Positions 1-64,000 of a stretch of 64,000 nucleotides of DNA are shown piece after piece. How positions within the stretch are numbered: the first letter of the stretch is position 1; each line of letters starts with the position of its first letter. The stretch lies in NCBI RefSeq assembly GCF_000931445.1, contig NZ_CP010849.1:5704001-5768000 (forward strand), written 5' to 3'. This stretch comes from Streptomyces cyaneogriseus subsp. noncyanogenus (lineage in GTDB: Bacteria; Actinomycetota; Actinomycetes; Streptomycetales; Streptomycetaceae). The notes under the pieces were generated by a model. It saw nothing but the letters and a program-made list of their open reading frames with translations, was not told where the DNA came from and did not search any database. Position numbers and translations under genes: made by a program.

Positions 1-897
1 GCGGACGAGGACCGCAACGACATCCGCATCGAGGCCGCCCTCGCCAAGCTGTACGGCTCGGAGATGGCCTGGCTCATGGCCGACCACCTCGTCCAGATCC
101 GCGGCGGACGCGGCTTCGAGACGGCGGCCTCGCTCGCGGCGCGCGGCGAGCGCGCGGTGCCCGCCGAGCAGATCCTGCGGGACCTGCGCATCAACCGGAT
201 CTTCGAGGGCTCCACCGAGATCATGCACCTGCTGATCGCCCGCGAGGCGGTCGACGCCCACCTCTCGGTCGCGGGCGACCTCATCGACCCGGACAAGTCG
301 CTCCCCCAGAAGGCGAGGGCGGGCGCGAACGCGGGCGTCTTCTACGCCAAGTGGCTGCCGAAGCTGGTCACGGGCGCCGGGCAGCTCCCGAACGCGTACG
401 GCGAGTTCCGGCACGAGGTCGACCTCTCCGGACACCTGCGCTACGTCGAGCGCGCCGCCCGCAAGCTGGCCCGCTCCACCTTCTACGCCATGTCCCGCTG
501 GCAGGGCCGGATGGAGACCAAGCAGGGCTTCCTCGGCCGGATCGTCGACATCGGCGCGGAACTGTTCGCGATGAGCGCCGCCTGCGTCCGCGCCGAGCTG
601 CTGCGCACCCGCGGCGACCACGGCCGCGAGGCGTACCAACTGGCCGACGCCTTCTGCCGCCAGGCCCGCATCCGCGTCGAGGAACTCTTCGCCCGGCTGT
701 GGACCAACACCGACGACCTCGACCGCACGCTCGTCAAGGGCGTGCTGTCGGGCACGTACACCTGGCTGGAGGAAGGCGTCCTCGACCCCTCGGGCGACGG
801 CCCGTGGATCGCCGACACCAGCCCGTCCCCGGTCCCACGGGAGGACGTACGCAGGGTGATCGAGAAAACGCGGGGCGCCGCCGAGCCGGGCGCGTAG
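1..897 (+). CDS. Acyl-CoA dehydrogenase family protein, C-terminal part (5' end outside window)
   Basis: The reading frame is open from base 1 and runs to TAG at 895-897, so this is the last 298 codons of a longer gene. Flavin-dependent acyl-CoA dehydrogenases oxidise acyl-CoA to trans-2-enoyl-CoA in the cytoplasm. The QIRGGRGFE stretch and the following RINRIFEGSTEI (family FEGTNEI-type motif, here FEGSTEI) are the C-terminal flavin/substrate-binding segment of the family. A further helical extension of about 210 residues follows, longer than in short-chain enzymes and more like the large two-part acyl-CoA dehydrogenases. Substrate chain length cannot be told. Family call is firm; the exact enzyme is not. 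Confidence 0.85.
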   Translation, partial: ADEDRNDIRIEAALAKLYGSEMAWLMADHLVQIRGGRGFETAASLAARGERAVPAEQILRDLRINRIFEGSTEIMHLLIAREAVDAHLSVAGDLIDPDKSLPQKARAGANAGVFYAKWLPKLVTGAGQLPNAYGEFRHEVDLSGHLRYVERAARKLARSTFYAMSRWQGRMETKQGFLGRIVDIGAELFAMSAACVRAELLRTRGDHGREAYQLADAFCRQARIRVEELFARLWTNTDDLDRTLVKGVLSGTYTWLEEGVLDPSGDGPWIADTSPSPVPREDVRRVIEKTRGAAEPGA

Positions 898-1191
898 CGC
901 CCCGGGAGCGGGACGAGCCCACCGGCTCACCGCCGCCACGACCCCGAGCCCGCGCCGCAGCAGGAGTCCCGGCCCGCGGGAAGCGTCCGCTCGCCCGGAA
1001 ACCGCTGGACGAGCGGGCCGGGACCCCCGGCGCTCACGGCGCCCCGTCGGCGATCCGGCCCGACGGCGGTGGTCCGGGCCTCCGGGCCGGGAACCGGGGG
1101 AGGGGCCGGGGAGGCACCGCCGGCGGCATCGGCCCGCCGGCCGACGGACGCGCTGTCCTCCCGGGGGGCGGCAGCCGCCACAATGGGGGGC
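898..1191. other. Intergenic region upstream of dxr, no gene seen
   Basis: Very GC-rich spacer of 294 bases. Open frames on both strands here are composition artefacts with no recognisable product. A CACAAT sequence shortly before the dxr start is a weak -10 candidate. No convincing terminator hairpin was found. Confidence 0.5.
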
Positions 1192-2448
1192 ATGAGCGAC
1201 AGCCCTGCCCCCCTCGCCGACCCCCACCTCGTCTACGACCCGGTGGCGGGCGACGGCCCGAAGGACGTGGTGATCCTCGGCTCCACCGGGTCGATCGGCA
1301 CCCAGGCCATCGACCTCGTGCTGCGCAACCCCGACCGGTTCACGGTCACCGGCCTGTCCGCGAACGGCGGCCGGGTCGCCCTCCTCGCCGAGCAGGCGCA
1401 CCTGCTGCGGGTGCGGACCGTCGCGGTGGCCCGCGAGGACGTCGTACCGGCGCTGCGCGAGGCGCTCGCCGCCCGCTACGGCACCGGTGAGCCGCTCCCC
1501 GAGATCCTCGCCGGGCCGGAGGCGGCCACCCAGGTCGCCGCCTCCGACTGCCACACCGTCCTCAACGGCATCACCGGCTCCATCGGTCTCGCCCCGACCC
1601 TGGCCGCCCTGGAGGCGGGCCGCACCCTCGCGCTCGCCAACAAGGAGTCGCTCATCGTGGGCGGCCCGCTGGTCAAGGCCCTCGCCAAGCCCGGACAGAT
1701 CATCCCGGTCGACTCCGAGCACGCCGCCCTCTTCCAGGCCCTCGCCGCCGGCACCCGCGCCGACGTCCGCAAGCTGGTCGTCACCGCCTCCGGCGGCCCG
1801 TTCCGCGGCCGCGGCAAGGAGGAGCTGGCCCGGGTCACCGTCGAGGACGCCCTCGCCCACCCCACCTGGGCCATGGGCCCGGTGATCACCGTCAACTCCG
1901 CGACCCTGGTCAACAAGGGCCTGGAGGTCATCGAGGCCCACCTGCTGTACGACATCCCCTTCGACCGCATCGAGGTCGTCGTGCACCCGCAGTCCTACGT
2001 CCACTCGATGGTGGAGTTCACGGACGGATCGACCCTCGCCCAGGCGACGCCGCCCGACATGCGCGGCCCCATCGCCATCGGTCTCGGCTGGCCCGAACGC
2101 GTCCCCGACGCCGCGCCCGCCTTCGACTGGAGCACGGCGTCCACCTGGGAGTTCTTCCCGCTCGACGAGGAGGCGTTCCCCGCGGTCGGACTCGCCCGGC
2201 ACGTCGGCGAGCTCGCGGGCACCGCCCCGGCGGTGTTCAATGCGGCCAACGAGGAGTGCGTGGAGGCGTTCCTGGCCGGCGCGCTGCCGTATCTGGGGAT
2301 CATGGAGACCGTCACGCGGGTCGTGGAGGAGCACGGCACCCCGCGCGCGGGAACCTCGCTCACCGTCGCGGACGTCCTCGAAGCGGAGGCCTGGGCGCGC
2401 GCCCGGGCCCGGGAACTGGCGGCACAGACGGCGGAGGCCCGTGCATGA
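1192..2448 (+). CDS. dxr: 1-deoxy-D-xylulose 5-phosphate reductoisomerase (Dxr/IspC)
   Basis: Second enzyme of the MEP isoprenoid pathway: NADPH-dependent rearrangement and reduction of DXP to 2-C-methyl-D-erythritol 4-phosphate, in the cytoplasm. Visible family signatures are the N-terminal NADPH-binding [14 protein letters not shown] (about residue 27), [10 protein letters not shown], the metal/substrate-binding [27 protein letters not shown] and [12 protein letters not shown]. The start at 1192 (MSDSPAP) gives 418 residues, close to the usual 400; upstream in-frame sequence is low-complexity. An ATG at 1183 is an alternative. It overlaps the next gene by four bases (ATGA), so both are probably translated together. 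ispG follows 1.5 kb downstream, giving two MEP genes in the same cluster. Confidence 0.97.
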
Positions 2449-3749
2449 CGACCTTGATGTTCATCCTCGGCATAGTCGTCTTCGCGGTCGGCCTGCTCGT
2501 CTCGATCGCCTGGCACGAGCTGGGCCACCTCTCCACGGCGAAGATGTTCGGCATCCGCGTGCCGCAGTACATGGTCGGCTTCGGCCCGACCCTGTGGTCG
2601 CGGAAGAAGGGCGAGACCGAGTACGGCGTCAAGGCCATCCCGTTCGGCGGCTACATCCGCATGATCGGCATGTTCCCGCCCGGCGCCGACGGCCGGCTGG
2701 AGGCACGCTCCACCTCCCCGTGGCGCGGCATGATCGAAGACGCCCGATCGGCGGCGTTCGAGGAGCTGAAGCCGGGCGACGAGACGCGCCTGTTCTACAC
2801 CCGTGCCCCGTGGAAGCGGGTCGTCGTGATGTTCGCCGGCCCGTTCATGAACCTGATCCTGGCGGTGGCGCTGTTCTTCACCGTCCTGATGGGCTTCGGC
2901 ATCACCCAGCAGACCACCACCGTCGCCTCGGTCTCCCAGTGCGTCATCGCCCAGACCGAGAACCGCGACGACTGCAAGAAGACCGACCCGGCCTCCCCGG
3001 CCGCCGCCGCGGGCCTGGAACCCCGCGACAGGATCGTCTCCTTCGACGGCGTCCGCACCGACACCTGGGACGAGCTGTCCGACCTCATCCGCGCCAACCC
3101 GGGCGAGGAGGTGGCGATCGTCGTCGAACGCGACGGCCGCGAGGTGACCCTGCACGCGGAGATCGCCACCAACAAGGTCGCCAAGAAGGACGCCGCCGGG
3201 CAGATCGTCGAGGGCGAGTACGTCACCGCCGGCTTCCTCGGCTTCAGCTCCGCCACCGGCGTCGTCAAACAGGACTTCGGCGAGTCCGTGACGTGGATGG
3301 GCGACCGGATCGCCGAGGCCGCCGACTCCCTGGCCGCCCTGCCCGGCAAGATCCCCGCTCTGTGGGACGCGGCCTTCGGCGACGGGCCACGCGAACCCGA
3401 CTCCCCGATGGGCGTGGTCGGCGCCGCCCGCGTGGGCGGCGAGATCGCCACCCTGGACATCCCGCCGACCCAGCAGCTCACCATGTTCATCATGCTGGTC
3501 GCCGGCTTCAACCTCTCGCTGTTCCTGTTCAACATGCTGCCGCTGCTGCCGCTGGACGGCGGCCACATCGCGGGCGCCCTGTGGGAGTCGCTGCGCCGCC
3601 ACACGGCCCGGCTGCTGCGGCGCCCGGACCCGGGCCCCTTCGACGTCGCCAAGCTCATGCCGGTGGCGTACGTGGTGGCCGGGATCTTCGTCTGCTTCAC
3701 GATCCTGGTGCTGATCGCGGACGTGGTGAATCCGGTGAGGATCTCCTAG
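2445..3749 (+). CDS. rseP: RseP-like site-2 (M50) intramembrane zinc metalloprotease
   Basis: Predicted integral membrane protease that cuts substrates inside the membrane, in the family that releases anti-sigma factors and clears signal peptides. The first membrane helix carries the zinc motif HELGH (residues 24-28); a PDZ-like domain lies around residues 180-260 ([12 protein letters not shown]); the third zinc ligand is in LLPLDGGH near the C-terminal helices. 434 residues is normal for the family. The start at 2445 is fixed by the ATGA overlap with dxr and places the helix with HELGH at the N terminus. Its position between dxr and ispG is common in actinobacteria. The substrate cannot be inferred. 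Confidence 0.93.
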
Positions 3750-3934
3750 CGCCGGGCACTGGACACCTCGCGTTCACGGCGGCCCGGCACACTACTGCGT
3801 CGGGCCGCCCGCCGTTGGAGGGGGTTCCCCGGGCGTGGTGTGCCCGCGCCGGGACACGTGCCGTAATCTCGAAGGCCGGAGCCCGCCCGCTGACGGGACC
3901 GGACCTTGATCCACGACTTGGGGTTGCACAGCAG

Positions 3935-5092
3935 ATGACTGCGATTTCTCTCGGCATGCCGTCCGTTCCGACCAAGCTCGCCGAGCGCCGCAAGAGCCGG
4001 CAGATCCAGGTCGGGTCCGTGGCGGTCGGCGGGGACGCGCCCGTGTCGGTGCAGTCGATGACCACGACGCGTACGTCGGACATCGGGGCCACGCTCCAGC
4101 AGATCGCGGAGCTGACGGCGTCCGGCTGCCAGATCGTCCGGGTGGCCTGCCCCACGCAGGACGACGCCGACGCGCTCCCGGTCATCGCGCGCAAGTCCCA
4201 GATCCCGGTCATCGCGGACATCCACTTCCAGCCCAAGTACGTCTTCGCCGCGATCGAGGCGGGGTGCGCGGCGGTGCGGGTCAACCCGGGCAACATCAAG
4301 AAGTTCGACGACCAGGTCAGGGAGATCGCCAGGGCGGCCAAGGACCACGGCACCCCGATCCGTATCGGGGTCAACGCGGGCTCCCTGGACAAGCGGCTGC
4401 TGCAGAAGTACGGCAAGGCGACGCCCGAGGCGCTGGTCGAGTCGGCCCTGTGGGAGGCGTCCCTCTTCGAGGAGCACGACTTCCGCGACATCAAGATCTC
4501 CGTCAAGCACAACGACCCGGTCGTGATGATCGAGGCCTACCGGCAGCTCGCCGAGGCGTGCGACTACCCGCTCCACCTGGGCGTCACCGAGGCCGGTCCC
4601 GCCTTCCAGGGCACCATCAAGTCCGCGGTCGCCTTCGGCGCCCTGCTCTCCCAGGGCATCGGCGACACCATCCGCGTCTCGCTGTCGGCCCCGCCGGTGG
4701 AGGAGGTCAAGGTCGGCCTCCAGATCCTCCAGTCGCTGGGCCTGCGCCAGCGCGGCCTGGAGATCGTGTCCTGCCCGTCCTGCGGCCGGGCCCAGGTCGA
4801 CGTCTACAAGCTGGCCGAGGAGGTCACCGCCGGCCTGACCGGCATGGACGTCCCGCTGCGCGTCGCCGTGATGGGCTGCGTCGTCAACGGCCCCGGCGAG
4901 GCCCGCGAGGCCGACCTGGGCGTCGCCTCCGGCAACGGCAAGGGCCAGATCTTCGTCAAGGGCGAGGTCATCAAGACCGTCCCCGAGTCCAAGATCGTCG
5001 AGACGCTCATCGAGGAGGCCATGAAGCTGGCCGAGCAGATGGAGAAGGACGGCGTGGCCTCCGGCGAGCCGTCGGTGTCCGTCGCCGGCTGA
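3935..5092 (+). CDS. ispG: 4-hydroxy-3-methylbut-2-en-1-yl diphosphate synthase (IspG/GcpE)
   Basis: Iron-sulfur enzyme of the MEP pathway converting methylerythritol cyclodiphosphate to HMBPP. Residues show the TIM-barrel start ([26 protein letters not shown]) and the C-terminal [4Fe-4S] site: Cys280 and Cys283 in CPSCGR, Cys315 in [10 protein letters not shown], and Glu322 as the expected fourth ligand. Length of 385 residues is typical. The start at 3935 (MTAISLG) was preferred because the long in-frame extension upstream is antisense-like filler over the protease gene; ATG at 3956 is possible. A 185-base spacer separates it from the protease gene, and a T-tailed hairpin follows, so it may be its own unit. 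Confidence 0.96.
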
Positions 5093-5109
5093 CCCCTTCC
5101 GTCCCTCCC

Positions 5110-5141
5110 GCGCCGCCCCCTGGGGGCGGCGCCGCCGTTTT
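5110..5141 (+). terminator. Intrinsic terminator after ispG
   Basis: GCGCCGCCCCC at 5110-5120 pairs with GGGGGCGGCGC at 5122-5132, and the stem is followed within a few bases by TTTTAT. This is one of few hairpins in the window with a real T-tract. Confidence 0.8.
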
Positions 5142-5192
5142 ATGGCAGGTACAGTGCGGAAATCAGCGACCTTCGAGGTGAGGCCCCGCACC

Positions 5193-6041
5193 GTGTTGAC
5201 GCAGACCACCTCCCGCGTGCTCGAACCGGCAGACCTGGACGCCGCGCTCGCCGTCCTCGACCGCGAGCCGGTCGCGAACGCTTTCGTGACCTCCCGTGTG
5301 CAGGTCGCCGGCCTCGACCCGTGGCGCCTGGGCGGCGAGATGTGGGGCTGGTACGAGGACGGCATACTGACGTCCCTGTGCTACGCGGGCGCCAATCTCG
5401 TCCCCCTCTGCGCCACCCCGCGTGCCGTCCGCGCCTTCGCGGGCCGGGCCCGCCGCGCCGGCCGCCGCTGTTCCTCCATCGTCGGCCCCGCCCGGCCCAC
5501 CGCCGAGCTGTGGCGCCTGCTCGAACCCGGCTGGGGCCCCGCCCGCGAGGTCCGCCCCCACCAGCCCCTCATGATCACCGACCGGATGCCCGCCGGTGTC
5601 GCCCCGGACCCCTACGTCCGCCGCGTCCGCAAGGACGAGATGGAGACGATCATGCCGGCGTGCGTCGCGATGTTCACCGAGGAGGTCGGCGTCTCCCCGC
5701 TGGCCGGCGACGGCGGCCTGCTCTACCAGGCCCGGGTCGCCGAGCTGGTCGGCTCCGGCCGCTCCTTCGCCCGCTTCGACGCCGACGGCAAGGTCGTCTT
5801 CAAGGCCGAGATCGGCGCCGTGACCGACCGCGCCTGCCAGATCCAGGGCGTGTGGGTGGCCCCCGAGTACCGGGGACGGGGCCTCGCGGCCCCCGGCATG
5901 GCCGCCGTCCTGCGGTACGCGCTGACCGAGGTGGCCCCCGTTGTGAGCCTGTACGTGAACGACTTCAACACCCCCGCCCGCCGCACCTACCGCAAGGTCG
6001 GCTTCCAGGAGGCCGGCGCGTTCATGAGCGTGCTGTTCTGA
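5193..6041 (+). CDS. GNAT acetyltransferase with N-terminal DUF4081-type domain
   Basis: Two-domain protein of 282 residues. The C-terminal half is a GNAT fold: GVWVAPEYRGRGLAAPGMAA is the acetyl-CoA pyrophosphate-binding motif (R/Q-x-x-G-x-G/A), followed by SLYVNDFNTPARRTYRKVGF, the typical last helix and strand. The N-terminal half (LEPADLDAALAVLDREPVAN onward) matches the DUF4081 module seen fused to GNATs in actinobacteria. I chose GTG at 5193 because GAGGTGAGG lies about ten bases upstream; an in-frame ATG at 5142 would place the start within the ispG terminator. The acetyl acceptor is unknown. A second GNAT gene follows at once. Confidence 0.85.
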   Translation: MLTQTTSRVLEPADLDAALAVLDREPVANAFVTSRVQVAGLDPWRLGGEMWGWYEDGILTSLCYAGANLVPLCATPRAVRAFAGRARRAGRRCSSIVGPARPTAELWRLLEPGWGPAREVRPHQPLMITDRMPAGVAPDPYVRRVRKDEMETIMPACVAMFTEEVGVSPLAGDGGLLYQARVAELVGSGRSFARFDADGKVVFKAEIGAVTDRACQIQGVWVAPEYRGRGLAAPGMAAVLRYALTEVAPVVSLYVNDFNTPARRTYRKVGFQEAGAFMSVLF

Positions 6042-6081
6042 CGAGCGGGGACTTCGCCGCCATGCGCCCGGCGCACGCGGG

Positions 6082-6095
6082 TAGGCTCCCCGCCA
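6082..6095 (+). promoter_or_regulatory. Possible -10 box giving a leaderless mRNA
   Basis: TAGGCT at 6082-6087 fits the streptomycete TANNNT -10 pattern and ends seven bases before the ATG at 6095, the spacing seen at leaderless genes. No Shine-Dalgarno sequence precedes that ATG. No good -35 is visible. Confidence 0.4.
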
Positions 6096-6625
6096 TGGAC
6101 CTCGCGATCGGCCCCCTGGACCTGCCCGCCCACGTAGACGAAGCCCTCGCGGTCCAGGCCGCCGCCTTCGGTCTGGGTCCCGACGAGGTCGCCGTACGCC
6201 GTCAGATCGTCCTGCGCCACATGACCTACCCGGGCGCCCGCGCCCTCGGCGCCACCGTCGGAGGCGACCTCGTCGGCTTCGTCTACGGCATGCCCAACGA
6301 CCGCACCCACTGGTGGTCCACCGTCGTCGAGCCCTACCTGCGCGCCCAGGACCACGAGGAGTGGCTCGACGACTCCTTCGTCATCACCGAGCTGCACGTC
6401 CACCCGCACCACCAGAACCGCGGCATCGGCCGCGCCCTGATCACCGCCATCACCGACGGCGCCGCCGAGCCCCGCTCCATCCTGTCGGCCATCGACACCG
6501 AGAGCCCGGCCCGCGCCCTGTACCGCTCCCTCGGCTACCGGGACCTCGCCCGCCAGGTCGTCTTCCCCAGCGCCGCCAAGCCCTACGCCGTGATGGGCGC
6601 CCCCCTCCCGCTGCGCAGGCGCTGA
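6095..6625 (+). CDS. GNAT family N-acetyltransferase
   Basis: Small cytoplasmic acetyltransferase of 176 residues. It has the GNAT acetyl-CoA loop HPHHQNRGIGRALITAI preceded by the strand FVITELHV, and the C-terminal ARALYRSLGYRDL. Length fits a single GNAT domain. ATG at 6095 is chosen because the domain begins at once and a -10 box sits at leaderless spacing; the in-frame ATG at 6062 would add eleven residues. It follows another GNAT gene by about 50 bases. The substrate is unknown. Confidence 0.85.
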   Translation: MDLAIGPLDLPAHVDEALAVQAAAFGLGPDEVAVRRQIVLRHMTYPGARALGATVGGDLVGFVYGMPNDRTHWWSTVVEPYLRAQDHEEWLDDSFVITELHVHPHHQNRGIGRALITAITDGAAEPRSILSAIDTESPARALYRSLGYRDLARQVVFPSAAKPYAVMGAPLPLRRR

Positions 6626-6682
6626 CCTCCCGGCCGATTTCCGCCGCGCCGGACCGCCCGGCTAACCTCGTTTGCCATCACC

Positions 6683-6725
6683 CTCCCCCAGGCTCTCGGC
6701 GCCGCTCGAGCGAGGGGGACCCCCA
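6683..6725. repeat. Palindromic intergenic element before proS
   Basis: CTCCCCC at 6683-6689 pairs with the GGGGG run at 6714-6718, with an inner palindrome CGCTCGAGCG at 6703-6712; the trailing GGGGGACCCCCAG end is self-complementary. I recall very similar CTCCCCCAG...GGGGGACCCCCA units scattered between genes in many Streptomyces genomes. It ends about 20 bases before the proS start, so it lies in the leader if transcription starts near TAACCT at 6662-6667. Confidence 0.55.
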
Positions 6726-6746
6726 GCAGCAGGAGATACGAGAACC

Positions 6747-8447
6747 ATGGCGAACGCACCGGTCCAGCGCATGTCCCAGTTGTTGGCGAAGACGCTGCGC
6801 GACGACCCGGCGGACGCCGAGGTCCTCAGCCACAAGCTGCTGGTCCGCGCCGGCTACGTCCGCCGCACCGCCGCCGGCATCTGGACCTGGCTGCCGCTCG
6901 GCAGGAAGGTCCTCGCCAATGTCGAGCGGATCGTCCGCGAGGAGATGGACGCCATCGGCGCCCAGGAGGTGCTGCTCCCCGCCATCCTGCCCCGCGAGCC
7001 CTACGAGGCGACCGGCCGCTGGGACGAGTACGGCCCCGAGCTGTTCCGCCTGAAGGACCGCAAGGGCGGCGACTACCTCCTCGGCCCCACCCACGAGGAG
7101 ATCTTCACCCTCCTGGTGAAGGACCAGGCGTCCTCCTACAAGGACCTGCCGGTCATCCTGTACCAGATCCAGAACAAGTACCGGGACGAGGCCCGCCCCC
7201 GGGCCGGCATCCTGCGCGGCCGGGAGTTCCTGATGAAGGACTCCTACTCCTTCGACGTCGCCGACGAGGGCCTCGCCGAGTCCTACGCCCTGCACCGCCA
7301 GGCGTACCAGCGCATCTTCGAGCGCCTCGGTCTCGACTACCGCATCTGCGCCGCCACCGCCGGAGCCATGGGCGGCTCCAAGTCGGAGGAGTTCCTCGCC
7401 CCGGCCGACGCCGGCGAGGACACCTTCGCCGACTGCCCGCACTGCGACTTCGCCGCCAACACCGAGGCGATCACGTACGAGCTGAAGCCGGTGGACGCCG
7501 CGGAGGTGCCCGCCGCCGAGGACATCCCGACCCCGGACACCCCCACCATCGAGACCCTCGCCGCAGCGCTCGGCGTCCCGGCCTCGGCGACCCTGAAGAA
7601 CCTCCTGGTCAAGGTCGACGGCGAGATCGTCGCCGTCGGCGTCCCCGGCGACCGCGAGGTCGACATGGACAAGGTCGAGGCCCACTTCGCCCCGGCCGCC
7701 GTCGAGATGGTCACCGAGGTGGACTTCGCCGCCCGCCCCGACCTCGTCCGCGGCTACGTCGGCCCGCAGGGCCTGGAGAAGGTCCGCTACATCGCCGACC
7801 CGCGGGTGGCCCCGGGCACCGCCTGGATCACCGGCGCCAACAAGCCCGGCACGCACACCAGGAATGTCGTCGCGGGCCGCGACTTCGAGGTCGACGAGTA
7901 CGTCGACGTCGTGGTCGTCCAGGAGGGCGACCCCTGCCCGAAGTGCGGCACCGGCCTCAAGCTGGACCGCGCCATCGAGATCGGCCACATCTTCCAGCTC
8001 GGCCGCAAGTACGCCGACGCCCTGAAGCTGGACGTCCTCGGCCAGAACGGCAAGCCGGTCCGCGTCACCATGGGCTCCTACGGCATCGGCGTCTCCCGCG
8101 CCGTCGCCGCCCTCGCCGAGCAGCACGCCGACGACAAGGGCCTGGTCTGGCCCAAGGAGGTCGCCCCGGCCGACGTCCACGTGGTCGCCGCCGGCAAGGC
8201 CCTCCAGACCGAGGTGGCGCTCGACGTCTCCGGCAAGCTGGCCGCCGCGGGCCTGCGCGTCCTGGTGGACGACCGGGCCGGAGTCTCCCCGGGCGTGAAG
8301 TTCACCGACGCCGAGCTGATCGGCGTGCCGGCCATCCTGGTCGCCGGACGGCGCGCGGGCGAGGGCGTCGTCGAGCTCAAGGACCGCCGCACCGGCGAGC
8401 GCGAGGAACTGCCGGTCGAGGAGGCCATCGCCCGCCTCACGGCCTGA
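6747..8447 (+). CDS. proS: Prolyl-tRNA synthetase (bacterial type, with editing domain)
   Basis: Class II aminoacyl-tRNA synthetase charging tRNA-Pro. Class II motif 2 is seen in [21 protein letters not shown], and motif 3 in [18 protein letters not shown]. Between them, about residues 230-400, lies the inserted YbaK-like editing domain that removes mischarged alanine ([14 protein letters not shown]). The C-terminal anticodon-binding domain starts near DVHVV. 566 residues is the usual length for the bacterial type. AGGAGA at 6731-6736 sets the start at ATG 6747. The gene follows a palindromic element and ends in a strong hairpin, so it is probably monocistronic. Confidence 0.97.
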
Positions 8448-8452
8448 GCGGA

Positions 8453-8501
8453 CGCGACACGGGGGCCCGCCCGCGCCGTGCGGGCGGGCCCCCGTGTCGC
8501 G
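8453..8501. terminator. Bidirectional terminator between proS and the convergent gene
   Basis: A perfect 21-base-pair stem: 8453-8473 pairs with 8481-8501 around a 7-base loop. There is no T-run, as is usual in high-GC actinobacteria. It sits between converging genes and can serve both. Confidence 0.85.
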
Positions 8502-8572
8502 CTCCGGGACCCGTGGTGACGGCCCGTCGACTCTTCCCGGGCAGGCGGGGGCCGGACCTCCGCGGCGGGCCC

Positions 8573-8623
8573 CTACAGCCGGCCCGCGACTACAGCCGGC
8601 CCGCGACTAGAGCCAGCCCGCGA
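8573..8623. repeat. Triplicated 17-base unit across a stop codon
   Basis: Three head-to-tail copies of about CTACAGCCGGCCCGCGA: 8573-8589, 8590-8606 and 8607-8623 (two differences in the last). Each carries CTA, a TAG on the minus strand; the third is the real stop of the minus-strand gene. The copies therefore lie just past its end and repeat its last codons. Confidence 0.85.
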
Positions 8624-9509
8624 ACTCCAGCAGCAGCTCCGCGTCCTTCTCCCGGCCGACCCTGCGGGCCCGTACGCCCGACTCCACCGCCCGGAACAGC
8701 GTCCAGCCGCGCAGCCGTTCCTGGTCGACCTCCAGCGACTCCGCGAGCCGCTTGATCCGCCGCCGCGTGGTCGCCGCGCCCGACGGCTGGGCGATCAGGT
8801 CCTCCACCCGGTCCCGCACCAGCCGCGCCAGGTCGAAGGCGCTCTCGCCGACCACCGGATCCGGCCCCACGGCCAGCCACGGCATCCGGTCCCCGGCCAG
8901 CACCTTGCTCTGCCGGAACGTGCCGTGCAGCAGGACCCCTTCGGGCGGCCGGACCAGCAGCTCCTCACGGATCGCGAGCGCCGCCTCCACCAGCGGCGCC
9001 ACCTCCGGATCGGCCGCGGCCCCCGAGCGCATGGCCTCGGCCTGCCGCCCGGTCCGCTCCGCCACCGTCTCGAACCGGTGCCCGGCGGGCGGTTCCACCC
9101 ACAGCCGCCGCAGCGTGCCCGCCGCCTCCAGCAGGGCCTTGGCCTCCGGGAGCGACCGCACCGACACGTCCGGGTGCAGCCGTTCCAGCAGCAGGACGCC
9201 CTCGGTCGGGTCCGCCTCGTCGAGCACCTGCACCGCGCCCCGGCCGCCCCAGTGCGCCAGCGCCACCCGCTCGCTCTCCGGACGCGCCCGCGGCGGGGCC
9301 AGCTTCAGCACGGCCGGCGACCCGTCCGCCCGTCGCACCAGCACGACCAGGCTGCTGCGCCCGCCGGGCACCTGCACCCGCTCGACGGTCAACTCGCGTA
9401 GCGCGACGGCCCGCCGCGCCAGCTCGGGCAGTCTCTCCAGCCAGCCGTCACCGTCCGGTGCCGTCTCACCGAGCGCCCTGACCAGGCGCCGCGGCGGTTC
9501 GAATGCCAT
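8607..9509 (-). CDS. Aminoglycoside phosphotransferase-like protein, probable pseudokinase
   Basis: 300 residues resembling the APH(6)/hydroxyurea-kinase group. The C-terminal lobe has VLLHGTFRQSKVL followed by WLAVGPDPVVGESAFDLARL, which lines up with the family's HGDLHxxNVL and AIDPKPxxGDxAxD segments. The catalytic Asp of HGD is Thr197, the Asn of the loop is Lys, and the metal-binding Asp of IDP is Gly215. Family kinases need these residues, so phosphotransfer and antibiotic resistance are unlikely. ATG at 9509 has a GGGAAGGGA sequence about ten bases upstream. The gene is alone on this strand. What the fold does here is unknown; binding a small molecule or nucleotide without catalysis is possible. 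Confidence 0.8.
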   Translation of the reverse strand: MAFEPPRRLVRALGETAPDGDGWLERLPELARRAVALRELTVERVQVPGGRSSLVVLVRRADGSPAVLKLAPPRARPESERVALAHWGGRGAVQVLDEADPTEGVLLLERLHPDVSVRSLPEAKALLEAAGTLRRLWVEPPAGHRFETVAERTGRQAEAMRSGAAADPEVAPLVEAALAIREELLVRPPEGVLLHGTFRQSKVLAGDRMPWLAVGPDPVVGESAFDLARLVRDRVEDLIAQPSGAATTRRRIKRLAESLEVDQERLRGWTLFRAVESGVRARRVGREKDAELLLEFAGWL

Positions 9510-9608
9510 GCGCGAGCCGTTCCCTTCCCGTACGTGTCCGTCCCGTCGGTGCCGTCCCGGGCCCCCGAGTCCCGCGGGGCCCGCCCCGTGGGCGTCCTCC
9601 CGTGTCCG

Positions 9609-10079
9609 TCACGCCGGCGGTGACGCCGGGGCCGACGGGCCGGCGGCACCGACCCGCTCGGCGAGACCAGGGAAGGCTACGCTCCCGCCCCGCCAGCCGA
9701 CGGCACGGACCGCCGCCTCCCGCAGCGCGTCCGCCGCCGCGGCCCGCCGCTCACCGGCGGCGGCGCGCACCAGGTCGGAGTAGACACCGGCGACCCTGTC
9801 CTCCAGCTCGGCCGCCAGCCGCACCGCCGCGGCCGCGTCCGGCACCGGGAAGGGCAGCGCGTAGCCCGCGGCCGCGGCGACCGGCTCGCCACCCCGGGCC
9901 CGCACCTGCCGCACCAGCGCGTCCCGGCGCGCCCGGTGCGCGTCGAAGGCCGCGCGCGCCTGAGCGCGCCGCTCCGCGCCGATCCGGCCGCCCACGACTC
10001 CGTAGCCGTACACCGCCGCGTGCTCGGCCGCCAGCGCCGCCTGGAGGGCGTTCAGCTCCGGTTCCCTCGCCTCGCTCAC
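9609..10079 (-). CDS. DUF4439 ferritin-like domain protein
   Basis: 156 residues, mostly alpha-helical, Ala/Arg/Glu-rich. The opening ELNALQAALAAEHAAVYGYG and the later RARRDALVRQV match the four-helix ferritin-like DUF4439 family. Its function is unknown in the literature I know; the fold could bind a metal, but I see only one AEH and scattered Glu as candidate ligands. The GTG start at 10079 overlaps the stop of the upstream lipoprotein gene by four bases (GTGA), so the two are translationally coupled and probably act together at the membrane. A longer in-frame extension runs through the lipoprotein gene and was rejected. Confidence 0.75.
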   Translation of the reverse strand: MSEAREPELNALQAALAAEHAAVYGYGVVGGRIGAERRAQARAAFDAHRARRDALVRQVRARGGEPVAAAAGYALPFPVPDAAAAVRLAAELEDRVAGVYSDLVRAAAGERRAAAADALREAAVRAVGWRGGSVAFPGLAERVGAAGPSAPASPPA

Positions 10080-10603
10080 CCGTGGTCCTCCGTCAGCAGA
10101 TACACATGTGCCGCCCCGGCCGCCGCCACGGAGGCCAGCAGCCGCGCCAACTCGCCCGGTACGTCCGCCAGTGCCCCGGTCCGCCGCGCGGTCAGCTCCC
10201 GCTCGGCCGCGGCGAGCCCGGCGAGGGCGTCCTTCTCGTTCCCCGGCACGGCGGCCGGCGGGGAAACGGCGGGTGACGCCTGGGCCGGGGAGGTCCGCGG
10301 GGCGGGCGCGGTGCCGCCGCCGAACGCCTCCGCGTGCCGCACGACCTCCTCCCGCAACGGCCGCAGCCGCGCGGCGAGCCCGGGATGGGCGGCGATCACC
10401 GCGTCGTACCGGGCGGCCAGCCGCTCGCTGTCGCGGGCGGCACGCGCGCGTACCCGGGCGGCGGCCGACGGGCTGCCGCCCGTGCCGTCGGACCCGGGCC
10501 CGGCCGAGCAGCCCGCGAGCAGGGCGGCCCCGGCGGCGGAGGCGAGCAGGCTCCTTCTGCGCGGCCCCGGGCGGGTGCGCGGCGATGAGGTGAACGGCGG
10601 CAC
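10076..10603 (-). CDS. Tat-type lipoprotein, Ala-rich helical
   Basis: 175 residues starting at GTG 10603. The N terminus has RRRSLLASAAGAALLAGC, a twin-arginine-like n-region, hydrophobic stretch and lipobox with Cys about residue 32, so it should be lipid-anchored outside the membrane. The mature part is helical (long runs of Ala, Arg and Glu) with a Pro/Ala-rich linker in the middle and resembles a second ferritin-like half. It overlaps the DUF4439 gene by four bases. The leader lies in an unusually AT-rich stretch. Function not recognised. Confidence 0.75.
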   Translation of the reverse strand: MPPFTSSPRTRPGPRRRSLLASAAGAALLAGCSAGPGSDGTGGSPSAAARVRARAARDSERLAARYDAVIAAHPGLAARLRPLREEVVRHAEAFGGGTAPAPRTSPAQASPAVSPPAAVPGNEKDALAGLAAAERELTARRTGALADVPGELARLLASVAAAGAAHVYLLTEDHG

Positions 10604-10932
10604 GGCGGACGTCCTCGGGAACTCGTACCAAACGAATAGCTGAAAATATGCGACTGAAAATACGAAGCGAACGCGAGAAAAGGGGAGTTGGCAGGGATCG
10701 AAAGACGGCAGGGAACGAACCGGAGCGACTCGAAGCGATCGGGACGCGAAACGGCCCGTCCGTGATCACGGTACCCGGGCACCCGCCCCGCACCACTCAG
10801 CGGCACCGCTCGCCGCGGCCGCGCTGCCCGGGTGGACGGCAAGGTGGACGGCAACACCCTCCCGGACCGGATACCCTTTGACCAGACACGCGACCATCCC
10901 ACAACAGCACACGCGGCCGAGGAGTCACCCGG
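10604..10932. promoter_or_regulatory. Divergent region between lipoprotein gene and rimP, with 12-base palindrome
   Basis: 329 bases with no gene. The left third (10610-10700) is strikingly AT-rich for this genome and likely holds the minus-strand promoter. CCGTGATCACGG at 10760-10771 is a perfect 12-base palindrome. On the + side, TACCCT at 10869-10874 is a possible -10 about 60 bases before the rimP start. Confidence 0.5.
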
Positions 10933-11442
10933 ATGAGCACCACCCAGAGCGAGAGGCTGCGAGAACTGCTGGAACCGCTCGTCACCTCCCAGGGTCTGGA
11001 TCTCGAGGAGATCGCGGTGGACTCGGTCGGACGCAAGCGGGTGCTGCGCGTCGTCGTCGACTCCGACACCGGTGCCGATCTGGACCGGATCGCCGATGTG
11101 AGCCGCGCGCTCTCGGCGAAGCTCGACGAGACGGACGCGATGGGCGAGGGCGAGTACACCCTCGAAGTGGGAACCCCGGGCGCGGAACGCCTCCTCACGG
11201 AACACCGGCACTACGTGCGCGCCACCGGCCGGCTGGTGAAGTTCCAGCTCACCGAGGGCGGCGAACTGGTGGCCAGAATCCTGACCGTCGACGGCGACGG
11301 TGTCGACGTCGAGGTCCCCGGGGTCAAGGGGCGCAAGCCCACCGCACGCAGACTCGCCTTCGGCGACATCGCCCGGGCGCGCGTGCAGGTCGAGTTCAAC
11401 CGCAAGGACGACACGTCCCACAAGAAGGAAGAGGAGGCGTAG
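10933..11442 (+). CDS. rimP: Ribosome maturation factor RimP
   Basis: Cytoplasmic 30S assembly factor. 169 residues: an N-terminal alpha/beta domain ([28 protein letters not shown]) with the conserved [14 protein letters not shown] segment (family LEVSSPGLDRPL), then a C-terminal SH3-like barrel, and a charged tail ending KKEEEA that is longer than in E. coli. Head of the rimP-nusA-ylxR-infB cluster; nusA begins two bases after its stop. The ATG start at 10933 begins MSTTQSERL, directly on the domain. Confidence 0.93.
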
Positions 11443-11444
11443 CC

Positions 11445-12431
11445 GTGGACATCGACATGAGCGCCCTGCGGGGCTTGGTACGGGAGAAAGAGATCTCCTT
11501 CGACCTGCTGGTCGAGGCGATCGAGTCGGCCCTCCTCATCGCCTACCACCGCACCGAGGGAAGCCGCCGGCACGCGCGCGTGGAGCTCAACCGGGAGACC
11601 GGGCATGTGACCGTGTGGGCGAAGGAGGACCCCGAGGACCTCGAAGAGGGCCAGGAGCCCCGCGAGTTCGACGACACCCCGTCCGGCTTCGGCCGTATCG
11701 CCGCCACCACCGCCAAGCAGGTCATCCTGCAGCGGCTGCGCGACGCCGAGGACGACGCGACGCTCGGCGAGTACGCCGGCCGCGAGGGCGACATCGTCAC
11801 CGGCGTGGTCCAGCAGGGCCGCGACCCGAAGAACGTCCTCGTCGACATCGGCAAGCTGGAGGCCATCCTGCCCGTGCAGGAGCAGGTCCCCGGCGAGACC
11901 TACCCGCACGGTATGCGCCTGCGGTCGTACGTCGTACGGGTGGCCAAGGGCGTCCGCGGCCCGTCGGTGACCCTGTCCCGGACCCACCCCAACCTGGTGA
12001 AGAAGCTCTTCGCCCTGGAGGTGCCGGAGATCGCCGACGGGTCCGTCGAGATCGCCGCGATCGCCCGTGAGGCCGGTCACCGCACCAAGATCGCCGTCCG
12101 TTCCACCCGCTCCGGACTGAACGCCAAGGGCGCCTGCATCGGCCCCATGGGCGGCCGTGTGCGCAATGTCATGGGCGAGCTGAACGGTGAGAAGATCGAC
12201 ATCGTCGACTGGTCGGACGACCCGGCCGAGATGGTGGCGCACGCCCTCTCGCCCGCCCGCGTCTCCAAGGTGGAGATCGTGGACATGGCGTCCCGGTCCG
12301 CCCGCGTGACCGTGCCCGACTACCAGCTCTCGCTGGCGATCGGCAAGGAAGGGCAGAACGCCCGGCTGGCGGCCCGGCTGACCGGCTGGCGCATCGACAT
12401 CCGCCCGGACACCGAGCAGCAGGCGGAATAG
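11445..12431 (+). CDS. nusA: Transcription termination/antitermination factor NusA
   Basis: Binds RNA polymerase and nascent RNA to modulate pausing, termination and antitermination. 328 residues: N-terminal polymerase-binding domain ([20 protein letters not shown]), S1 domain ([20 protein letters not shown]), then KH1 and KH2 ([39 protein letters not shown]). It lacks the C-terminal acidic repeats of the E. coli protein, as usual in actinobacteria. GTG at 11445 is preferred because GAAGAGGAGG lies just upstream; ATG at 11457 is the alternative. It is two bases from the rimP stop. Confidence 0.95.
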
Positions 12432-12580
12432 CCCGGCTGCCGGCCGGGAAAGAGATCGTTGGGCCGACCGGGGAATAGATCCGGGCCGTGGAGCGATGAG
12501 ATCACGACAGCTTCCAGCGCGCCACGTGTTCGATTCGTCCCCCGAAGGGGTGAGGTCGGCCCGGGGAGGTAGACTGAGAA

Positions 12581-12862
12581 GTGTCTGGCCGGACGCCAGC
12601 CCGCGCATGCCCAGAACGCACCTGTGTGGGGTGCCGGGAGCGAGCGGTCAAGAACGAGCTGCTGCGGATCGTGGCGGTCGAGGGCGCATGCGTCCCCGAT
12701 CCTCGCGGTACGCTGCCCGGCCGGGGTGCGTATGTGCACCCCGCCACGGTCTGTCTCGACCAGGCGGTACGCCGCCGGGCGTTCCCGCGGGCACTGCGCG
12801 TCCCGGGACCGCTCGACGCAAAGGCGTTGCGCCATCACGTCGAGCAGGCACAGGGTTGCTGA
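12581..12862 (+). CDS. ylxR: YlxR/RnpM family RNA-binding protein (DUF448)
   Basis: 93 residues with the family core RTCVGCRER near the N terminus followed by LLRIV and [10 protein letters not shown]. Members of the family bind RNA; in Bacillus one modulates RNase P. Position between nusA and infB is conserved across bacteria. GTG at 12581 is the likely start. TAGACT at 12570-12575 lies close enough to the GTG for a -10 box giving a leaderless transcript, so an internal promoter may exist here. Confidence 0.88.
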
Positions 12863-13012
12863 AGGCAACCTGGTAAGGAAGACGTGCCGCACGGAACCCC
12901 GTGCGGTCTGGTACCTCGCGAGTCGAAAGCAGGTCGAGATTGCGATGAGCACTCGATGAGTACGCGATGAGTACGCCCATGAACTAGCGACGGTCCGGCC
13001 GCAACCCGGACC
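12854..13012 (+). promoter_or_regulatory. Structured leader between ylxR and infB
   Basis: Three hairpins in 160 bases: GGTTGC/GCAACC at 12854-12859/12865-12870 (over the ylxR stop), CCGCACGG/CCGTGCGG at 12887-12894/12899-12906, and GGTCCGG/CCGGACC at 12992-12998/13006-13012, the last ending two bases before the AAAGGAG ribosome binding site. Between them lie three tandem 11-base units (GCGATGAGCAC, TCGATGAGTAC, GCGATGAGTAC; 12942-12974), each with an ATG. The arrangement could control infB translation. Confidence 0.45.
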
Positions 13013-13025
13013 TCAAAGGAGCGAA

Positions 13026-16000
13026 GTGGCTAAGGTCCGGGTATACGAACTCGCCAAGGAGTTCGGTGTGGAGAGCAAGGTCGTCATGGCCAAGCTCCAG
13101 GAACTCGGTGAATTCGTCCGTTCGGCGTCTTCGACGATCGAAGCGCCTGTGGTACGCAAACTGACTGACGCATTCCAGCAGGGTGGCAACGGCAAGTCCG
13201 CCGCCAAGCCCGCGGCCCCGAAGAAGGCCGCCCCCAAGCCCGCCGCGCCGGCCCCGGCGCAGGCGGCACGTCCGGCTGCCCCGCGGCCGGCAACCCCCAA
13301 GCCCGCGGCTGCCCAGCAGCCCGCGGCTCCGTCGGCGCCCGCGCCGGCCACCCCGGGTCCGCGCCCGACGCCGGGCCCCAAGCCCGCGCCGCGCCCGGCC
13401 CCCGCGGCTCCGGAGTTCACCGCTCCGCCGTCCGCCCCGGCTCCGGCAGCGCCGAAGCCCGCAGGCGCCCGTCCCGGCGCGCCCAAGCCCGGCGGCGCCC
13501 GTCCGGGTGCCGGTCAGGGCCAGCAGGGCGGCCAGGGCCGTCCCGGTGGCCAGGGCGGTGGACGCCCCGGCGCCTCCGCGCCGCGTCCGGGTGCCCGCCC
13601 GGCCGGTCCGCGCCCGGGCAACAACCCCTTCACCTCCGGTGGCAACGCCGGTATGGCGCGCCCCCAGTCGCCCCGCCCGCAGGCTCCGCGTCCGGCCGCG
13701 CCCGGCGGCGCCGCCGGTCCGCGTCCGCAGGGTCCGGGCGGTGCCCAGGGCGGCGGTCCCCGTCCCCAGGCTCCGGGCGGCTCCCGTCCGACCCCGGGTT
13801 CGATGCCGCGTCCGCAGGGTGGACCGCGTCCCGCCGGTCCCGGCGGCCCGCGTCCCAACCCCGGCATGATGCCGCAGCGTCCCGCTGCCGGCCCGCGTCC
13901 CGGTGGCGGCCCCGGTGGCCGTGGTCCGGGCGGTGCGGGCCGTCCCGGCGGTGCCGGTCGTCCCGGCGGTGGCGGCGGCTTCGCCGGCCGTCCCGGTGGC
14001 GGCGGCGGTGCCGGTCGTCCTGGTGGCGGCGGCGGTTTCGCCGGCCGTCCCGGTGGTGGCGGCGGCTTCGGCGGTGGCGGCGGTGGCCGTCCCGGCTTCG
14101 GCGGTCGTCCCGGTGGTCCCGGTGGCCGTGGTGGCACGCAGGGCGCCTTCGGCCGTCCCGGCGGTCCCGCGCGTCGCGGCCGCAAGTCGAAGCGGCAGCG
14201 CCGTCAGGAGTACGAGGCCATGCAGGCCCCGTCGGTCGGCGGCGTGATGCTGCCTCGCGGCAACGGCGAGACCATTCGCCTGTCGCGCGGTGCGTCGCTC
14301 ACCGACTTCGCGGAGAAGATCAACGCCAACCCGGCGTCGCTCGTCGCGGTCATGATGAACCTCGGCGAGATGGTCACCGCGACCCAGTCCGTCTCCGACG
14401 AGACGCTGGAGCTCCTGGCCGGCGAGATGAACTACACCGTTCAGATCGTCAGCCCGGAGGAGGAGGACCGCGAGCTGCTCGAGTCCTTCGACATCGAGTT
14501 CGGCGAGGACGAGGGCTCCGAGGAGGACCTGGTCGTCCGTCCGCCGGTGGTGACCGTCATGGGTCACGTCGACCACGGTAAGACCCGGCTGCTCGACGCG
14601 ATCCGCAAGACGAACGTCATCGCGGGCGAGGCCGGTGGCATCACCCAGCACATCGGTGCCTACCAGGTCGCGACCGAGGTCAACGACGAAGAGCGGAAGA
14701 TCACCTTCATCGACACCCCGGGTCACGAGGCGTTCACCGCCATGCGTGCCCGCGGTGCGCGGTCGACGGACATCGCGATCCTCGTGGTCGCGGCCAACGA
14801 CGGTGTGATGCCGCAGACGGTCGAGGCCCTGAACCACGCCAAGGCGGCCGACGTGCCGATCGTGGTCGCGGTCAACAAGATCGACGTCGAGGGCGCCGAC
14901 CCGACCAAGGTGCGCGGCCAGCTCACCGAGTACGGTCTGGTGGCCGAGGAGTACGGCGGCGACACCATGTTCGTCGACATCTCCGCCAAGCAGGGGCTGC
15001 ACATCGACTCCCTGCTGGAGGCCGTCGTCCTCACCGCCGACGCCTCGCTCGACCTGCGGGCCAACCCGAACCAGGACGCGCAGGGCATCGCGATCGAGTC
15101 CCGTCTGGACCGCGGCCGCGGTGCCGTGGCGACGGTCCTCGTCCAGCGAGGCACGCTGCGGGTCGGCGACACGATGGTGGTCGGCGACGCCTACGGCCGT
15201 GTCCGCGCCATGCTCGACGACAACGGCAACAACGTGGCCGAGGCCGGTCCGTCGATGCCGGTCCAGGTCCTGGGTCTGACCAACGTCCCGGGCGCCGGCG
15301 ACAACTTCATCGTGGTCGAGGAGGACCGTACGGCCCGCCAGATCGCGGAGAAGCGTGCCGCCCGCGAGCGGAACGCCGCGTTCGCCAAGCGCACGCGCCG
15401 CGTCTCCCTGGAGGACCTGGACAAGGTGCTCAAGGCCGGCGAGGTCCAGCAGCTCAACCTGATCATCAAGGGTGACGCTTCCGGTTCCGTCGAGGCCCTG
15501 GAGTCCTCCCTGCTCCAGCTCGACGTCGGCGAAGAGGTCGACATCCGCGTCCTGCACCGCGGCGTCGGTGCGGTCACGGAGTCCGACATCGACCTGGCGA
15601 TGGGCTCGGACGCCATCGTGATCGGCTTCAACGTGCGCGCCGCCGGGCGTGCCGCGCAGATGGCCGAGCGCGAGGGCGTGGACGTCCGGTACTACTCGGT
15701 CATCTACCAGGCGATCGAGGAGATCGAGGCGGCCCTCAAGGGCATGCTCAAGCCGGAGTACGAGGAGGTCGAGCTCGGCACGGCGGAGATCCGCGAGGTC
15801 TTCCGTTCGTCCAAGCTGGGCAACATCGCGGGTGTGCTCATCCGCTCCGGCGAGGTACGCCGCAACAGCAAGGCGCGCCTCATCCGCGACGGCAAGGTCA
15901 TCGCGGAGAACCTCAACATCGAGGGTCTGCGTCGCTTCAAGGACGACGTCACCGAGATCCGCGAAGGCTTCGAGGGCGGTATCAACCTCGGAAACTTCAA

Positions 16001-16061
16001 CGACATCAAGGTCGACGACGTCATCGCGACGTACGAGATGCGCGAGAAGCCGCGGGCGTAA
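13026..16061 (+). CDS. infB: Translation initiation factor IF-2
   Basis: GTPase that brings fMet-tRNA to the 30S subunit and promotes subunit joining. 1011 residues from GTG 13026, preceded by AAAGGAG. The N-terminal helical domain ([14 protein letters not shown]) is followed by a very long Ala/Pro then Gly/Arg/Pro-rich linker (about residues 55-395). The GTPase domain has G1 GHVDHGKT with Lys519, G3 DTPGHEAFT and G4 NKID. Domains II-IV follow ([20 protein letters not shown] onward). The linker makes it longer than the 890 residues of E. coli IF-2, typical for streptomycetes. A 15-bp hairpin ends the unit. Confidence 0.97.
13480..14180 (+). repeat. Low-complexity repeats inside infB
   Basis: Degenerate tandem units of about GGCCGTCCCGGTGGCGGC coding for GRPGGGG-type blocks. 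They form the flexible IF-2 linker. The repetitiveness favours length change by slippage and misassembly. Confidence 0.85.
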
Positions 16062-16079
16062 CCTCCGGCTGACGGTGGG

Positions 16080-16115
16080 CACTGGCCGACGGGACATCGT
16101 TCCCGTCGGCCAGTG
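16080..16115 (+). terminator. Terminator after infB
   Basis: A perfect 15-bp stem (16080-16094 with 16101-16115) around the loop CATCGT, starting 18 bases past the infB stop. No T-run. Confidence 0.75.
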
Positions 16116-16252
16116 CCGCGTCCCCGGGCGTGCGCGGGGCGGGCGGAAACTCCGTCGAGCCCCCGGACGCGTTCGGGGTACCGTTCTTGATGTCCCTGTC
16201 CATACGGATGGCAGGGCCATCGATCCCGTACCGGCGGGTGAACCGGTTGCAC

Positions 16253-16546
16253 ATGTATGTGGGGACGCTGTCCTTCGACCTCCTCCTCGGCGACGTACAT
16301 TCGCTGAAGGAGAAGCGCTCCGTCGTCCGCCCGATCGTCGCCGAGCTCCAGCGGAAGTACGCGGTGAGCGTCGCCGAGGTCGACCATCTGGACCTCTACC
16401 GCAGGGCCGGCATCGGCCTCGCGGCGGTCTCCGCCGACGCGGGGCACCTGAGCGACGTACTGGACCGGTGCGAGCGGCTGGTCGCCGGCCGCCCCGAGGT
16501 GGAACTGTTGTCGGTCAGACGGCGCTTCCACGGCGACGACGACTGA
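16253..16546 (+). CDS. DUF503 (YlxP-like) protein
   Basis: 97 residues: MYVGTLSFDLLLGDVHSLKEK, VVRPIVAELQRKYAVSVAEV and the closing VELLSVRRRF are the hallmarks of DUF503, a small ferredoxin-like fold. It sits between infB and rbfA, the conserved place of YlxP, suggesting a role in ribosome biogenesis or translation. ATG at 16253 starts exactly at the family N terminus; GTG at 16238 is an in-frame alternative. No strong ribosome binding site is visible at either. Confidence 0.85.
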   Translation: MYVGTLSFDLLLGDVHSLKEKRSVVRPIVAELQRKYAVSVAEVDHLDLYRRAGIGLAAVSADAGHLSDVLDRCERLVAGRPEVELLSVRRRFHGDDD

Positions 16547-16601
16547 CGACCGAGCCGACCCAAGCACGAAACGAAGAGAAGAAAGAACGGGAGACGGACC
16601 A

Positions 16602-17048
16602 GTGGCCGACAACGCGCGGGCTAAGAGGCTGGCGGACCTCATCCGAGAGGTGGTGGCCCAGAAGCTGCAGCGCGGGATCAAGGACCCGCGGCTCGGCTCT
16701 CACGTCACCATCACGGACACCCGGGTCACGGGTGACCTCCGGGAGGCGACCGTCTTCTACACCGTCTACGGGGACGACGAGGAGCGCCAGGCCGCTGCCG
16801 CCGGTCTGGAGAGCGCCAAGGGCATCCTGCGCTCGGAGGTGGGCCGGGCGGCGGGCGTGAAGTTCACGCCGACCCTCACCTTCGTGATGGACGCCCTGCC
16901 GGACACCGCCCGGACCATCGAGGACCTCCTCGACAAGGCGCGGCAGTCCGACGAGAAGGTGCGCGAGGCGTCCGCGGGCGCCTCCTACGCCGGTGGGGCC
17001 GACCCGTACAAGAAGCCCGCAGACGAGACGGACGACACCGCCGAATGA
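16602..17048 (+). CDS. rbfA: Ribosome-binding factor A
   Basis: 30S maturation and cold-adaptation factor, KH-like fold. 148 residues: RAKRLADLIREVVAQKLQR at the N terminus, DPRLGSHVTITDTRVTGDL, and KFTPTLTFVMD near residue 90. A C-terminal tail of about 40 residues is Ala/Asp/Glu-rich and probably unstructured. GTG at 16602 follows a GGGAGACGGA sequence. Its stop overlaps the truB start (ATGA), so the two are coupled. Confidence 0.95.
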   Translation: MADNARAKRLADLIREVVAQKLQRGIKDPRLGSHVTITDTRVTGDLREATVFYTVYGDDEERQAAAAGLESAKGILRSEVGRAAGVKFTPTLTFVMDALPDTARTIEDLLDKARQSDEKVREASAGASYAGGADPYKKPADETDDTAE

Positions 17049-17950
17049 CCGCCAAGCACACCCCGCCCGACGGCCTTGTCATCGTCGACAAGCCGTCGGG
17101 CTTCACTTCGCACGACGTGGTCGCCAAGATGCGGGGCATCGCCCGGACGCGGCGCGTCGGGCACGCCGGCACCCTCGACCCGATGGCGACCGGTGTCCTC
17201 GTCCTCGGCGTGGAGAAGGCCACCAAGCTCCTCGGGCACCTCGCCCTCACCGAGAAGGAGTACCTCGGCACCGTCCGCCTCGGGCAGACGACGATCACGG
17301 ACGACGCCGAGGGCGAGATCACCGCGTCCACCGACGCCTCGAAGGTCCGGCGCGAGGACATCGACGCCGGGGTCGCCAAGCTGACCGGCGACATCATGCA
17401 GGTGCCGTCCAAGGTCAGCGCCATCAAGATCGACGGCGTGCGGTCCTACAAGCGGGCCCGGGAGGGCGAGGAGTTCGACATCCCCGCCCGGCCCGTCACC
17501 GTCTCCTCCTTCGCCGTGCACGACGTCCGCGACGCCGTCGCCGAGGACGGCACGCCGGTGCTGGACCTCGTGGTGTCGGTGGTCTGCTCCTCCGGCACCT
17601 ACATCCGCGCCCTCGCCCGCGACCTCGGCGCGGACCTGGGCGTCGGCGGCCACCTCACCGCCCTGCGCCGCACCCGCGTCGGCCCCTACAAGCTGGACGC
17701 GGCGCGCACCCTGGACCAGCTCCAGCAGGAGCTGACCATGCTGCCGCTCGCCGAGGCGGCCGACGCCGCGTTCCCGCGCTGGGACGTGGACGACCGCCGG
17801 GCCCGGCTGCTCGTCAACGGGGTGCGGCTGGAGATGCCCGACGCGTACGCGGGTGCCGGCGCCGTGGCCGTCTTCGGCCCCGAAGGCCGCTTCCTGGCCC
17901 TCGTCGAGCACCAGCGGGGCAAGGCCAAGAGCCTGGCCGTCTTCGGCTGA
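17045..17950 (+). CDS. truB: tRNA pseudouridine(55) synthase TruB
   Basis: Makes pseudouridine 55 in the T-loop of tRNAs. 301 residues. The catalytic segment GHAGTLDPMATGVLVLG holds Asp45; KEYLGTVRLGQTT and GTYIRALARDLG are the other family blocks. The C-terminal domain (about residues 230-300) is the actinobacterial version. Last gene of the rbfA-truB pair, followed by a 12-bp hairpin. Confidence 0.96.
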   Translation: MTAKHTPPDGLVIVDKPSGFTSHDVVAKMRGIARTRRVGHAGTLDPMATGVLVLGVEKATKLLGHLALTEKEYLGTVRLGQTTITDDAEGEITASTDASKVRREDIDAGVAKLTGDIMQVPSKVSAIKIDGVRSYKRAREGEEFDIPARPVTVSSFAVHDVRDAVAEDGTPVLDLVVSVVCSSGTYIRALARDLGADLGVGGHLTALRRTRVGPYKLDAARTLDQLQQELTMLPLAEAADAAFPRWDVDDRRARLLVNGVRLEMPDAYAGAGAVAVFGPEGRFLALVEHQRGKAKSLAVFG

Positions 17951-17973
17951 GGCGCACCCGCCCGCCGTCCTTC

Positions 17974-18015
17974 CCGTGGAGCGGCCACGGGGATGTCCCC
18001 GCCGCCGCTCCACGG
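17974..18015 (+). terminator. Terminator after truB
   Basis: CCGTGGAGCGGC (17974-17985) pairs with GCCGCTCCACGG (18004-18015); an inner GGGG/CCCC pair extends the structure. It starts 23 bases past the stop. Confidence 0.75.
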
Positions 18016-18208
18016 CCCCCCTCGGTTCCCCCACCCTAGGGTGTATCCATCGCCCCCGTTCTGTTCACCCGTTCGGGCAGGCGCTCGGAGTGAACCGGGG
18101 GAGCGCAAGGGGGCGCGTTCGCCAGGTGATCTTTCCTGGCCGAGCACCGCCCGCCTAACGTCGACCCAGGGCACGGTGTGCGACGGTGTACGGCGGGGAG
18201 GTTCGGCG

Positions 18209-21200
18209 ATGGCGTCGAGGAACCGGTCCCGGGACGCACGCGGCATCCGCGCCGCGGACCGGGAGCCCGAGGCCCACGCCCCCGACGACGTCCTGGTCCG
18301 CATCCACGACCCGGGCGGCCGCCTGCTGGGCACCGGCTTCGTCGCCGACCACCACGGCACGGTGATCACCAGCCATGAAGCGGTCCACGGCCTGACCCGC
18401 CTGATGGTGCGCACCGCCCGGGGCGGCGTCCGGGAGGTGTCCGCCGACGAGGTGATGCCGCTGCCCCACCGGGACCTGGCCCTGGTACGCACCAAGGGGC
18501 TGGGCGTCCCGCCCCTCCCGGTCACCGTCCGGGAGCGCATCGAGCCCGGCACCTATGTGCGGATCGCCGCGGGCGGCTGGCGCGAGGCGCGGATCCTCGG
18601 GACCACCGAGGTGACGTACGCCGCCGCCGACCGCCGCCGCCCGCTCGGCCCGGCCCTGGAACTGGCGGTCGGCACGGCGGGACGGGACGCGCTGGCGCCG
18701 GGCGGCGGCGCGGCCGGCGGGCCGGTGGTCGACGCCGCGACCGGCGCCGTCGTCGGCGTCCTCGGCACCGCCCTGCGCGCCGGGCGCCGCGAGGCGGGCT
18801 TCGCCGTGCCGCTGCTCGCCCGGACTCCCGGCGACACCGCGGCGGGGCACCGCGCCGACGGGCCGCTCGCCGACCTGCTCGCCGAGAACGCGGCGACGGT
18901 CCCGGCGCACGGCGCCGACCTCAATCCGGCGGGCGTCGTCGAACTGACGGCCACCTCGGTCGGCCAGGACAGCCCGCCCGGTCCCCTGGGCGCGGGCGCC
19001 CCCGCCGCCGAGCCGGTCGCGCGGGCCGCCGTGCTGCGCGAGCTGACCGCCTTCCTCGACGGCCCGGCGCCCGTCCTCGGACTCGTCGGGGCGCCCGGCA
19101 GCGGCCGTACGACCGCACTGGCCGCCCTCGCCGCCCGCCGCGCCCCGAACGCGGCACCGGTGCCCGCGCTGTGGCTGCGCGGTGCCGATCTGCGCGAGAC
19201 CGACGCCTCGGTCGCCGACGCCGCGCGCCGGGCACTCGCCCGGGCCGCCCGCATCGTCGGCGCCTCGGAGCGCCCCTTCCCCGGCGGCCCGCAGGACGCC
19301 ACCCCCGAACGGCTGGCCCGCGTCGCCCGCGCGGCCGGCTGCCCCCTGCTGCTCCTGCTCGACGGCCCCGAGGAGATGCCGCCGCTGCCCGCCCCGCGCC
19401 TGTCCGAGTGGGCCGAGGGGACGGCGAGGTGGCTGCGGGAGACGGGTGCACGGCTGGTGGTGGCCTGCGGGGTGGAGTACTGGGAGCGCGCGGGAGCGGA
19501 GTTCGGGCGGGGGACGCTGTACGGGGGCAGGGGCGGGGCTGAGCCCGAGGGCGGGATCGGCGGAGTGCCGGCGCCGACGTCGGGGGCGGGCGCCGGTGGG
19601 GGAGGACGGCCGGACGCGGACGGTGGGGACGGCGGCGGGGGAGAGCGGTCTTCGGCTGCCGGTGGGGAAGGGCCGCCGGAGACGGTGGACGCCGGCGGGC
19701 AGCGGCGGCCCCCGGCCGTCGCCGGTGGTGCTCGCGCCGCGCACGAGGGAGGCGCGAGAGCCGTGACCGCCGCCCTGCCGCCTTGGGTGGCGCTGCGCGC
19801 CCTGCCGCCCTGCGTCCCCCTCGGTGACCTGACGGAAGAGGAGGCCCGGCAGGCGCGCGCCCGGTACGGCGTCCCGGAGGACGCCCTGCCGGAGGCGGAC
19901 GCACGGCACCCGCTCACGCTCCGGCTGCTGTCGGAGGTGTGCGCCGCCCTCCCCGGCGCCCCGGACCCGGCCCGCGTCGACCGGGACGAGGTGTTCGCGG
20001 CCTACCTCGACCTGGTCTGCCTGCGCATCGCGGTCCGCCTCGCCGCCCACAACGGCCTGCGCGGCACGGCCGTACGCCGTCTGGCGGCCAGGGTCGCCGG
20101 ACAGGTCCACGAGGCCGCCCGGCGCAGCCTCGCCGCCGGGCAGGGCGCGCTGGACCGCACCGGCTTCGAAGCGGTGTTCCCCTGGGGGCAGGCGCCGGCG
20201 CGGCTCGGCGGCGGCACCGGCTGGGCCACGGCCGTCCTCGCCGAGGGCCTTCTCGTCCCCGCCGGCAACGGCTACCGGTTCGCCCACGAGGAGCTCGCCG
20301 ACTGGCTCCAGGGCATCCACCTCGACCTGGACGAAGCGCTGGGCGCCCTGGTGCACACCGGCGCCCGCCCCGTTCCCGTACCGCACCACCGCATCGGCCC
20401 CGTCGTCCAGGCGATGCTGCACCTGGCCCGCCACCCGGGCAGCCGCCACCTCGCGGCCCGCCTGGGAGAGCTGGTGCACGCCCTGGAGGCCGACCCGCAC
20501 TCCTGGTGGGCGGCGCGGCTGCTGGGCGAGGTGCTGCCGCGCGTGCCGGACGCGTCGCCGTACACGGAGGTCCTGCGGCTGCTCGCCGACCGGATCGCGG
20601 CCTGGCGCGGAGCGGGGCGCCCCGTGCCCCGGGAGTTGGGACCGGACTTCTGGACCGCCCTGGCCCTGCCCCGCGAGATCTGCGCGGACCTGCTGCGCCG
20701 GCTGATCCTCGCCGACGGGCCTCCGCACCGACCCGGGCCCCGCTACCTCGACACCGCGGCCCGGCTGCTCGACGACGACCCCGCGACCGTGCAGCCGCTC
20801 CTGGTCCGCTGGTTCGACGACGAACGGCCCCTGCCCGGGGCCCCGCACGCCACCGTCGCCACGGCCGCGCAGGCCCTGCTGCACACCCGGCGCCGCCTCG
20901 CCCCGGACGCTCTTGTCGAGGTGCTGGCCGACAGCACGCACCGGCGCTCCGGCGAACTGCTCACCGTCCTGGCCGAGGAGGAACCGTCCGCCGTCTGCCG
21001 GGCCGTCGGCCGGTGGGCACACGACGCGCGCCCGGCCCGGCGGATGGCGGCGGTGACGTACGGGCTGCGCGCCGCTCCGTACGTACACTCCGCCGCCGAC
21101 CGCGACCTGCTGCGCCAGGCCGCCCTCCGCCTGCTCGGCGACCCCGGGGAGGCCGCCCCGCACGGCGGCGCGCTCGCCCTGCTCGTCCAGGACCCGGCCG

Positions 21201-21946
21201 TCCGCGGGCGGTACCTCGACCCGGCACTGCGGCTCTTCGCGGCCGGCGACCCCTGCCTTCCGCCGCGGGCGATGGCCGCCGCCCTGCCCACCCACCCGGA
21301 GCCCGTCCTCAACGCCTTCCGGGCGCGGCTGGCCGGCCCCGACGCGGGGGAGGCGCTGCGCAGACTCGCCGACGCGGCCCGGCCCGGGCTCGTCGGCCGG
21401 ATCGCCGCCGTCATCGGGGAGGCCGTGACCGAGCGCCCCGGGATTCTCCGCCACCTGGCCGCCTACGTCGCACAGCGCCTCGATCGCGAGGAGACCGGCC
21501 AGGCCACCGCCGCCCGCGCCGCACTCCCGCCCCTGGTCACCGCCCTGCTGGACAGCGGCTCCGAGCCCGTACGGGCCGCCCTCGCCACCGTGCTCGGCGG
21601 TGCGGGCACCTCCGCCTCCCGTCCGCTGCGCGGCGAACTCCTGGAGTTCCTCCTCGCCCGTGAGCGCGACCCCGCCGTGCTGGACGCCCTGCTGCGCGCC
21701 GCCGCCCGGCGCGACGGTGACGACCTGCGCGGCCTGCTGCACCGCACCGCCTTCCTCCTCGTCCGCACCCCGGACGGCGCCGCCCGCTTCGACCGGGCCC
21801 TGGTCGACCTCGGCCGCCATGTCCCCGGCTTCGCCGCCCGGGTGACCGGCTGGCTGGCCGAGGTGCCGGGGGAGTGGGCGGTGCTGGTGGGGCCCGGCAC
21901 CCGCCGGACCCTGGAGGACCTGGCGGACGCCCCCCTCCCCGCCTGA
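18209..21946 (+). CDS. Serine-less trypsin-like domain fused to a P-loop NTPase and helical repeat region
   Basis: 1245 residues from ATG 18209, set by GGGGAGG seven bases upstream. Residues about 25-210 form a trypsin-like fold: [10 protein letters not shown] offers His56, HRDLALV gives Asp89, but the usual GDSGGP is GAAGGP, with Ala169 where the nucleophile should be. Residues 294-302 are GAPGSGRTT, a Walker A with Arg300 in place of Lys; [10 protein letters not shown] is Walker B. A Gly-rich disordered insert lies near residues 430-520. The remaining 600 residues are leucine/alanine-rich helices like HEAT repeats. The layout is that of STAND-type sensor or scaffold proteins. It sits between truB and ribF, and I recall a similar gene there in other streptomycetes. 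Function unknown; conserved regulation or defence are both open. Confidence 0.75.
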
Positions 21947-21964
21947 CCGGACCCCTGGTCCGGT
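21946..21964 (+). terminator. Short hairpin after the trypsin/NTPase gene
   Basis: ACCGGACC and GGTCCGGT form an 8-bp stem over a 3-base loop, starting on the last base of the TGA stop. A modest terminator candidate. Confidence 0.5.
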
Positions 21965-22092
21965 TGCGTGCACCCGGTCACACCACCCATGCCGGTGCGG
22001 GCGAGAGGGGCACGGCATGGCACCCTTAGACCTGCGTAGAGGCGTAATTCACGGACACGGGTTCGACGAGTACTCGACAAGGAGCAGTCACA

Positions 22093-23049
22093 GTGCAGCG
22101 CTGGCGTGGCTTGGAGGACATCCCCCAGGACTGGGGGCGCAGCGTCGTCACCATCGGCTCCTACGACGGAGTGCACCGCGGGCACCAGCTGATCATCCGG
22201 CATGCCGTGGACCGCGCCCGCGAGCTGGGCGTGCCCGCCGTCGTCGTGACCTTCGACCCGCACCCCAGCGAGGTCGTGCGCCCCGGCAGCCACCCGCCGC
22301 TGCTCGCCCCGCACCACCGCCGTGCGGAGCTGATGGCCGAGCTGGGGGTGGACGCCGTCCTCATCCTCCCCTTCACCACCGAGTTCTCCAAGCTGTCCCC
22401 GGCCGACTTCGTCGTCAAGGTGCTGGTCGACAAGTTGCACGCCAAGGCCGTCGTCGAGGGCCCCAACTTCCGCTTCGGCCACCGGGCCGCCGGGAACGTG
22501 GAGTTCCTCGCCGAGCAGGGCAAGACCTACGACTTCGAGGTCGAGGTCGTCGACCTGTACGTGACCGGCCGGGCGGGCGGCGGCGAGCCGTTCTCCTCGA
22601 CGCTGACCCGGCGCCTGGTCGCCGAGGGCGACGTCGCGGGCGCCGCCGAGATCCTCGGCCGCCCGCACCGGGTCGAGGGCGTGGTCGTCCGCGGCGCCCA
22701 GCGGGGCCGCGAGCTCGGCTTCCCCACGGCCAACGTGGAGACCCTGCCGCACACCGCCATCCCGGCCGACGGCGTCTACGCCGGCTGGCTGCACGCGCAG
22801 GGCGAGGCGATGCCGGCCGCCATCTCGGTCGGCACCAACCCGCAGTTCGACGGCACCGAGCGCACGGTGGAGGCGTACGCCATCGACCGCGTGGGGCTCG
22901 ACCTGTACGGGCTGCACGTCGCGGTCGACTTCCTGTCCTTCGTCCGGGGACAGGCGAAGTTCGACACGCTCGAGGCGCTGCTGGAGCAGATGGCCGCGGA
23001 CGTCGAGCGCTGCCGCCGGTTGGTGGCCGAGGCCGGGAAGCCCGCCTAG
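22093..23049 (+). CDS. ribF: Bifunctional riboflavin kinase / FAD synthetase
   Basis: Makes FMN from riboflavin and then FAD. 318 residues. The N-terminal nucleotidyltransferase domain has [13 protein letters not shown] with the class HxGH motif and the later [10 protein letters not shown]. The C-terminal flavokinase has [13 protein letters not shown], with the PTAN motif, and VYAGWL. GTG at 22093 follows AAGGAG at spacing 7. No FMN riboswitch was seen upstream. The TAG stop overlaps tail-to-tail with the stop of the convergent transporter gene. Confidence 0.96.
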
Positions 23050-24125
23050 GACCTCTCGTCCGGTCCCGCCGGGCCGGTCCGGCCCGGTCCGGACGACGGC
23101 GCTCGGCCACTCCCGGCGCGCGCCCAGTGGCACGCCACCTGGGCCGTCCCGCTTCCGTCGAGGATCTCCGGGTCCCGGTCGCGGCAGGCGCCCGCGACAC
23201 CGGCCCGCTCGGCCGCGCCGCTCGCCAGGACCGGGCAGCGGACGTGGAAGCGGCAGCCGGCCGGGACGCGGGACGGGTCCGGGGGCTCACCGGTGAGGAC
23301 CACCGGGTCGCCCGGGGCCTCCGGCAGGACCGACAGCAGGGCTTGGGTGTACGGGTGCCGGGGCGCCGTCAGCACCTGCTCCACCGCGCCCGTCTCCACG
23401 ATCCGCCCCAGGTACATCACCGCGACCCGGTCGGCGATGTTCCACGCCAGCCCCAGATCGTGGGTGACCACCAGCGCGGAGAGCCCGAGTTCGGTGCGCA
23501 GCCGCAGCAGCAGGGCGAGGATCTCCCCGCGCACCGAGGCGTCGAGGGAGGCCACCGGCTCGTCGGCGACGAGGAGTTCGGGCTCCAGGACGAGCGCGCC
23601 CGCGATGACGACCCGCTGGCGCTGGCCGCCGGACAACTCGTGCGGGTAGCGCAGGAAGAAGCGCTCCGGGGGCCGCAGCCCGGCCCGGGCCAGGGCCCCG
23701 GCGACCGCCGCCCGCTCGTCACCGCCGTAGCCGTGGATGCGCAGGCCCTCGGCGACCGCGTCGTAGACCGTGTGCCGCGGGTTGAGCGAGCCGCTGGGGT
23801 CCTGCAGCACGAGCTGGACGCGCTTGCGGTAGCTCCTCAGCGACCGGGCGGAGTACTCCAGCGGGCGGCCCTCGAAGGTCACCTGGCCGCCGGTCGGCTC
23901 GACCAGGCCCAGCAGACAGCGGGCCAGCGTGGTCTTGCCGCAGCCCGACTCGCCGACCAGGGCGACGATCTCGCCGGGGCGGATGTCGAGGTCGACGCCG
24001 TCGACCGCGCGGGCCCGGGGGGCGCCGTGCCGGCCGGGGAAGGCGACGCGCAGGCCCCGGGCGCTGAGCAGGGCGGCGGTCTCGGTGCCGCCGGGCGCAC
24101 CGGGGGCGGCGGGGGAGGTGGTCAT
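23046..24125 (-). CDS. Oligopeptide ABC transporter ATP-binding protein (OppF/DppF type)
   Basis: 359 residues. Walker [10 protein letters not shown], signature LSGGQRQRV, Walker [13 protein letters not shown] and switch His in VVTHDLG are intact. The C-terminal tail with [10 protein letters not shown] (paired cysteines) is the oligopeptide-ABC C-terminal domain found in OppD/OppF. The start at 24125 overlaps the stop of the preceding gene (ATGA). Last gene of the five-gene operon; it powers uptake together with its partner ATPase. The transported peptide is unknown. Confidence 0.93.
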
Positions 24126-25123
24126 GGGGCGGCGCGCCTCGCTTCCTCGAAGTCGTCCGGCTCCGGGGCCGGCTCCCCGGCCACCCGCACACACGCCGCC
24201 CGCCGGTGCGCCCCGGCGTCGCGCAGCACCTGGTCCTGGGTGGCGCACGACTCCAGCGCCACCGGGCACCGCGGGTGGAACGCGCACCCGGGCGGCACGG
24301 CCGCCGGGTCCGGCGGATCGCCCGCCAGCCCGCGCGGCGCGAACCGCGAGGCCGGATCGCCGATCCGCGGGAACGCGGCCGACAGGGCCTGCGCGTACGG
24401 GTGCCGGGCGTCCTCGTACACCTGCCGGGCCGGGCCCTCCTCGACCACCCGCCCCGCGTACATCACGGCGAGCCGGTCGCAGGTGTCGGCGAGGACGGCG
24501 AGGTCGTGGCTGATCATGATCAGGCCCAGGTCCTGCTCGGCGACGAGCTGTTCGATCAGCCGGAGGATCTGCGCCTGGACCATCACGTCGAGCGCGGTGG
24601 TCGGCTCGTCGGCGACGATCAGCCGCGGGTCGCAGGCCAGCGCCATCGCGATCATGACACGCTGGCGCTGCCCTCCGGACAGTTCGTGCGGGTAGGCGCC
24701 GGCGCGGGCGGCGGGCAGGCCGACCTGCTCCAGCAGTTCGCCGGTCTTCCTGCGGGCCCCGGCCGGGGTGGCCTTGCCGTGCAGCAGGATCGGCTCGGCG
24801 ATCTGGTCGCCGACCCGGTGCACGGCGTTGAGGGAGTGCATCGCGCCCTGGAAGACGATGGAGGCCCCGGCCCAGCGGACCGCCCGCACCCGGCCCCACT
24901 TCATCGTCAGCACGTCCTCGCCGTCGAGCAGGATCTCCCCGGTGACCCGGGTCCCGGGCGGCAGCAGCCGCAGCAGCGCCAGCGCCAGGGTGGACTTGCC
25001 GCAGCCCGACTCCCCGGCGATCCCGAGCTTGCGGCCCGCCTCCAGGCGCAGGCCGACCCCCCGGACCGCGGCCGCGCCACCGGCGTACGTCACCGTCAGG
25101 TCCCTGACGTCGAGCAGGCTCAC
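24122..25123 (-). CDS. Oligopeptide ABC transporter ATP-binding protein (OppD/DppD type)
   Basis: 333 residues. Walker [10 protein letters not shown], signature LSGGQRQRV, Walker [13 protein letters not shown] and MISHDLAV are all present, with the C-terminal CAFHPRCPV cysteine segment. It starts at GTG 25123, overlapping the permease stop by four bases (GTGA), and overlaps the next ATPase by ATGA. The sequence after Walker A has FQGAMHSLN, the Q-loop of this family. Confidence 0.93.
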
Positions 25124-26031
25124 CGCCCCACCCCCAGCCGGGGGTTGAGGACGGACTCCACGGCCCGTCCGCACAGTGTGAACGCCAGCGCCACCAGCGC
25201 GATCGCGACGCCCGGCGGCACCAGATACCACCAGTGCCCGGCACTGACCGCGCCCGCCTCCCGCGCGTCCTGCAACAGCCCGCCCCACGAGACCACCGTC
25301 GGATCGCCGAGGCCGAGGAAGGCGAGGGTGGCCTCGGCGAGGATGGCCGAGGAGATGATCAGGGTGGTCTGGGCCAGCACCAGCGGCATGACATTGGGCA
25401 GGACGTGCCGGGTCATGATGTGCCGGTGCCCGCCGCCGAGCGCCTTGGCGCGTTCGATGTAGGGCCGTGTCTCCACCGCCAGCGTCTGCGCGCGCACCAG
25501 CCGGGCCGTCGTCGGCCAGGTCGTCACGCCGATCGCCACGACGATCGTGGTGAGCGAACGGGACATCACGGTGGCCAGCGCGATCGCCAGCACCAGCGTC
25601 GGCATCACCAGGAACCAGTCGGTGATCCGCATCATCACCGTCGCGTACCAGCCGCCGAAGTGCCCGGCCGTGACCCCGATCAGCGTGCCGATCGCGACCG
25701 AGAGCACCGCGGCGAGCAGCCCCACCAGCAGCGAGACGCGCGCACCCCACACCAGCAGCCCGAGCAGGTCACGGCCGAACTGGTCGGTGCCCAGCGGGAA
25801 CGCGGCACTGGGACCCTGCAACGGGCGGCCCGGCGCGTCGGTCACGTTGCTCACGCCGGAGCCGACGAGCAGCGGCGCGGTCAGGGCCAGCAGCGCGAAG
25901 AGCACGAGGGCGGCCAGGCCGAAGAGACCGGCCCGGTGGGTGCGGTACTGCCGCCAGAAGCGCGCGGCGGAGGCGCGGCGCCGCCGCCGGGCGAGGGCGC
26001 GCGGACTCGTGGTGGTCGTCTCGGTCGTCAT
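25120..26031 (-). CDS. Oligopeptide ABC transporter permease (OppC/DppC type)
   Basis: 303 residues, six predicted membrane helices after a basic N terminus rich in Thr and Arg. FPLGTDQFGRDLLGLLVWGAR is the OppC N-terminal signature; the EAA loop lies in YIERAKALGGGHRHIMTRH, which contacts the ATPases. ATG at 26031 overlaps the stop of the other permease gene (ATGA). Confidence 0.93.
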   Translation of the reverse strand: MTTETTTTSPRALARRRRRASAARFWRQYRTHRAGLFGLAALVLFALLALTAPLLVGSGVSNVTDAPGRPLQGPSAAFPLGTDQFGRDLLGLLVWGARVSLLVGLLAAVLSVAIGTLIGVTAGHFGGWYATVMMRITDWFLVMPTLVLAIALATVMSRSLTTIVVAIGVTTWPTTARLVRAQTLAVETRPYIERAKALGGGHRHIMTRHVLPNVMPLVLAQTTLIISSAILAEATLAFLGLGDPTVVSWGGLLQDAREAGAVSAGHWWYLVPPGVAIALVALAFTLCGRAVESVLNPRLGVGR

Positions 26032-27104
26032 CGGCCCACCCGGGGGTCGAGCAGCGGATAGATCAGGTCGGCGAGCGTGTTCATCAGGATCACCGCGGCG
26101 GCGAAGACGAAGAACAGTCCCTGCACCAGCGGCAGATCGGGCACGCTCAGCGCCTGGTAGAACAGCCCGCCCAGGCCCGGCCAGGAGAAGACGGTCTCCA
26201 CCAGGATCACGCCCGCCACGGTCCGGCCGAGGTTGATGAAGACCAGCGTCACGGTGGGCAGCAGGGCGTTGGGGACGGCGTGCCGCCGCCGCACCAGATC
26301 GTCCCGCAGCCCCTTGGCGCGCGCGGTCGTCAGATAGTCGCTGCCCATCTCGTCCAGCAGCGCCGACCGGGTCACCAGCAGCGTCTGCCCGTACTCCACC
26401 GCCACCAGCGTCATCACCGGCAGGACCAGGTGGTGCGCCACGTCCACCACGTACGCGAAGCCCTCTTCGCCGCCCGACTCCATGCCGCCGGTCGGGAAGA
26501 GACCGGGCAGCGGGCCGGCGCCCACCGACAGCACGATGATCAGCAGCAGCCCCAGCCAGAAGGAGGGGATGGAGTACAGCGTCAGCGCGAGGCCCGTGTG
26601 CAGCCGGTCGCCGAGCCGTCCGTGCCGCCAGGCCGACCGCGTGCCGAGGAAGACGCCCAGGGCGGTGTAGAGGACGAAGGCGGTGCCGGTCAGCAGCAGC
26701 GTGTTCGGCAGGGCCTCGGTGATCTTGTCGAGGACCGGGGTGTTGAACTGGTAGGACGTCCCGAGGTCGCCGGTGAGCGCCTTGCCGCAGTACTCGGCGA
26801 ACTGCTGCCACAGCGGCAGATCGAGCCCGAACTGCTCGCGGTAGGCGGCCAGTTGCTCCGCCGACACCGGGCGTCCGCCCGTCATGTACTTCACCGGGTC
26901 GCCGGGGATCAGCCGGAACAGGAAGAAGCTGGTGACGAGGACGGCCAGCAGCGAGACGGCCGCGCCGGCCACCTTGCCCGCCACATACCGCGGATACGCC
27001 CCGCGCCCGCGCCCGCGGGACGCGGCCGTCTCCGTCCCCCCGGCCGGCGCGGGTGACGCGTCCGCGGTCACGAGTACCCGGTCGCCCGTCTGGTCGCGGT
27101 CCAT
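26028..27104 (-). CDS. Oligopeptide ABC transporter permease (OppB/DppB type)
   Basis: 358 residues. A 38-residue polar N-terminal extension precedes the first helix, then FRLIPGDPVKYM and LGLDLP-like sequence (FGLDLPLWQQF) identify OppB/DppB. The EAA loop is DYLTTARAKGL and the C terminus ends LADLIYPLLDPRV, as usual. Start ATG 27104 lies seven bases after the binding-protein stop. Confidence 0.93.
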   Translation of the reverse strand: MDRDQTGDRVLVTADASPAPAGGTETAASRGRGRGAYPRYVAGKVAGAAVSLLAVLVTSFFLFRLIPGDPVKYMTGGRPVSAEQLAAYREQFGLDLPLWQQFAEYCGKALTGDLGTSYQFNTPVLDKITEALPNTLLLTGTAFVLYTALGVFLGTRSAWRHGRLGDRLHTGLALTLYSIPSFWLGLLLIIVLSVGAGPLPGLFPTGGMESGGEEGFAYVVDVAHHLVLPVMTLVAVEYGQTLLVTRSALLDEMGSDYLTTARAKGLRDDLVRRRHAVPNALLPTVTLVFINLGRTVAGVILVETVFSWPGLGGLFYQALSVPDLPLVQGLFFVFAAAVILMNTLADLIYPLLDPRVGR

Positions 27105-27111
27105 CGCCGCT

Positions 27112-28959
27112 CTACTCGCGGTCCTCGGCGGTGGCCCGGCGGCGCATCGCCGCGAACCCCCCGAGCGCGGCCAGCACCACGAAACCCCCGGCCACCCCGA
27201 GGACCACACCCGTCGAGGACGAACCGCCGGAGGAGTCCCCGGACTCCGCGGGGACCGCCGACCACCAGCTCCAGTAACCGTCCTGGCCGTAGATGTTGCC
27301 CGCCTTCGCCGGCATGGTCGTGATCGACTCGATCTGGTCCGTGCGGTACGCCTCGACCGCGTTGGGGTAGGCCATGACGTTCATGTATCCGAGGTCGTAC
27401 AGCCGCGCCTGCATCTGCTTGACGAGATCCGCCCGCGCGGCGGGGTCGTACTCGGCGAGCTGCCGGGCGTAGAGCTCGTCGTACCGCTTGTCGCAGATGA
27501 AGTTGTCGGTGGCCCCGGTGTCCTTGGGCGTGGCCGGGAGCGCCGCGCAGGTGTGGATGGACAGCACGAAGTCCGGGTCGGGGTTGACGGACCAGCCGTC
27601 GAAGGCGAGGTCGTACTTGCCGGCCAGCCACGGGTCGGTGACGTTGTCCAGGCAGTCCAGCCGGACGCCGATGCCGAGCTTGCCCCACCACTCCTGGAGG
27701 TACTTGCCGACCGCCTTGTCGTTCGGATCGGTGGCGTGGCACAGGACGCGGTAGGTGATCGGTTCGCCGTCCTTGCCGACGCGCCTGCCGTCGCCGTCGA
27801 GCCGGTACCCGGCCTGGTCGAGCAGCCGGGCCGCCTTCGCCGGGTCGTACGCCAGCTTCCGGCTCGCCGACGGCTTCCAGAAGTACTGCGAGAAGCGCGG
27901 CGGGATGTAGCCCTCGCCCTCGACGGCATGCCCCCGGAACACCTTGTCGATGATGGCCTCGCGGTCGACGGCCATGAACAGGGCGTGCCGCACCTGCTGG
28001 TCCAGCAGGGACGGGTGGCCGTCGCCGAACGTCCGGCCGTTCTTGGCCCTGGCGCCCGGATTGGTGGCCAGGGCGTAGAAGCGGCGGCCCGGGGCGTCGT
28101 TGACGCGGATGTTCCGCTCGCCCTCCAGGGAGGCGGCCTGGGCCGGGGTCAGGGAGGGCGACCCGGCGACGAAGGACACCTCGCCCTTGCGCAGGGCGGA
28201 GACGGCCGCGTCCTGGTCCTTGTAGTAGCGGAAGACCAGCTCGTCGAATTTGGGCGCGCCGCGCCAGAAGGTCTTGTTGGCCTTGAGGCGGACATAGCTG
28301 TCGGCCTTGTAGTCGGTGAGGACGAACGGCCCGTTGCCGACGACGGGGAAGCTCGAGTCGTTGTTGAACTTCGAGAAGTCGCCGACCTTCTCCCAGACGT
28401 GCTTCGGCACGATCGGCACGTCCAGCGCGGTCATCGTGGCCTGCGGCTTCTTCAGCTCGATGACCAGCTTGGTCGGGCTCGCGGCGGTCACCTTCCTGAA
28501 GTTGCCGACGAAGCTGCCGTTGGCGGTGGCCGCGCCCTGGTCGGTCATCATCTTGTTGAACGTCCAGGCCGCGTCCTCGGCGGTGACCCGCTTCCCGTCC
28601 GACCACGTGGAGCCGGAGCGGATCGTGTACGTCCAGGTCAGCTTGTCCGGCGACGACTCCCACTTGGTGGCCAGGCCCGGGACGGCCCGGGCGTCCTCGG
28701 GGTCGTAATTGGTCAGGAACTCGTACATCAGCCGCTGGATGCTGGTACTGAGCAGGCGCACCGCCAGGAACGGGCTGAGCGAGTCCACGCTCTGCGCCAC
28801 CGCGACGGTCAGCACCTTCTCGCCGTCACCGGCCGCCCGTGCCTGCGCGGGGGACGGGTTCAGCGGAGTCGCGAGTGAGGCGGTGAGGGTGAGCGCCGCC
28901 GCCCCCGCGCCCGCGAGGAGCCGGACGCGGCCCGGAAGGCTGCGTGTCTGTGTGTCCAT
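27112..28959 (-). CDS. Peptide-binding protein of the ABC transporter, with C-terminal membrane anchor
   Basis: 615 residues of the SBP_bac_5 (family 5) fold: VLTVAVAQSVDSLSPFLA, LATKWESSPDKLTWTYTIR and VRHALFMAVDREAI are typical blocks. It has an N-terminal signal peptide (hydrophobic residues 12-30, then PSPAQA) without a lipobox cysteine. Instead the C terminus has a Ser/Gly linker, a membrane helix (GVVLGVAGGFVVLAALGGFA) and a basic tail (MRRRATAEDRE). It is therefore probably held in the membrane at its C terminus rather than by lipid, which is uncommon. First gene of the operon; the ligand is unknown. Confidence 0.93.
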   Translation of the reverse strand: MDTQTRSLPGRVRLLAGAGAAALTLTASLATPLNPSPAQARAAGDGEKVLTVAVAQSVDSLSPFLAVRLLSTSIQRLMYEFLTNYDPEDARAVPGLATKWESSPDKLTWTYTIRSGSTWSDGKRVTAEDAAWTFNKMMTDQGAATANGSFVGNFRKVTAASPTKLVIELKKPQATMTALDVPIVPKHVWEKVGDFSKFNNDSSFPVVGNGPFVLTDYKADSYVRLKANKTFWRGAPKFDELVFRYYKDQDAAVSALRKGEVSFVAGSPSLTPAQAASLEGERNIRVNDAPGRRFYALATNPGARAKNGRTFGDGHPSLLDQQVRHALFMAVDREAIIDKVFRGHAVEGEGYIPPRFSQYFWKPSASRKLAYDPAKAARLLDQAGYRLDGDGRRVGKDGEPITYRVLCHATDPNDKAVGKYLQEWWGKLGIGVRLDCLDNVTDPWLAGKYDLAFDGWSVNPDPDFVLSIHTCAALPATPKDTGATDNFICDKRYDELYARQLAEYDPAARADLVKQMQARLYDLGYMNVMAYPNAVEAYRTDQIESITTMPAKAGNIYGQDGYWSWWSAVPAESGDSSGGSSSTGVVLGVAGGFVVLAALGGFAAMRRRATAEDRE

Positions 28960-29030
28960 GGGGTCGGTGACCTCGCGTCATCGCTCGCAGGGGACGGACG
29001 GGTTGATCAGGTGCCGATGGATGATGAGTG

Positions 29031-29059
29031 TGTCTATCAGCGGCTTGTGCACGCGTCAA
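29031..29059 (-). promoter_or_regulatory. Promoter of the oligopeptide transporter operon
   Basis: On the minus strand TTGACG (29054-29059) and TAGACA (29031-29036) are separated by 17 bases, a good vegetative-type promoter. Transcription would begin near 29024, giving a leader of about 65 bases before the binding-protein start. Confidence 0.6.
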
Positions 29060-29193
29060 TGGCGCGTCCACCCCGTGTGGCCTGCGAAAACAACGAATCG
29101 AGGACCATTTTTCAGCCATTGGTCGAGACCACTGACGCCGCGCTGGCCAGGGCCTGACGCCGACCGCCCCGGCCGCCCTCCCAAGACGGAGAA

Positions 29194-29236
29194 GGCCCGG
29201 GGCCCGTACCGCGGAAGGCGGTAGGGGCCCCGGGCC
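29194..29236 (-). terminator. Terminator after the EspI-like gene
   Basis: A 19-bp stem with one mismatch: 29194-29212 with 29218-29236 around a 5-base loop. It lies 27 bases past the end of the minus-strand gene and keeps its transcription out of the transporter promoter region. Confidence 0.75.
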
Positions 29237-29262
29237 GAAGGGCACCGGTGATCCGGCGCGCG

Positions 29263-32067
29263 CTACTGCTGGGGCGGCAACTGCCCGGGCGGCATCCCCG
29301 CTCCCGGCTGCTCCCCTCCGGGCGGGCCGTAGGGGTTCGGGGCGTACCCGGGCTGAGGACCGGGCTGCCAGGGCTGGCCGGGCTGGGCCCCGGGGTGTCC
29401 CTGGAACGGCTGCCCGCCCGCGGACGGATACCCCGGCATGGGCGGAGCCATGGTGGGCGGCGGATTGCCGTCCGAGGTCCACAGCCCCTGCTCCTGCTGG
29501 GCCCGCACGAAGTCCTCGGCCACCTTCGCGGCCAGGTCGAAGTACGCCTCGCGCACCTTGGGCCGCATCATGTCGAGATCGACCTCGGCACCGGCCGCCA
29601 GATGCTCGTCGAACGGTACGACGATCACACCCCGGCAGCGCTGCTCGAAGTGGGTGACGATGTCCTCCACCTTGATCATCTTGCCGGTCTCGCGCACCCC
29701 CGAGATCACGGTGAGGGACCGCGAGACCAGGGACGCGTACCCGTGCGCGGACAGCCAGTCGAGCGTCGTACTGGCGCTGCTCGCCCCGTCCACCGACGGC
29801 GTGGAGATGATGATCAACTGGTCGGCGAGGTCGAGCACCCCGCGCATGGCGCTGTAGAGCAGTCCGGTACCCGAGTCGGTGAGGATGATCGGGTACTGCC
29901 TGCCCAGCACGTCGATCGCGCGCCGGTAGTCCTCGTCGTTGAACGTCGTCGACACGGCCGGGTCCACGTCGTTGGCGATGATCTCCAGACCGGAGGGCGC
30001 CTGCGACGTGAAACGGCGGATGTCCATGTACGAGTTGAGGTACGGGATCGCCTGGACGAGGTCACGGATGGTGGCACCGGTCTCCCGGCGCACCCGGCGG
30101 CCCAGCGTGCCGGCGTCCGGGTTGGCGTCGATGGCGAGGATCTTGTCCTGCCGCTCGCTGGCGAGCGTCGAGCCGAGAGCCGTCGTGGTGGTCGTCTTGC
30201 CGACGCCGCCCTTCAGGCTGATGACGGCGATCCGGTAGCAGGAGAGCACCGGCGTGCGGATGAGCTCGAGCTTGCGCTGCCTCTCCTGCTCCTCCTTCTT
30301 GCCGCCGAGCTTGAACCTCGACCCGCCGGGGGTGGGGCGGCTGCTCTTGGCCTTCTGCCTCTTGGTGTTCACCAGCCGGTCGGAGGTCAGCTCCACGGCG
30401 GCGTTGTAGCCGAGCGGCGCGCCCGGGCTGATCTGCTCCCGCTGGTCGTGCTGGACCGCCTGCGGCCAGGGGGCACCGGTACGGGGGTCCACACCGGGCT
30501 GGCCGGACGGCTGCGCGTACGGGTGCTGGGCGTGCGGCGGCTGCCCCGGCACCGGGGGCTGACCCGGCTGCGGCTGTGCCGGCTGCGGCTGTCCCTGCGC
30601 CGGGGGCGGCAGGGGCTGACCGGGCCGGCCGGGCTGCGCGGGCGGCTGCTGGGGCTGCTGGGGCTGGGCGAAGGGGGGCTGCTGCGGGTAGCCGTAGCCC
30701 GGCTGCGGCGGCTGGGGCACCGGCTGCTGCGGGTAGCCGTAACCCGGCTGGGGCGGTTGCGGGTAGCCGTACCCGGGCTGCGGGGGCTGGGGCACCGGCT
30801 GCTGCGGGTAGCCGTAACCGCCCTGCGGGGCCGACGGGGGGAAGCCGTAACCGCCCGGCGGAGCGGGGGGCTGCCCGGGAGCGGCCGGCCAGCCGCCCGG
30901 CGCGGGCTGCGGCGCCTGCGGCGGGGCCGCGGCGGCCGGTGGCTGAGCGGGCGCGGACGGGTCGGCGGGCTGTGCCATGGGCGGCTGCGGCTGTCCGGCC
31001 GCCGCCGGCCACCCCGGCGCGGCCGCCGGCGCCCCGCCGGTGGCCGCCGACGGGAACTGCGGCGGGAGCGGCGGAACGGCCCCCTGCGGCGCGGGCGGAG
31101 GCCGCCAGCCGGACGACGCGTCCTGCTGCGGGCTCTCGGTCTGCTCCGGTGCGCCGCTCGGCGCGGCCGGGGCGTCGCCCGCGGGCTCGGCGTCCTGGGC
31201 CTCGCCGTCGTCGCCCGGGTCGGCCGCCGGGCTCGCGCCGTCCTCCGGGCCTGGTGCGGCCGCCCCCTCGCCGTCCTGCGGCTCCGGCCGGGACGCGGCA
31301 CCGTCGTCCGTGCCCTGCTCCGTCGTCTCCTGCTCGCCGGTGCCCGACGCGGCTTCCGCGCCGCCCGGGCCGGCGGACGGCTCCGCCTCGCCCGGCGCCT
31401 GCGCGCCGCCGGGGGCAGGAGCGGGCGCGGCCTCACCGGCGGACACCTCGCCCGCCGCCGGGGCGGTACCTTCCGGGGCACCGCTCGCCGCGGCGCCGGA
31501 GGCATCCGAGGCGGCGGAGGTGACGGGAGCCCCGGAGGGCGCGAGCGGGAAGGAGCCCGGCGGGGGCGGGGGAGCCGCGATGGGGCTGCCCGTGGGCGGA
31601 GGAGGCGTCACGCCGCCCGCACCCGTGGCCGGTCCGGACCCGGAGCCGGGCAGCGGACCCGGGGCGGGCACCTGACCCTGGCCGGGAACGTGACCGCCGG
31701 CAGCGGGAGCCTGAACCTGGCCGGGAACGTGACCGCCGGCACCCGGAGCCTGACCCGGACCGGGGACCTGTCCCTGGGCGGGAACGGGGCCGGGAGCCGG
31801 CGCGACGGCGGGCGGGGCCGCGGGCGCGGGCGGAGCCGCCGGGCCGGAGTCGCCGGACCCGGTCGTGTCGGTGGGACCAGGAGTGTGCGCAGGGGCGGGC
31901 GCGGGCGCGGCCTGCTCCCCGCCGGTCGACGCGCTCTGCGTGTACCAGGCGGGCGCGGCGTAGTCGATGGTGAACTCGCCCGTCGTCTCGACGGCGGCTT
32001 CCGCGTCGGACTGGTCATCGCTGGGCGTGGTCCAGCCCACGCGCATCCCGTCCCGATCGCTGTGCAC
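29263..32067 (-). CDS. EspI-like ParA/MinD-family ATPase with long Pro/Gln/Gly-rich N-terminal region
   Basis: 934 residues. About residues 1-60 are acidic and folded-looking; residues 60-590 are low-complexity Pro/Ala/Gly/Gln with [13 protein letters not shown] repeats; the C-terminal third is a ParA/MinD ATPase with deviant Walker A KGGVGKT (Lys619 and Lys624) and [10 protein letters not shown] Pro/Gly/Gln tail follows. Mycobacterial ESX-1 has EspI with the same plan, a Pro-rich N terminus plus a ParA-type ATPase, so the name is by architecture. AGGAGG five bases before GTG 32067 fixes the start. It is last in the minus-strand block after eccE. Likely role: ATP-dependent regulation or positioning of the secretion machine. 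Confidence 0.85.
30660..30830 (-). repeat. Imperfect repeats coding for Tyr-Gly-Tyr-Pro-Gln units
   Basis: Four or more copies of GGCTGCTGCGGGTAGCCGTA-like DNA on the + strand, coding on the minus strand for [15 protein letters not shown] units in the EspI-like protein. Confidence 0.8.
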
Positions 32068-32372
32068 AATTCCTCCTGGTGTGGTCGAGCACCCTCGTGC
32101 CGTACGGGCACTCATGTGCCGGGCTGGGGGCGACCGTTCCTGTTGTCCGATCGGTCTGGTTCGGCCCCGGACGCGAACAACCCACCCGTGGGTTCCGGCG
32201 TCGTACGCTCATCAAGCGTAAACGCCGCGGACCGCCGGGGGGCAGGCCCGTCCGCCGTGCGCTCGCCCCGTGCGACCGCCGCCCTCCCGGGCGCCGTCCG
32301 CCCCCGCTGCCGCAGGCCTTCCGAACCCCGGCGGTCCGGTCTCTCCGCGGCCCGAAGCCCGGCCGTCCCGCG
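32068..32372. promoter_or_regulatory. Region between DUF397 gene and EspI-like gene
   Basis: 305 bases without a gene. It holds the AGGAGG site of the EspI-like gene and an inverted repeat AACCCAC-CC-GTGGGTT at 32179-32194, plus a smaller GTGCC/GGCAC pair near 32098-32112. A separate promoter for the EspI-like gene is likely but no clear -35/-10 pair was found. Confidence 0.4.
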
Positions 32373-32690
32373 CTACTTGGCGGCGAGCCCTCCGTTGTGC
32401 GGTGCGGGCTCCAGGTCGAACTCGCCGTCGCGCGCGCCGAGTACGAAGGCCCGCCACTCCGCCTCCGTGTAGCGCAGCACGGTGTCCGGATCCAGGGAGG
32501 ACCGCATGGCCACCGCCCCGCCCGGAAGGTAGGCGATCTCGACGCGTTCCTCGTGCTCCTCGGTGCCGGGCGCGCTGTGCCACTCGACATCCGAGATGTC
32601 CAGTGCGTACAGCTCGTCCCGTTCCCTCTCCTTTCGAGCCCTGACGTCCTCGTCCTGCGTCCCCGCAGTGCTCTCCTGTACGTCAGCCAT
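32373..32690 (-). CDS. DUF397 domain protein
   Basis: 105 residues. The C-terminal half, VEIAYLPGGAVAMRSSLDPD followed by LRYTEAEWRAFVLGARDGEFD, is the DUF397 fold, one of the commonest small domains in streptomycetes and often paired with helix-turn-helix regulators. No such regulator is adjacent here. The N-terminal 40 residues are charged and helical. ATG at 32690 has GGAAGGGG upstream, and TAAGGT is a possible -10. Its place inside the secretion locus, between the EspI-like gene and an unknown gene, suggests a regulatory or scaffold role, unproven. Confidence 0.85.
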   Translation of the reverse strand: MADVQESTAGTQDEDVRARKERERDELYALDISDVEWHSAPGTEEHEERVEIAYLPGGAVAMRSSLDPDTVLRYTEAEWRAFVLGARDGEFDLEPAPHNGGLAAK

Positions 32691-32930
32691 GGTCAACGGG
32701 CCCCTTCCGGTGAGCGAAACGACATGCACGGTCACCTTACTGGCCCCGGTCGGCGCGCACGGTCGAACCGGACCGCCGCCAAACCCCGCCCGGCGCCGCC
32801 GCGTTCGCCGTACCAAGAGCCCTGCCGCTCGCCGGGGGCCGGCGCGTCCACTCGCGGCCGTCACCGTTCATCCCTGAGAGTGGGCCGCCGCCGGTGACGG
32901 GTGCGCCACCGGGGCGGGGGCGACGGCGGC

Positions 32931-33758
32931 TCAGTCCATGCGGCGCGGGGCCCCGAGGAGACCGGTCTCCGCGTCGGTGGGCTGGGTCATCACGTACTGC
33001 CGGTGCTTCTGCGTGCACCACAGGGCCACGTTGTCGGAGAGGGACGGCAGGGAGACGATGTCGTCCCGGCCCAGCCGCATCACCTTGCCGACGATGTCGG
33101 CCTCCTGCGGGGAGATCCGCTGCACCCCGACGACGTCGGCGGTGGACAGCAGCCGCGGCGCGGTGGGGCCGAGGTAGGGGAGCAGGGTCAGCACCGACTG
33201 CCAGGGCGCCGTGGTCAGGCGGCTGCGCGGCGGGCGGATGCCCAGGTCGCGGATGATGAGCACCGGGCTGGCCGGGGACGGGCCCTGCGGGGCGATCCGC
33301 CCCACCTGGTGCACCGTCACGCACTGCTGGCCGCCGCCGGCCGCCTGCGCCATCGGCGACCACAGTTGCGGACGAGCCGTCTCCACGGCCACGCGGGCGC
33401 CGATCGCCGCCGCGCGCAGGGCGATGACCTGGGCGATCCAGGTGCCGCCGACCAGCACCACGTCCAGCCGGGTGGGCCGGCACAGGCCCAGCACCGCGGG
33501 CTGGTTGTCGGGGTCGATGCCGAGGACGAGGCCGTCGTCGCCCATGGGCAGGGTGAGCTGGGAGAGCACATCGGCGTCGACGAGGTGACGCTCACGCCGG
33601 GGGCCGAGCAGACCGAAGGCGGCGCGCATGCGTCGCTGCGGGCCGTGCCGGGAGGGTTCGGGGTTGCGGGGCAGATGACCGGGACGCTGCCCGGGGAAGC
33701 CCGGCGTCGAGGAGCCGAAGCCGGGGCGGCCGGTGGCCGGAGCGGTCGGGGCGGACAT
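32931..33758 (-). CDS. Unknown protein coupled to EccE
   Basis: 275 residues, not recognised beyond being an actinobacterial secretion-locus neighbour. The first 45 residues are Pro/Gly-rich. The body looks alpha/beta with Rossmann-like alternation (LDVVLVGGTWIAQVIALRAA; VLIIRDLGIRP) but no Walker motif. No signal peptide or membrane helix was seen. It starts with the TGATG junction at the eccE stop, so it is translated with EccE and probably works with it at the membrane base of the machine. Confidence 0.75.
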   Translation of the reverse strand: MSAPTAPATGRPGFGSSTPGFPGQRPGHLPRNPEPSRHGPQRRMRAAFGLLGPRRERHLVDADVLSQLTLPMGDDGLVLGIDPDNQPAVLGLCRPTRLDVVLVGGTWIAQVIALRAAAIGARVAVETARPQLWSPMAQAAGGGQQCVTVHQVGRIAPQGPSPASPVLIIRDLGIRPPRSRLTTAPWQSVLTLLPYLGPTAPRLLSTADVVGVQRISPQEADIVGKVMRLGRDDIVSLPSLSDNVALWCTQKHRQYVMTQPTDAETGLLGAPRRMD

Positions 33759-35089
33759 CAGCGAGTACCTCCCAGCGGCAGGGTGGCCAGAACTCCGGGC
33801 AGCTGCTCCCGGTCCAGCCGTACCAGACCGATCTTGAACGCGGAAGCCGCCCGCTCCAGATGCTGGACCGCCTCGTCCAGCCCGTTCTCACCGCGGCCGG
33901 TGAGACGCACATGCCCGGACAGGGCCAGCACCCTTCCCCTCCGCTTGCTGATGGTGAGCGAGAAGGTGCTGGCGAGGGCGGGGGAGGAGGTCAGCGCGCC
34001 GACGAGCTGGGGCAGCGCCGGGGCGCCGCCGCCGAGCTGCGGCCAGCGGGAGATCCAGTACGTGGTGTGCCAGCGGTCGTCGCACCGCCACGCGCGGGAG
34101 GTCTCGGCGGTACGGCGCGTGGAGCGGCTGCCGTCGAGCGCGGCGCCGCCCGTGGTGGCCAGCGGGTTGACACAGCTGGAGGTGGCGATGGCCGCGACGA
34201 CCTCCGACTCGCTGAGCACCTTGGCCTGCAGGCCCGCCCCCATGAGACGGCTGGCCAGCTGGTCGGCGACGCGCAGCAGTGCCCGCCGGGCGCCCTGCAT
34301 GCCCCCGCCGCGGGCCGCCACGGCCTCCGGGCACAGCTCCGGATCGAGCTTGAGCGCCACCCAGGTCAGCCGCAGCCCCGGCGTCATGCTCTGCGCCTGC
34401 AGCGGCCCGTAGGAACGGACCGCCATGGCCTGCGGCGGCAGATGCGGGGCCGGCGCGGGCTGGGTGTGCTGGACGACCTGGACCGAGGCGAGCCGGATGT
34501 CGTCCACCTCGAGCAGGCCCTGGATCAGATCGAGGGGGATGTCCCGGCTGCCGTGGGCGGGACGCAGGGGGATGTCCGCGGCCTGCACCTGCACCAGCGC
34601 GGTGAGGAAGGTGCCGTCGCCGACCATGCCGACCTCGCGCTGCTCACGGTCGTGGAAGGCGTAGGTGCGCAGCGCCGGGTCGCACTCGACGGCCGGGGCG
34701 AAGCCGGGGTCCGTGCCGGGCGGGACGGGCTCGGCGTTGCGCTTCCTGCGGTCCCGCAGGGCACGAGCCGTGGTGAACCACTCGGGCAGCGGCCGGCCGC
34801 GCCGGCGCAGCAGACCCGCCAGGACCAGTGGTACGGCCAGCACGATGCCGATCGTGAGACCGATGGGGCGCAGGAGCCAGCCGATCAGGACGACCGCGGC
34901 GGCCAGTTCGAAGCCGACCAGTTGCTGGACGCGGATGGGGCCGATGCTGCCGGGGCGCCGGGCGAGCGACGGCGCGGCCGGGCTCACACGAGCGGGGTTC
35001 GCGGACCGCTGTGCCGGTTCCGGTTGCCCTTGGTTCTCCTGCGTGCGACGGCTGCCGTTTCGGCGCCGGGACCTGGTCGCAGTGCTCAT
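33758..35089 (-). CDS. eccE: Type VII secretion protein EccE
   Basis: 443 residues. Two membrane helices near residues 65-105 (VGFELAAAVVLIGWLL; GIVLAVPLVLAGLL) precede a large cytoplasmic or envelope domain, the plan of EccE at the edge of the ESX membrane complex. The N terminus is very basic (RSRRRNGSRR). ATG at 35089 was chosen over the upstream in-frame start because GGGG precedes it. It is divergent from eccB across 195 bases and is followed by a coupled unknown gene. Assignment rests on size, topology and position more than on catalytic motifs. Confidence 0.85.
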   Translation of the reverse strand: MSTATRSRRRNGSRRTQENQGQPEPAQRSANPARVSPAAPSLARRPGSIGPIRVQQLVGFELAAAVVLIGWLLRPIGLTIGIVLAVPLVLAGLLRRRGRPLPEWFTTARALRDRRKRNAEPVPPGTDPGFAPAVECDPALRTYAFHDREQREVGMVGDGTFLTALVQVQAADIPLRPAHGSRDIPLDLIQGLLEVDDIRLASVQVVQHTQPAPAPHLPPQAMAVRSYGPLQAQSMTPGLRLTWVALKLDPELCPEAVAARGGGMQGARRALLRVADQLASRLMGAGLQAKVLSESEVVAAIATSSCVNPLATTGGAALDGSRSTRRTAETSRAWRCDDRWHTTYWISRWPQLGGGAPALPQLVGALTSSPALASTFSLTISKRRGRVLALSGHVRLTGRGENGLDEAVQHLERAASAFKIGLVRLDREQLPGVLATLPLGGTR

Positions 35090-35284
35090 CCCCCGGTACA
35101 ACCCCTTTGCATTGTCTGGCCGCGACTTGAGCTGGCGGCGCACCACGGTACCCCGTACCGTACGGTGCGATCGTCACACGGCATAGTAGGGGCCCCTGCA
35201 GGAGCAAACGCCGCGTAGTGCCGGGCGATCCTGGGGAGTTCCGACTACGGCAACAAAGCGAAAAAACGGGGAGTTGACCCATCG
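35090..35284. promoter_or_regulatory. Divergent eccE/eccB control region with overlapping palindromes
   Basis: ACGGTAC-CCC-GTACCGT (35145-35161) is a perfect 7-3-7 inverted repeat, overlapped by the perfect 10-base palindrome ACCGTACGGT (35157-35166). They lie mid-way between the two genes. GACAAT on the minus strand (35111-35116) is a possible -10 for eccE; TAGTAG near 35183 is a weak one for eccB. A shared operator for both halves of the machine is plausible. Confidence 0.5.
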
Positions 35285-36850
35285 ATGGCGACACGTCGGG
35301 ATGAGCTGAACGCCTACTCCTTCGCGCGCAGGCGCACGGTGGCGGCGTTCCTCCAGCCGTCCCCGCACGGTTCGGAGGAGGCGGCCCCCCGCCCCTTCAA
35401 GACCGTCCTGCCGAGCCTCGGCCTGGCGACGCTGGTGGTCATCGGGTTCGGCGCGTGGGGCATGCTCAGCCCGACCGCGCCGAAGGGCTGGGACGAGGAG
35501 GGCAAGAACATCCTCGTCGGCAGCGAATCGACGACGCGCTATGTACTGGTGCGCACCAAGGGGGAGGAGAAGCCCAGCCTCCACCCCGTCCTCAACCTCG
35601 CTTCGGCCAAGCTGCTGCTGAAGGGCGAGAGCCCGAAGGTCATCAAGATCAAGGAATCGGTGCTCGACGAGAGCAAGTACCCGATGGGAGCCACCGTCGG
35701 CATCCCCTTCGCACCGGACCGGCTCCCCTCTTCCAAGGACGCGGAGACGGTCAAGATCTGGGCGTTGTGCGAGGCCCCGGGCAAGGGCCAGGACAACCAG
35801 CCCGTCCGGGCCACCTACGTGCTGGACCAGAGCGACTACGACACCCTGCTGCACAAGGGCGACAAGGAGCTGAACCAGCACGAGGCCCTGTACATCGAGG
35901 CCCCGGCCGCACCCGGCGGGACCGGGCCCCGGTACATGGTCACCGCGGACGGCCGCGCCTACCTGATGGGCGGCAAGGACTGGAAGCTGCGGTCCGAGTC
36001 GGCGCTGAAGACGCTGGAGCGCGCCGTGTTCGGTGACGGCGTGACGCCGCAGAAGGTCAGCGCGGAGTTCATCAAGACGCTGAACGTGGTCGGCGCCGTC
36101 GACTTCCCCAACCTCGGCTCCGGCGTGGGCGCACCCGCGCAGGTCGTGGGTCTCGATCCGAGCCTGTCCAAGGTGGGCCTCGTCCTGGAGGCGCCCTCCG
36201 GCCTCGGGAAGCAGAAGTACATCGTGCTGAAGGACCGGGTGCAGCCCGTCTCCGACTTCACGGCCCAGCTCTGGCTGCGCAGCCCCTGGGTGGAGGGGGT
36301 GTACGGGGGCAAGAACCCGGAGCCGGTGGAGGTCACCTTCAACGACATCCAGCCCGCCGACGGCGAGTGGCTGTCGGAGATGAACTGGCCCAAGGAGCCG
36401 GTGGCCCAGGCCAACACGCACTGGGAGGCCGGCGGCAACAAGGTCTCCTGCAGCATCTGGCACGGCAAGAAGGACCAGTACACCGGCCTGCCGCAGATGA
36501 CCGTCTGGAGCGGCCGGGAGTACCCCAAGGACGTCTCCCAGAGCGGCTCCAGCACCTACGTCTCCCCGGGCAGCGGACTGCTGTTCAAGCGGCTGACCGG
36601 AACCAGCGCCGGCGGCGGCAACGTCTACCTGGTCACCGACACCGGCCTGCGCTACTCGGTGCCCGCGCGCAACGACAGCCAGGTGACCGGCGGCGAGAAG
36701 GCCGACGGGCAGCAGCAGACCAACACCGCGCAGGTCAGGCTGGGTTACGACAAGATCCGCCCGGTTTCGGTGCCGGCGGCCTGGGCGGACCTGCTCGCCG
36801 CGGGCCCGGAGCTGAGCAGCGGCAACGCGCAGCAGGCCCAGGGCTCCTGA
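35285..36850 (+). CDS. eccB: Type VII secretion protein EccB
   Basis: 521 residues with the conserved start TRRDELNAYSFARRRTVAAF, then one membrane helix (LGLATLVVIGFGAWGML) and a large extracytoplasmic domain built of repeated beta/alpha units. EccB forms the periplasmic-side core of the ESX translocon and may have ATPase activity in mycobacteria. ATG at 35285 has GGGGAG upstream. Ends with a Gln-rich tail. eccE is divergent and esxB follows 223 bases later with its own promoter. Confidence 0.95.
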   Translation: MATRRDELNAYSFARRRTVAAFLQPSPHGSEEAAPRPFKTVLPSLGLATLVVIGFGAWGMLSPTAPKGWDEEGKNILVGSESTTRYVLVRTKGEEKPSLHPVLNLASAKLLLKGESPKVIKIKESVLDESKYPMGATVGIPFAPDRLPSSKDAETVKIWALCEAPGKGQDNQPVRATYVLDQSDYDTLLHKGDKELNQHEALYIEAPAAPGGTGPRYMVTADGRAYLMGGKDWKLRSESALKTLERAVFGDGVTPQKVSAEFIKTLNVVGAVDFPNLGSGVGAPAQVVGLDPSLSKVGLVLEAPSGLGKQKYIVLKDRVQPVSDFTAQLWLRSPWVEGVYGGKNPEPVEVTFNDIQPADGEWLSEMNWPKEPVAQANTHWEAGGNKVSCSIWHGKKDQYTGLPQMTVWSGREYPKDVSQSGSSTYVSPGSGLLFKRLTGTSAGGGNVYLVTDTGLRYSVPARNDSQVTGGEKADGQQQTNTAQVRLGYDKIRPVSVPAAWADLLAAGPELSSGNAQQAQGS

Positions 36851-36930
36851 TTCCCGTCCCTGAAACCCGCTCCGCGGACCGCTCCAACTGACTTGTGAAC
36901 GACCTGGGTTGGCTTCATCGCGATCCAGCT

Positions 36931-36976
36931 ACAGAACCTTTCTGATGTTCGTTCTGTCAGTGGAAGCCACTAGAGT
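36931..36976 (+). promoter_or_regulatory. esxBA promoter with inverted repeat
   Basis: TAGAGT at 36971-36976 is a good -10. Just upstream, ACAGAAC (36931-36937) and GTTCTGT (36951-36957) form a perfect 7-base inverted repeat with a 13-base spacer, spanning the -35 zone. The leader would be about 90 bases. No consensus -35 is seen, which fits activator dependence. Confidence 0.55.
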
Positions 36977-37073
36977 GGGACCCAGATCAGACTGGATACG
37001 ACTGTCGCCGTGAGGCGGTGGTGTACCGAGTGTGGATCTACCCAGAACTCCTACGTCTCATGGGGGACACAGC

Positions 37074-37394
37074 ATGGCTGGACAGCAGTTCACCATGACC
37101 GAGGAGGAGATGATCGCGTTCAGCGGTCGCATCTCCTCGGTCAACTCCTCGATTCAGTCCGAGATCCGTCGCCTGCAGACCGTGATCGACACCATCACGG
37201 GCGGCTGGAAGGGCTCGGCGGCCACCGCGTACAACAACCTGCAGTCGCAGGTCAACCAGGATGCGAACAAGATCAACCAGATCTTGAACGACATCAAGGA
37301 AGCGATCGACCAGAGCACCAAGGCTTACGCGGCTTCGGAAGAGGAGCAGCGCGCGTCCATCCAGAGCATCGCTGCTCAGTCCCCGTTCGGATGA
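37074..37394 (+). CDS. esxB: WXG100 secreted protein EsxB
   Basis: 106-residue helical hairpin with the WXG turn GGWKGSA (Trp45). The C-terminal YAASE fits the YxxxD/E type VII export signal. It forms a dimer with the next gene's product and is the primary ESX cargo. I follow the S. coelicolor naming, where esxB precedes esxA. ATG 37074 follows GGGGGAC at good spacing; an in-frame start at 37032 has no such site. Confidence 0.93.
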   Translation: MAGQQFTMTEEEMIAFSGRISSVNSSIQSEIRRLQTVIDTITGGWKGSAATAYNNLQSQVNQDANKINQILNDIKEAIDQSTKAYAASEEEQRASIQSIAAQSPFG

Positions 37395-37459
37395 TCGGCC
37401 CCGTGCGCCTCGGCGCACGCCCGTGACCGACCATCGACACAACTGAGGAGACACAAGAC

Positions 37460-37753
37460 ATGTCCGGGCAGATCCTCGTCAATTTCCAGACGATCTCCCA
37501 GGCCGCCCAGGACGTCCGCTCGACCGCGAACAACATTCGCCGTCAGCTGGACGAACTCGAGGCCGGCGTTGCGAAGATCGCCACCAGCTGGGAAGGCCAG
37601 GCGCAGGAGGCCTACCGCGCCAAGCAGGCCGAGTGGGACCAGCGTGCCAACTCCATGCAGCAGACGCTCGAGGCCATCGCCAAGGCCCTCGACGGCGCCG
37701 CTCAGAACTACCAGGCCACCGAGCAGAAGAACGCCTCCATCTGGGGCGGCTGA
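37460..37753 (+). CDS. esxA: WXG100 secreted protein EsxA
   Basis: 97-residue WXG100 helical hairpin with TSWEGQA (Trp44) at the turn and YQATE near the end as a YxxxD/E export motif; it ends IWGG. ATG 37460 follows GAGGAGA. It lies 65 bases after esxB, and the two products should form the EsxA-EsxB dimer that EccC recognises. Confidence 0.93.
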   Translation: MSGQILVNFQTISQAAQDVRSTANNIRRQLDELEAGVAKIATSWEGQAQEAYRAKQAEWDQRANSMQQTLEAIAKALDGAAQNYQATEQKNASIWGG

Positions 37754-37886
37754 CGTGATCGCTTGATGGGGGCGGGTGCGCGACGGCGCGCTCGCCCCCA
37801 TTGGCGGTTGACGGGACATGCGGAACATCCGGTTCGCCACCGGTCCGCACGCCCCGTGCCAGAACGAAACGGGAGGACGTAAGACA

Positions 37887-39179
37887 GTGGGATCCGGGGC
37901 ATCGCGCACCGCGCGACGGAGCGCCGCAGGCACCGCCGCCCTGGCGGTCCTCGCCTGTGGGCTGCCCTTCGCGGGCGCCGCGCCGGCCGCCGCCGCGGAG
38001 CGCGTGCGGACCACTTTGGCCGACGGCGACGTGCGGTTCCAGATCGACGACACGAGCTGCTCGTTCCCGTCCGACCCCATCAAGGGAACCCCTTGGTCCC
38101 TGCAGCGCGTCGTCCTCGACCAGTTGTGGCAGGACACCAAGGGCAAGGGTGTCAAGGTCGCCGTCATCGACACCGGCGTCGACGCCGTGAACCCGCAGCT
38201 GAGGCCGGCCGTCGTCAACGGCAAGGACTTCCTGTCGAAGGGCGGCAACGGCAAGACCGACGAGGTCGGCCACGGCACCAAGGTGGCGGGCATCATCGCC
38301 GCCCGCAAGTCCGACGAGAGCGGATTCATCGGCATCGCCCCCGAAGCCACGATCATCCCGATCCGTCAGAACGACGACCAGGGCACCGGCAACGTCGGCA
38401 CGATGATCCAGGCCATCAAGTACGCGGCCGACGCCGGCGCCGAGGTCATCAACATCTCGCAGGACACCGCGTCCAAGATGGACCCGACGGTCCACGCCGC
38501 CTTCCAGGCGGTCATCAGGTACGCCCAGGAGAAGGACGCCGTGATCGTCGCCGCGGCCGGCAACAACGGCGCGGACGGCAAGATCAAGGAGACCTACCCC
38601 GCGGCGTACCCGGGCGTCCTCGCGGTCGCGGCCTCCGACCGCAACAACGCCCGCGCCCCGTTCTCCCAGTCGGGCAGGTTCGTGGGCGTCGCGGCTCCGG
38701 GCATCGACATGATCTCGACGGTCCCCGTGGGCGGCCACTGCGTCGACCAGGGCACCAGCTTCGCGGCCCCGTACGTCTCGGGCGTCGCGGCCCTGATCCG
38801 CGCCAAGCACCCCGACTGGACCTACAAGCAGGTCATCACCCAGATCGAGCAGACGGCGGACCGCACCAAGCCGGGCCGCGACGACTTCGTCGGCTGGGGA
38901 GTCGTCGACCCGGCCGCCGCGGTCAACGAGGACACCACGGAACCCTCCGAGAAGGGTCCGACACCCGACCCGATCGGCCTCGCGGGCGACTCCGCCGACG
39001 TCCAGGCCGCCACCCTGGTCCTCGGCGAATCCCGCCAGGAGCGGATGGAACGGTACGCCCTGTACGTCCTGGCGACCGGCGCCGCCGTGGTGCTCCTGCT
39101 GTTCGGAGGCGGACGGGTCCTGAGCGACTGGCGACGCAAGCAGGGCGTGGGCAGCAATGTGGAATCAACGGGGAGTTGA
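37887..39179 (+). CDS. mycP: Mycosin (subtilisin-like protease of the secretion system), copy 1
   Basis: 430 residues from GTG 37887, with GGGAGG upstream; the ATG at 37818 would add polar residues before the signal peptide. Signal peptide (TAALAVLACGLPFAGAAPAAA) is followed by the subtilase domain with catalytic Asp95 (VIDTGVD), His129 (GHGTKVAG) and Ser291 (GTSFAAP). Two cysteines (SCSFPSD; GGHCVDQ) suit the mycosin disulfides. The C-terminal membrane helix (YALYVLATGAAVVLLLFGG) leaves a short basic tail. Mycosins cap and stabilise the ESX complex at the outer face of the membrane. The next gene starts two bases after its stop. Confidence 0.95.
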   Translation: MGSGASRTARRSAAGTAALAVLACGLPFAGAAPAAAAERVRTTLADGDVRFQIDDTSCSFPSDPIKGTPWSLQRVVLDQLWQDTKGKGVKVAVIDTGVDAVNPQLRPAVVNGKDFLSKGGNGKTDEVGHGTKVAGIIAARKSDESGFIGIAPEATIIPIRQNDDQGTGNVGTMIQAIKYAADAGAEVINISQDTASKMDPTVHAAFQAVIRYAQEKDAVIVAAAGNNGADGKIKETYPAAYPGVLAVAASDRNNARAPFSQSGRFVGVAAPGIDMISTVPVGGHCVDQGTSFAAPYVSGVAALIRAKHPDWTYKQVITQIEQTADRTKPGRDDFVGWGVVDPAAAVNEDTTEPSEKGPTPDPIGLAGDSADVQAATLVLGESRQERMERYALYVLATGAAVVLLLFGGGRVLSDWRRKQGVGSNVESTGS

Positions 39180-39181
39180 GT

Positions 39182-39496
39182 ATGGCTGAGCAGTACAAGG
39201 TCGATCTGAGTGAGATCGAGGGCACCATCACGAGGCTGAACCGTGTCCTGAAGGACATGGGGACGTCGGCTTCGAACTGCAAGAACACGACCTACTTGCC
39301 GGCCGGAGCGCTGGGCAAGAACTTCCGAGAGGCCGAGGCGTTGTACAGCGCCCACGAGCAGATGAAGGAACGCCTCTACGAGATCGTCGCCCACCTGGAA
39401 TCGGTGCTCGACGACTTCGGACAGAAGACGAAGAGGACGCACGACGCGTTCGCCGACGCGGAGGCGCAGAACTACGCCGCCTTCAACAGGAAGTGA
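39182..39496 (+). CDS. WXG100-like small helical protein without the Trp-x-Gly turn
   Basis: 104 residues, two helices around a loop (YLPAGALGKNF), the size and shape of an Esx protein, but with no tryptophan at all. Start ATG 39182 lies two bases after the mycosin stop, with GGGGAG over the stop as ribosome binding site. Probably a partner of the larger protein encoded next. Secretion is not certain, since I see no YxxxD/E near the end. Confidence 0.8.
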   Translation: MAEQYKVDLSEIEGTITRLNRVLKDMGTSASNCKNTTYLPAGALGKNFREAEALYSAHEQMKERLYEIVAHLESVLDDFGQKTKRTHDAFADAEAQNYAAFNRK

Positions 39497-39535
39497 CACG
39501 GTGTTCTGCTGCATGAAGAAGAGGGGGCTGTAGCC

Positions 39536-40993
39536 ATGGGCGAAAAGGGCATCGACAACTTCCAGTACGTCGAGGCGAACCAGTGCTTCGCGGGCGAACA
39601 CACCACAAAGTTCGGCCTGGAATACGACATGGACCAGATGAAGGACATGGTCCGAGACGCAGACCCGGGCACCGTGAAAAAGGTTGCGCAGGGGTGGGCA
39701 GCGCTCAACAAGGACCTCGTCGGAAGCGGCGGGATCAAGGAGACCTTCGACGCCGCCGTCGAGCACGTTCTGGCCCACTGGGAAGGCAAGAGCGCGGACC
39801 TGTTCAGGGAACGGGCGCGTATCGTCGGCCAGAAGATCACCGACAGCGCCAAGTACGCCCACTACGCGTCTCAGTCCCTCGAAGGCGCCGCTGAGACTCT
39901 TGCAAAGATCAAGCCCATCGTCTTGGCGATGGAGAAGCCGAGCAAGCTGTCGAGCGCGGGTGACTTCATCGGTGATCTGGGCGACCGGGACGCTTCGGGC
40001 GCGGACAACGCCCTGAAAAGCGGGGCCAGCTCGTCGGAGGCCCTGGCCAAGAACGAGGGCAGCCTGTCGGCCGGGCGTGAAGCCCAGCTGAAGATGGCCG
40101 AACAGATGGAAATTCTGGGGGCCGCCTATAACAGGCGGGCTATGGAGATGGGGTCGTGGAAGCGTACTGGGGGCGTTGAAGATGGGGAAAACTACCCTGG
40201 CGACCCCGGCGGCATCCCGCCTGCCGCAGTAGTTGTCCCAACCGGGAACGCGCGGGGGCCGCAGGGAGCTACGGGCGGCAGCCCTCGCGGTGGTCAGGCC
40301 GGTACCATCAGCCCGTCGAAGCCCGTCGCCCCGCCTGCGGGCATTACGGGCGGCGCACACAAGCCGATCGCGCCGCAGGCTCCCCAAGTAGGCACAGCGA
40401 TTGACGGTGTCTCCGGCGGCCGTACTGGGGGACCGTCGGTTGGTGGTCCCAGTACGGCCGGCGGCGGAACCACTGGCGGCAGTGTGCCCGGTGGCAGCGG
40501 CGGAGGAATTGTGGGTGCTGTGCCGGGTGCGGCGGGAGCCGGTGCTGTTCGAGGCGGAGCGGGGGGCCGTGCCGGTGCGGGTGGCACGGTCGGTCGCGGT
40601 GCCACCGGTGCGGGTGCGGGCGGTATGGCTGGTCGAGGCGCTGCTGGTGCTGGGGCTGGTGCTGCCGGAGGCGCTGCCAAGGGCGGCACGGCGCGCGCGG
40701 GCGGCCTGGCTCGCCAGTCCGGTGGCGTTGTCGGTGGCACTCCAAGGACCGGGGCTGGGGCCGGCGCCGGTGCGGGCAGGGGCACTGCCGGCGGTTCGGG
40801 CTTGCACCGCAGCCGCGGAGCGGCGGGAGGAGCCAGCGCTGTCCGTAAGGGCGGCATGGTGGGCGTACCAGGAGCACGGAATGGTCGTCATCAGGACGAA
40901 GAGCGTCGTGAGGGCGAGCGGCCCGACTACCTTGTCGAGGACGAAGAGACCTGGACTCCGCAGACCAACGCAGCGCCGAGGGTCATCGAATAG
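39536..40993 (+). CDS. Large WXG/PPE-like protein with Gly-rich region and conserved acidic tail
   Basis: 485 residues. About residues 1-210 are helical with a WEG turn (LAHWEGKSAD), as in long WXG100/PPE-type substrates. Residues 215-440 are Gly/Ala-rich and disordered. The C terminus ERPDYLVEDEETW ... APRVIE is a short acidic element found again, almost unchanged, in the pseudogene at 42532-42964. ATG 39536 follows GAGGGGG. It pairs with the small helical protein upstream and precedes a mycosin gene. Gene composition is less GC-rich toward the 3' end. A secreted substrate or adaptor is likely; no toxin domain was seen. Confidence 0.78.
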   Translation: MGEKGIDNFQYVEANQCFAGEHTTKFGLEYDMDQMKDMVRDADPGTVKKVAQGWAALNKDLVGSGGIKETFDAAVEHVLAHWEGKSADLFRERARIVGQKITDSAKYAHYASQSLEGAAETLAKIKPIVLAMEKPSKLSSAGDFIGDLGDRDASGADNALKSGASSSEALAKNEGSLSAGREAQLKMAEQMEILGAAYNRRAMEMGSWKRTGGVEDGENYPGDPGGIPPAAVVVPTGNARGPQGATGGSPRGGQAGTISPSKPVAPPAGITGGAHKPIAPQAPQVGTAIDGVSGGRTGGPSVGGPSTAGGGTTGGSVPGGSGGGIVGAVPGAAGAGAVRGGAGGRAGAGGTVGRGATGAGAGGMAGRGAAGAGAGAAGGAAKGGTARAGGLARQSGGVVGGTPRTGAGAGAGAGRGTAGGSGLHRSRGAAGGASAVRKGGMVGVPGARNGRHQDEERREGERPDYLVEDEETWTPQTNAAPRVIE

Positions 40994-41087
40994 TCGCTGA
41001 CGCTGGATGCTCACCAGCACGTGACAGGATGCGTGGGCGTGGCTTTCGGGCCACGCCCACGTTCGGTAACGCGAGAGGGATGACGGA

Positions 41088-42437
41088 ATGGCCTTCAGGC
41101 GAACGATGTGTGGACTGGGCGCCACGGCACTGAGCGGCGCGCTGATCATGGCGGCGGCTCCCATCGCATCTGCCGACCAGACCAGACGTGACCAGTGGGC
41201 GCTCGAGACACTTCAGGCAGAGTCCGCCTGGAACATTTCCAAGGGGGAAGGCGTCACGGTTGCCGTGATCGACACTGGCGTCAATGCCCAGCATATCGAT
41301 CTGAGGCACAATGTTCTCAAGGGCAAGGATTTCATCGACGGTGACGATGACGCCTCGCCTGAGAGTACGGATGCGCAGCCTTCTCACGGTACGGGTATGG
41401 CCTCAGTCATCGCAGGGCATGGACATGGCCCGGGTGCTGCTGATGGAGTGATGGGACTGGCACCCGCAGCCAAAATCCTTCCCATCCGTGTGAATCTCGA
41501 AGGGAATTCCGGATTCGCGGACGAGATTCATTATGCTGTGGATAATGGAGCCTCGATCATTAATATCTCAATGATCCTCCAGGACTCACAGTATAAGGAT
41601 GGAGCTTCGGCCGAGGATCTTGAAGCCGTCGCCTATGCCCTTGAAAAAGACGTCCTGATCGTGGCGGGTGCGGGGAACGATGGGAAGGGTGGGGATCTTC
41701 CGTTTCCCGCGAACACCCCGGGTGTTGTTGCTGTTGGTGGAGTCGACAGGACTGGGAGCTTCTGGGAGGACTCCAACTACGGTCCTGAGGTGTTGCTGAC
41801 TGCTCCCGCTACTCGAATCGTGAGCGCAGGGTGGCCGGGAAACAAGCTACGTATCAGCGACGGAACCTCTGATTCGACTGCCTATGTGTCCGCGGCTGCG
41901 GCCTTGCTCCGGTCCAAGTTCCCCGACCTTACGGCAGGGCAAATCGCGAATCGTCTGGTGAGGACCGCCGCTCTGCCTGAATCTGCGAAAGGTCTCACCC
42001 TCCCTGACGAAAAGTACGGATACGGTGTCATTCGTCCGCTAGCTGCCCTGACAGAAGACATCCCCGTCGGCTCCAAATACGGTCCGCTCAAGGTCCCGGG
42101 GGCTGAGGGCTCCTCCGCTGCTCCAGGTACCGGCAAGTCCGACACCGATCACGCCGCGGAGAACAAAGAGGCGGATCAGAAGCAGTTGGTCTTCTTCGTT
42201 GTGCTTGGTCTTATCGCTTTGGCCGTGATCGGGCTCATCGTGTTCCTGATCGTCAAGCTGTCCCGGCGCAACAAGAACAAGACAGGTGGGTCTGGTGGCC
42301 CGGCCGGCTACCCACAGTATGGCCAGCATCCGGTCTCCCCGCAGCCGCATGCCTACCAGCAGCCCGTTTCGCCGCAGCAGAACCCGTATCAGCAGCAGTC
42401 CCCGCCGCCTCACGGCCAGTGGCCGCCGCAGCAGTAG
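41088..42437 (+). CDS. Mycosin-like protease, copy 2, with Pro/Gln-rich cytoplasmic tail
   Basis: 449 residues: signal peptide (ALSGALIMAAAPIASA), subtilase domain with Asp62 (VIDTGVN), His100 (SHGTGMAS) and Ser261 (DGTSDST), all present. It lacks the cysteine pair of copy 1. After residue 370 come a membrane helix (VFFVVLGLIALAVIGLIVFL), a basic stop-transfer and about 50 residues rich in Pro, Gln and Tyr ending PPPHGQWPPQQ. By topology the tail is cytoplasmic. GC content is visibly lower than in neighbours. Close relative of copy 3; both probably arose by tandem duplication. Confidence 0.9.
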   Translation: MAFRRTMCGLGATALSGALIMAAAPIASADQTRRDQWALETLQAESAWNISKGEGVTVAVIDTGVNAQHIDLRHNVLKGKDFIDGDDDASPESTDAQPSHGTGMASVIAGHGHGPGAADGVMGLAPAAKILPIRVNLEGNSGFADEIHYAVDNGASIINISMILQDSQYKDGASAEDLEAVAYALEKDVLIVAGAGNDGKGGDLPFPANTPGVVAVGGVDRTGSFWEDSNYGPEVLLTAPATRIVSAGWPGNKLRISDGTSDSTAYVSAAAALLRSKFPDLTAGQIANRLVRTAALPESAKGLTLPDEKYGYGVIRPLAALTEDIPVGSKYGPLKVPGAEGSSAAPGTGKSDTDHAAENKEADQKQLVFFVVLGLIALAVIGLIVFLIVKLSRRNKNKTGGSGGPAGYPQYGQHPVSPQPHAYQQPVSPQQNPYQQQSPPPHGQWPPQQ

Positions 42438-42531
42438 ACAAGGACAGCGACACACTCAACTGGTCACCCAGGGTGCAGCGTGGGGCACGGCCTCCCGAGC
42501 GGTTCGTGCGTGCCGAGCCCAGCGAGCGTCG

Positions 42532-42964
42532 GGAGGTCTTGTACCGGTTTCCATGGCGGGTGGGCTGGGCGCGGAAGCCGCAGGCACAGTTCGCGGCGGC
42601 GTGGTGGGCCGCCCGGTGCTGGAGGTGGGGTGGTACTGCGAGTGCAGGACCCGACGGTGAGGGGGGTGCTGCGTGTGCCGCAAGTATGGCTCGCCAGAGC
42701 GACGGCTAGCTGATGGCTCCCAGAGCTGGCGTCGGTGCGGGTCGAGGCACCGAAAGCGGGGCGGGTCTTCACAGCAGTCGCGGTGCTGCAGGACGCGGCG
42801 CCAGCGCGGTTCACAGAGGCGGCATTGCAGGTGCTCCCGACGCACGCACCGGCCGCCCCGAGGACCAAGAGCAGCGCGAAGGCGAGCGCCCCGACTACTT
42901 GGTCGAGGACGAGGAGATCTGGCAGCCGCTGCGTAACGTGGCGCCGCGAGTCACCGAGGAGTAG
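42532..42964 (+). pseudogene. Remnant of the Gly-rich WXG/PPE-like gene
   Basis: The last 83 codons (from 42713) code for a sequence closely matching the end of the 39536-40993 product: GLHSSRGAAG, then GERPDYLVEDEEIW and APRVTEE. Just before, in the same frame, MARQSDG matches its LARQSGG, but TAG at 42707-42709 interrupts. Further upstream the similarity (GGLVPVSMAGG, AAGTVRGG) continues in another frame, so a frameshift lies between about 42640 and 42670. The helical N-terminal domain is gone. It lies between two mycosin genes exactly where the intact copy would be. Confidence 0.8.
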
Positions 42965-43018
42965 TCCGCGCGGCCATGCCGTGCGTATCCCCGCACCAAC
43001 CTGAGAGAGGACATACGG

Positions 43019-44299
43019 ATGGGCTTGGACCGGGTACTTCGCGCAGCCGGCTGCGGCGCATTGGCTGGTGTGCTGTTGTTTGCCGCCGCACCGTATGCGA
43101 CTGCAGACCAGGTCAGAGAAGACCAATGGGCGCTTGAGGCACTCAACGCTGAATCCGTGTGGAAACTCTCCAAGGGAAGTGGCGTCACGGTTGCTGTTAT
43201 CGACGACGGAGTAAACGCCAGTCATATTGACCTTCAAGGGAACATCCTTGAAGGTAAAGACTTCATGGACGGAGGCAGTGCATCTCCAAACCCGGGTGAT
43301 AACCACGGCACAGCCATGGCCTCGATCATTGCTGCTCATGGACATGGCGCGAATGACGGTGTTATTGGGCTAGCGCCAGAGGCGAAAATCTTGCCCATCC
43401 GGGAATTCGGTACCGATGGGCCAGGGCTTCCTGTTTCCATTCGTTTTGCAGTTGACAACGGTGCATCCGTGATCAACGTATCGCAATGTTTCGGCTCCAA
43501 CTCCAGTGAAGAAGTGGAGAAAGTATCAGACGCTGTTGCCTATGCGTTGAGCAAGGACGTACTGGTTGTTGGCGGTGCGGGAAACGACGGTAACGCAAGC
43601 AAATGTTATCCAGCCGCTTCCCCAGGGGCATTGGGCATTGGTGCTGTAGCGAACGACGGGCAGATCTGGGAAAACTCCAATTCTGGTGCACATGTTTCCT
43701 TAACGGCTCCGGGTAAAAACATTGTCGCCGCGAAGGGGACGGGTGACGGATATCGTACTGGCGCCGGTACTTCTGACGCTACTGCTTATGTCTCAGCGGC
43801 AGCTGCCCTTCTCCGGTCGCAATTTCCCGACCTGACGGCCGGGCAAATCGCAAACCGTCTCGTGAAGACGGCGGTGCTGCCTGAAGCGGAGAAAGGGCTC
43901 TCCCTCCCTGACGAAAGGTACGGCTACGGCATCATCCAGCCACTTGCCGCTCTGCAAGAAGACATCCCGGTCGGCTCGAAGTACGGCCCGCTCGCTGTTC
44001 CTGATTCTCTGAAGGCGAAAACTGCCACCCCCGAGATCGGCATGTCCGACGAGGAGCAGGAGAAAGCAGACCGGAAGGCGTTGATCATCTGGTCCGTGAT
44101 CGGAGTTGTGGGTCTTGCCGTTGTCGGCCTGATCGTATTCCTGATCGTGAGACGGTCCAGGCGGAACCGGGGCAACGGCGGCGGCTACCCGCAATACGGC
44201 GGGCAGTCGAACCCGTACGGACAACCTGTTTCGGTGCAGCACAATCCGTATCAGCAGCAGCCCATGCCGCCGCACGGCCAATGGCCGCCTCGGCAGTAG
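43019..44299 (+). CDS. Mycosin-like protease, copy 3, with Pro/Gln-rich tail and a TTA codon
   Basis: 426 residues with signal peptide (AGCGALAGVLLFAAAPYATA), catalytic Asp62 (VIDDGVN), His96 (NHGTAMAS) and Ser252 (AGTSDAT), one membrane helix (WSVIGVVGLAVVGLIVFLIV) and a tail of PQYGGQ, NPYQQQ and PPHGQWPPR type. It aligns along its whole length with copy 2. Codon 228 (43700-43702) is TTA, the rare leucine codon read by the bldA tRNA in Streptomyces, so translation may be limited to late growth. Third codon positions are much less GC-biased than elsewhere in the window. Confidence 0.9.
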   Translation: MGLDRVLRAAGCGALAGVLLFAAAPYATADQVREDQWALEALNAESVWKLSKGSGVTVAVIDDGVNASHIDLQGNILEGKDFMDGGSASPNPGDNHGTAMASIIAAHGHGANDGVIGLAPEAKILPIREFGTDGPGLPVSIRFAVDNGASVINVSQCFGSNSSEEVEKVSDAVAYALSKDVLVVGGAGNDGNASKCYPAASPGALGIGAVANDGQIWENSNSGAHVSLTAPGKNIVAAKGTGDGYRTGAGTSDATAYVSAAAALLRSQFPDLTAGQIANRLVKTAVLPEAEKGLSLPDERYGYGIIQPLAALQEDIPVGSKYGPLAVPDSLKAKTATPEIGMSDEEQEKADRKALIIWSVIGVVGLAVVGLIVFLIVRRSRRNRGNGGGYPQYGGQSNPYGQPVSVQHNPYQQQPMPPHGQWPPRQ

Positions 44300-44327
44300 G
44301 GAGAGCGTTTTCTGATGCATGTGCACT

Positions 44328-44355
44328 CGACTGCGGCAATCTGTAGCCGCAGTCG
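44328..44355. terminator. Terminator between mycosin copy 3 and the convergent operon
   Basis: CGACTGCGGC (44328-44337) and GCCGCAGTCG (44346-44355) form a perfect 10-bp stem over an 8-base loop, 29 bases past the mycosin stop. Confidence 0.75.
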
Positions 44356-44486
44356 TCACGGAACTGGTCTCCCTCACCGGCACGTCGCGGGGGCGCGGCC
44401 GGTTGTTCGTACGGGGTGGGTGCGGGATGTGCGCAGGACGGCCGCAGATGAGGGTGGGGGAGCGGCGCGTTGCGTGAACGCTCCGG

Positions 44487-46247
44487 TCACGGCTCCCAGA
44501 GCGTGTCCAGTCGCAGCCGTACGGCATACAGGCCGTCGGGGCCCCCGACGACGAGTACGCCCCTCGATGTGAGGGCGAGGGCGTGGCAGGTGTGCAGCAG
44601 GGGCAGGGCGCGCATCCGGCCGGACGGTACGTGCCACAGATGGAGCTCGGCGTCGCTCCAGGCGACGGCGAGCACCGGGCCGGCGGGGGTGTCGGCCGCG
44701 GCGAGCGCGGTGGCCAGGTAGGAGCGCTGCTGCACGGGCACGGGCATCGGCTCGGTGGAGGTCTCCCACAGGCGCACCGAGCCGTCCAGCGCGGCGCTGA
44801 AGACGAAGGTCGGTCCGCCGGCGGCGATGCGCAGGCAGGTGGCGGCCCGGACCGGCTGCTCGTGTACGCGGTGCGAGCGCGGGGCGTCCTGGCCGTCGCC
44901 CAGGGACCACAGGTGGAGGGAGCCTCCTCGGTCGCCGACCACCGCGTAGGGGCTCCTCGGGTCGCCACCGAGCGCGGTGACCTGGGTTTCCTCCCTGGTG
45001 AGGGCGGCAGCGCCATGGTGTTCGGCGATGTGCCGGAGCCCGGCCGCGTCGTCCTCGGGCGCGACCGGCAGCAGGGTGCCGGTCTGGTCGAGCAGCAGCA
45101 TCGAGTGGGCGTCGCGTGCGGCGACCGAGACCGGTCGTACGTAAGGGGGAGACCCGATCACTCCGGCCGGGGTGCCGGTGTTCATGTGGTGCGTCCGCAG
45201 CCGGCCCGTGGCATCGGCTGCCGCAAGCCGGTGCTCCTCGCCCGGTACGGTGGCCAGCGCGGCCACGGGGAGGTCGGGTTGGGCCCATACCGCGGTCCAC
45301 CGGTGCTGCTGGGCGAGGGGACGCAGGTACTCCGCCAGGACCGGGTCGGTGCCCACGGCGGCGGCATGAAGCAGGGCGGCCCGCTCGACGCCGTCCGTGT
45401 GGTGCCCCGTCAGCTCCGGTGCGGCGCGCCGCCACACCCGGCGGAGGCTGCCGGGCGCGGGGACACGTTCGTCGGCGAGCAGGGCGGTGAGCGCGGTGGC
45501 CGAACCGTGCACCAGAAACCCGGGGTCCGCCAGCAGACCGCGTACGGCGGCCTCCGAGTCGTCGGCTCGCAGCGCCGCGTCGAGGATGTGGCGGCGGGCC
45601 GGGCCGGGCGCCCGGGACCAGTCCGGCCGGCCGTCGGGGGTGAACGGGACCGTCGCCAGAAGCTCCGCGAAGGTTGCCCGCGCGGGGGCCCGGCGGCCGG
45701 GAGGCGGCGCGGTGCGGCCGCCGAGATCGATGATCTCGGCACCGTCCGCGGGCAGCAGCCCGAGGTCGCCGGTCTCCACGGCGGCGCGTAGCTGGGGGAG
45801 CGACAGCAAGGGGTCCAGCAGGTCGGCGACGAGGGCCGCCGGGTCCGCGGCCGGCAGGTCCGCAGGGCCTGCTCCGGCCCGGTGCGCGTCGGGTACGAGC
45901 AGCAGCAGCGGCCGCTGGTCCCGACCGATCCGGTCGAGCAGACGCGCCGGGGGCAGCGGGCCGTAGCCGAGCTGGCGTCCCAGCTCCCAGGCGAAGGTCT
46001 CCGCCGTCAGCCCCTCGGCCGGGACGGTGGCGTGGACGGTCGTCCGCGGATGACCGGCCGCCCCGGCCAGGAACCAGGCGAGCAGACGGCTCTTGCCGCT
46101 GCCCTCCGCACCCCTCAGCAGGCAGAGCCGGGGCCGGTCCCCGCTGTCGTCGGCGGCCCAGTCGAGCAGTTGCTGCCCGAAGGCCCGCTTGTCGTCGTCG
46201 AGCGGCGGCCAGGAGGCGATGTCCGGCGTGGCGGCACCGACGGTCAT
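44487..46247 (-). CDS. P-loop NTPase with WD40-like C-terminal repeats
   Basis: 586 residues. Residues about 40-55 are GAEGSGKSR, a Walker A; LLLLVPDAH is a likely Walker B. The C-terminal 280 residues hold WD40-type blades ending LHLWSL, VRLWET and LHLWHV, with others degenerate. Such NTPase-repeat proteins act as sensors or scaffolds. It is the last gene of a minus-strand unit behind the deaminase toxin and two SUKH-4 proteins, 36 bases after the preceding stop. ATG 46247. No toxin or immunity motif was seen in it; a regulatory or guarding role is a guess. Confidence 0.75.
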   Translation of the reverse strand: MTVGAATPDIASWPPLDDDKRAFGQQLLDWAADDSGDRPRLCLLRGAEGSGKSRLLAWFLAGAAGHPRTTVHATVPAEGLTAETFAWELGRQLGYGPLPPARLLDRIGRDQRPLLLLVPDAHRAGAGPADLPAADPAALVADLLDPLLSLPQLRAAVETGDLGLLPADGAEIIDLGGRTAPPPGRRAPARATFAELLATVPFTPDGRPDWSRAPGPARRHILDAALRADDSEAAVRGLLADPGFLVHGSATALTALLADERVPAPGSLRRVWRRAAPELTGHHTDGVERAALLHAAAVGTDPVLAEYLRPLAQQHRWTAVWAQPDLPVAALATVPGEEHRLAAADATGRLRTHHMNTGTPAGVIGSPPYVRPVSVAARDAHSMLLLDQTGTLLPVAPEDDAAGLRHIAEHHGAAALTREETQVTALGGDPRSPYAVVGDRGGSLHLWSLGDGQDAPRSHRVHEQPVRAATCLRIAAGGPTFVFSAALDGSVRLWETSTEPMPVPVQQRSYLATALAAADTPAGPVLAVAWSDAELHLWHVPSGRMRALPLLHTCHALALTSRGVLVVGGPDGLYAVRLRLDTLWEP

Positions 46248-46283
46248 GGCGTGCTGCTCCCCCTGTTCGTGTCTCCCGACGTC

Positions 46284-47117
46284 CTACCGCGGCGCCTGGT
46301 CCGCCGCCTCGCGTAGCTGCCGTATGCCCTCGGCGCGTGACTCGGCCGTCTCCCCGTAAGGGAAGTTGTGGGTCAGCTGCGCGTCGGGGAGGACCTGCCC
46401 GAGCCACATCGCGCAGTAGTGTCCCGGCATGAAGCAGGCTTCCAACTCGGTGTGAATCCGCAGTACTTGCTCCGGCCGGACACCTGCCGCCCGCAGCCGG
46501 GCCCACAGCCGCTCCTCCGGGTGGACGGCGATTCCGCCGGCCTGCGTGAGGATCTGCTTCTCGCCCCGGTCGTCGACGATCTCGAACGCGGTGAACCACT
46601 CCGCGCTCGCGGTGTCCCTAATGTCGTCCAGGACGAGGGGCCACCAGTTCTCGCGTCCCTCGAACGCCTGGGGGTCGATCGCCCGCAGGCTCCGCTCCAG
46701 CTCCGCGTAGGCGGCGGAGGCTTCCTGCGGCGAGTCGGTGCCCAGGATCACGCCGAGGGCCCGGTCGAGCGCGGCGAGCGACTGGGCGAAGGCCTCCGGA
46801 GCCGAGTTCACGAACCGCAGTTCCTCGGTCCAGTCGAGGAGTACGGCACGCACCACGCCCTGGTGGTCGCCGCAGATCTCGAAGCCCCGGTCCGAGCCGA
46901 GCCGCGCCCACGACCGGCACTCCTCCCGCACGACCGTGCGCCCTACGGACCGGGCGAACTCGTGCAGCGGTACGGGATCGGACTCGGCCGTCACGAAGTA
47001 CGGGCCGACCTCCAGGGGGACGGCGATCCCCGCGAGCCGCCGCACGCTCTCGGGGGCGCCGGCCGGGTCGGTGGCCTCGGCCGTCGTACCGAAATGCCGA
47101 ATATCGCCGCCGCTCAT
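46284..47117 (-). CDS. SUKH-4 immunity-like domain fused to a deaminase-like domain
   Basis: 277 residues from ATG 47117. Residues about 25-140 resemble SUKH-4 immunity proteins (GIAVPLEVGPYFVTAES; HQGVVRAVLLDWTEELRFVN). The C-terminal part aligns with the deaminase domain of the toxin at 47826-49526: HPE at 199-201, Cys228 and Cys235 in CFMPGHYC, then LTHNFPYGE against the toxin's MSHSFEYGE. The zinc-ligand pattern H-x-E ... C-x6-C is intact. It could be a decoy that occupies the toxin's partner, an active enzyme, or a second toxin-derived module. It lies between another SUKH-4 gene and the WD40 gene. Confidence 0.75.
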   Translation of the reverse strand: MSGGDIRHFGTTAEATDPAGAPESVRRLAGIAVPLEVGPYFVTAESDPVPLHEFARSVGRTVVREECRSWARLGSDRGFEICGDHQGVVRAVLLDWTEELRFVNSAPEAFAQSLAALDRALGVILGTDSPQEASAAYAELERSLRAIDPQAFEGRENWWPLVLDDIRDTASAEWFTAFEIVDDRGEKQILTQAGGIAVHPEERLWARLRAAGVRPEQVLRIHTELEACFMPGHYCAMWLGQVLPDAQLTHNFPYGETAESRAEGIRQLREAADQAPR

Positions 47118-47161
47118 CGCTGCCCGCACCCCCTGGGAAGGACTCTCACCGTGCCGGGAAA

Positions 47162-47743
47162 CTACCACATGCCGCCGGCGATATCGGCGACCACGCCTTC
47201 CCACCAACCGGGTCCCGCAAAAGGAAGCGGATCGATACCGGAAAGTTCCGCCTGGATCTCGTCGGCGATCCGTTCCGTCTCCTCCACGGGAAGCATCTCG
47301 TTCAGACCCTGGGGAGCGTAATCCGCCCGCCTTTTCTCGAGCAGCCACATGCCGTACACCATGGAAGAGAGGTCGGTGTGCATCGGCTGGATCGCGCGCA
47401 CTTCATCGTTGATGTCATAAACGATGCCGGTTGTGCCGTCGAGAGCGATATCGCTGTAGACGGCCTTGCCGAGGTGGATCCAGTGACCGAAGTCGGCAGG
47501 CGCGCCTTCATATTCCGAGAAATCGGCCGCCGGGCGGTGGGAAAGAAGCGGTGTCAGGCCGTCGGCGAGGTCGTCCCTGATCTCGAACAGTACGCCTTCG
47601 GCCACGGGAATTCCGATGTCGGCCAGGAAGGCGCGCGATGCGGTGTGGCCGAGGATCGCGCTCTGCCGGTCCAGTGGTGTACGTGCAATCTGCTCTGCCG
47701 GGAAGACACCCCGCAGGAGCTCGGCGGTGACCGGAGCGATCAT
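47162..47743 (-). CDS. SUKH-4 family immunity protein
   Basis: 193 residues, single domain. GHWIHLGKAVYSDIALDGTT and IVYDINDEVRAIQPMHTDLS are typical of SUKH-4, a fold used by immunity proteins of polymorphic toxin systems. It is cytoplasmic, which suits protection against an enzyme acting on nucleotides or nucleic acid. The gene lies 82 bases after the deaminase-toxin gene in the same direction, the place expected for its cognate immunity gene. Codon usage is slightly less GC-biased than in the core genes, as is common for toxin-immunity cargo. Confidence 0.82.
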   Translation of the reverse strand: MIAPVTAELLRGVFPAEQIARTPLDRQSAILGHTASRAFLADIGIPVAEGVLFEIRDDLADGLTPLLSHRPAADFSEYEGAPADFGHWIHLGKAVYSDIALDGTTGIVYDINDEVRAIQPMHTDLSSMVYGMWLLEKRRADYAPQGLNEMLPVEETERIADEIQAELSGIDPLPFAGPGWWEGVVADIAGGMW

Positions 47744-47825
47744 GACCCGTCCCTAGTGCGAGCTGTACGTGACATGGGCAGGCGTCAAGGTAGCACGGCT
47801 CTTGTCCGCTGCCGCTGCGCAGTCC

Positions 47826-49526
47826 TCAGGGGGCGAGGCGGGACAGGGAGCCGACATATTTGGCCATCTCTCTGTTCCCTCTCCTCTGGGATTCCTGCAG
47901 TGCCCCTGTCCGATCCTCCTCTTCTTGCCAGGTGGCGAGCTCGCCGTACTCGAAACTGTGCGACATTTTGGTGTTCGGGAAGTATTTCTCCATCCATTCG
48001 CCGCAGAAGTACTGGGGGGTCCGGCAGGGAGCCCGTTCGCTGTAGGCGTCGGTGACCAGATCGACCATCCCGCTGTTTTTCAGTGGGACCCCCACGATGC
48101 GTTCCGAGTGCGGCCCGTCGACCCGCCCGACCAGGATGAAACTGTTCTCCCCCTCTCCGACCCGGAACGCGGCATAATTCTTTCCGGCGTAGTATCCGTC
48201 GGAGTGCCGGGCCAGTTGGGTGGCGCGCGAGAGTTCCGTCGTGCCGGCGGCGACCGGCGTCGAGTTCTTGCGCGGCCCCTCCGTGCTCGCCTTGTCACGG
48301 CCGAGCGGAACGGCTTCCCGCCTGCTCTCCGGCATCGGATTTCCGTCGGACAGCAATCTGATCAGAGCGCTGTCCTTTTTCGGGTCGAGTGTGGCGGGAT
48401 CCACCTCGACCTTTTTCCCGTCGGCCTGGAGAAGGCTGACCTTTCCCGATTTGTTGAGGAGGTAGACGGGGGTCTTGTCGCCGTATTTCGCGAGGTCGCC
48501 GAGGGAGTGGGCCCTGTGCAGGCCCTCCAGATCCCGAGCCGTTCGGCCATCGCTGTCGCGATAGTTTCGGCTCATCGTTTTCATGCCGCGCGTCATGTTG
48601 TCGTCGAGGTGCTTCGCGGCGGTCTTGGCGGCCTCCTCGATGCCGTCCAGCACGGTCTCGATGACGGGGTTCGCGGCATTCCCGATGGGGTCCCTGCCCT
48701 TGGTCCGGCCGTGCGCCGACTTGGCCCGGGAGAGCTTGCCGCCCGCCTTGTCGCGGACCTTGCCGCCGGCGTCCTTCAGCCCGGAGTCGGCCCGGTCGAA
48801 GGAGTCGGGGTCGTGGCTGAACTGCCCGCTGTCCACCCCGTCTCCGCCGCTGCTGTTGAGGCGCATGGAGGACTGAGCAGCGTCGACGCCCTGGGTGAGG
48901 CCCGCCCGGCCGGCCTGGGCGGTCCGGCCAAGGTCGACGCCGTCCTGGACCCCCAGGGCGTTGCCGCCGAGCTGCACGACCAGGTCACCCGTCATCGAGC
49001 CGAGGGCCTGGTAGACCGGGCCCATCGCCACGTTCACGACTTCCTCCGCGACCCGCTCGCAGACCTCCTGGAAGATCTTCTTGACCGCGATCCGGGTGGC
49101 CTGGGTCGCCGCGAGTCCGCCGAGTGCCGACAGGCCCAGCGTGACGGGTGACGCGGCTACCGCCGCCGCTATCTCCGCGGCCAGGATGCCGAGTTGCGCG
49201 ATGGCCGCGAGCTTCGCCCCCTCGATCAGCACGGCGACCCCGTCCAGCGCGGTGGCCGCCATCCGGCCTGCCTCGGCGAGGTTCTGCAGGTGGGTGTCCT
49301 TGACCTTGCCCCAGTGCTTCTCGAGCGCCTGTATCGCCAGGCCCTCGTTCGCCCCGATCAGCTCGGTGACCGCCTTGTGGGCCTCCGCCGCTCCGTCGTC
49401 GATGTCGTCGGCGAACTCGCGCATGGCCTGGGCCATCTCGCGGTAGTCGTCCTCGTCGATGTTCGGCCAACTGACGCCGATCAGGTCAAGGGCCTCGTCC
49501 AGATAACTCGGTAGGGTGACACCCAC
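47826..49526 (-). CDS. Putative type VII-secreted toxin with C-terminal nucleotide/nucleic-acid deaminase domain
   Basis: 566 residues. The N-terminal 120 residues are helical with a HWG turn, like WXG100/LXG targeting domains; an Ala-rich hydrophobic stretch follows, then a polar linker. The last 115 residues form a deaminase-like domain: HSE at 473-475 and ERAPCRTPQYFC with Cys501 and Cys508, the expected His-x-Glu and cysteine zinc ligands (toxin deaminases of the XOO_2897 kind). GTG 49526 is set by GGGGG six bases upstream on the minus strand; the 5' extension was rejected. Two SUKH-4 genes follow. Substrate (free nucleotide, RNA or DNA base) cannot be told. Confidence 0.82.
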   Translation of the reverse strand: MGVTLPSYLDEALDLIGVSWPNIDEDDYREMAQAMREFADDIDDGAAEAHKAVTELIGANEGLAIQALEKHWGKVKDTHLQNLAEAGRMAATALDGVAVLIEGAKLAAIAQLGILAAEIAAAVAASPVTLGLSALGGLAATQATRIAVKKIFQEVCERVAEEVVNVAMGPVYQALGSMTGDLVVQLGGNALGVQDGVDLGRTAQAGRAGLTQGVDAAQSSMRLNSSGGDGVDSGQFSHDPDSFDRADSGLKDAGGKVRDKAGGKLSRAKSAHGRTKGRDPIGNAANPVIETVLDGIEEAAKTAAKHLDDNMTRGMKTMSRNYRDSDGRTARDLEGLHRAHSLGDLAKYGDKTPVYLLNKSGKVSLLQADGKKVEVDPATLDPKKDSALIRLLSDGNPMPESRREAVPLGRDKASTEGPRKNSTPVAAGTTELSRATQLARHSDGYYAGKNYAAFRVGEGENSFILVGRVDGPHSERIVGVPLKNSGMVDLVTDAYSERAPCRTPQYFCGEWMEKYFPNTKMSHSFEYGELATWQEEEDRTGALQESQRRGNREMAKYVGSLSRLAP

Positions 49527-49528
49527 AA

Positions 49529-49540
49529 GAACCCCCGTTC
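49529..49540 (-). promoter_or_regulatory. LexA-like (SOS) box over the toxin ribosome binding site
   Basis: GAAC-CCCC-GTTC matches the actinobacterial SOS-box core GAAC-N4-GTTC, with the flanking GA on one side (GTTCGA) also agreeing. It lies three bases upstream of the GTG start and inside the transcribed leader, where bound LexA would block transcription. The GGGGG in its middle (minus strand) is also the ribosome binding site, so chance is possible. Confidence 0.4.
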
Positions 49541-49556
49541 GAGAGTGACTTGAGAA

Positions 49557-49586
49557 AACGTAACTTCGAACGGTTCGGAGATACAA
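49557..49586 (-). promoter_or_regulatory. Promoter of the toxin operon
   Basis: On the minus strand TTGTAT (49581-49586) and TACGTT (49557-49562) are 18 bases apart. Transcription would start near 49550 and give a leader of about 24 bases. The segment is AT-richer than its surroundings. Confidence 0.5.
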
Positions 49587-49923
49587 GGCTCCTTGCGGCG
49601 CTCCGGAGTCGTCCGGTGGAGGGTGGCGCCGGAGACTCCCGGCCCGGGAGCTGTACCCGGCCCACCGGGCTTCCGGGAGTCACGCCCGGCCCGCCTGGCT
49701 CCCGCAGTACGCGCGGCCCAACGGGCTCCCGGAAGCGGCCCCGCCGCCCGTGCGGCCCGGGCCCGGTGCCGGCCAAGCGCGGACGGTGGAACCGGGCGCC
49801 CGGAGGCGGACGCCCCGGCGAGTCGGCGCTCGTCTCAAGATCACCTGTCTGCCTCGTGGCTTGATAGGGTCACGCCAAGCAGTGACCGCGTGACAGTGCG
49901 GGCGCAGGAGATACGGGGGCCAT
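49587..49923. other. Divergent spacer with degenerate direct repeats
   Basis: 337 bases without a convincing gene. About 49653-49740 holds three imperfect copies of a CCCGGCCCACCGGGCTTCCGG-like unit spaced about 30 bases apart (one unit given here exceeds its exact conservation). TAGGGT at 49865-49870 is a probable -10 for the + strand operon, with a leader of about 47 bases. Confidence 0.45.
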
Positions 49924-50286
49924 GTGTCGACCTATTCGGTTGACTCGAGCGGGTATCAGCAGAACGTCCGGCACCTGGACGCCGCCGCCGAGGACGTCGG
50001 CACGGCCGCGTCGCAGATGCCCGGCGAGCAGTGTTCCGTCTACGACGTCTACGGCGGCGAGGACTCGGGCCCGGCCTTCGAGCGGTGCGTGACCGCCTGG
50101 CACGACGAGGCGGACGTACTGCGCTCCGCCCTCGATGAGATCGCGAACAAACTGCGGGTGACCAGCAACAACTACGGTCTCGCGGAGGACTACGCCGCCG
50201 GGCGGGTCCACGGGGCCGCGACGGTGACCGGAGGTCCGGCCCCGGCGCCGGCCGCCCACGCGTCCGACCCGTCACCGTTCGGCTGA
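49924..50286 (+). CDS. Small WXG100/EspC-like helical protein
   Basis: 120 residues from GTG 49924, with GGGGG five bases upstream. It is a helical hairpin beginning YSVDSSGYQQNVRHLDAAAE, with AWHDEAD in the second helix and YGLAE as a YxxxD/E export motif; a Pro/Ala tail ends SPFG, as EsxB does. Probably the secreted or targeting partner of the large effector encoded two genes downstream. Confidence 0.78.
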   Translation: MSTYSVDSSGYQQNVRHLDAAAEDVGTAASQMPGEQCSVYDVYGGEDSGPAFERCVTAWHDEADVLRSALDEIANKLRVTSNNYGLAEDYAAGRVHGAATVTGGPAPAPAAHASDPSPFG

Positions 50287-50304
50287 GACGCGAGGTTCCT
50301 TCCG

Positions 50305-50682
50305 ATGAGCACCGAAGAGCAGATCCTGCACCTCCATCTGCCCACCCTCCTGCGCCACGGCATCGGGGCCGGCGCCGCTCAGCGTCCCGCCCTCTTCGGT
50401 GAGGGCGCCGTCGCCGCGGCCGTCACCCTCGACCGGCTGGGGGTCCAGCCGCGGGCGGTGGCGTTTCTGGCCAAGACCGTACGCAGTGGCGGTGTCCGGT
50501 ACGCGGCCGGTCTGGAGGAGCCGTTCCCGGGCGAGGAGGCGTCCCGTACCGCCCGGGAGTGGCTGACGGGCGCCGCCTCCGTCGCCGCGGACACGGACGA
50601 CGACGAAACCGTCGCGCGCTGGTTCGAGGCCGTCGCCGAGATCCTCGCCCTGCGGCACCGCACGTCCGCCGCGCGGCGCTAG
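50305..50682 (+). CDS. Unknown small protein in the effector operon
   Basis: 125 residues, predicted helical and cytoplasmic, with no signal peptide. TEEQILHLHLPTLLRHGIG starts it and WFEAVAEILALRHR ends it. Not recognised. It lies 18 bases after the WXG-like gene and before the peptidase effector, so an effector chaperone or adaptor is plausible. Its 3' end runs into a triplicated 25-27-base unit. Confidence 0.7.
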   Translation: MSTEEQILHLHLPTLLRHGIGAGAAQRPALFGEGAVAAAVTLDRLGVQPRAVAFLAKTVRSGGVRYAAGLEEPFPGEEASRTAREWLTGAASVAADTDDDETVARWFEAVAEILALRHRTSAARR

Positions 50683-50735
50683 AGACGTACGTCCGCCGCG
50701 CGGCGCGAGAGGCACGCCCGCCGCGCGGCACGGAG
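50661..50735 (+). repeat. Triplicated 25-27-base unit across a stop codon
   Basis: ACGTCCGCCGCGCGGCGC occurs at 50662-50679 and 50689-50706 and, with two changes, at 50714-50731. Each holds the palindrome GCCGCGCGGC. The first copy contains the last codons of the 50305-50682 gene. Confidence 0.8.
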
Positions 50736-50815
50736 ACACCGGGCGCGGACGGCGGGCGGCCGCGTCACCTCTCCATCTGCACCACCTCCACAAGGACACG
50801 GAAGGGAACCCGGAC

Positions 50816-52399
50816 ATGGCGGGGGAGTCCACGACGTCCCGGCGTTCCGAGCTGGCCGGTCTCAAGGGCAGCATCCAGGGCGCCGACGACAAGAACGGCC
50901 TCATCGAGGCGATCAGGAAGTCGCTGGCCGTGAAGGCGCCGGTCGGCGACCCCGGCGCGATCGAGGCGGCGTCCCGGCAGTTCAAGCAGGCCGTCAGCAC
51001 GGTCGACGAAGCGGCGGGACGCATCGGGAAGGCGGCCTCCGGGCTGCCCGCGGTGTGGACCGGGACGACCCAGGTCGCCGCCTCGGAGGTGGTCGCCGCC
51101 GCGCGCCGGGCCGCCGATCAGATGCGCGAGGCGTTCGAAGGGAGCGCCAAGGCGCTCACCGCGCTGGCGGACGGCGTCGAGGACGCCCAGCAGCGTGACC
51201 GGGTGGGGTGCGAGGTGCTCCGCGAGGCCCTGAGCTCGCTGGGCGGTGCGGACGGCTTCTTCGACGGCATGTGGGACAGCGACGAGGAGGACGTCGCCGT
51301 ACAGCGGGCCAGGACGCAGGCCACCGACGGCGTCGAGCGGCGCCACCAGGCGGCGGTGATAGCCGACGACGCCGCGCGCAAGGCGGCCGGCGAGCTCAAC
51401 CGGTGGGCCTCGGAGGCCCGTTCCGGAAAGCTGGAGGCGAAGGGGCTCACGGCGGCGGACAAGCTGATGCTGGCCGACACGAGCAGCGTGAGCGAGTCCG
51501 GCCCCGACCGTGAGTACAACGAGATCCTCAGCGCGAACGACCTCGAGCGCTCCGCCGCGTACATGGACAAGATGAGCCCCGCGGACCGCGCCGAGCTGGA
51601 ACGGATGCTCAAGGACTCCAAGTCGCCCGAGGAACGGGCGTACCTGATGAAGACCGTCGCCGCCGGCTACGACATGGACGAGGTCCGGGAGTTCCGCCGG
51701 AAGATCCATCCGCACGGCGACGACGAGGCATGGCTGCGGCGGCACCTGTCGCCCGCGGTCACCGAGGCCGACAGCAAGAACCGGCCCGGTGCCTGGGACG
51801 ACCTCACGTACAACGGGCAGAACTGGTCCCAGAAGGGCAACACCTGCGTGCCCGGCTCCACGATCGGCGCGCGTGCCATGGTCGACCCCGTCTACGCCCT
51901 GGAACTCACCGGCGGACCCTCCGGCCAGGAGGACGACGGCGCCGCCTTCCGCGGGCGGCTCGACGACGAGCTGATGCGGGTCCACGAGGAGGGCGACGGC
52001 AGCTACGACTCGGGCTTCTGGTGGGGAGCGCCGGACGGCATGGACAGCGACGGCCAGAACGAGGTCGCCAACGCCGAGATCAGCCCCCACACCGGCGCCG
52101 AGTACGAGTACCGCGAGATCCGTGAGGGCGCGGACGCCCGGCGCGACGTCCTGCCCGACATCGAGAGGGCGGTCGCGGAGGGGAAGCCGGTGCCCATCGA
52201 GGTGGAGGGCAAGGACGCCAACGGCGACCGGGTCGGCCACCAGATGATGATCATCGGCCAGGAGGGCGACATGCTCCAGGTGTACAACCCGTGGGGGCAC
52301 ACCACCTGGGTCAGCGAGGACGACTTCGTCAACGGCCACATGGACAAGGCGTCCGACGAGCGGTTGCCCAACGCCTTCGCCGTCCATGTCCCGAAGTGA
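50816..52399 (+). CDS. Putative type VII effector with papain/C39-like cysteine peptidase domain
   Basis: 527 residues. Residues 1-230 are helical with an AVWTG turn (LPAVWTGTTQ), like LXG/WXG effector N termini, and a second helical stretch runs to about 310. The C-terminal domain has a papain-like triad: Cys344 (KGNTCVPGST, the start of a helix), His475 (VGHQMMIIGQ) and Asn491 (VYNPWGHTTW), with the spacing and the GH...NPWG...W look of C39-like peptidases. No secretory signal peptide. The next gene encodes a lipoprotein resembling an I42 cysteine-peptidase inhibitor, strong context for a toxin. Target could be cell-wall peptide or surface protein. ATG 50816. Confidence 0.75.
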   Translation: MAGESTTSRRSELAGLKGSIQGADDKNGLIEAIRKSLAVKAPVGDPGAIEAASRQFKQAVSTVDEAAGRIGKAASGLPAVWTGTTQVAASEVVAAARRAADQMREAFEGSAKALTALADGVEDAQQRDRVGCEVLREALSSLGGADGFFDGMWDSDEEDVAVQRARTQATDGVERRHQAAVIADDAARKAAGELNRWASEARSGKLEAKGLTAADKLMLADTSSVSESGPDREYNEILSANDLERSAAYMDKMSPADRAELERMLKDSKSPEERAYLMKTVAAGYDMDEVREFRRKIHPHGDDEAWLRRHLSPAVTEADSKNRPGAWDDLTYNGQNWSQKGNTCVPGSTIGARAMVDPVYALELTGGPSGQEDDGAAFRGRLDDELMRVHEEGDGSYDSGFWWGAPDGMDSDGQNEVANAEISPHTGAEYEYREIREGADARRDVLPDIERAVAEGKPVPIEVEGKDANGDRVGHQMMIIGQEGDMLQVYNPWGHTTWVSEDDFVNGHMDKASDERLPNAFAVHVPK

Positions 52400-52415
52400 C
52401 CGAGGAAGGCACCCG

Positions 52416-52901
52416 ATGACCAGCAAGGTCCTCTCCCGGCGGGGTCACGCCCGTCTCGTCCCGTCCCTGCTCGCGCTCGGCGCGGCCGGCGCGCTGGCGG
52501 CCTGCGGAGCGGCCGCCGGACCGAAGGAGTACGGGACCGACCGGCGCACCATCGAAGCCGAGGTCGGAGAGGAGTTCGCCCTGTCCCTCCCCATGCATCC
52601 GTCCCAGGGGGAGTGGTGGTACCGCGTCACTCCGCACCCCGACGCCGAGGTCGTCCGCAGCGAGGGCGACCGCGAGGACTACGAGGGATCGGACCTCGTG
52701 GGCGGCGGTGACGGCACCCAGTACTTCGATTTCAAGGCGGTGGGGCCGGGAACCACCGAGATCCGCGTCCTGCACTGCCCGGTGGGCACCTGCGTCGGCA
52801 AGGGCGAGTCGGCGTCCCCCAGGCCCGACGCGACGTCCACCGACTCCGACCAGGCCAACAAGGCCCGCTACTACACCTTCACCGTCTCCGTACGGCGCTG
52901 A
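52416..52901 (+). CDS. Lipoprotein resembling chagasin (I42) cysteine-peptidase inhibitor; likely immunity protein
   Basis: 161 residues from ATG 52416, with GAGGAAGG upstream. Signal peptide ends in the lipobox LAAC, so it is anchored on the outer face of the membrane. The mature part follows the I42 order: EVGEEFALSLP, then the inhibitory loop HPSQGEWWYRV (family NPTTGYxW), LVGGGDGTQYFDF (family GxGGxxxF) and a closing strand TFTVSV. Chagasin-family proteins block papain-like peptidases. It starts 16 bases after the peptidase effector, so I infer self-protection from that enzyme. The loop is diverged, so the family call is moderate. Confidence 0.72.
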   Translation: MTSKVLSRRGHARLVPSLLALGAAGALAACGAAAGPKEYGTDRRTIEAEVGEEFALSLPMHPSQGEWWYRVTPHPDAEVVRSEGDREDYEGSDLVGGGDGTQYFDFKAVGPGTTEIRVLHCPVGTCVGKGESASPRPDATSTDSDQANKARYYTFTVSVRR

Positions 52902-53075
52902 GCACGGCGTCGCGCGGAGGCGACCGCCCGTGCGAGCGGCGGAGTGGCACAGGTCGCGGCGCTGCTGCCGGACCGCCCCGTTGGAGCGGCCGGTGTCCCC
53001 GTACCGCGACATGCGCGACCCACCTTTGAGATTCTGGCGACCGTCATGGTCAGTGGCGTCGACAGATGGGCAGTC

Positions 53076-53906
53076 ATGAACCACAGCAGCCAGGAAAGGG
53101 CTTCGCGGGGCCAGCAGCCGGGGTGGCCGCACCAGGCGGGGCAGCCGCAGCACCAGCCGCCGGCCGACGGGCAGTCCGGGCCGTACGGGCAGGCTCCCGC
53201 CCCGGCGCCCGGACCGCAGTCCGCCTCCGTGCCCGCCTCCGGCTCCTCTCCGATGATCGAGATCCGTGGCAAGAGGCTGCGCCGGTACGACCGGGTCACG
53301 GCGGGGGAGTGGACCGAGACCATCCGGCAGGCGGGGCCCGGGACGAAGGGCGAGCCGCTCGCGTACGTCCATGTCCCCCAGGACGCTCCGAAGGGAGGGC
53401 GCACGGCCCGGCCGCCCTTCAGCGTGACCGGGGTGCGCGGTGAGCCGTTGTGCTCGGTCCGGCCCTCCGGCGGCGGCGTGTACGAGGTCCGGGGAGGGGA
53501 CGGCGCGGTGATCGGCCGGATCACGCGGGGCGGCGGACGGTGGCTGCCGTGGCCCCGGCGCGTGCACTGGACGGTGCAGTCCGCTCAGGGAGGGGAACCG
53601 CTGACCGGGAAGGTGGGGAGCGGCAAGGGGTGGACGGCGATGGTCCTGCTCTCCCCGCTGTACTTCGCGTACTGGGCGGTCATGGCCGCCCAGGGGCTGG
53701 TCCTGCTGCTCATCGGGGACAAGGAAGAGGCCAGGAAGGACGCCGCCTGGGAGCTGGAACCCCCGAGCTGGACCCGGTGGCGCGCGGCCGGTGAACACGA
53801 TGTCGTGATGGAGCACGCATCCTGTGTCTACCGCTTCGGCTCCTCCCGGCTGGACCACCGGCTGGCCTACGCTCAGGCCGTGCTGCACGCGTGGGACCGG
53901 GCCTGA
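53076..53906 (+). CDS. Unknown protein with Gln/Pro-rich N terminus and one membrane helix
   Basis: 276 residues if ATG 53076 is used (ATG 53046 adds ten); neither has a strong ribosome binding site. Residues 1-60 are Gln/Pro/Gly-rich. The body has short beta strands (FSVTGVRGEPLCSVR; YEVRGGDGAVIGRITR) reminiscent of tubby/LURP-like scramblase folds, then a hydrophobic segment (MVLLSPLYFAYWAVMAAQGL) and a cytoplasmic-looking end. Not recognised with confidence. It lies between two effector units. Confidence 0.65.
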   Translation: MNHSSQERASRGQQPGWPHQAGQPQHQPPADGQSGPYGQAPAPAPGPQSASVPASGSSPMIEIRGKRLRRYDRVTAGEWTETIRQAGPGTKGEPLAYVHVPQDAPKGGRTARPPFSVTGVRGEPLCSVRPSGGGVYEVRGGDGAVIGRITRGGGRWLPWPRRVHWTVQSAQGGEPLTGKVGSGKGWTAMVLLSPLYFAYWAVMAAQGLVLLLIGDKEEARKDAAWELEPPSWTRWRAAGEHDVVMEHASCVYRFGSSRLDHRLAYAQAVLHAWDRA

Positions 53907-54021
53907 GCGCGTCCATGCCACAAGACGGTGACGGTTGAACCCGCCTATCTGGGACGGACCTTGACGCTCCGATAGCCTGCACAGCGGCGGCTCGATCACG
54001 GTTACGGGGAGGCACACGGGG

Positions 54022-54309
54022 ATGGCGGACTTCAAGATCGATGTCGATCGGATGAAGAGTCTGATCAGCAGGCTGGACCAGGTGGACGACCGTATGCGCG
54101 GTGCCCAGCAGCGGCTGAACAAGGTGGGCCCGAAGGGGCTGGGCACGGACGGCCTCGACAACGCCTGCAACGACTTCCAGGACGACTGGGGCGACGGCAT
54201 CAAGCGGATCGCCGACGCCTCCAAACAGCTCCACGAGGGGCTCAAGAAGACCGTCGAGTCGTACCAGACGACCGATCAGGACCTGCAGAAGGGCTTCAGC
54301 CAGAAGTAA
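54022..54309 (+). CDS. Small WXG100-like protein
   Basis: 95 residues, helical hairpin with DDWGDGI at the turn region and YQTTD near the C terminus, a YxxxD export signal. ATG 54022 is preceded by GGGGAGG. TAGCCT at 53972-53977 is a possible -10. It is followed 60 bases later by a large WXG protein, so it may be its co-secreted partner. Confidence 0.82.
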   Translation: MADFKIDVDRMKSLISRLDQVDDRMRGAQQRLNKVGPKGLGTDGLDNACNDFQDDWGDGIKRIADASKQLHEGLKKTVESYQTTDQDLQKGFSQK

Positions 54310-54369
54310 GCCCTGGCCGACGCGGCTCCGCCCACTCGCACCACGACACGCATACAACGGGGAGAAGAC

Positions 54370-55647
54370 ATGGGGATGTTCGACGATCCCAACTGGCCCG
54401 GTCTGACATTCAACCCGGCCAAGGGTGATCTGCACACGATCGAGTCACTGGCGTACGACGTCAAGACGGTCGGCGACGAGCTCGACGAGCTGCGCGAGAT
54501 GCTCGTGAGCATCGGCAAGACGGACGGGGCGTGGGAGGGCGAGGCCGCCCAGAAGTTCCAGGGCAAGATCGGCGAGCTTCCCAAGTACCTCCAGCAGGGC
54601 CATGAGTCGATGACCGCCTGCTCCAAGGCGCTCCGCACCTGGCACACCCAGCTCGAGGGCATGCAGCGCAAGGCCAAGACCCTCGAGGACCAGGCGGTCG
54701 AGGCGCGCAAGCGGCTGGAGCAGAGGAACGACGCGGTCGATCAGGTCAACGGCAAGATCACCCAGTCGAGGTTCCGCCAGCTCACCGAGGAGGAGGCCAA
54801 GGCGCTCACGGAGGAGGCCGACTCCGCCTCCCGCGCGGCCAAGGAAGCCGCCGCGGAGCTGGAGCGGATCATCCGTGAGGGCGAGGCACTGCGCAACAAC
54901 TGGGAGGAGCAGGCGGCCGGCGCGGAGAAGGCCATCCGCGAGGCATCGAAGAACCGGCCCCCGGACATCAGCATCTGGGACAAGATCACCGGCGGCCTGA
55001 AGGGCGCCTGGGACGGTTTCAAGAAGTTCCTCATCGACAACGCCGACCTGTTCTCCACGATCTCCGCCGCACTCGCCGCGGCCGCCATCGTCGTCAACGT
55101 CATCCCGGTCGGCGGTCAGGTCGCCTCGGCGATCCTGGGCGCCGGTTCGGTGGTGTTCGCCGGTGCGGCCATGGCGGGCCACTGGATGGGCGGCGCGCCG
55201 ATGTGGAAGGTCGGACTCGACGCGCTCGGCGTGATTCCCGGCGTCGGCGGCGTCGCCAAGGGCCTCGTCACCGGCGGCAAGGCGCTCTTCACCGGCGGCA
55301 AGGCCGCGTCCGGCATCACGGCGGGCGCCAAGACCATGATGAACCAGATCACCAACCCCCTCAGCACCAAGATGATCAACTGGGGGCTGGGCAAGTTCGG
55401 CAAGGCCGTCGACCCGGCGCTCATCACCGTCGGGGCGAAGGGCTTCGCCACCGGGTTCGGTGCCGGGAACCTCCTCTTCGGCGGGGACGACGGCGGCAAG
55501 AGCGAGCCGCCGGTGCGGACGCAGCCGGCCCCGGTCGCTCCCGGCAGCCCCGAGGACAGGCTGCGGCAGAACAGCGAGCCGCCCGTGCGGACCCAGCCGT
55601 ACCCGGCGGCCACGGGTGACAAGTTCCACCACACCCTGGCGGCCTGA
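54370..55647 (+). CDS. Large WXG-type secretion substrate without a recognised toxin domain
   Basis: 425 residues. The first 100 residues are a WXG100-like hairpin with GAWEGEAA; residues 100-200 are a long charged coiled coil (QAVEARKRLEQRNDAVDQVN); then two hydrophobic Gly/Ala stretches (ISAALAAAAIVVNVIPVGG; VASAILGAGSVVFAGAAMAG) like membrane-inserting helices. The C terminus has SEPPVRTQP twice. ATG 54370 follows GGGGAGAAG. It resembles effector chassis whose C-terminal toxin has been lost or is not recognised; a pore-forming role is a guess. Confidence 0.75.
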   Translation: MGMFDDPNWPGLTFNPAKGDLHTIESLAYDVKTVGDELDELREMLVSIGKTDGAWEGEAAQKFQGKIGELPKYLQQGHESMTACSKALRTWHTQLEGMQRKAKTLEDQAVEARKRLEQRNDAVDQVNGKITQSRFRQLTEEEAKALTEEADSASRAAKEAAAELERIIREGEALRNNWEEQAAGAEKAIREASKNRPPDISIWDKITGGLKGAWDGFKKFLIDNADLFSTISAALAAAAIVVNVIPVGGQVASAILGAGSVVFAGAAMAGHWMGGAPMWKVGLDALGVIPGVGGVAKGLVTGGKALFTGGKAASGITAGAKTMMNQITNPLSTKMINWGLGKFGKAVDPALITVGAKGFATGFGAGNLLFGGDDGGKSEPPVRTQPAPVAPGSPEDRLRQNSEPPVRTQPYPAATGDKFHHTLAA

Positions 55648-55652
55648 GCGCG

Positions 55653-56774
55653 ATGACCGAATCCACCACCGTGACACCCCCCGTCGAGACCGAGAAGCCC
55701 CGGCTGCACGTCGGGTGGGTGATGCCGCCGTTCTTCCACGAGCTTCCGCTGGACACGGACGACGGCGACGAGGCCGCCGAGCGGCTCTACGAGACGGTCC
55801 AGAAGGTCCTGGCGGGCAGCACGGACGAAGACCGGTTCCGGATGTTCGTCACCTACTCCGCGATCATCGGTGACCTGCGCGACGCCGGAGCCGTGTACGC
55901 GGGCTTCTGCACCCTCGACGTGGACGGCCGCCCCAGCACCGCCACTGTCGCCGTCTACCGCACACCGCTGCGGGACATCACCGCCGAGGACGCCCTGGCG
56001 CAGGCGCTCTCCGCCCTGCAGCGGGCCTACCCCGGCGACGACGTCCGGATCAGCGGCCTGCCCTGCGGCAAGGGCGAGGCGAAGGCCGTCGTACGGATCG
56101 GCGACGCCCCCTTCACGCTCGCCCCCGAGGCGTCCCCCACCGGGCAGCCCCTTCAGGTGCCGCGCGGGCAGATCCAGGTGTACATACCGCTGCCCAACGA
56201 CGCCGAGATGCTCGTCTTCGAACTGTCCACGCCCTGCATGGAGGACTGGGACCTCTATTCGGAGCTCTTCGCGACCATCGTCCGCACGCTGGACTGGGCC
56301 ACCGACGAGGAGGCCGAGATGGCGGCGGCCCTCTCCCAGGCCCAGCCGGTCCCGGACGTGGCGCCCGACCCGGCCGTGGTCCAGGAGCTGTACGCGCACT
56401 CCAGCCGGATCCTCGACGTCCTCGCCGTCCGCGGCCGGATGGACGAGGGCAACCAGCTCTCCGCGGTCACCTGCGCCGACTGCTGGACCAAGGGCCTGCG
56501 GTCGGTGTGCACGGCGCGCCACCAGTGGCAGATCGACGACGCCGAGGACGCGTCGCTGGCCGCCGCCCTGGTACGGCTCGACGAGGTCTCCCAGGGCCAG
56601 GGCTGGCTCAAGCTGTCGGGCACGCCCGGCCGGAGCGTCTCCCTGGCGGCGGACGGCGGCTCGGGGCACCAGGTCAACGCCACGCTGGTCCCCGGCCGGC
56701 GTCGGCTCGTCGTCGAGGTCGTCGCGCCGTGCACGCGCACGGTGCGCGGCCCGGCGGACTCCGTTTTCGGATAG
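55653..56774 (+). CDS. Unknown cytoplasmic protein of the secretion locus
   Basis: 373 residues, no signal or membrane segment. It appears to have two related halves: one with FRMFVTYSAIIGDLRDAGAV and VAVYRTPL, the other with TADCW-like (TCADCWTKGL) cysteines and LVVEVVAP. The alternation of strands and helices could suit an EspG-like chaperone role, but I see no diagnostic motif. It starts five bases after the large WXG gene, so it is probably in the same operon and may serve that substrate. Confidence 0.7.
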   Translation: MTESTTVTPPVETEKPRLHVGWVMPPFFHELPLDTDDGDEAAERLYETVQKVLAGSTDEDRFRMFVTYSAIIGDLRDAGAVYAGFCTLDVDGRPSTATVAVYRTPLRDITAEDALAQALSALQRAYPGDDVRISGLPCGKGEAKAVVRIGDAPFTLAPEASPTGQPLQVPRGQIQVYIPLPNDAEMLVFELSTPCMEDWDLYSELFATIVRTLDWATDEEAEMAAALSQAQPVPDVAPDPAVVQELYAHSSRILDVLAVRGRMDEGNQLSAVTCADCWTKGLRSVCTARHQWQIDDAEDASLAAALVRLDEVSQGQGWLKLSGTPGRSVSLAADGGSGHQVNATLVPGRRRLVVEVVAPCTRTVRGPADSVFG

Positions 56775-56798
56775 CCCGGCCGGAGGAGACGGCCCATC

Positions 56799-57689
56799 AT
56801 GGTCGAGAACGCCAAAGAGCCCCTGCCGGTCAGCGGGCACGCGCTGGCCGCGGACTCCCGGCTCGGCAACGCCGTCCGGGAATTCGGCAGCGCCTACGGT
56901 TACGACTACTTCGACGACGACACCGTCAGACGGCTGCTGGCCGAGCACGAGGCGTCGCTGCGCCGCACCGCGCGCGGGGGAGCGGTCTGGGCCGCGTCCC
57001 TGGCGGGCACCGTCGGGCTCGCCTGGCTGCTGTGGGCGGTGCTCGGCAAGCCGGAGAACCCGGTGCCGGCCGTCGCACCCCCGGCCGTCCTGCTCGCCCT
57101 CGCGGTCGCCGGCTTCGTACGCGTCCACCGCCAGGCCCGGCGCAAGCTGCGCCACCCCTTCCTCGAGGGCTACCGGCACGTCCTCGCGGCGGCGCTCGCG
57201 CACGGCGCGCCGGTGGCCTACGTCCCCGCCTGGCTGACCGGCCGCGGGGGCGGCGCAGTGGAAGCGGCCCCCCTGCCGCCGTACACCGCGCCGCCCGGCG
57301 GTCCCGCCCCGGTACGACGGCCACGGTCCGCCGCCGGCGCCGGGGCCGCCGCACCGGTGCCGCCGAAGCCCGCCGCGGTGGCCGAGTACGAGCGGATCGC
57401 CGAGCGGGGCGGCTGGCACGACGAGGCGGGCTGGATCCTCATCGGCGCCGGAGCCGCCGGAGTGGTCTACGCCGTGGTCGAGGACGTGCCCGTGGCGTTC
57501 GCCGCCGCGGTGCTCGCCGTGCTCGGCGTCTGGGCCTGGGTGGCCGGACACCGGCTCGGCAAGCGGCAGCGGGAATTGTCCGCGCAGGCCCGGCGCTACG
57601 TCGCGCGGCTGGCCGAGGCGCAGGCCGCGGGCGCGGTCGTCCCGGAGCTCTCCCCACCGCTGCGCAAGTTCGTCGACGCGCGTCTGTGA
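56799..57689 (+). CDS. Unknown membrane protein
   Basis: 296 residues with two pairs of membrane helices (about 65-105, VWAASLAGTVGLAWLLWAVL; and 215-260, IGAGAAGVVYAVVEDVPVAF), joined by a Pro/Ala-rich cytoplasmic stretch, and a charged helical C terminus. Not recognised. It is the last gene of the + strand cargo block and follows the unknown cytoplasmic protein by 24 bases. Confidence 0.7.
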   Translation: MVENAKEPLPVSGHALAADSRLGNAVREFGSAYGYDYFDDDTVRRLLAEHEASLRRTARGGAVWAASLAGTVGLAWLLWAVLGKPENPVPAVAPPAVLLALAVAGFVRVHRQARRKLRHPFLEGYRHVLAAALAHGAPVAYVPAWLTGRGGGAVEAAPLPPYTAPPGGPAPVRRPRSAAGAGAAAPVPPKPAAVAEYERIAERGGWHDEAGWILIGAGAAGVVYAVVEDVPVAFAAAVLAVLGVWAWVAGHRLGKRQRELSAQARRYVARLAEAQAAGAVVPELSPPLRKFVDARL

Positions 57690-57703
57690 CGGCCCGGAAG
57701 GAC

Positions 57704-57747
57704 GACGGCGGTGGCGGCACCCGGTTCGGGATACCGCCATCGCCGTC
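57704..57747. terminator. Terminator after the + strand cargo block
   Basis: A 14-bp stem with one G-T pair (57704-57717 with 57734-57747), just past the membrane-protein gene. It could also stop the convergent small gene. Confidence 0.65.
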
Positions 57748-57801
57748 CTGTCGTACGGCCGTCCTGTCTCCTGTCGTAGGGCCGTACGGGCGTACGCGCC
57801 C

Positions 57802-58047
57802 TCAGCCGACCCGCGCGCCCGCCGCCCGGGCCCGCTCCCGTGCCTCGGGGCCGACGCCGCGCCTGCGGGCCGGCATCCGGCTGTCGACGGCCTCGCGCTG
57901 GGCCACCCGGACCAGACGACGCGGCCCCGGCACGGCGACGACCCCCAGGAAGCGCGGGTCGCCCGCGAACCAGACCTCGCCGGTGGTGCCGTTCTTCGCG
58001 GTCGAGGCGGCCCGCGGGAACGCCGCCTTCGTCAGCGGAACGTTCAT
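57802..58047 (-). CDS. Small basic protein of unknown function
   Basis: 81 residues from ATG 58047, with GGGAGTGA upstream. Codons show the strong GC bias at third positions expected of real genes here. The sequence MNVPLTKAAFPR ... VWFAGDPRFLG ... RLVRVAQREAVDSRMPARR is basic and not recognised. It lies between two terminators, so it needs its own promoter, which I could not find. Real gene more likely than not. Confidence 0.5.
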   Translation of the reverse strand: MNVPLTKAAFPRAASTAKNGTTGEVWFAGDPRFLGVVAVPGPRRLVRVAQREAVDSRMPARRRGVGPEARERARAAGARVG

Positions 58048-58122
58048 CGCGTTCACTCCCATGGGTGTCCGGCACACCGACCTCCGCGGCCTGGCCGTCC
58101 GGTCCGTGTCCTGAAAACACGA

Positions 58123-58151
58123 GGGGGCGGGCCGTGGCACGGCCCGCCCCC
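58123..58151 (-). terminator. Terminator of eccC
   Basis: GGGGGCGGGCCG (58123-58134) pairs with CGGCCCGCCCCC (58140-58151), a 12-bp stem 18 bases past the eccC stop. On the minus strand it is followed within six bases by a TTTT run. Confidence 0.8.
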
Positions 58152-58168
58152 CGGATACCGGAGAAGCC

Positions 58169-61100
58169 TCAGCTCTCCGGCAGATATGCCGTCTGGACCA
58201 GCTGGCCGCTGGCGCGGCGGGAGATGAACTGGCCACGTCCCGGCGGCATCGGCGCGGCCTTGACGTTGTTGAACACCGGGCCCTCCGACGGGTCACCGGA
58301 GAGCACGATGCCCTGTGCGCCCAGCTCCTTGATCCGGGTGAGCACCGGCTCGAAGGACGACCGCGAGGCACCCGAGGTGGTGCGGGCCAGGACGATGCGC
58401 AGACCCAGGTCGCGCGCGAAGGGCAGGTACTCCATGAGCACCGACAGCGGGTTGCCCATCGACGTGGCCACCAGGTCGTAGTCGTCGATGAAGATGAACG
58501 CGTCGGGCTCGCTGTACCAGCTGCGGTTGCGCAACTGGTCCGGGGTGACGTCCGGGCCGGGCATACGGCGGCTCATCGAGCCGGCCAGCGACTCCATGAC
58601 CTCCTGGAGCTGCGGACCCGAGGCGCAGTACTTGTACATGTGGCTCTCGGGGACCTGGCCGAGCAGCGCGCGCCGGAAGTCCGAGACCACGAACAGCGCC
58701 TTGCTGGGCTCGTACCGCTCCGAGACCTGCTTGGCGATGAACCGCAGCAGCGAGGACTTCCCGGACTCGCTCTCGCCGTAGATGACGAACAGCGGGTCGG
58801 TCTCGAAGTCCACGAAGACCGGCGACAGCGTGAGCTCGTCGACACCGATCGCGATGCCCCGGCTGGCGAAGTCGCCGCCGGCCGGCAGCTCGGAGGCGTG
58901 CAGCATCGTCGGCAGCATCCGCACCTTGGGCGCCGTGGGGCCCTGCCAGGCGCTGTTGACGCTGCTGACCAGGTTCGCCATGCCGTCGGCCAGATCCTCC
59001 ACCGTGGCCGACCCGTCGATGCGGGGCGTGGCGGCGAGGAAGTCCAGCTTGTCCGGGGACAGACCGCGACCGGGCTTGCCCACCGGCACGTTCTCGGCCC
59101 GCTTGCGGTCGAACTCCGACTCCATCGCGTCGCCGAGACGCAGCTCGAGTCGGCTGAGGATCTGGTCGCGCAGCGCCGGCCGCATCTCGGTGTACCGGGT
59201 CGCGGTGACGATCAGGTGGATGCCGAAACCGAGACCGCGGGTCGCGATGTCCGCGATGACCGGGTCGAGCAGCTCGTAGTCGTTCTTGAACGTCCCCCAG
59301 CCGTCGATGATCAGGAAGACGTCGCCCCACGGCTGGTCGGGGTAGTGCCCCTGCGCCCGGCGGTTGCGGAAGGTCGCCATGGAGTCGATGTTGTTGGCGC
59401 GGAAGAACTCCTCGCGGGCGTTGAGGATGCCGTGCACCTCCGCCACCGTACGGCGGACCTTCTCCTGGTCCAGGCGGGAGGCGGCCCCGCCCACATGGGC
59501 CAGGCCGTCCAGGGCGAGCATGCCGCCGCCGCCGAAGTCGAGGGCGTAGAACTGCACCTCCGCGGGGGTGTGGGTGAGCGCGAAGGCCGCGATCATCGTG
59601 CGTACCAGCGTCGACTTGCCGGACTGCGGGCCGCCCACGATCAGCGCGTGACCGGCGGAGCCGGACAGATCCGCGTACATCACGTCGCGGCGCTGCTCGA
59701 AGGGCTTGTCGACCAGGCCGACCGGGACGACGAGCTTGCTCTGGGCGTGGTAGCCCTCGGCGTGCAGGCCGCGCTCCGCGCTGATGTTGAGCGCCGGCAG
59801 CACCTGGTCCAGGCTGAACGGCTCGTCCAGCGGCGGCAGCCACACCTGATGGGCGGGCGGACCCTGCCCCTCCAGGCGGCTGACGATGACGTCCAGCACG
59901 GTGTCGGCGAGCGCGTCGTCGATCTGCTCCCGGCGGGTCTCCGGCTCCGGCTCGGTGAGGATCCGCACCGGCACCGGCGCGGCGGTGAACAGCACCGGCG
60001 AGCGGTCGATCCGGCCGCCGCCGTCGGCCACCGGCCCGTTCGCCCGGTAGGTGCCCGACACATAGGCGGCCTTGAACTGCACCATCGTGTCGGTGCCGTA
60101 CTTCAGGATGCCCGCGCCGGGGACGTTGGGCAGGTGGTAGGCGTCGGGCACGCCGATCGCCGTACGGGACTCCGCCGCGGAGAAGGTCCGCAGACCGATC
60201 CGGTACGACAGGAACGTGTCCAGACCGCGCAGCTTGCCCTCCTCCAAGCGCTGCGAGGCGAGCAGCATGTGCACACCCAGCGAACGGCCGATACGGCCGA
60301 TCTGGATGAACATCTCGATGAAGTCGGGCTTGGCGGCGAGCAGTTCGCTGAACTCGTCGATGATCAGGACGAGCGAGGGCAGCGGGTCGAGCGGGGCGCC
60401 CGCCGCGCGCGCCTTCTCGTAGTCGGTGATGTTGGCGTAGTTGCCCGCCTGCCGCAGCAGTTCCTGACGGCGGGTCAGCTCACCGGTGATGGAGTCGCGC
60501 ATGCGGTCCACGAGGGTGAGCTCGTCCGCCAGGTTGGTGATCACCGCGGAGACGTGCGGCATGGAGCCCATGCCGGTGAAGGTGGCACCGCCCTTGAAGT
60601 CCGCGAGGACGAAGTTGAGCGTCTCGGAGGAGTGGGTCACCGCGAGGCCCAGCACCAGGGTGCGCAGCAGCTCCGACTTGCCGGAACCGGTGGCGCCGAC
60701 GCACAGGCCGTGCGGGCCCATGCCCTCCTGCGAGGCTTCCTTGATGTCCAGCATGACCGGCTCGCCGTTCTCGCCGAGACCGATCGGGACGCGCAGCCGC
60801 TCGTGCAGCGTACGCGGCCGCCAGGTGCGCGAGACGTCCACGCTCGCCGCGTCGCCGATCTGCATCAGGTCGGTGAAGTCCAGGTTCGCCAGCAGCGGCT
60901 CGTCCGCGTCCGCCGCGCCCAGCCGCAGCGGCGCGAGCTGGCGGGCCAGCGACTCCGCCTGCGCCTGCGACAGCACATCGGGCTGGCCGGTGAAGACGCC
61001 CGTGCCCGCCTCCAGCTCCATGCCGTCGGGCCACACCCGCACCGAGAGCGAGCCGCGCGGCTCGTCGAGCTCACCGGGCACCACCTCGATGATGGTCACG

Positions 61101-62107
61101 CCCTGGAGGCCCTCCGCCGAGGCGAGCACCGAGTCCGGCGGCACGCTGCCGCCGTCCAGCACGACGACCACGTGCGGCTGGTCCAGCACCGGCTGGCCCT
61201 CCCGGCTCCACCGGGGCCGCCCCTCCAGCTGATGGGCGATCATCTCCTCGAGCTCGCCGAGGTCGTGGCAGAGCAGCCGGCGCGTACCGGCGCCGTCGGA
61301 CTCCTTGTGCTGCAGGTGCGGCAGCCACTTGGTCCACTCCCACTCCACCGCCGCGCCCGGCGCCGCCACGACCGCGACCACCACGTCCTCGGGCGAGTGC
61401 AGCGAGGCCAGTTGACCGACCACCGCGCGGGTCTGGCCGTAGACCGTCTCCGTGTCACCGGAGATCGTCACGTGGTAGAAGGAGCGCAGCCCGATCGCGA
61501 GCGGAAGGTCGTTCAGCGTGCCGTGGCCGGCGATGAACTGCTGCATCGCGTGGGCGGTCAGCGGCTCCAGCTCGTCCACCGGCGCGGTCTCGGGCGCGAC
61601 CAGCGGCGTCGCCAGTTGCTGCGGCCCCAGACCGATGCGCACCTGGACGAAGTCCTGGTCGGTGGAGCGGCGCTCCCACAGCCGCGAACCCTCGGCGACC
61701 AGCGCCCACAACTGCTCGGGCGCCGGGTGGAGGTAGTGCTGGGCGTCGCGCTGCTTGTGCGCGGTGCGCCGCACCTCACGCCGCTTCTGCGCCAGGTACT
61801 TGAGGTAGTCGCGCCGGGCCTCGGCCATCTGCCCGGACGGCCCCTTCCTGGCCCGCACGATCTGGGCTATCACCATGGCGACCGTGGACGCCATCATGAG
61901 CATGCCCATGATCTTCATGAAACCCTGGGCGCCCGGCATGAAGAAGAACGCGGCCGACGAACCCATGCCCAGCATGGGCAGCAGGTTCATCAGCAGGCTG
62001 TCGTCCTCCGTGCGCGGGAGTTCGGGAGGCGATTCGAGCTTGACCTCCTCACTCGGCACCTCCGGCGGGTAAACCCGCGGCGGGCGCTTGACGATGACGA
62101 CGCTCAC
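58169..62107 (-). CDS. eccC: Type VII secretion motor ATPase EccC (FtsK/SpoIIIE family)
   Basis: 1312 residues. Two N-terminal membrane helices (about residues 38-85) are followed by a linker domain and three FtsK/SpoIIIE-type ATPase domains with Walker A motifs GATGSGKS (Lys477), GGPQSGKST (Lys831) and GESESGKSS (Lys1117). Walker B of domain 1 is LVLIIDEFSELL; domain 2 has VFLIIDGW and domain 3 has FIFIDDYD. EccC binds the C-terminal signal of EsxB-type substrates and drives export. Here all three domains are in one chain. GTG 62107 is the likely start. Divergent from eccD. Confidence 0.97.
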   Translation of the reverse strand: MSVVIVKRPPRVYPPEVPSEEVKLESPPELPRTEDDSLLMNLLPMLGMGSSAAFFFMPGAQGFMKIMGMLMMASTVAMVIAQIVRARKGPSGQMAEARRDYLKYLAQKRREVRRTAHKQRDAQHYLHPAPEQLWALVAEGSRLWERRSTDQDFVQVRIGLGPQQLATPLVAPETAPVDELEPLTAHAMQQFIAGHGTLNDLPLAIGLRSFYHVTISGDTETVYGQTRAVVGQLASLHSPEDVVVAVVAAPGAAVEWEWTKWLPHLQHKESDGAGTRRLLCHDLGELEEMIAHQLEGRPRWSREGQPVLDQPHVVVVLDGGSVPPDSVLASAEGLQGVTIIEVVPGELDEPRGSLSVRVWPDGMELEAGTGVFTGQPDVLSQAQAESLARQLAPLRLGAADADEPLLANLDFTDLMQIGDAASVDVSRTWRPRTLHERLRVPIGLGENGEPVMLDIKEASQEGMGPHGLCVGATGSGKSELLRTLVLGLAVTHSSETLNFVLADFKGGATFTGMGSMPHVSAVITNLADELTLVDRMRDSITGELTRRQELLRQAGNYANITDYEKARAAGAPLDPLPSLVLIIDEFSELLAAKPDFIEMFIQIGRIGRSLGVHMLLASQRLEEGKLRGLDTFLSYRIGLRTFSAAESRTAIGVPDAYHLPNVPGAGILKYGTDTMVQFKAAYVSGTYRANGPVADGGGRIDRSPVLFTAAPVPVRILTEPEPETRREQIDDALADTVLDVIVSRLEGQGPPAHQVWLPPLDEPFSLDQVLPALNISAERGLHAEGYHAQSKLVVPVGLVDKPFEQRRDVMYADLSGSAGHALIVGGPQSGKSTLVRTMIAAFALTHTPAEVQFYALDFGGGGMLALDGLAHVGGAASRLDQEKVRRTVAEVHGILNAREEFFRANNIDSMATFRNRRAQGHYPDQPWGDVFLIIDGWGTFKNDYELLDPVIADIATRGLGFGIHLIVTATRYTEMRPALRDQILSRLELRLGDAMESEFDRKRAENVPVGKPGRGLSPDKLDFLAATPRIDGSATVEDLADGMANLVSSVNSAWQGPTAPKVRMLPTMLHASELPAGGDFASRGIAIGVDELTLSPVFVDFETDPLFVIYGESESGKSSLLRFIAKQVSERYEPSKALFVVSDFRRALLGQVPESHMYKYCASGPQLQEVMESLAGSMSRRMPGPDVTPDQLRNRSWYSEPDAFIFIDDYDLVATSMGNPLSVLMEYLPFARDLGLRIVLARTTSGASRSSFEPVLTRIKELGAQGIVLSGDPSEGPVFNNVKAAPMPPGRGQFISRRASGQLVQTAYLPES

Positions 62108-62368
62108 CGATCCACCAGTCCTTCACGCAATCGCAATCCTGAACCGCCCCCGTCGTGACGGCCCCCGTACGTACGTCAACTCGCCGGTCTTCGCCGGGCC
62201 CTGAGCCGGGGCGTCGATCCTACTGTTCTGCGGGCCCGTCGAACCGGCAGGGGATGAGGAGATGACGGGTGGGGGCGGTAGGGTGACGCACCGAACGAAG
62301 CGCGGAGCGGGAATCGCCCGGGCAAACCGCGTCGGATCACCGAGTACTGGACGAGGGGGAACCGTCAG
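62108..62368. promoter_or_regulatory. Divergent eccC/eccD promoter region
   Basis: 261 bases with no gene. TAGGGT at 62279-62284 is a probable -10 for eccD with a leader near 78 bases. On the minus strand TAGGAT (62218-62223) is a candidate -10 for eccC. No palindrome like those at eccE/eccB or esxBA was found. Confidence 0.45.
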
Positions 62369-63832
62369 GTGAGTACGGTTTCAGCAACCGGATTCTGCAG
62401 AGTCACGGTGGCGGCACCGAACAGCCGGATCGATGTCGCACTTCCGGAGGACGTCCCGCTCTCTGACGTGTACCCGGAGATCCTGCGGCTGTCGGGGCAG
62501 ACCCCCGAGGAAGCCGCGCCCACCGGGTACAACCTGGTACGCCGCGACGGCTCCGTCCTCGACGACGGCCGTTCGCTCGCCGAGCAGCAGATCCGCGACG
62601 GCGAACTGCTGCTCCTGCGCCCGTTCGCGGACTCCCTGCCGCCCGCCGTCTTCGACGACGTCGTGGACGCCGTGGCCGCCGCCGTCGAGACCGACCGCCG
62701 CAGCTGGAACGACGGCATGATGCGCGTCGTCGGCCTGGCCGCCGGCGCGCTGCTGCTGATCATGATGGCGCTGGTGCTGTGGTTCTCGGAGCCGCTCGCC
62801 CACGACATGCACGGGCTGCCGGGCGTGATCGCCGGCGTCACCGGTGTCGTCCTCGTCGCGCTGGCGGCCGTACGCGCCCGCGTCTACGACGACCACCACG
62901 CGGCCGCCGCCCTGGGCCTGGCCTCGCTGCCGCACCTGATGGTGGGCGGCTCGGGCGTCGTGGGCGTCCCCTCGGGCGAAGGACCGGGACGTCTGCACCT
63001 GCTCATCGGCCTCGCCGTCGTCCTCGTCGCCGCGGTGCTGCTGGTGCTGCTGCTGCCCCGGAACGACGCGCCCTTCGTCGCCGCCGCGTTCGCCGCCGCC
63101 GCCGGCGTCCTCGCCACCTTCGCCGCGATCATCGGCGAGGCCGAGCCGCGCCATGCCGCCGCCGTCACCGCCGTGGTCATGGTCGCCGTGATCGGCTTCC
63201 TCCCCGGCTGGTCCGCCCGCTTCGCCAAGCTGCCCATCGGCTTCCGCTCGCCCGACCAGATCGCCAAGCGCGGCCGCGCCGACGACCAGCAGGAGCAGGA
63301 GCCGGTCGACTTCCAGGCCATCGCCGACCAGGCGCGCCGCGGGCACGAGCTGCTGCTCGGCCTCGTCGGCGGCTGCGCGGCCGCGGGCGTCGCCTCCGCC
63401 GGTGTCGTGCTCGGCTTCTCCACCAGCGGCTGGGCCCAGCTCCTGTCGCTGGCGGTCGGCCTCGCCATGCTGATGCGGGCCCGCCTCTTCCTGTACACGG
63501 CGCAGGTCGTGACCCTGATCATGTCGGGCATCGTCACGATCTGCCTGCTGGTGCTCGGCCTCGCCCTGAACCCGCCGGCCGACATCATCAAGGAACTCGT
63601 GTTCAACGGGAACAGCGCCCCGCTGGACATCCGTACGATCTGGCTCGCCACCGCCGTCGCCGTGGGCGCCGTGCTCCTGGTGGCCATCGCCCTGATCGTG
63701 CCGCGCAAGGGCGTCACCCCGTTCTGGGGCCGCATGCTCGACCTGAGCGAGGGCGCGGTCCTGCTCTCGCTCGTCCCGCTCTGCCTCGCCGTGCTCGACC
63801 TGTACGCGGCCGCCCGGGGCATGACGAGCTGA
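62369..63832 (+). CDS. eccD: Type VII secretion channel protein EccD
   Basis: 487 residues: an N-terminal ubiquitin-like (YukD) domain (about 1-95; CRVTVAAPNSRIDVALPEDV, LVRRDGSVLDDGRSLAEQQI) and about eleven membrane helices, the hallmark of EccD, which forms the membrane barrel of the ESX complex. GTG 62369 follows GAGGGGGAA with moderate spacing. It ends the secretion locus and is followed by a hairpin. Confidence 0.96.
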   Translation: MSTVSATGFCRVTVAAPNSRIDVALPEDVPLSDVYPEILRLSGQTPEEAAPTGYNLVRRDGSVLDDGRSLAEQQIRDGELLLLRPFADSLPPAVFDDVVDAVAAAVETDRRSWNDGMMRVVGLAAGALLLIMMALVLWFSEPLAHDMHGLPGVIAGVTGVVLVALAAVRARVYDDHHAAAALGLASLPHLMVGGSGVVGVPSGEGPGRLHLLIGLAVVLVAAVLLVLLLPRNDAPFVAAAFAAAAGVLATFAAIIGEAEPRHAAAVTAVVMVAVIGFLPGWSARFAKLPIGFRSPDQIAKRGRADDQQEQEPVDFQAIADQARRGHELLLGLVGGCAAAGVASAGVVLGFSTSGWAQLLSLAVGLAMLMRARLFLYTAQVVTLIMSGIVTICLLVLGLALNPPADIIKELVFNGNSAPLDIRTIWLATAVAVGAVLLVAIALIVPRKGVTPFWGRMLDLSEGAVLLSLVPLCLAVLDLYAAARGMTS

Positions 63833-63873
63833 GAACGAGCGCTCACGGCCGGCGCACGGCCGGCGCCCGACAC

Positions 63874-63905
63874 GGCGGCCGTCACCTCCCCCGGTGGCGG
63901 CCGCC
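63874..63905 (+). terminator. Terminator after eccD
   Basis: GGCGGCCG-T-CACC pairs with GGTG-G-CGGCCGCC (one mismatch), 12 pairs around a TCCCCC loop, 42 bases past the stop. Upstream, ACGGCCGGCGC is directly repeated at about 63845-63866. Confidence 0.65.
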
Positions 63906-63957
63906 GCGCCGTCGCGGGACCGCCGCCGCCCCGGGCGGGGCCACCCTGCCGGGCTGG

Positions 63958-63963
63958 TAGGGT
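63958..63963 (+). promoter_or_regulatory. Possible -10 box of the next gene
   Basis: TAGGGT fits TANNNT. The region beyond runs off the window; in S. coelicolor I recall rpsO following this locus. No -35 is clear. Confidence 0.35.
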
Positions 63964-64000
63964 GGGCGATGGCCGTTTGTGTACGCACCCCCGGAATCCC

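Follow-up and report, generated by a model that had tools for sequence, protein, structure and literature searches.

A predicted NLR-like protein with a pseudoprotease domain, encoded between truB and ribF in Streptomyces

What might a protein do whose trypsin-like part has alanine at the nucleophile position and whose NTPase part has arginine in place of the Walker A lysine? The question is raised by a frame of 1245 codons plus a stop at positions 18209-21946 (forward strand) of the window, by which we mean the whole 64,000-nucleotide stretch of Streptomyces chromosome that was analysed. The sequence-only reading had described this frame as intact and lying between truB and ribF, and both the translation (stop-free, 1245 amino acids) and the coordinates agree.

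The gene, its neighbours and its orthologues

17045..17950, + strand: truB, conserved upstream neighbour (precedes the gene in 74 of the best 80 of 380 loci; the other six start at a contig edge)
18209..21946, + strand: whole gene, encoding a pseudotrypsin, a NACHT-type STAND module and a helical array (from translation, alignment and models)
22093..23049, + strand: ribF, conserved downstream neighbour (follows the gene in 79 of the best 80 of 380 loci)

The ATG at 18209 is preceded, 7 bases upstream, by the sequence GGGGAGG. An alternative in-frame ATG is located at 17993, yet conservation is already poor over the first 20 residues that follow from 18209. No obvious signal peptide is seen on reading the N-terminus, and the protein is probably cytosolic. 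The gene starts 258 bases after truB, its neighbours in the window are translation genes (infB, rbfA and truB, with ribF next), and no vWA, MoxR or nuclease partner was seen beside it in the window. It is present as a single copy, with no paralogue found in its own genome (second match E 0.57). S. coelicolor has the same cluster, with rbfA as SCO5708 and truB as SCO5709 in the available text of one paper (PMC6344877), and ribF as SCO5711 in that of another (PMC9282665); we found no paper on SCO5710, the S. coelicolor counterpart by locus order.

Orthologues were retrieved with six patterns taken from the query, one of them the Walker B stretch, and the best 80 of 380 candidates were used; more divergent orthologues with Ser or Lys may lie beyond these. 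Three alignments were made, containing 61 (A1), 51 (A2) and 39 (A3) of the 80 orthologues plus the window. L077 was left out as its P-loop region is missing; L018, L021, L029, L053 and L077 were left out of the GxSGG count, the region being unreadable (contig edge or broken frame), and the position-169 count on the tree was made without L029, L053 and L046. Throughout the family (best 80 of 380) the frame is open, except in rows that are cut by a contig edge or broken in frame. The range beyond Streptomyces is drawn from four other actinobacterial records: truB and ribF have no such gene between them in Nonomuraea and Arthrobacter, and nothing matching it turned up in the stretches from Tsukamurella and Nocardia. 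At least one Streptomyces, sp. BHT-5-2, has no more than a piece of the helical part left in its truB-ribF interval and can therefore do without the gene; this remnant-only state counts against the explanation that we favour below. Close relatives on plasmids were also considered and rejected, as the one remnant recovered is this same BHT-5-2 interval.

A trypsin-fold domain with alanine at the nucleophile position

18287..18823, + strand: HtrA-like trypsin-fold domain, residues 27-205 (Pfam Trypsin_2, E 4.7e-11; structural matches)
18374..18376, + strand: His56, catalytic His position (His in all 75 rows that have a residue here; best 80 of 380)
18473..18475, + strand: Asp89, triad Asp position, not conserved (Asp 40, Gly 30, Asn 6 of 76 rows; best 80 of 380)
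18707..18724, + strand: GAAGGP loop, residues 167-172, with Ala169 replacing the nucleophilic Ser (Ala 74, Ser 1, Cys 1 of 76 readable rows; best 80 of 380)

The Pfam Trypsin_2 match covers residues 41-184 (44.1 bits, where the cut-off is 27.6), and structure prediction of the N-terminal domain, proposed as a check in the sequence-only reading, gave a trypsin double-barrel with closest matches to HtrA-type structures (Deg1, Z 19.7; M. tuberculosis HtrA, 19.5; MamO, 5hma, 19.1). A whole-protein profile search also matched HhoA (E 7.2e-05). No PDZ domain, a trait of the HtrA family, was found after the protease in a Pfam scan up to E 10, and in the models the NACHT module comes next.

The GAAGGP loop, which we take to be trypsin positions 193-198, contains Ala169 where a GxSGG motif has its serine, as had been claimed. 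The oxyanion-position Gly167 is kept in 75 of 78 rows (best 80 of 380). By alignment, Ala169 is encoded by GCC (69), GCG (4) and GCA (2), and with three synonymous codons in use it is therefore the residue that is kept and not the DNA. The Ser and Cys rows (L061 and L048 respectively) are both nested among Ala rows, and since L061 combines His, Asp and Ser, catalysis may be possible in these two species. On a tree built from other columns, position 169 has 2 single-tip changes, against at least 13 changes at Asp89. The earlier view that His56 and Asp89 are kept thus holds in the window for both and across the family for His56, with Asp89 being no family feature. Judged by these residues, the domain appears to be a fixed pseudoprotease in nearly all sampled rows, with fold, His and loop glycines retained.

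An active protease whose nucleophile has moved could be proposed from the Ser of L061, the Cys of L048 and the invariant Thr51 and Thr54 (best 80 of 380 loci). No column of the trypsin domain is fixed as Ser or Cys, however; the best is S55, which is Ser in 67 of 75 rows and Gly or Ala in the other 8 (best 80 of 380), and window residues 22-235 contain just two serines, S55 and S78. The lack of any fixed Ser or Cys column rules out the candidate alternative nucleophiles, position 89 is non-Asp in 36 of 76 rows (best 80 of 380), and we consider this explanation highly improbable.

The NACHT-type module and the helical array

18866..18994, + strand: conserved segment between the trypsin and NACHT parts, residues 220-262 (majority-residue fraction 0.86 at 221-240 and 0.80 at 241-260)
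19004..20413, + strand: predicted NACHT-type STAND module (NBD, helical domain, winged helix), residues 266-735, broken by a variable linker (model of orthologue L075)
19088..19114, + strand: Walker A, GAPGSGRTT (Arg in 80 of 80 rows; best 80 of 380)
19106..19108, + strand: Arg300 codon, CGT (row codons CGT 66, CGC 9, CGG 5; best 80 of 380)
19346..19381, + strand: Walker B, residues 380-391, DGPEE kept (E388 and E389 in 81 of 81, the best 80 of 380 plus the window; the stretch was also a retrieval pattern)
19469..19471, + strand: residue 421, position of the sensor-1 Arg, occupied by Gly in the window (Arg 77, Gly 4 of 81, the best 80 of 380 plus the window)
19517..19810, + strand: hypervariable low-complexity linker, residues 437-534 (length 5 to 380, median 28, in 75 rows; pLDDT about 30)
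20414..21943, + strand: predicted long alpha-helical array, residues 736-1245 (all-helical DSSP pattern; pLDDT mostly above 85 up to residue 1200, the model end)

Within the conserved segment after the trypsin domain, residues from about 230 to 262 are predicted to be unstructured (pLDDT below 50 at 230-265). The assignment of the following module comes from the model of orthologue L075 (pLDDT 84.4, pTM 0.82), which matches NLRC4 (Z 17.1), NLRP3 (16.5), NOD2 (16.0) and Apaf-1 (14.5); the NLRC4 match spans 295 residues at an rmsd of 4.8 and includes the NBD, helical and winged-helix order. At E up to 0.01, Pfam NACHT is found in 9 of 52 rows (best 8.7e-06) and nSTAND_NTPase5 in 17 of 52. The window protein has no match to the Pfam NACHT model, and a sequence profile of the NACHT part searched against solved structures gave no NACHT match, the best being FlhF (E 0.026). 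The order of effector, NACHT and repeats is present, with the repeats judged from helices alone, and the models thus bear out the proposed fusion of a trypsin fold to an NTPase and helical repeats. We regard the product as a predicted NLR-like protein in which a pseudoprotease, a NACHT module and a helical array follow one another, and its gene as fixed at a single locus.

Arg300 stands in place of the Walker A lysine as had been noted, and alignment of the orthologues (best 80 of 380) returned neither Lys at this position nor Ser at the protease site, save for the Ser of L061 and the Cys of L048. Ala169 (74 of 76 readable rows) and Arg300 (80 of 80) are kept more often than chance would give (best 80 of 380). 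The further suggestion that both active sites are damaged is supported for the protease, whose nucleophile is gone, but not for the NTPase, in which T301 and T302 (80 of 80 rows, best 80 of 380), Walker B and, in most orthologues, the sensor-1 Arg are kept. From the fold, the site may be nucleotide-gated. The Gly at the sensor-1 position of the window protein counts against the explanation that we favour below.

Possible functions and known relatives

The explanation that we favour, at about even chances, is an NLR-like signal switch with a fixed pseudoprotease effector, serving as a nucleotide-gated binding scaffold and not as a protease. The protease groove and its Ser-to-Ala loop, a natural counterpart of the Ser-to-Ala mutants made by crystallographers, would bind a peptide or protein segment with no cleavage. 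The NACHT module would bind nucleotide with Arg300 substituting for Lys and would pass from a closed to an open or oligomeric state and back. The helical array would sense a trigger or hold a partner.

A serious competitor, somewhat short of even chances, is that Arg300 is a passive effect of composition (extreme G+C, lysines shed), with the NACHT module still binding and perhaps hydrolysing nucleotide and only the protease dead. Consistent with this, T301, T302 and Walker B are retained, and the window protein has 1 Lys and 141 Arg among 1245 residues, its orthologues having 0-7 Lys each (mean 0.20%; 81 rows, the best 80 of 380 plus the window). The G+C content of the gene (0.796) is above that of all 243 sampled own-genome ORFs of at least 500 aa, and none of 64 ORFs of at least 800 aa is equally lysine-poor, with the baseline ORFs chosen by a codon-position G+C rule and not from annotation. 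However, the Lys content expected from G+C alone is 0.51%, where 0.08% is observed (z -2.5), and strict Walker A motifs in the own-genome sample have Lys in 55 cases and Arg in 2, so composition rarely removes the Walker A lysine. The two with Arg seem to resemble the motif of sugar ABC transporters, in the second of their two ATPase halves. Moreover, the Arg300 codon is CGN in 80 of 80 rows (best 80 of 380) and is never one base from a Lys codon, and the residue therefore looks old and fixed. Lysine deserts are described in actinobacteria with a Pup-proteasome, at 35.4% of filtered S. coelicolor sequences in the available text of Szulc 2023 (PMC10665810). The nearly lysine-free protein resembles these, but its lysine-free run of 1149 residues is the longest among 987 sampled ORFs (next 1115).

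The NLR architecture would also suit a bacterial NLR-type anti-invader receptor (bNACHT, CARD-NLR or Avs-like) with the pseudoprotease as a decoy or dominant-negative domain. No PADLOC model matches, though, the single-copy gene has a fixed housekeeping place next to translation genes (best 80 of 380) with no vWA, MoxR or nuclease partner in the window, and the helical part gives no sign of rapid diversification (dN/dS 0.27); we think this role unlikely. Similarly doubtful is a housekeeping role in which the fold would be a scaffold and the protein an accessory to translation or to the assembly of ribosomes, as the neighbours infB, rbfA, truB and ribF and the conserved position, shared with the S. 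coelicolor cluster, could suggest. Against it are the four non-Streptomyces records, the remnant in BHT-5-2 and the 258 bases from truB, with which co-transcription is only putative. A decaying gene with simply broken active sites would fit the long window branch (0.39 against a median of 0.087) and the sensor-1 Gly, but frames are open, the changed sites are fixed and not random, and each of the four folded parts has a low dN/dS, with medians of 0.157 (trypsin), 0.277 (NACHT core), 0.192 (winged helix) and 0.269 (helical) over 35 pairs above 85% identity, compared with 0.145 for truB (33 pairs) and 0.068 for ribF (35 pairs); the pairs have branches in common and are not independent. Purifying selection on the trypsin domain resembles that on truB (about 0.16 and 0.15), which argues that this domain is not decaying. 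Low dN/dS rules out a pseudogene reading for the family, and we give a decaying gene scarcely any credence.

Inactive trypsins and inactive STAND modules are already known in other bacterial systems; we found no description in the literature of their fixed combination in synteny, and nothing usable on Arg in Walker A. MamO is a trypsin-like pseudoprotease of magnetotactic bacteria, and its protease domain, among our top structural matches, likewise has an HtrA-like fold in a non-catalytic binding role (PMC4794232, available text). It differs in having Thr at the nucleophile position, Glu at 193, a transporter domain and metal binding, whereas the gene here has Ala at the nucleophile position, keeps Gly at 193 and is fused to NACHT. 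In vWA-MoxR ternary systems, inactive trypsins and iSTAND modules are described, with trypsin-like domains fused at the iSTAND N-terminus (Kaur 2020, PMC7159879; eLife 2021, PMC8195603; available text), and actinobacteria are given as almost entirely without iSTAND systems in that of Kaur 2020 (PMC7159879). Here, by contrast, truB and ribF adjoin, no vWA or MoxR gene is in the window and the P-loop is kept save for its Lys. In the CARD-NLR-like system of Caulobacter, LypA combines a trypsin with an ATPase domain without conserved Walker residues and LypB an ATPase with helical repeats; the catalytic Ser of LypA is required, S262A failing to restore lysis (PMC13236601, available text). In our protein it is the protease that is dead, and a single chain carries all three parts (protease, NTPase and helical array). 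NLRC4, NLRP3, NOD2 and bacterial bNACHT proteins share the effector, NACHT and repeat order and the fold from NBD to winged helix, but here Arg replaces the Walker A Lys, the effector is a pseudoprotease, a helical array takes the place of the LRR and few rows match the Pfam NACHT model by sequence.

A more specific proposal, which we consider speculative and rather improbable, is that an NLR-type receptor has been domesticated in the core chromosome of Streptomyces, where it would act as a switch without enzymatic activity. The protease would be a Ser-to-Ala substrate trap and the NACHT module would have an obligatory P-loop Arg, a captured peptide being signalled through the nucleotide state to the adjacent translation or flavin gene products. 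Inactive trypsins and STAND modules were earlier described in variable conflict systems, whereas the gene here has a housekeeping place under purifying selection across many Streptomyces. It offers a clean single-copy gene for testing the role of a pseudoprotease inside an NLR-type switch, and for asking if gating is possible with an Arg P-loop.

Conservation of the gene between truB and ribF

The chromosome from which the window is taken is a single contig of 7.76 Mb, and the gene studied lies within it as follows, with a GGGGAGG sequence 7 bases 5' of its start (18209).

18209-21946, forward strand: gene studied, frame open over 1245 codons, between truB and ribF

The sequence-only reading had described an intact frame here, with Ala at the nucleophile position of a trypsin domain (Ala169) and Arg in the Walker A motif (Arg300), and all of this was confirmed. 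Trypsin_2 is matched above the Pfam cut-off at residues 41-184, and the weak matches elsewhere in the protein are to AAA_16 and nSTAND_NTPase5 only. PADLOC returned no match on the window, and no paralogue was found in a search of the gene's own genome.

A single scan over genome contigs turned up 380 relatives, and the best 80 of these were analysed; their record titles name Streptomyces, apart from two that give 'Actinobacteria bacterium' and one that gives Kitasatospora, the last of which is placed among Streptomyces rows in the tree. Among these best 80 loci, truB is upstream in 74 (in the other six the gene starts at the contig edge) and ribF is downstream in 79. In S. coelicolor truB is given as SCO5709 (PMC6344877) and ribF as SCO5711 (PMC9282665), and the counterpart should therefore be SCO5710, by tag order alone. 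A full-text literature search for SCO5710 found no paper, and the sole match to truB, ribF and Streptomyces together concerns mycobacteria.

The truB-ribF interval lacks the gene in Nonomuraea, where there is a different frame that is methyltransferase-like by reading, and in Arthrobacter; in Streptomyces sp. BHT-5-2 it has just a remnant of the helical part. The stretches searched from Tsukamurella and Nocardia gave no match. On these results the gene appears, in a small sample, to have been added to the Streptomyces lineage and to be subject to loss. The BHT-5-2 remnant (5263-6456 of locus L082) is a short frame covering only part of the helical array; its record is filed as a 2.8-Mb plasmid, yet carries infB, truB and ribF.

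The trypsin domain

The proposed N-terminal trypsin fold is seen in a model of residues 22-1200 (pLDDT 80.7, pTM 0.64), followed by an unstructured strap, a NACHT module with an inserted linker, and a long helical array. Though highly conserved (majority-residue fraction 0.80-0.86), the strap (18866-18994, about 40 residues) is predicted to be unstructured at about residues 230-265; this conservation makes it a candidate docking motif. The linker (19517-19810) is hypervariable and of low complexity, spanning 5-380 residues between species.

Position 169 is Ala in 74 of the 76 rows with a readable loop (best 80 of 380 relatives), with a single Ser (orthologue L061) and a single Cys (orthologue L048), and no fixed Ser or Cys able to replace the nucleophile was found across the trypsin domain alignment, in support of the earlier claim of a damaged protease site. 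On a tree built on residues 540-1245 the Ser and Cys are two single-tip changes within Ala-bearing groups, and Asp89 has undergone at least 13 changes; His56 is present in 75/75 rows and the oxyanion-position Gly in 75/78. Since the L061 protein retains His, Asp and Ser together, proteolytic activity is conceivable for it. Decay of the domain was rejected, as its median dN/dS (0.157, 35 close pairs) is near that of truB (0.145); the domain is under strong selection and is a maintained pseudoprotease.

The NTPase module and lysine scarcity

In 80/80 rows (best 80 of 380 relatives) the Walker A motif has Arg and not Lys, in the form G-x-P-G-[ST]-G-R-T-T. Its codons (19106-19108 in the window) are all CGN, with CGT in 66/80, CGC in 9 and CGG in 5; CGT is not known to be the favoured Arg codon in Streptomyces. 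The Thr pair of the P-loop and Walker B are retained across rows, the conservation of Walker B being partly built in because one retrieval pattern covered it, and the sensor-1 Arg is present in 77/81 rows but is Gly in the window protein. Modelled from orthologue L075 (pLDDT 84.4, pTM 0.82), the module matches NACHT proteins along its whole length, including NLRC4 (Z 17.1, 295 residues, rmsd 4.8), NLRP3 (Z 16.5), NOD2 (16.0) and Apaf-1 (14.5). Foldseek alone placed an archaeal Walker ATPase and ORC proteins at the top, with NLRs and Avs4 just beneath, and 9/52 rows match Pfam NACHT at E up to 0.01. By predicted fold the NTPase belongs to the NACHT-type STAND modules, with one defining residue, the Walker A Lys, replaced by Arg.

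The protein encoded in the window contains 141 Arg but a single Lys, at residue 96, and each of the 81 rows has 0-7 Lys. Against 987 ORFs out of 1.66 Mb of its own genome, its longest lysine-free run (1149 residues) exceeds every other, none of the 64 ORFs of at least 800 residues is as lysine-poor, and its G+C exceeds that of all 243 ORFs of at least 500 residues. Regression on codon-position G+C predicts 0.51% Lys vs 0.08% seen (z -2.5; -1.9 in a smaller earlier sample), with 1.8% of ORFs at or below this level, so the scarcity is due largely, yet incompletely, to composition. Strict Walker A motifs in the same ORFs have Lys 55 times and Arg twice. Arg300 may be part of the general lysine loss, and if so it is weaker evidence for a dead NTPase. 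Many lysine deserts are described in actinobacteria with Pup and proteasome (Szulc 2023, PMC10665810).

A putative binding head

The domain order, effector - NACHT - repeats, is as in NLRs. LypA, as described in PMC13236601, is a near mirror image, its trypsin being active and its ATPase being without conserved Walker residues. MamO (PMC4794232) is a tested precedent for a trypsin-type pseudoprotease that acts by binding, and a similar role may be envisaged here; inactive trypsins have also been proposed as peptide-binding or dominant-negative (Kaur 2020, PMC7159879). The effector, predicted to be non-cutting in nearly all rows, keeps its fold, His and loop glycines, as an engineered Ser-to-Ala protease does, and could serve as a head binding a peptide or protein, set on a nucleotide-dependent switch.
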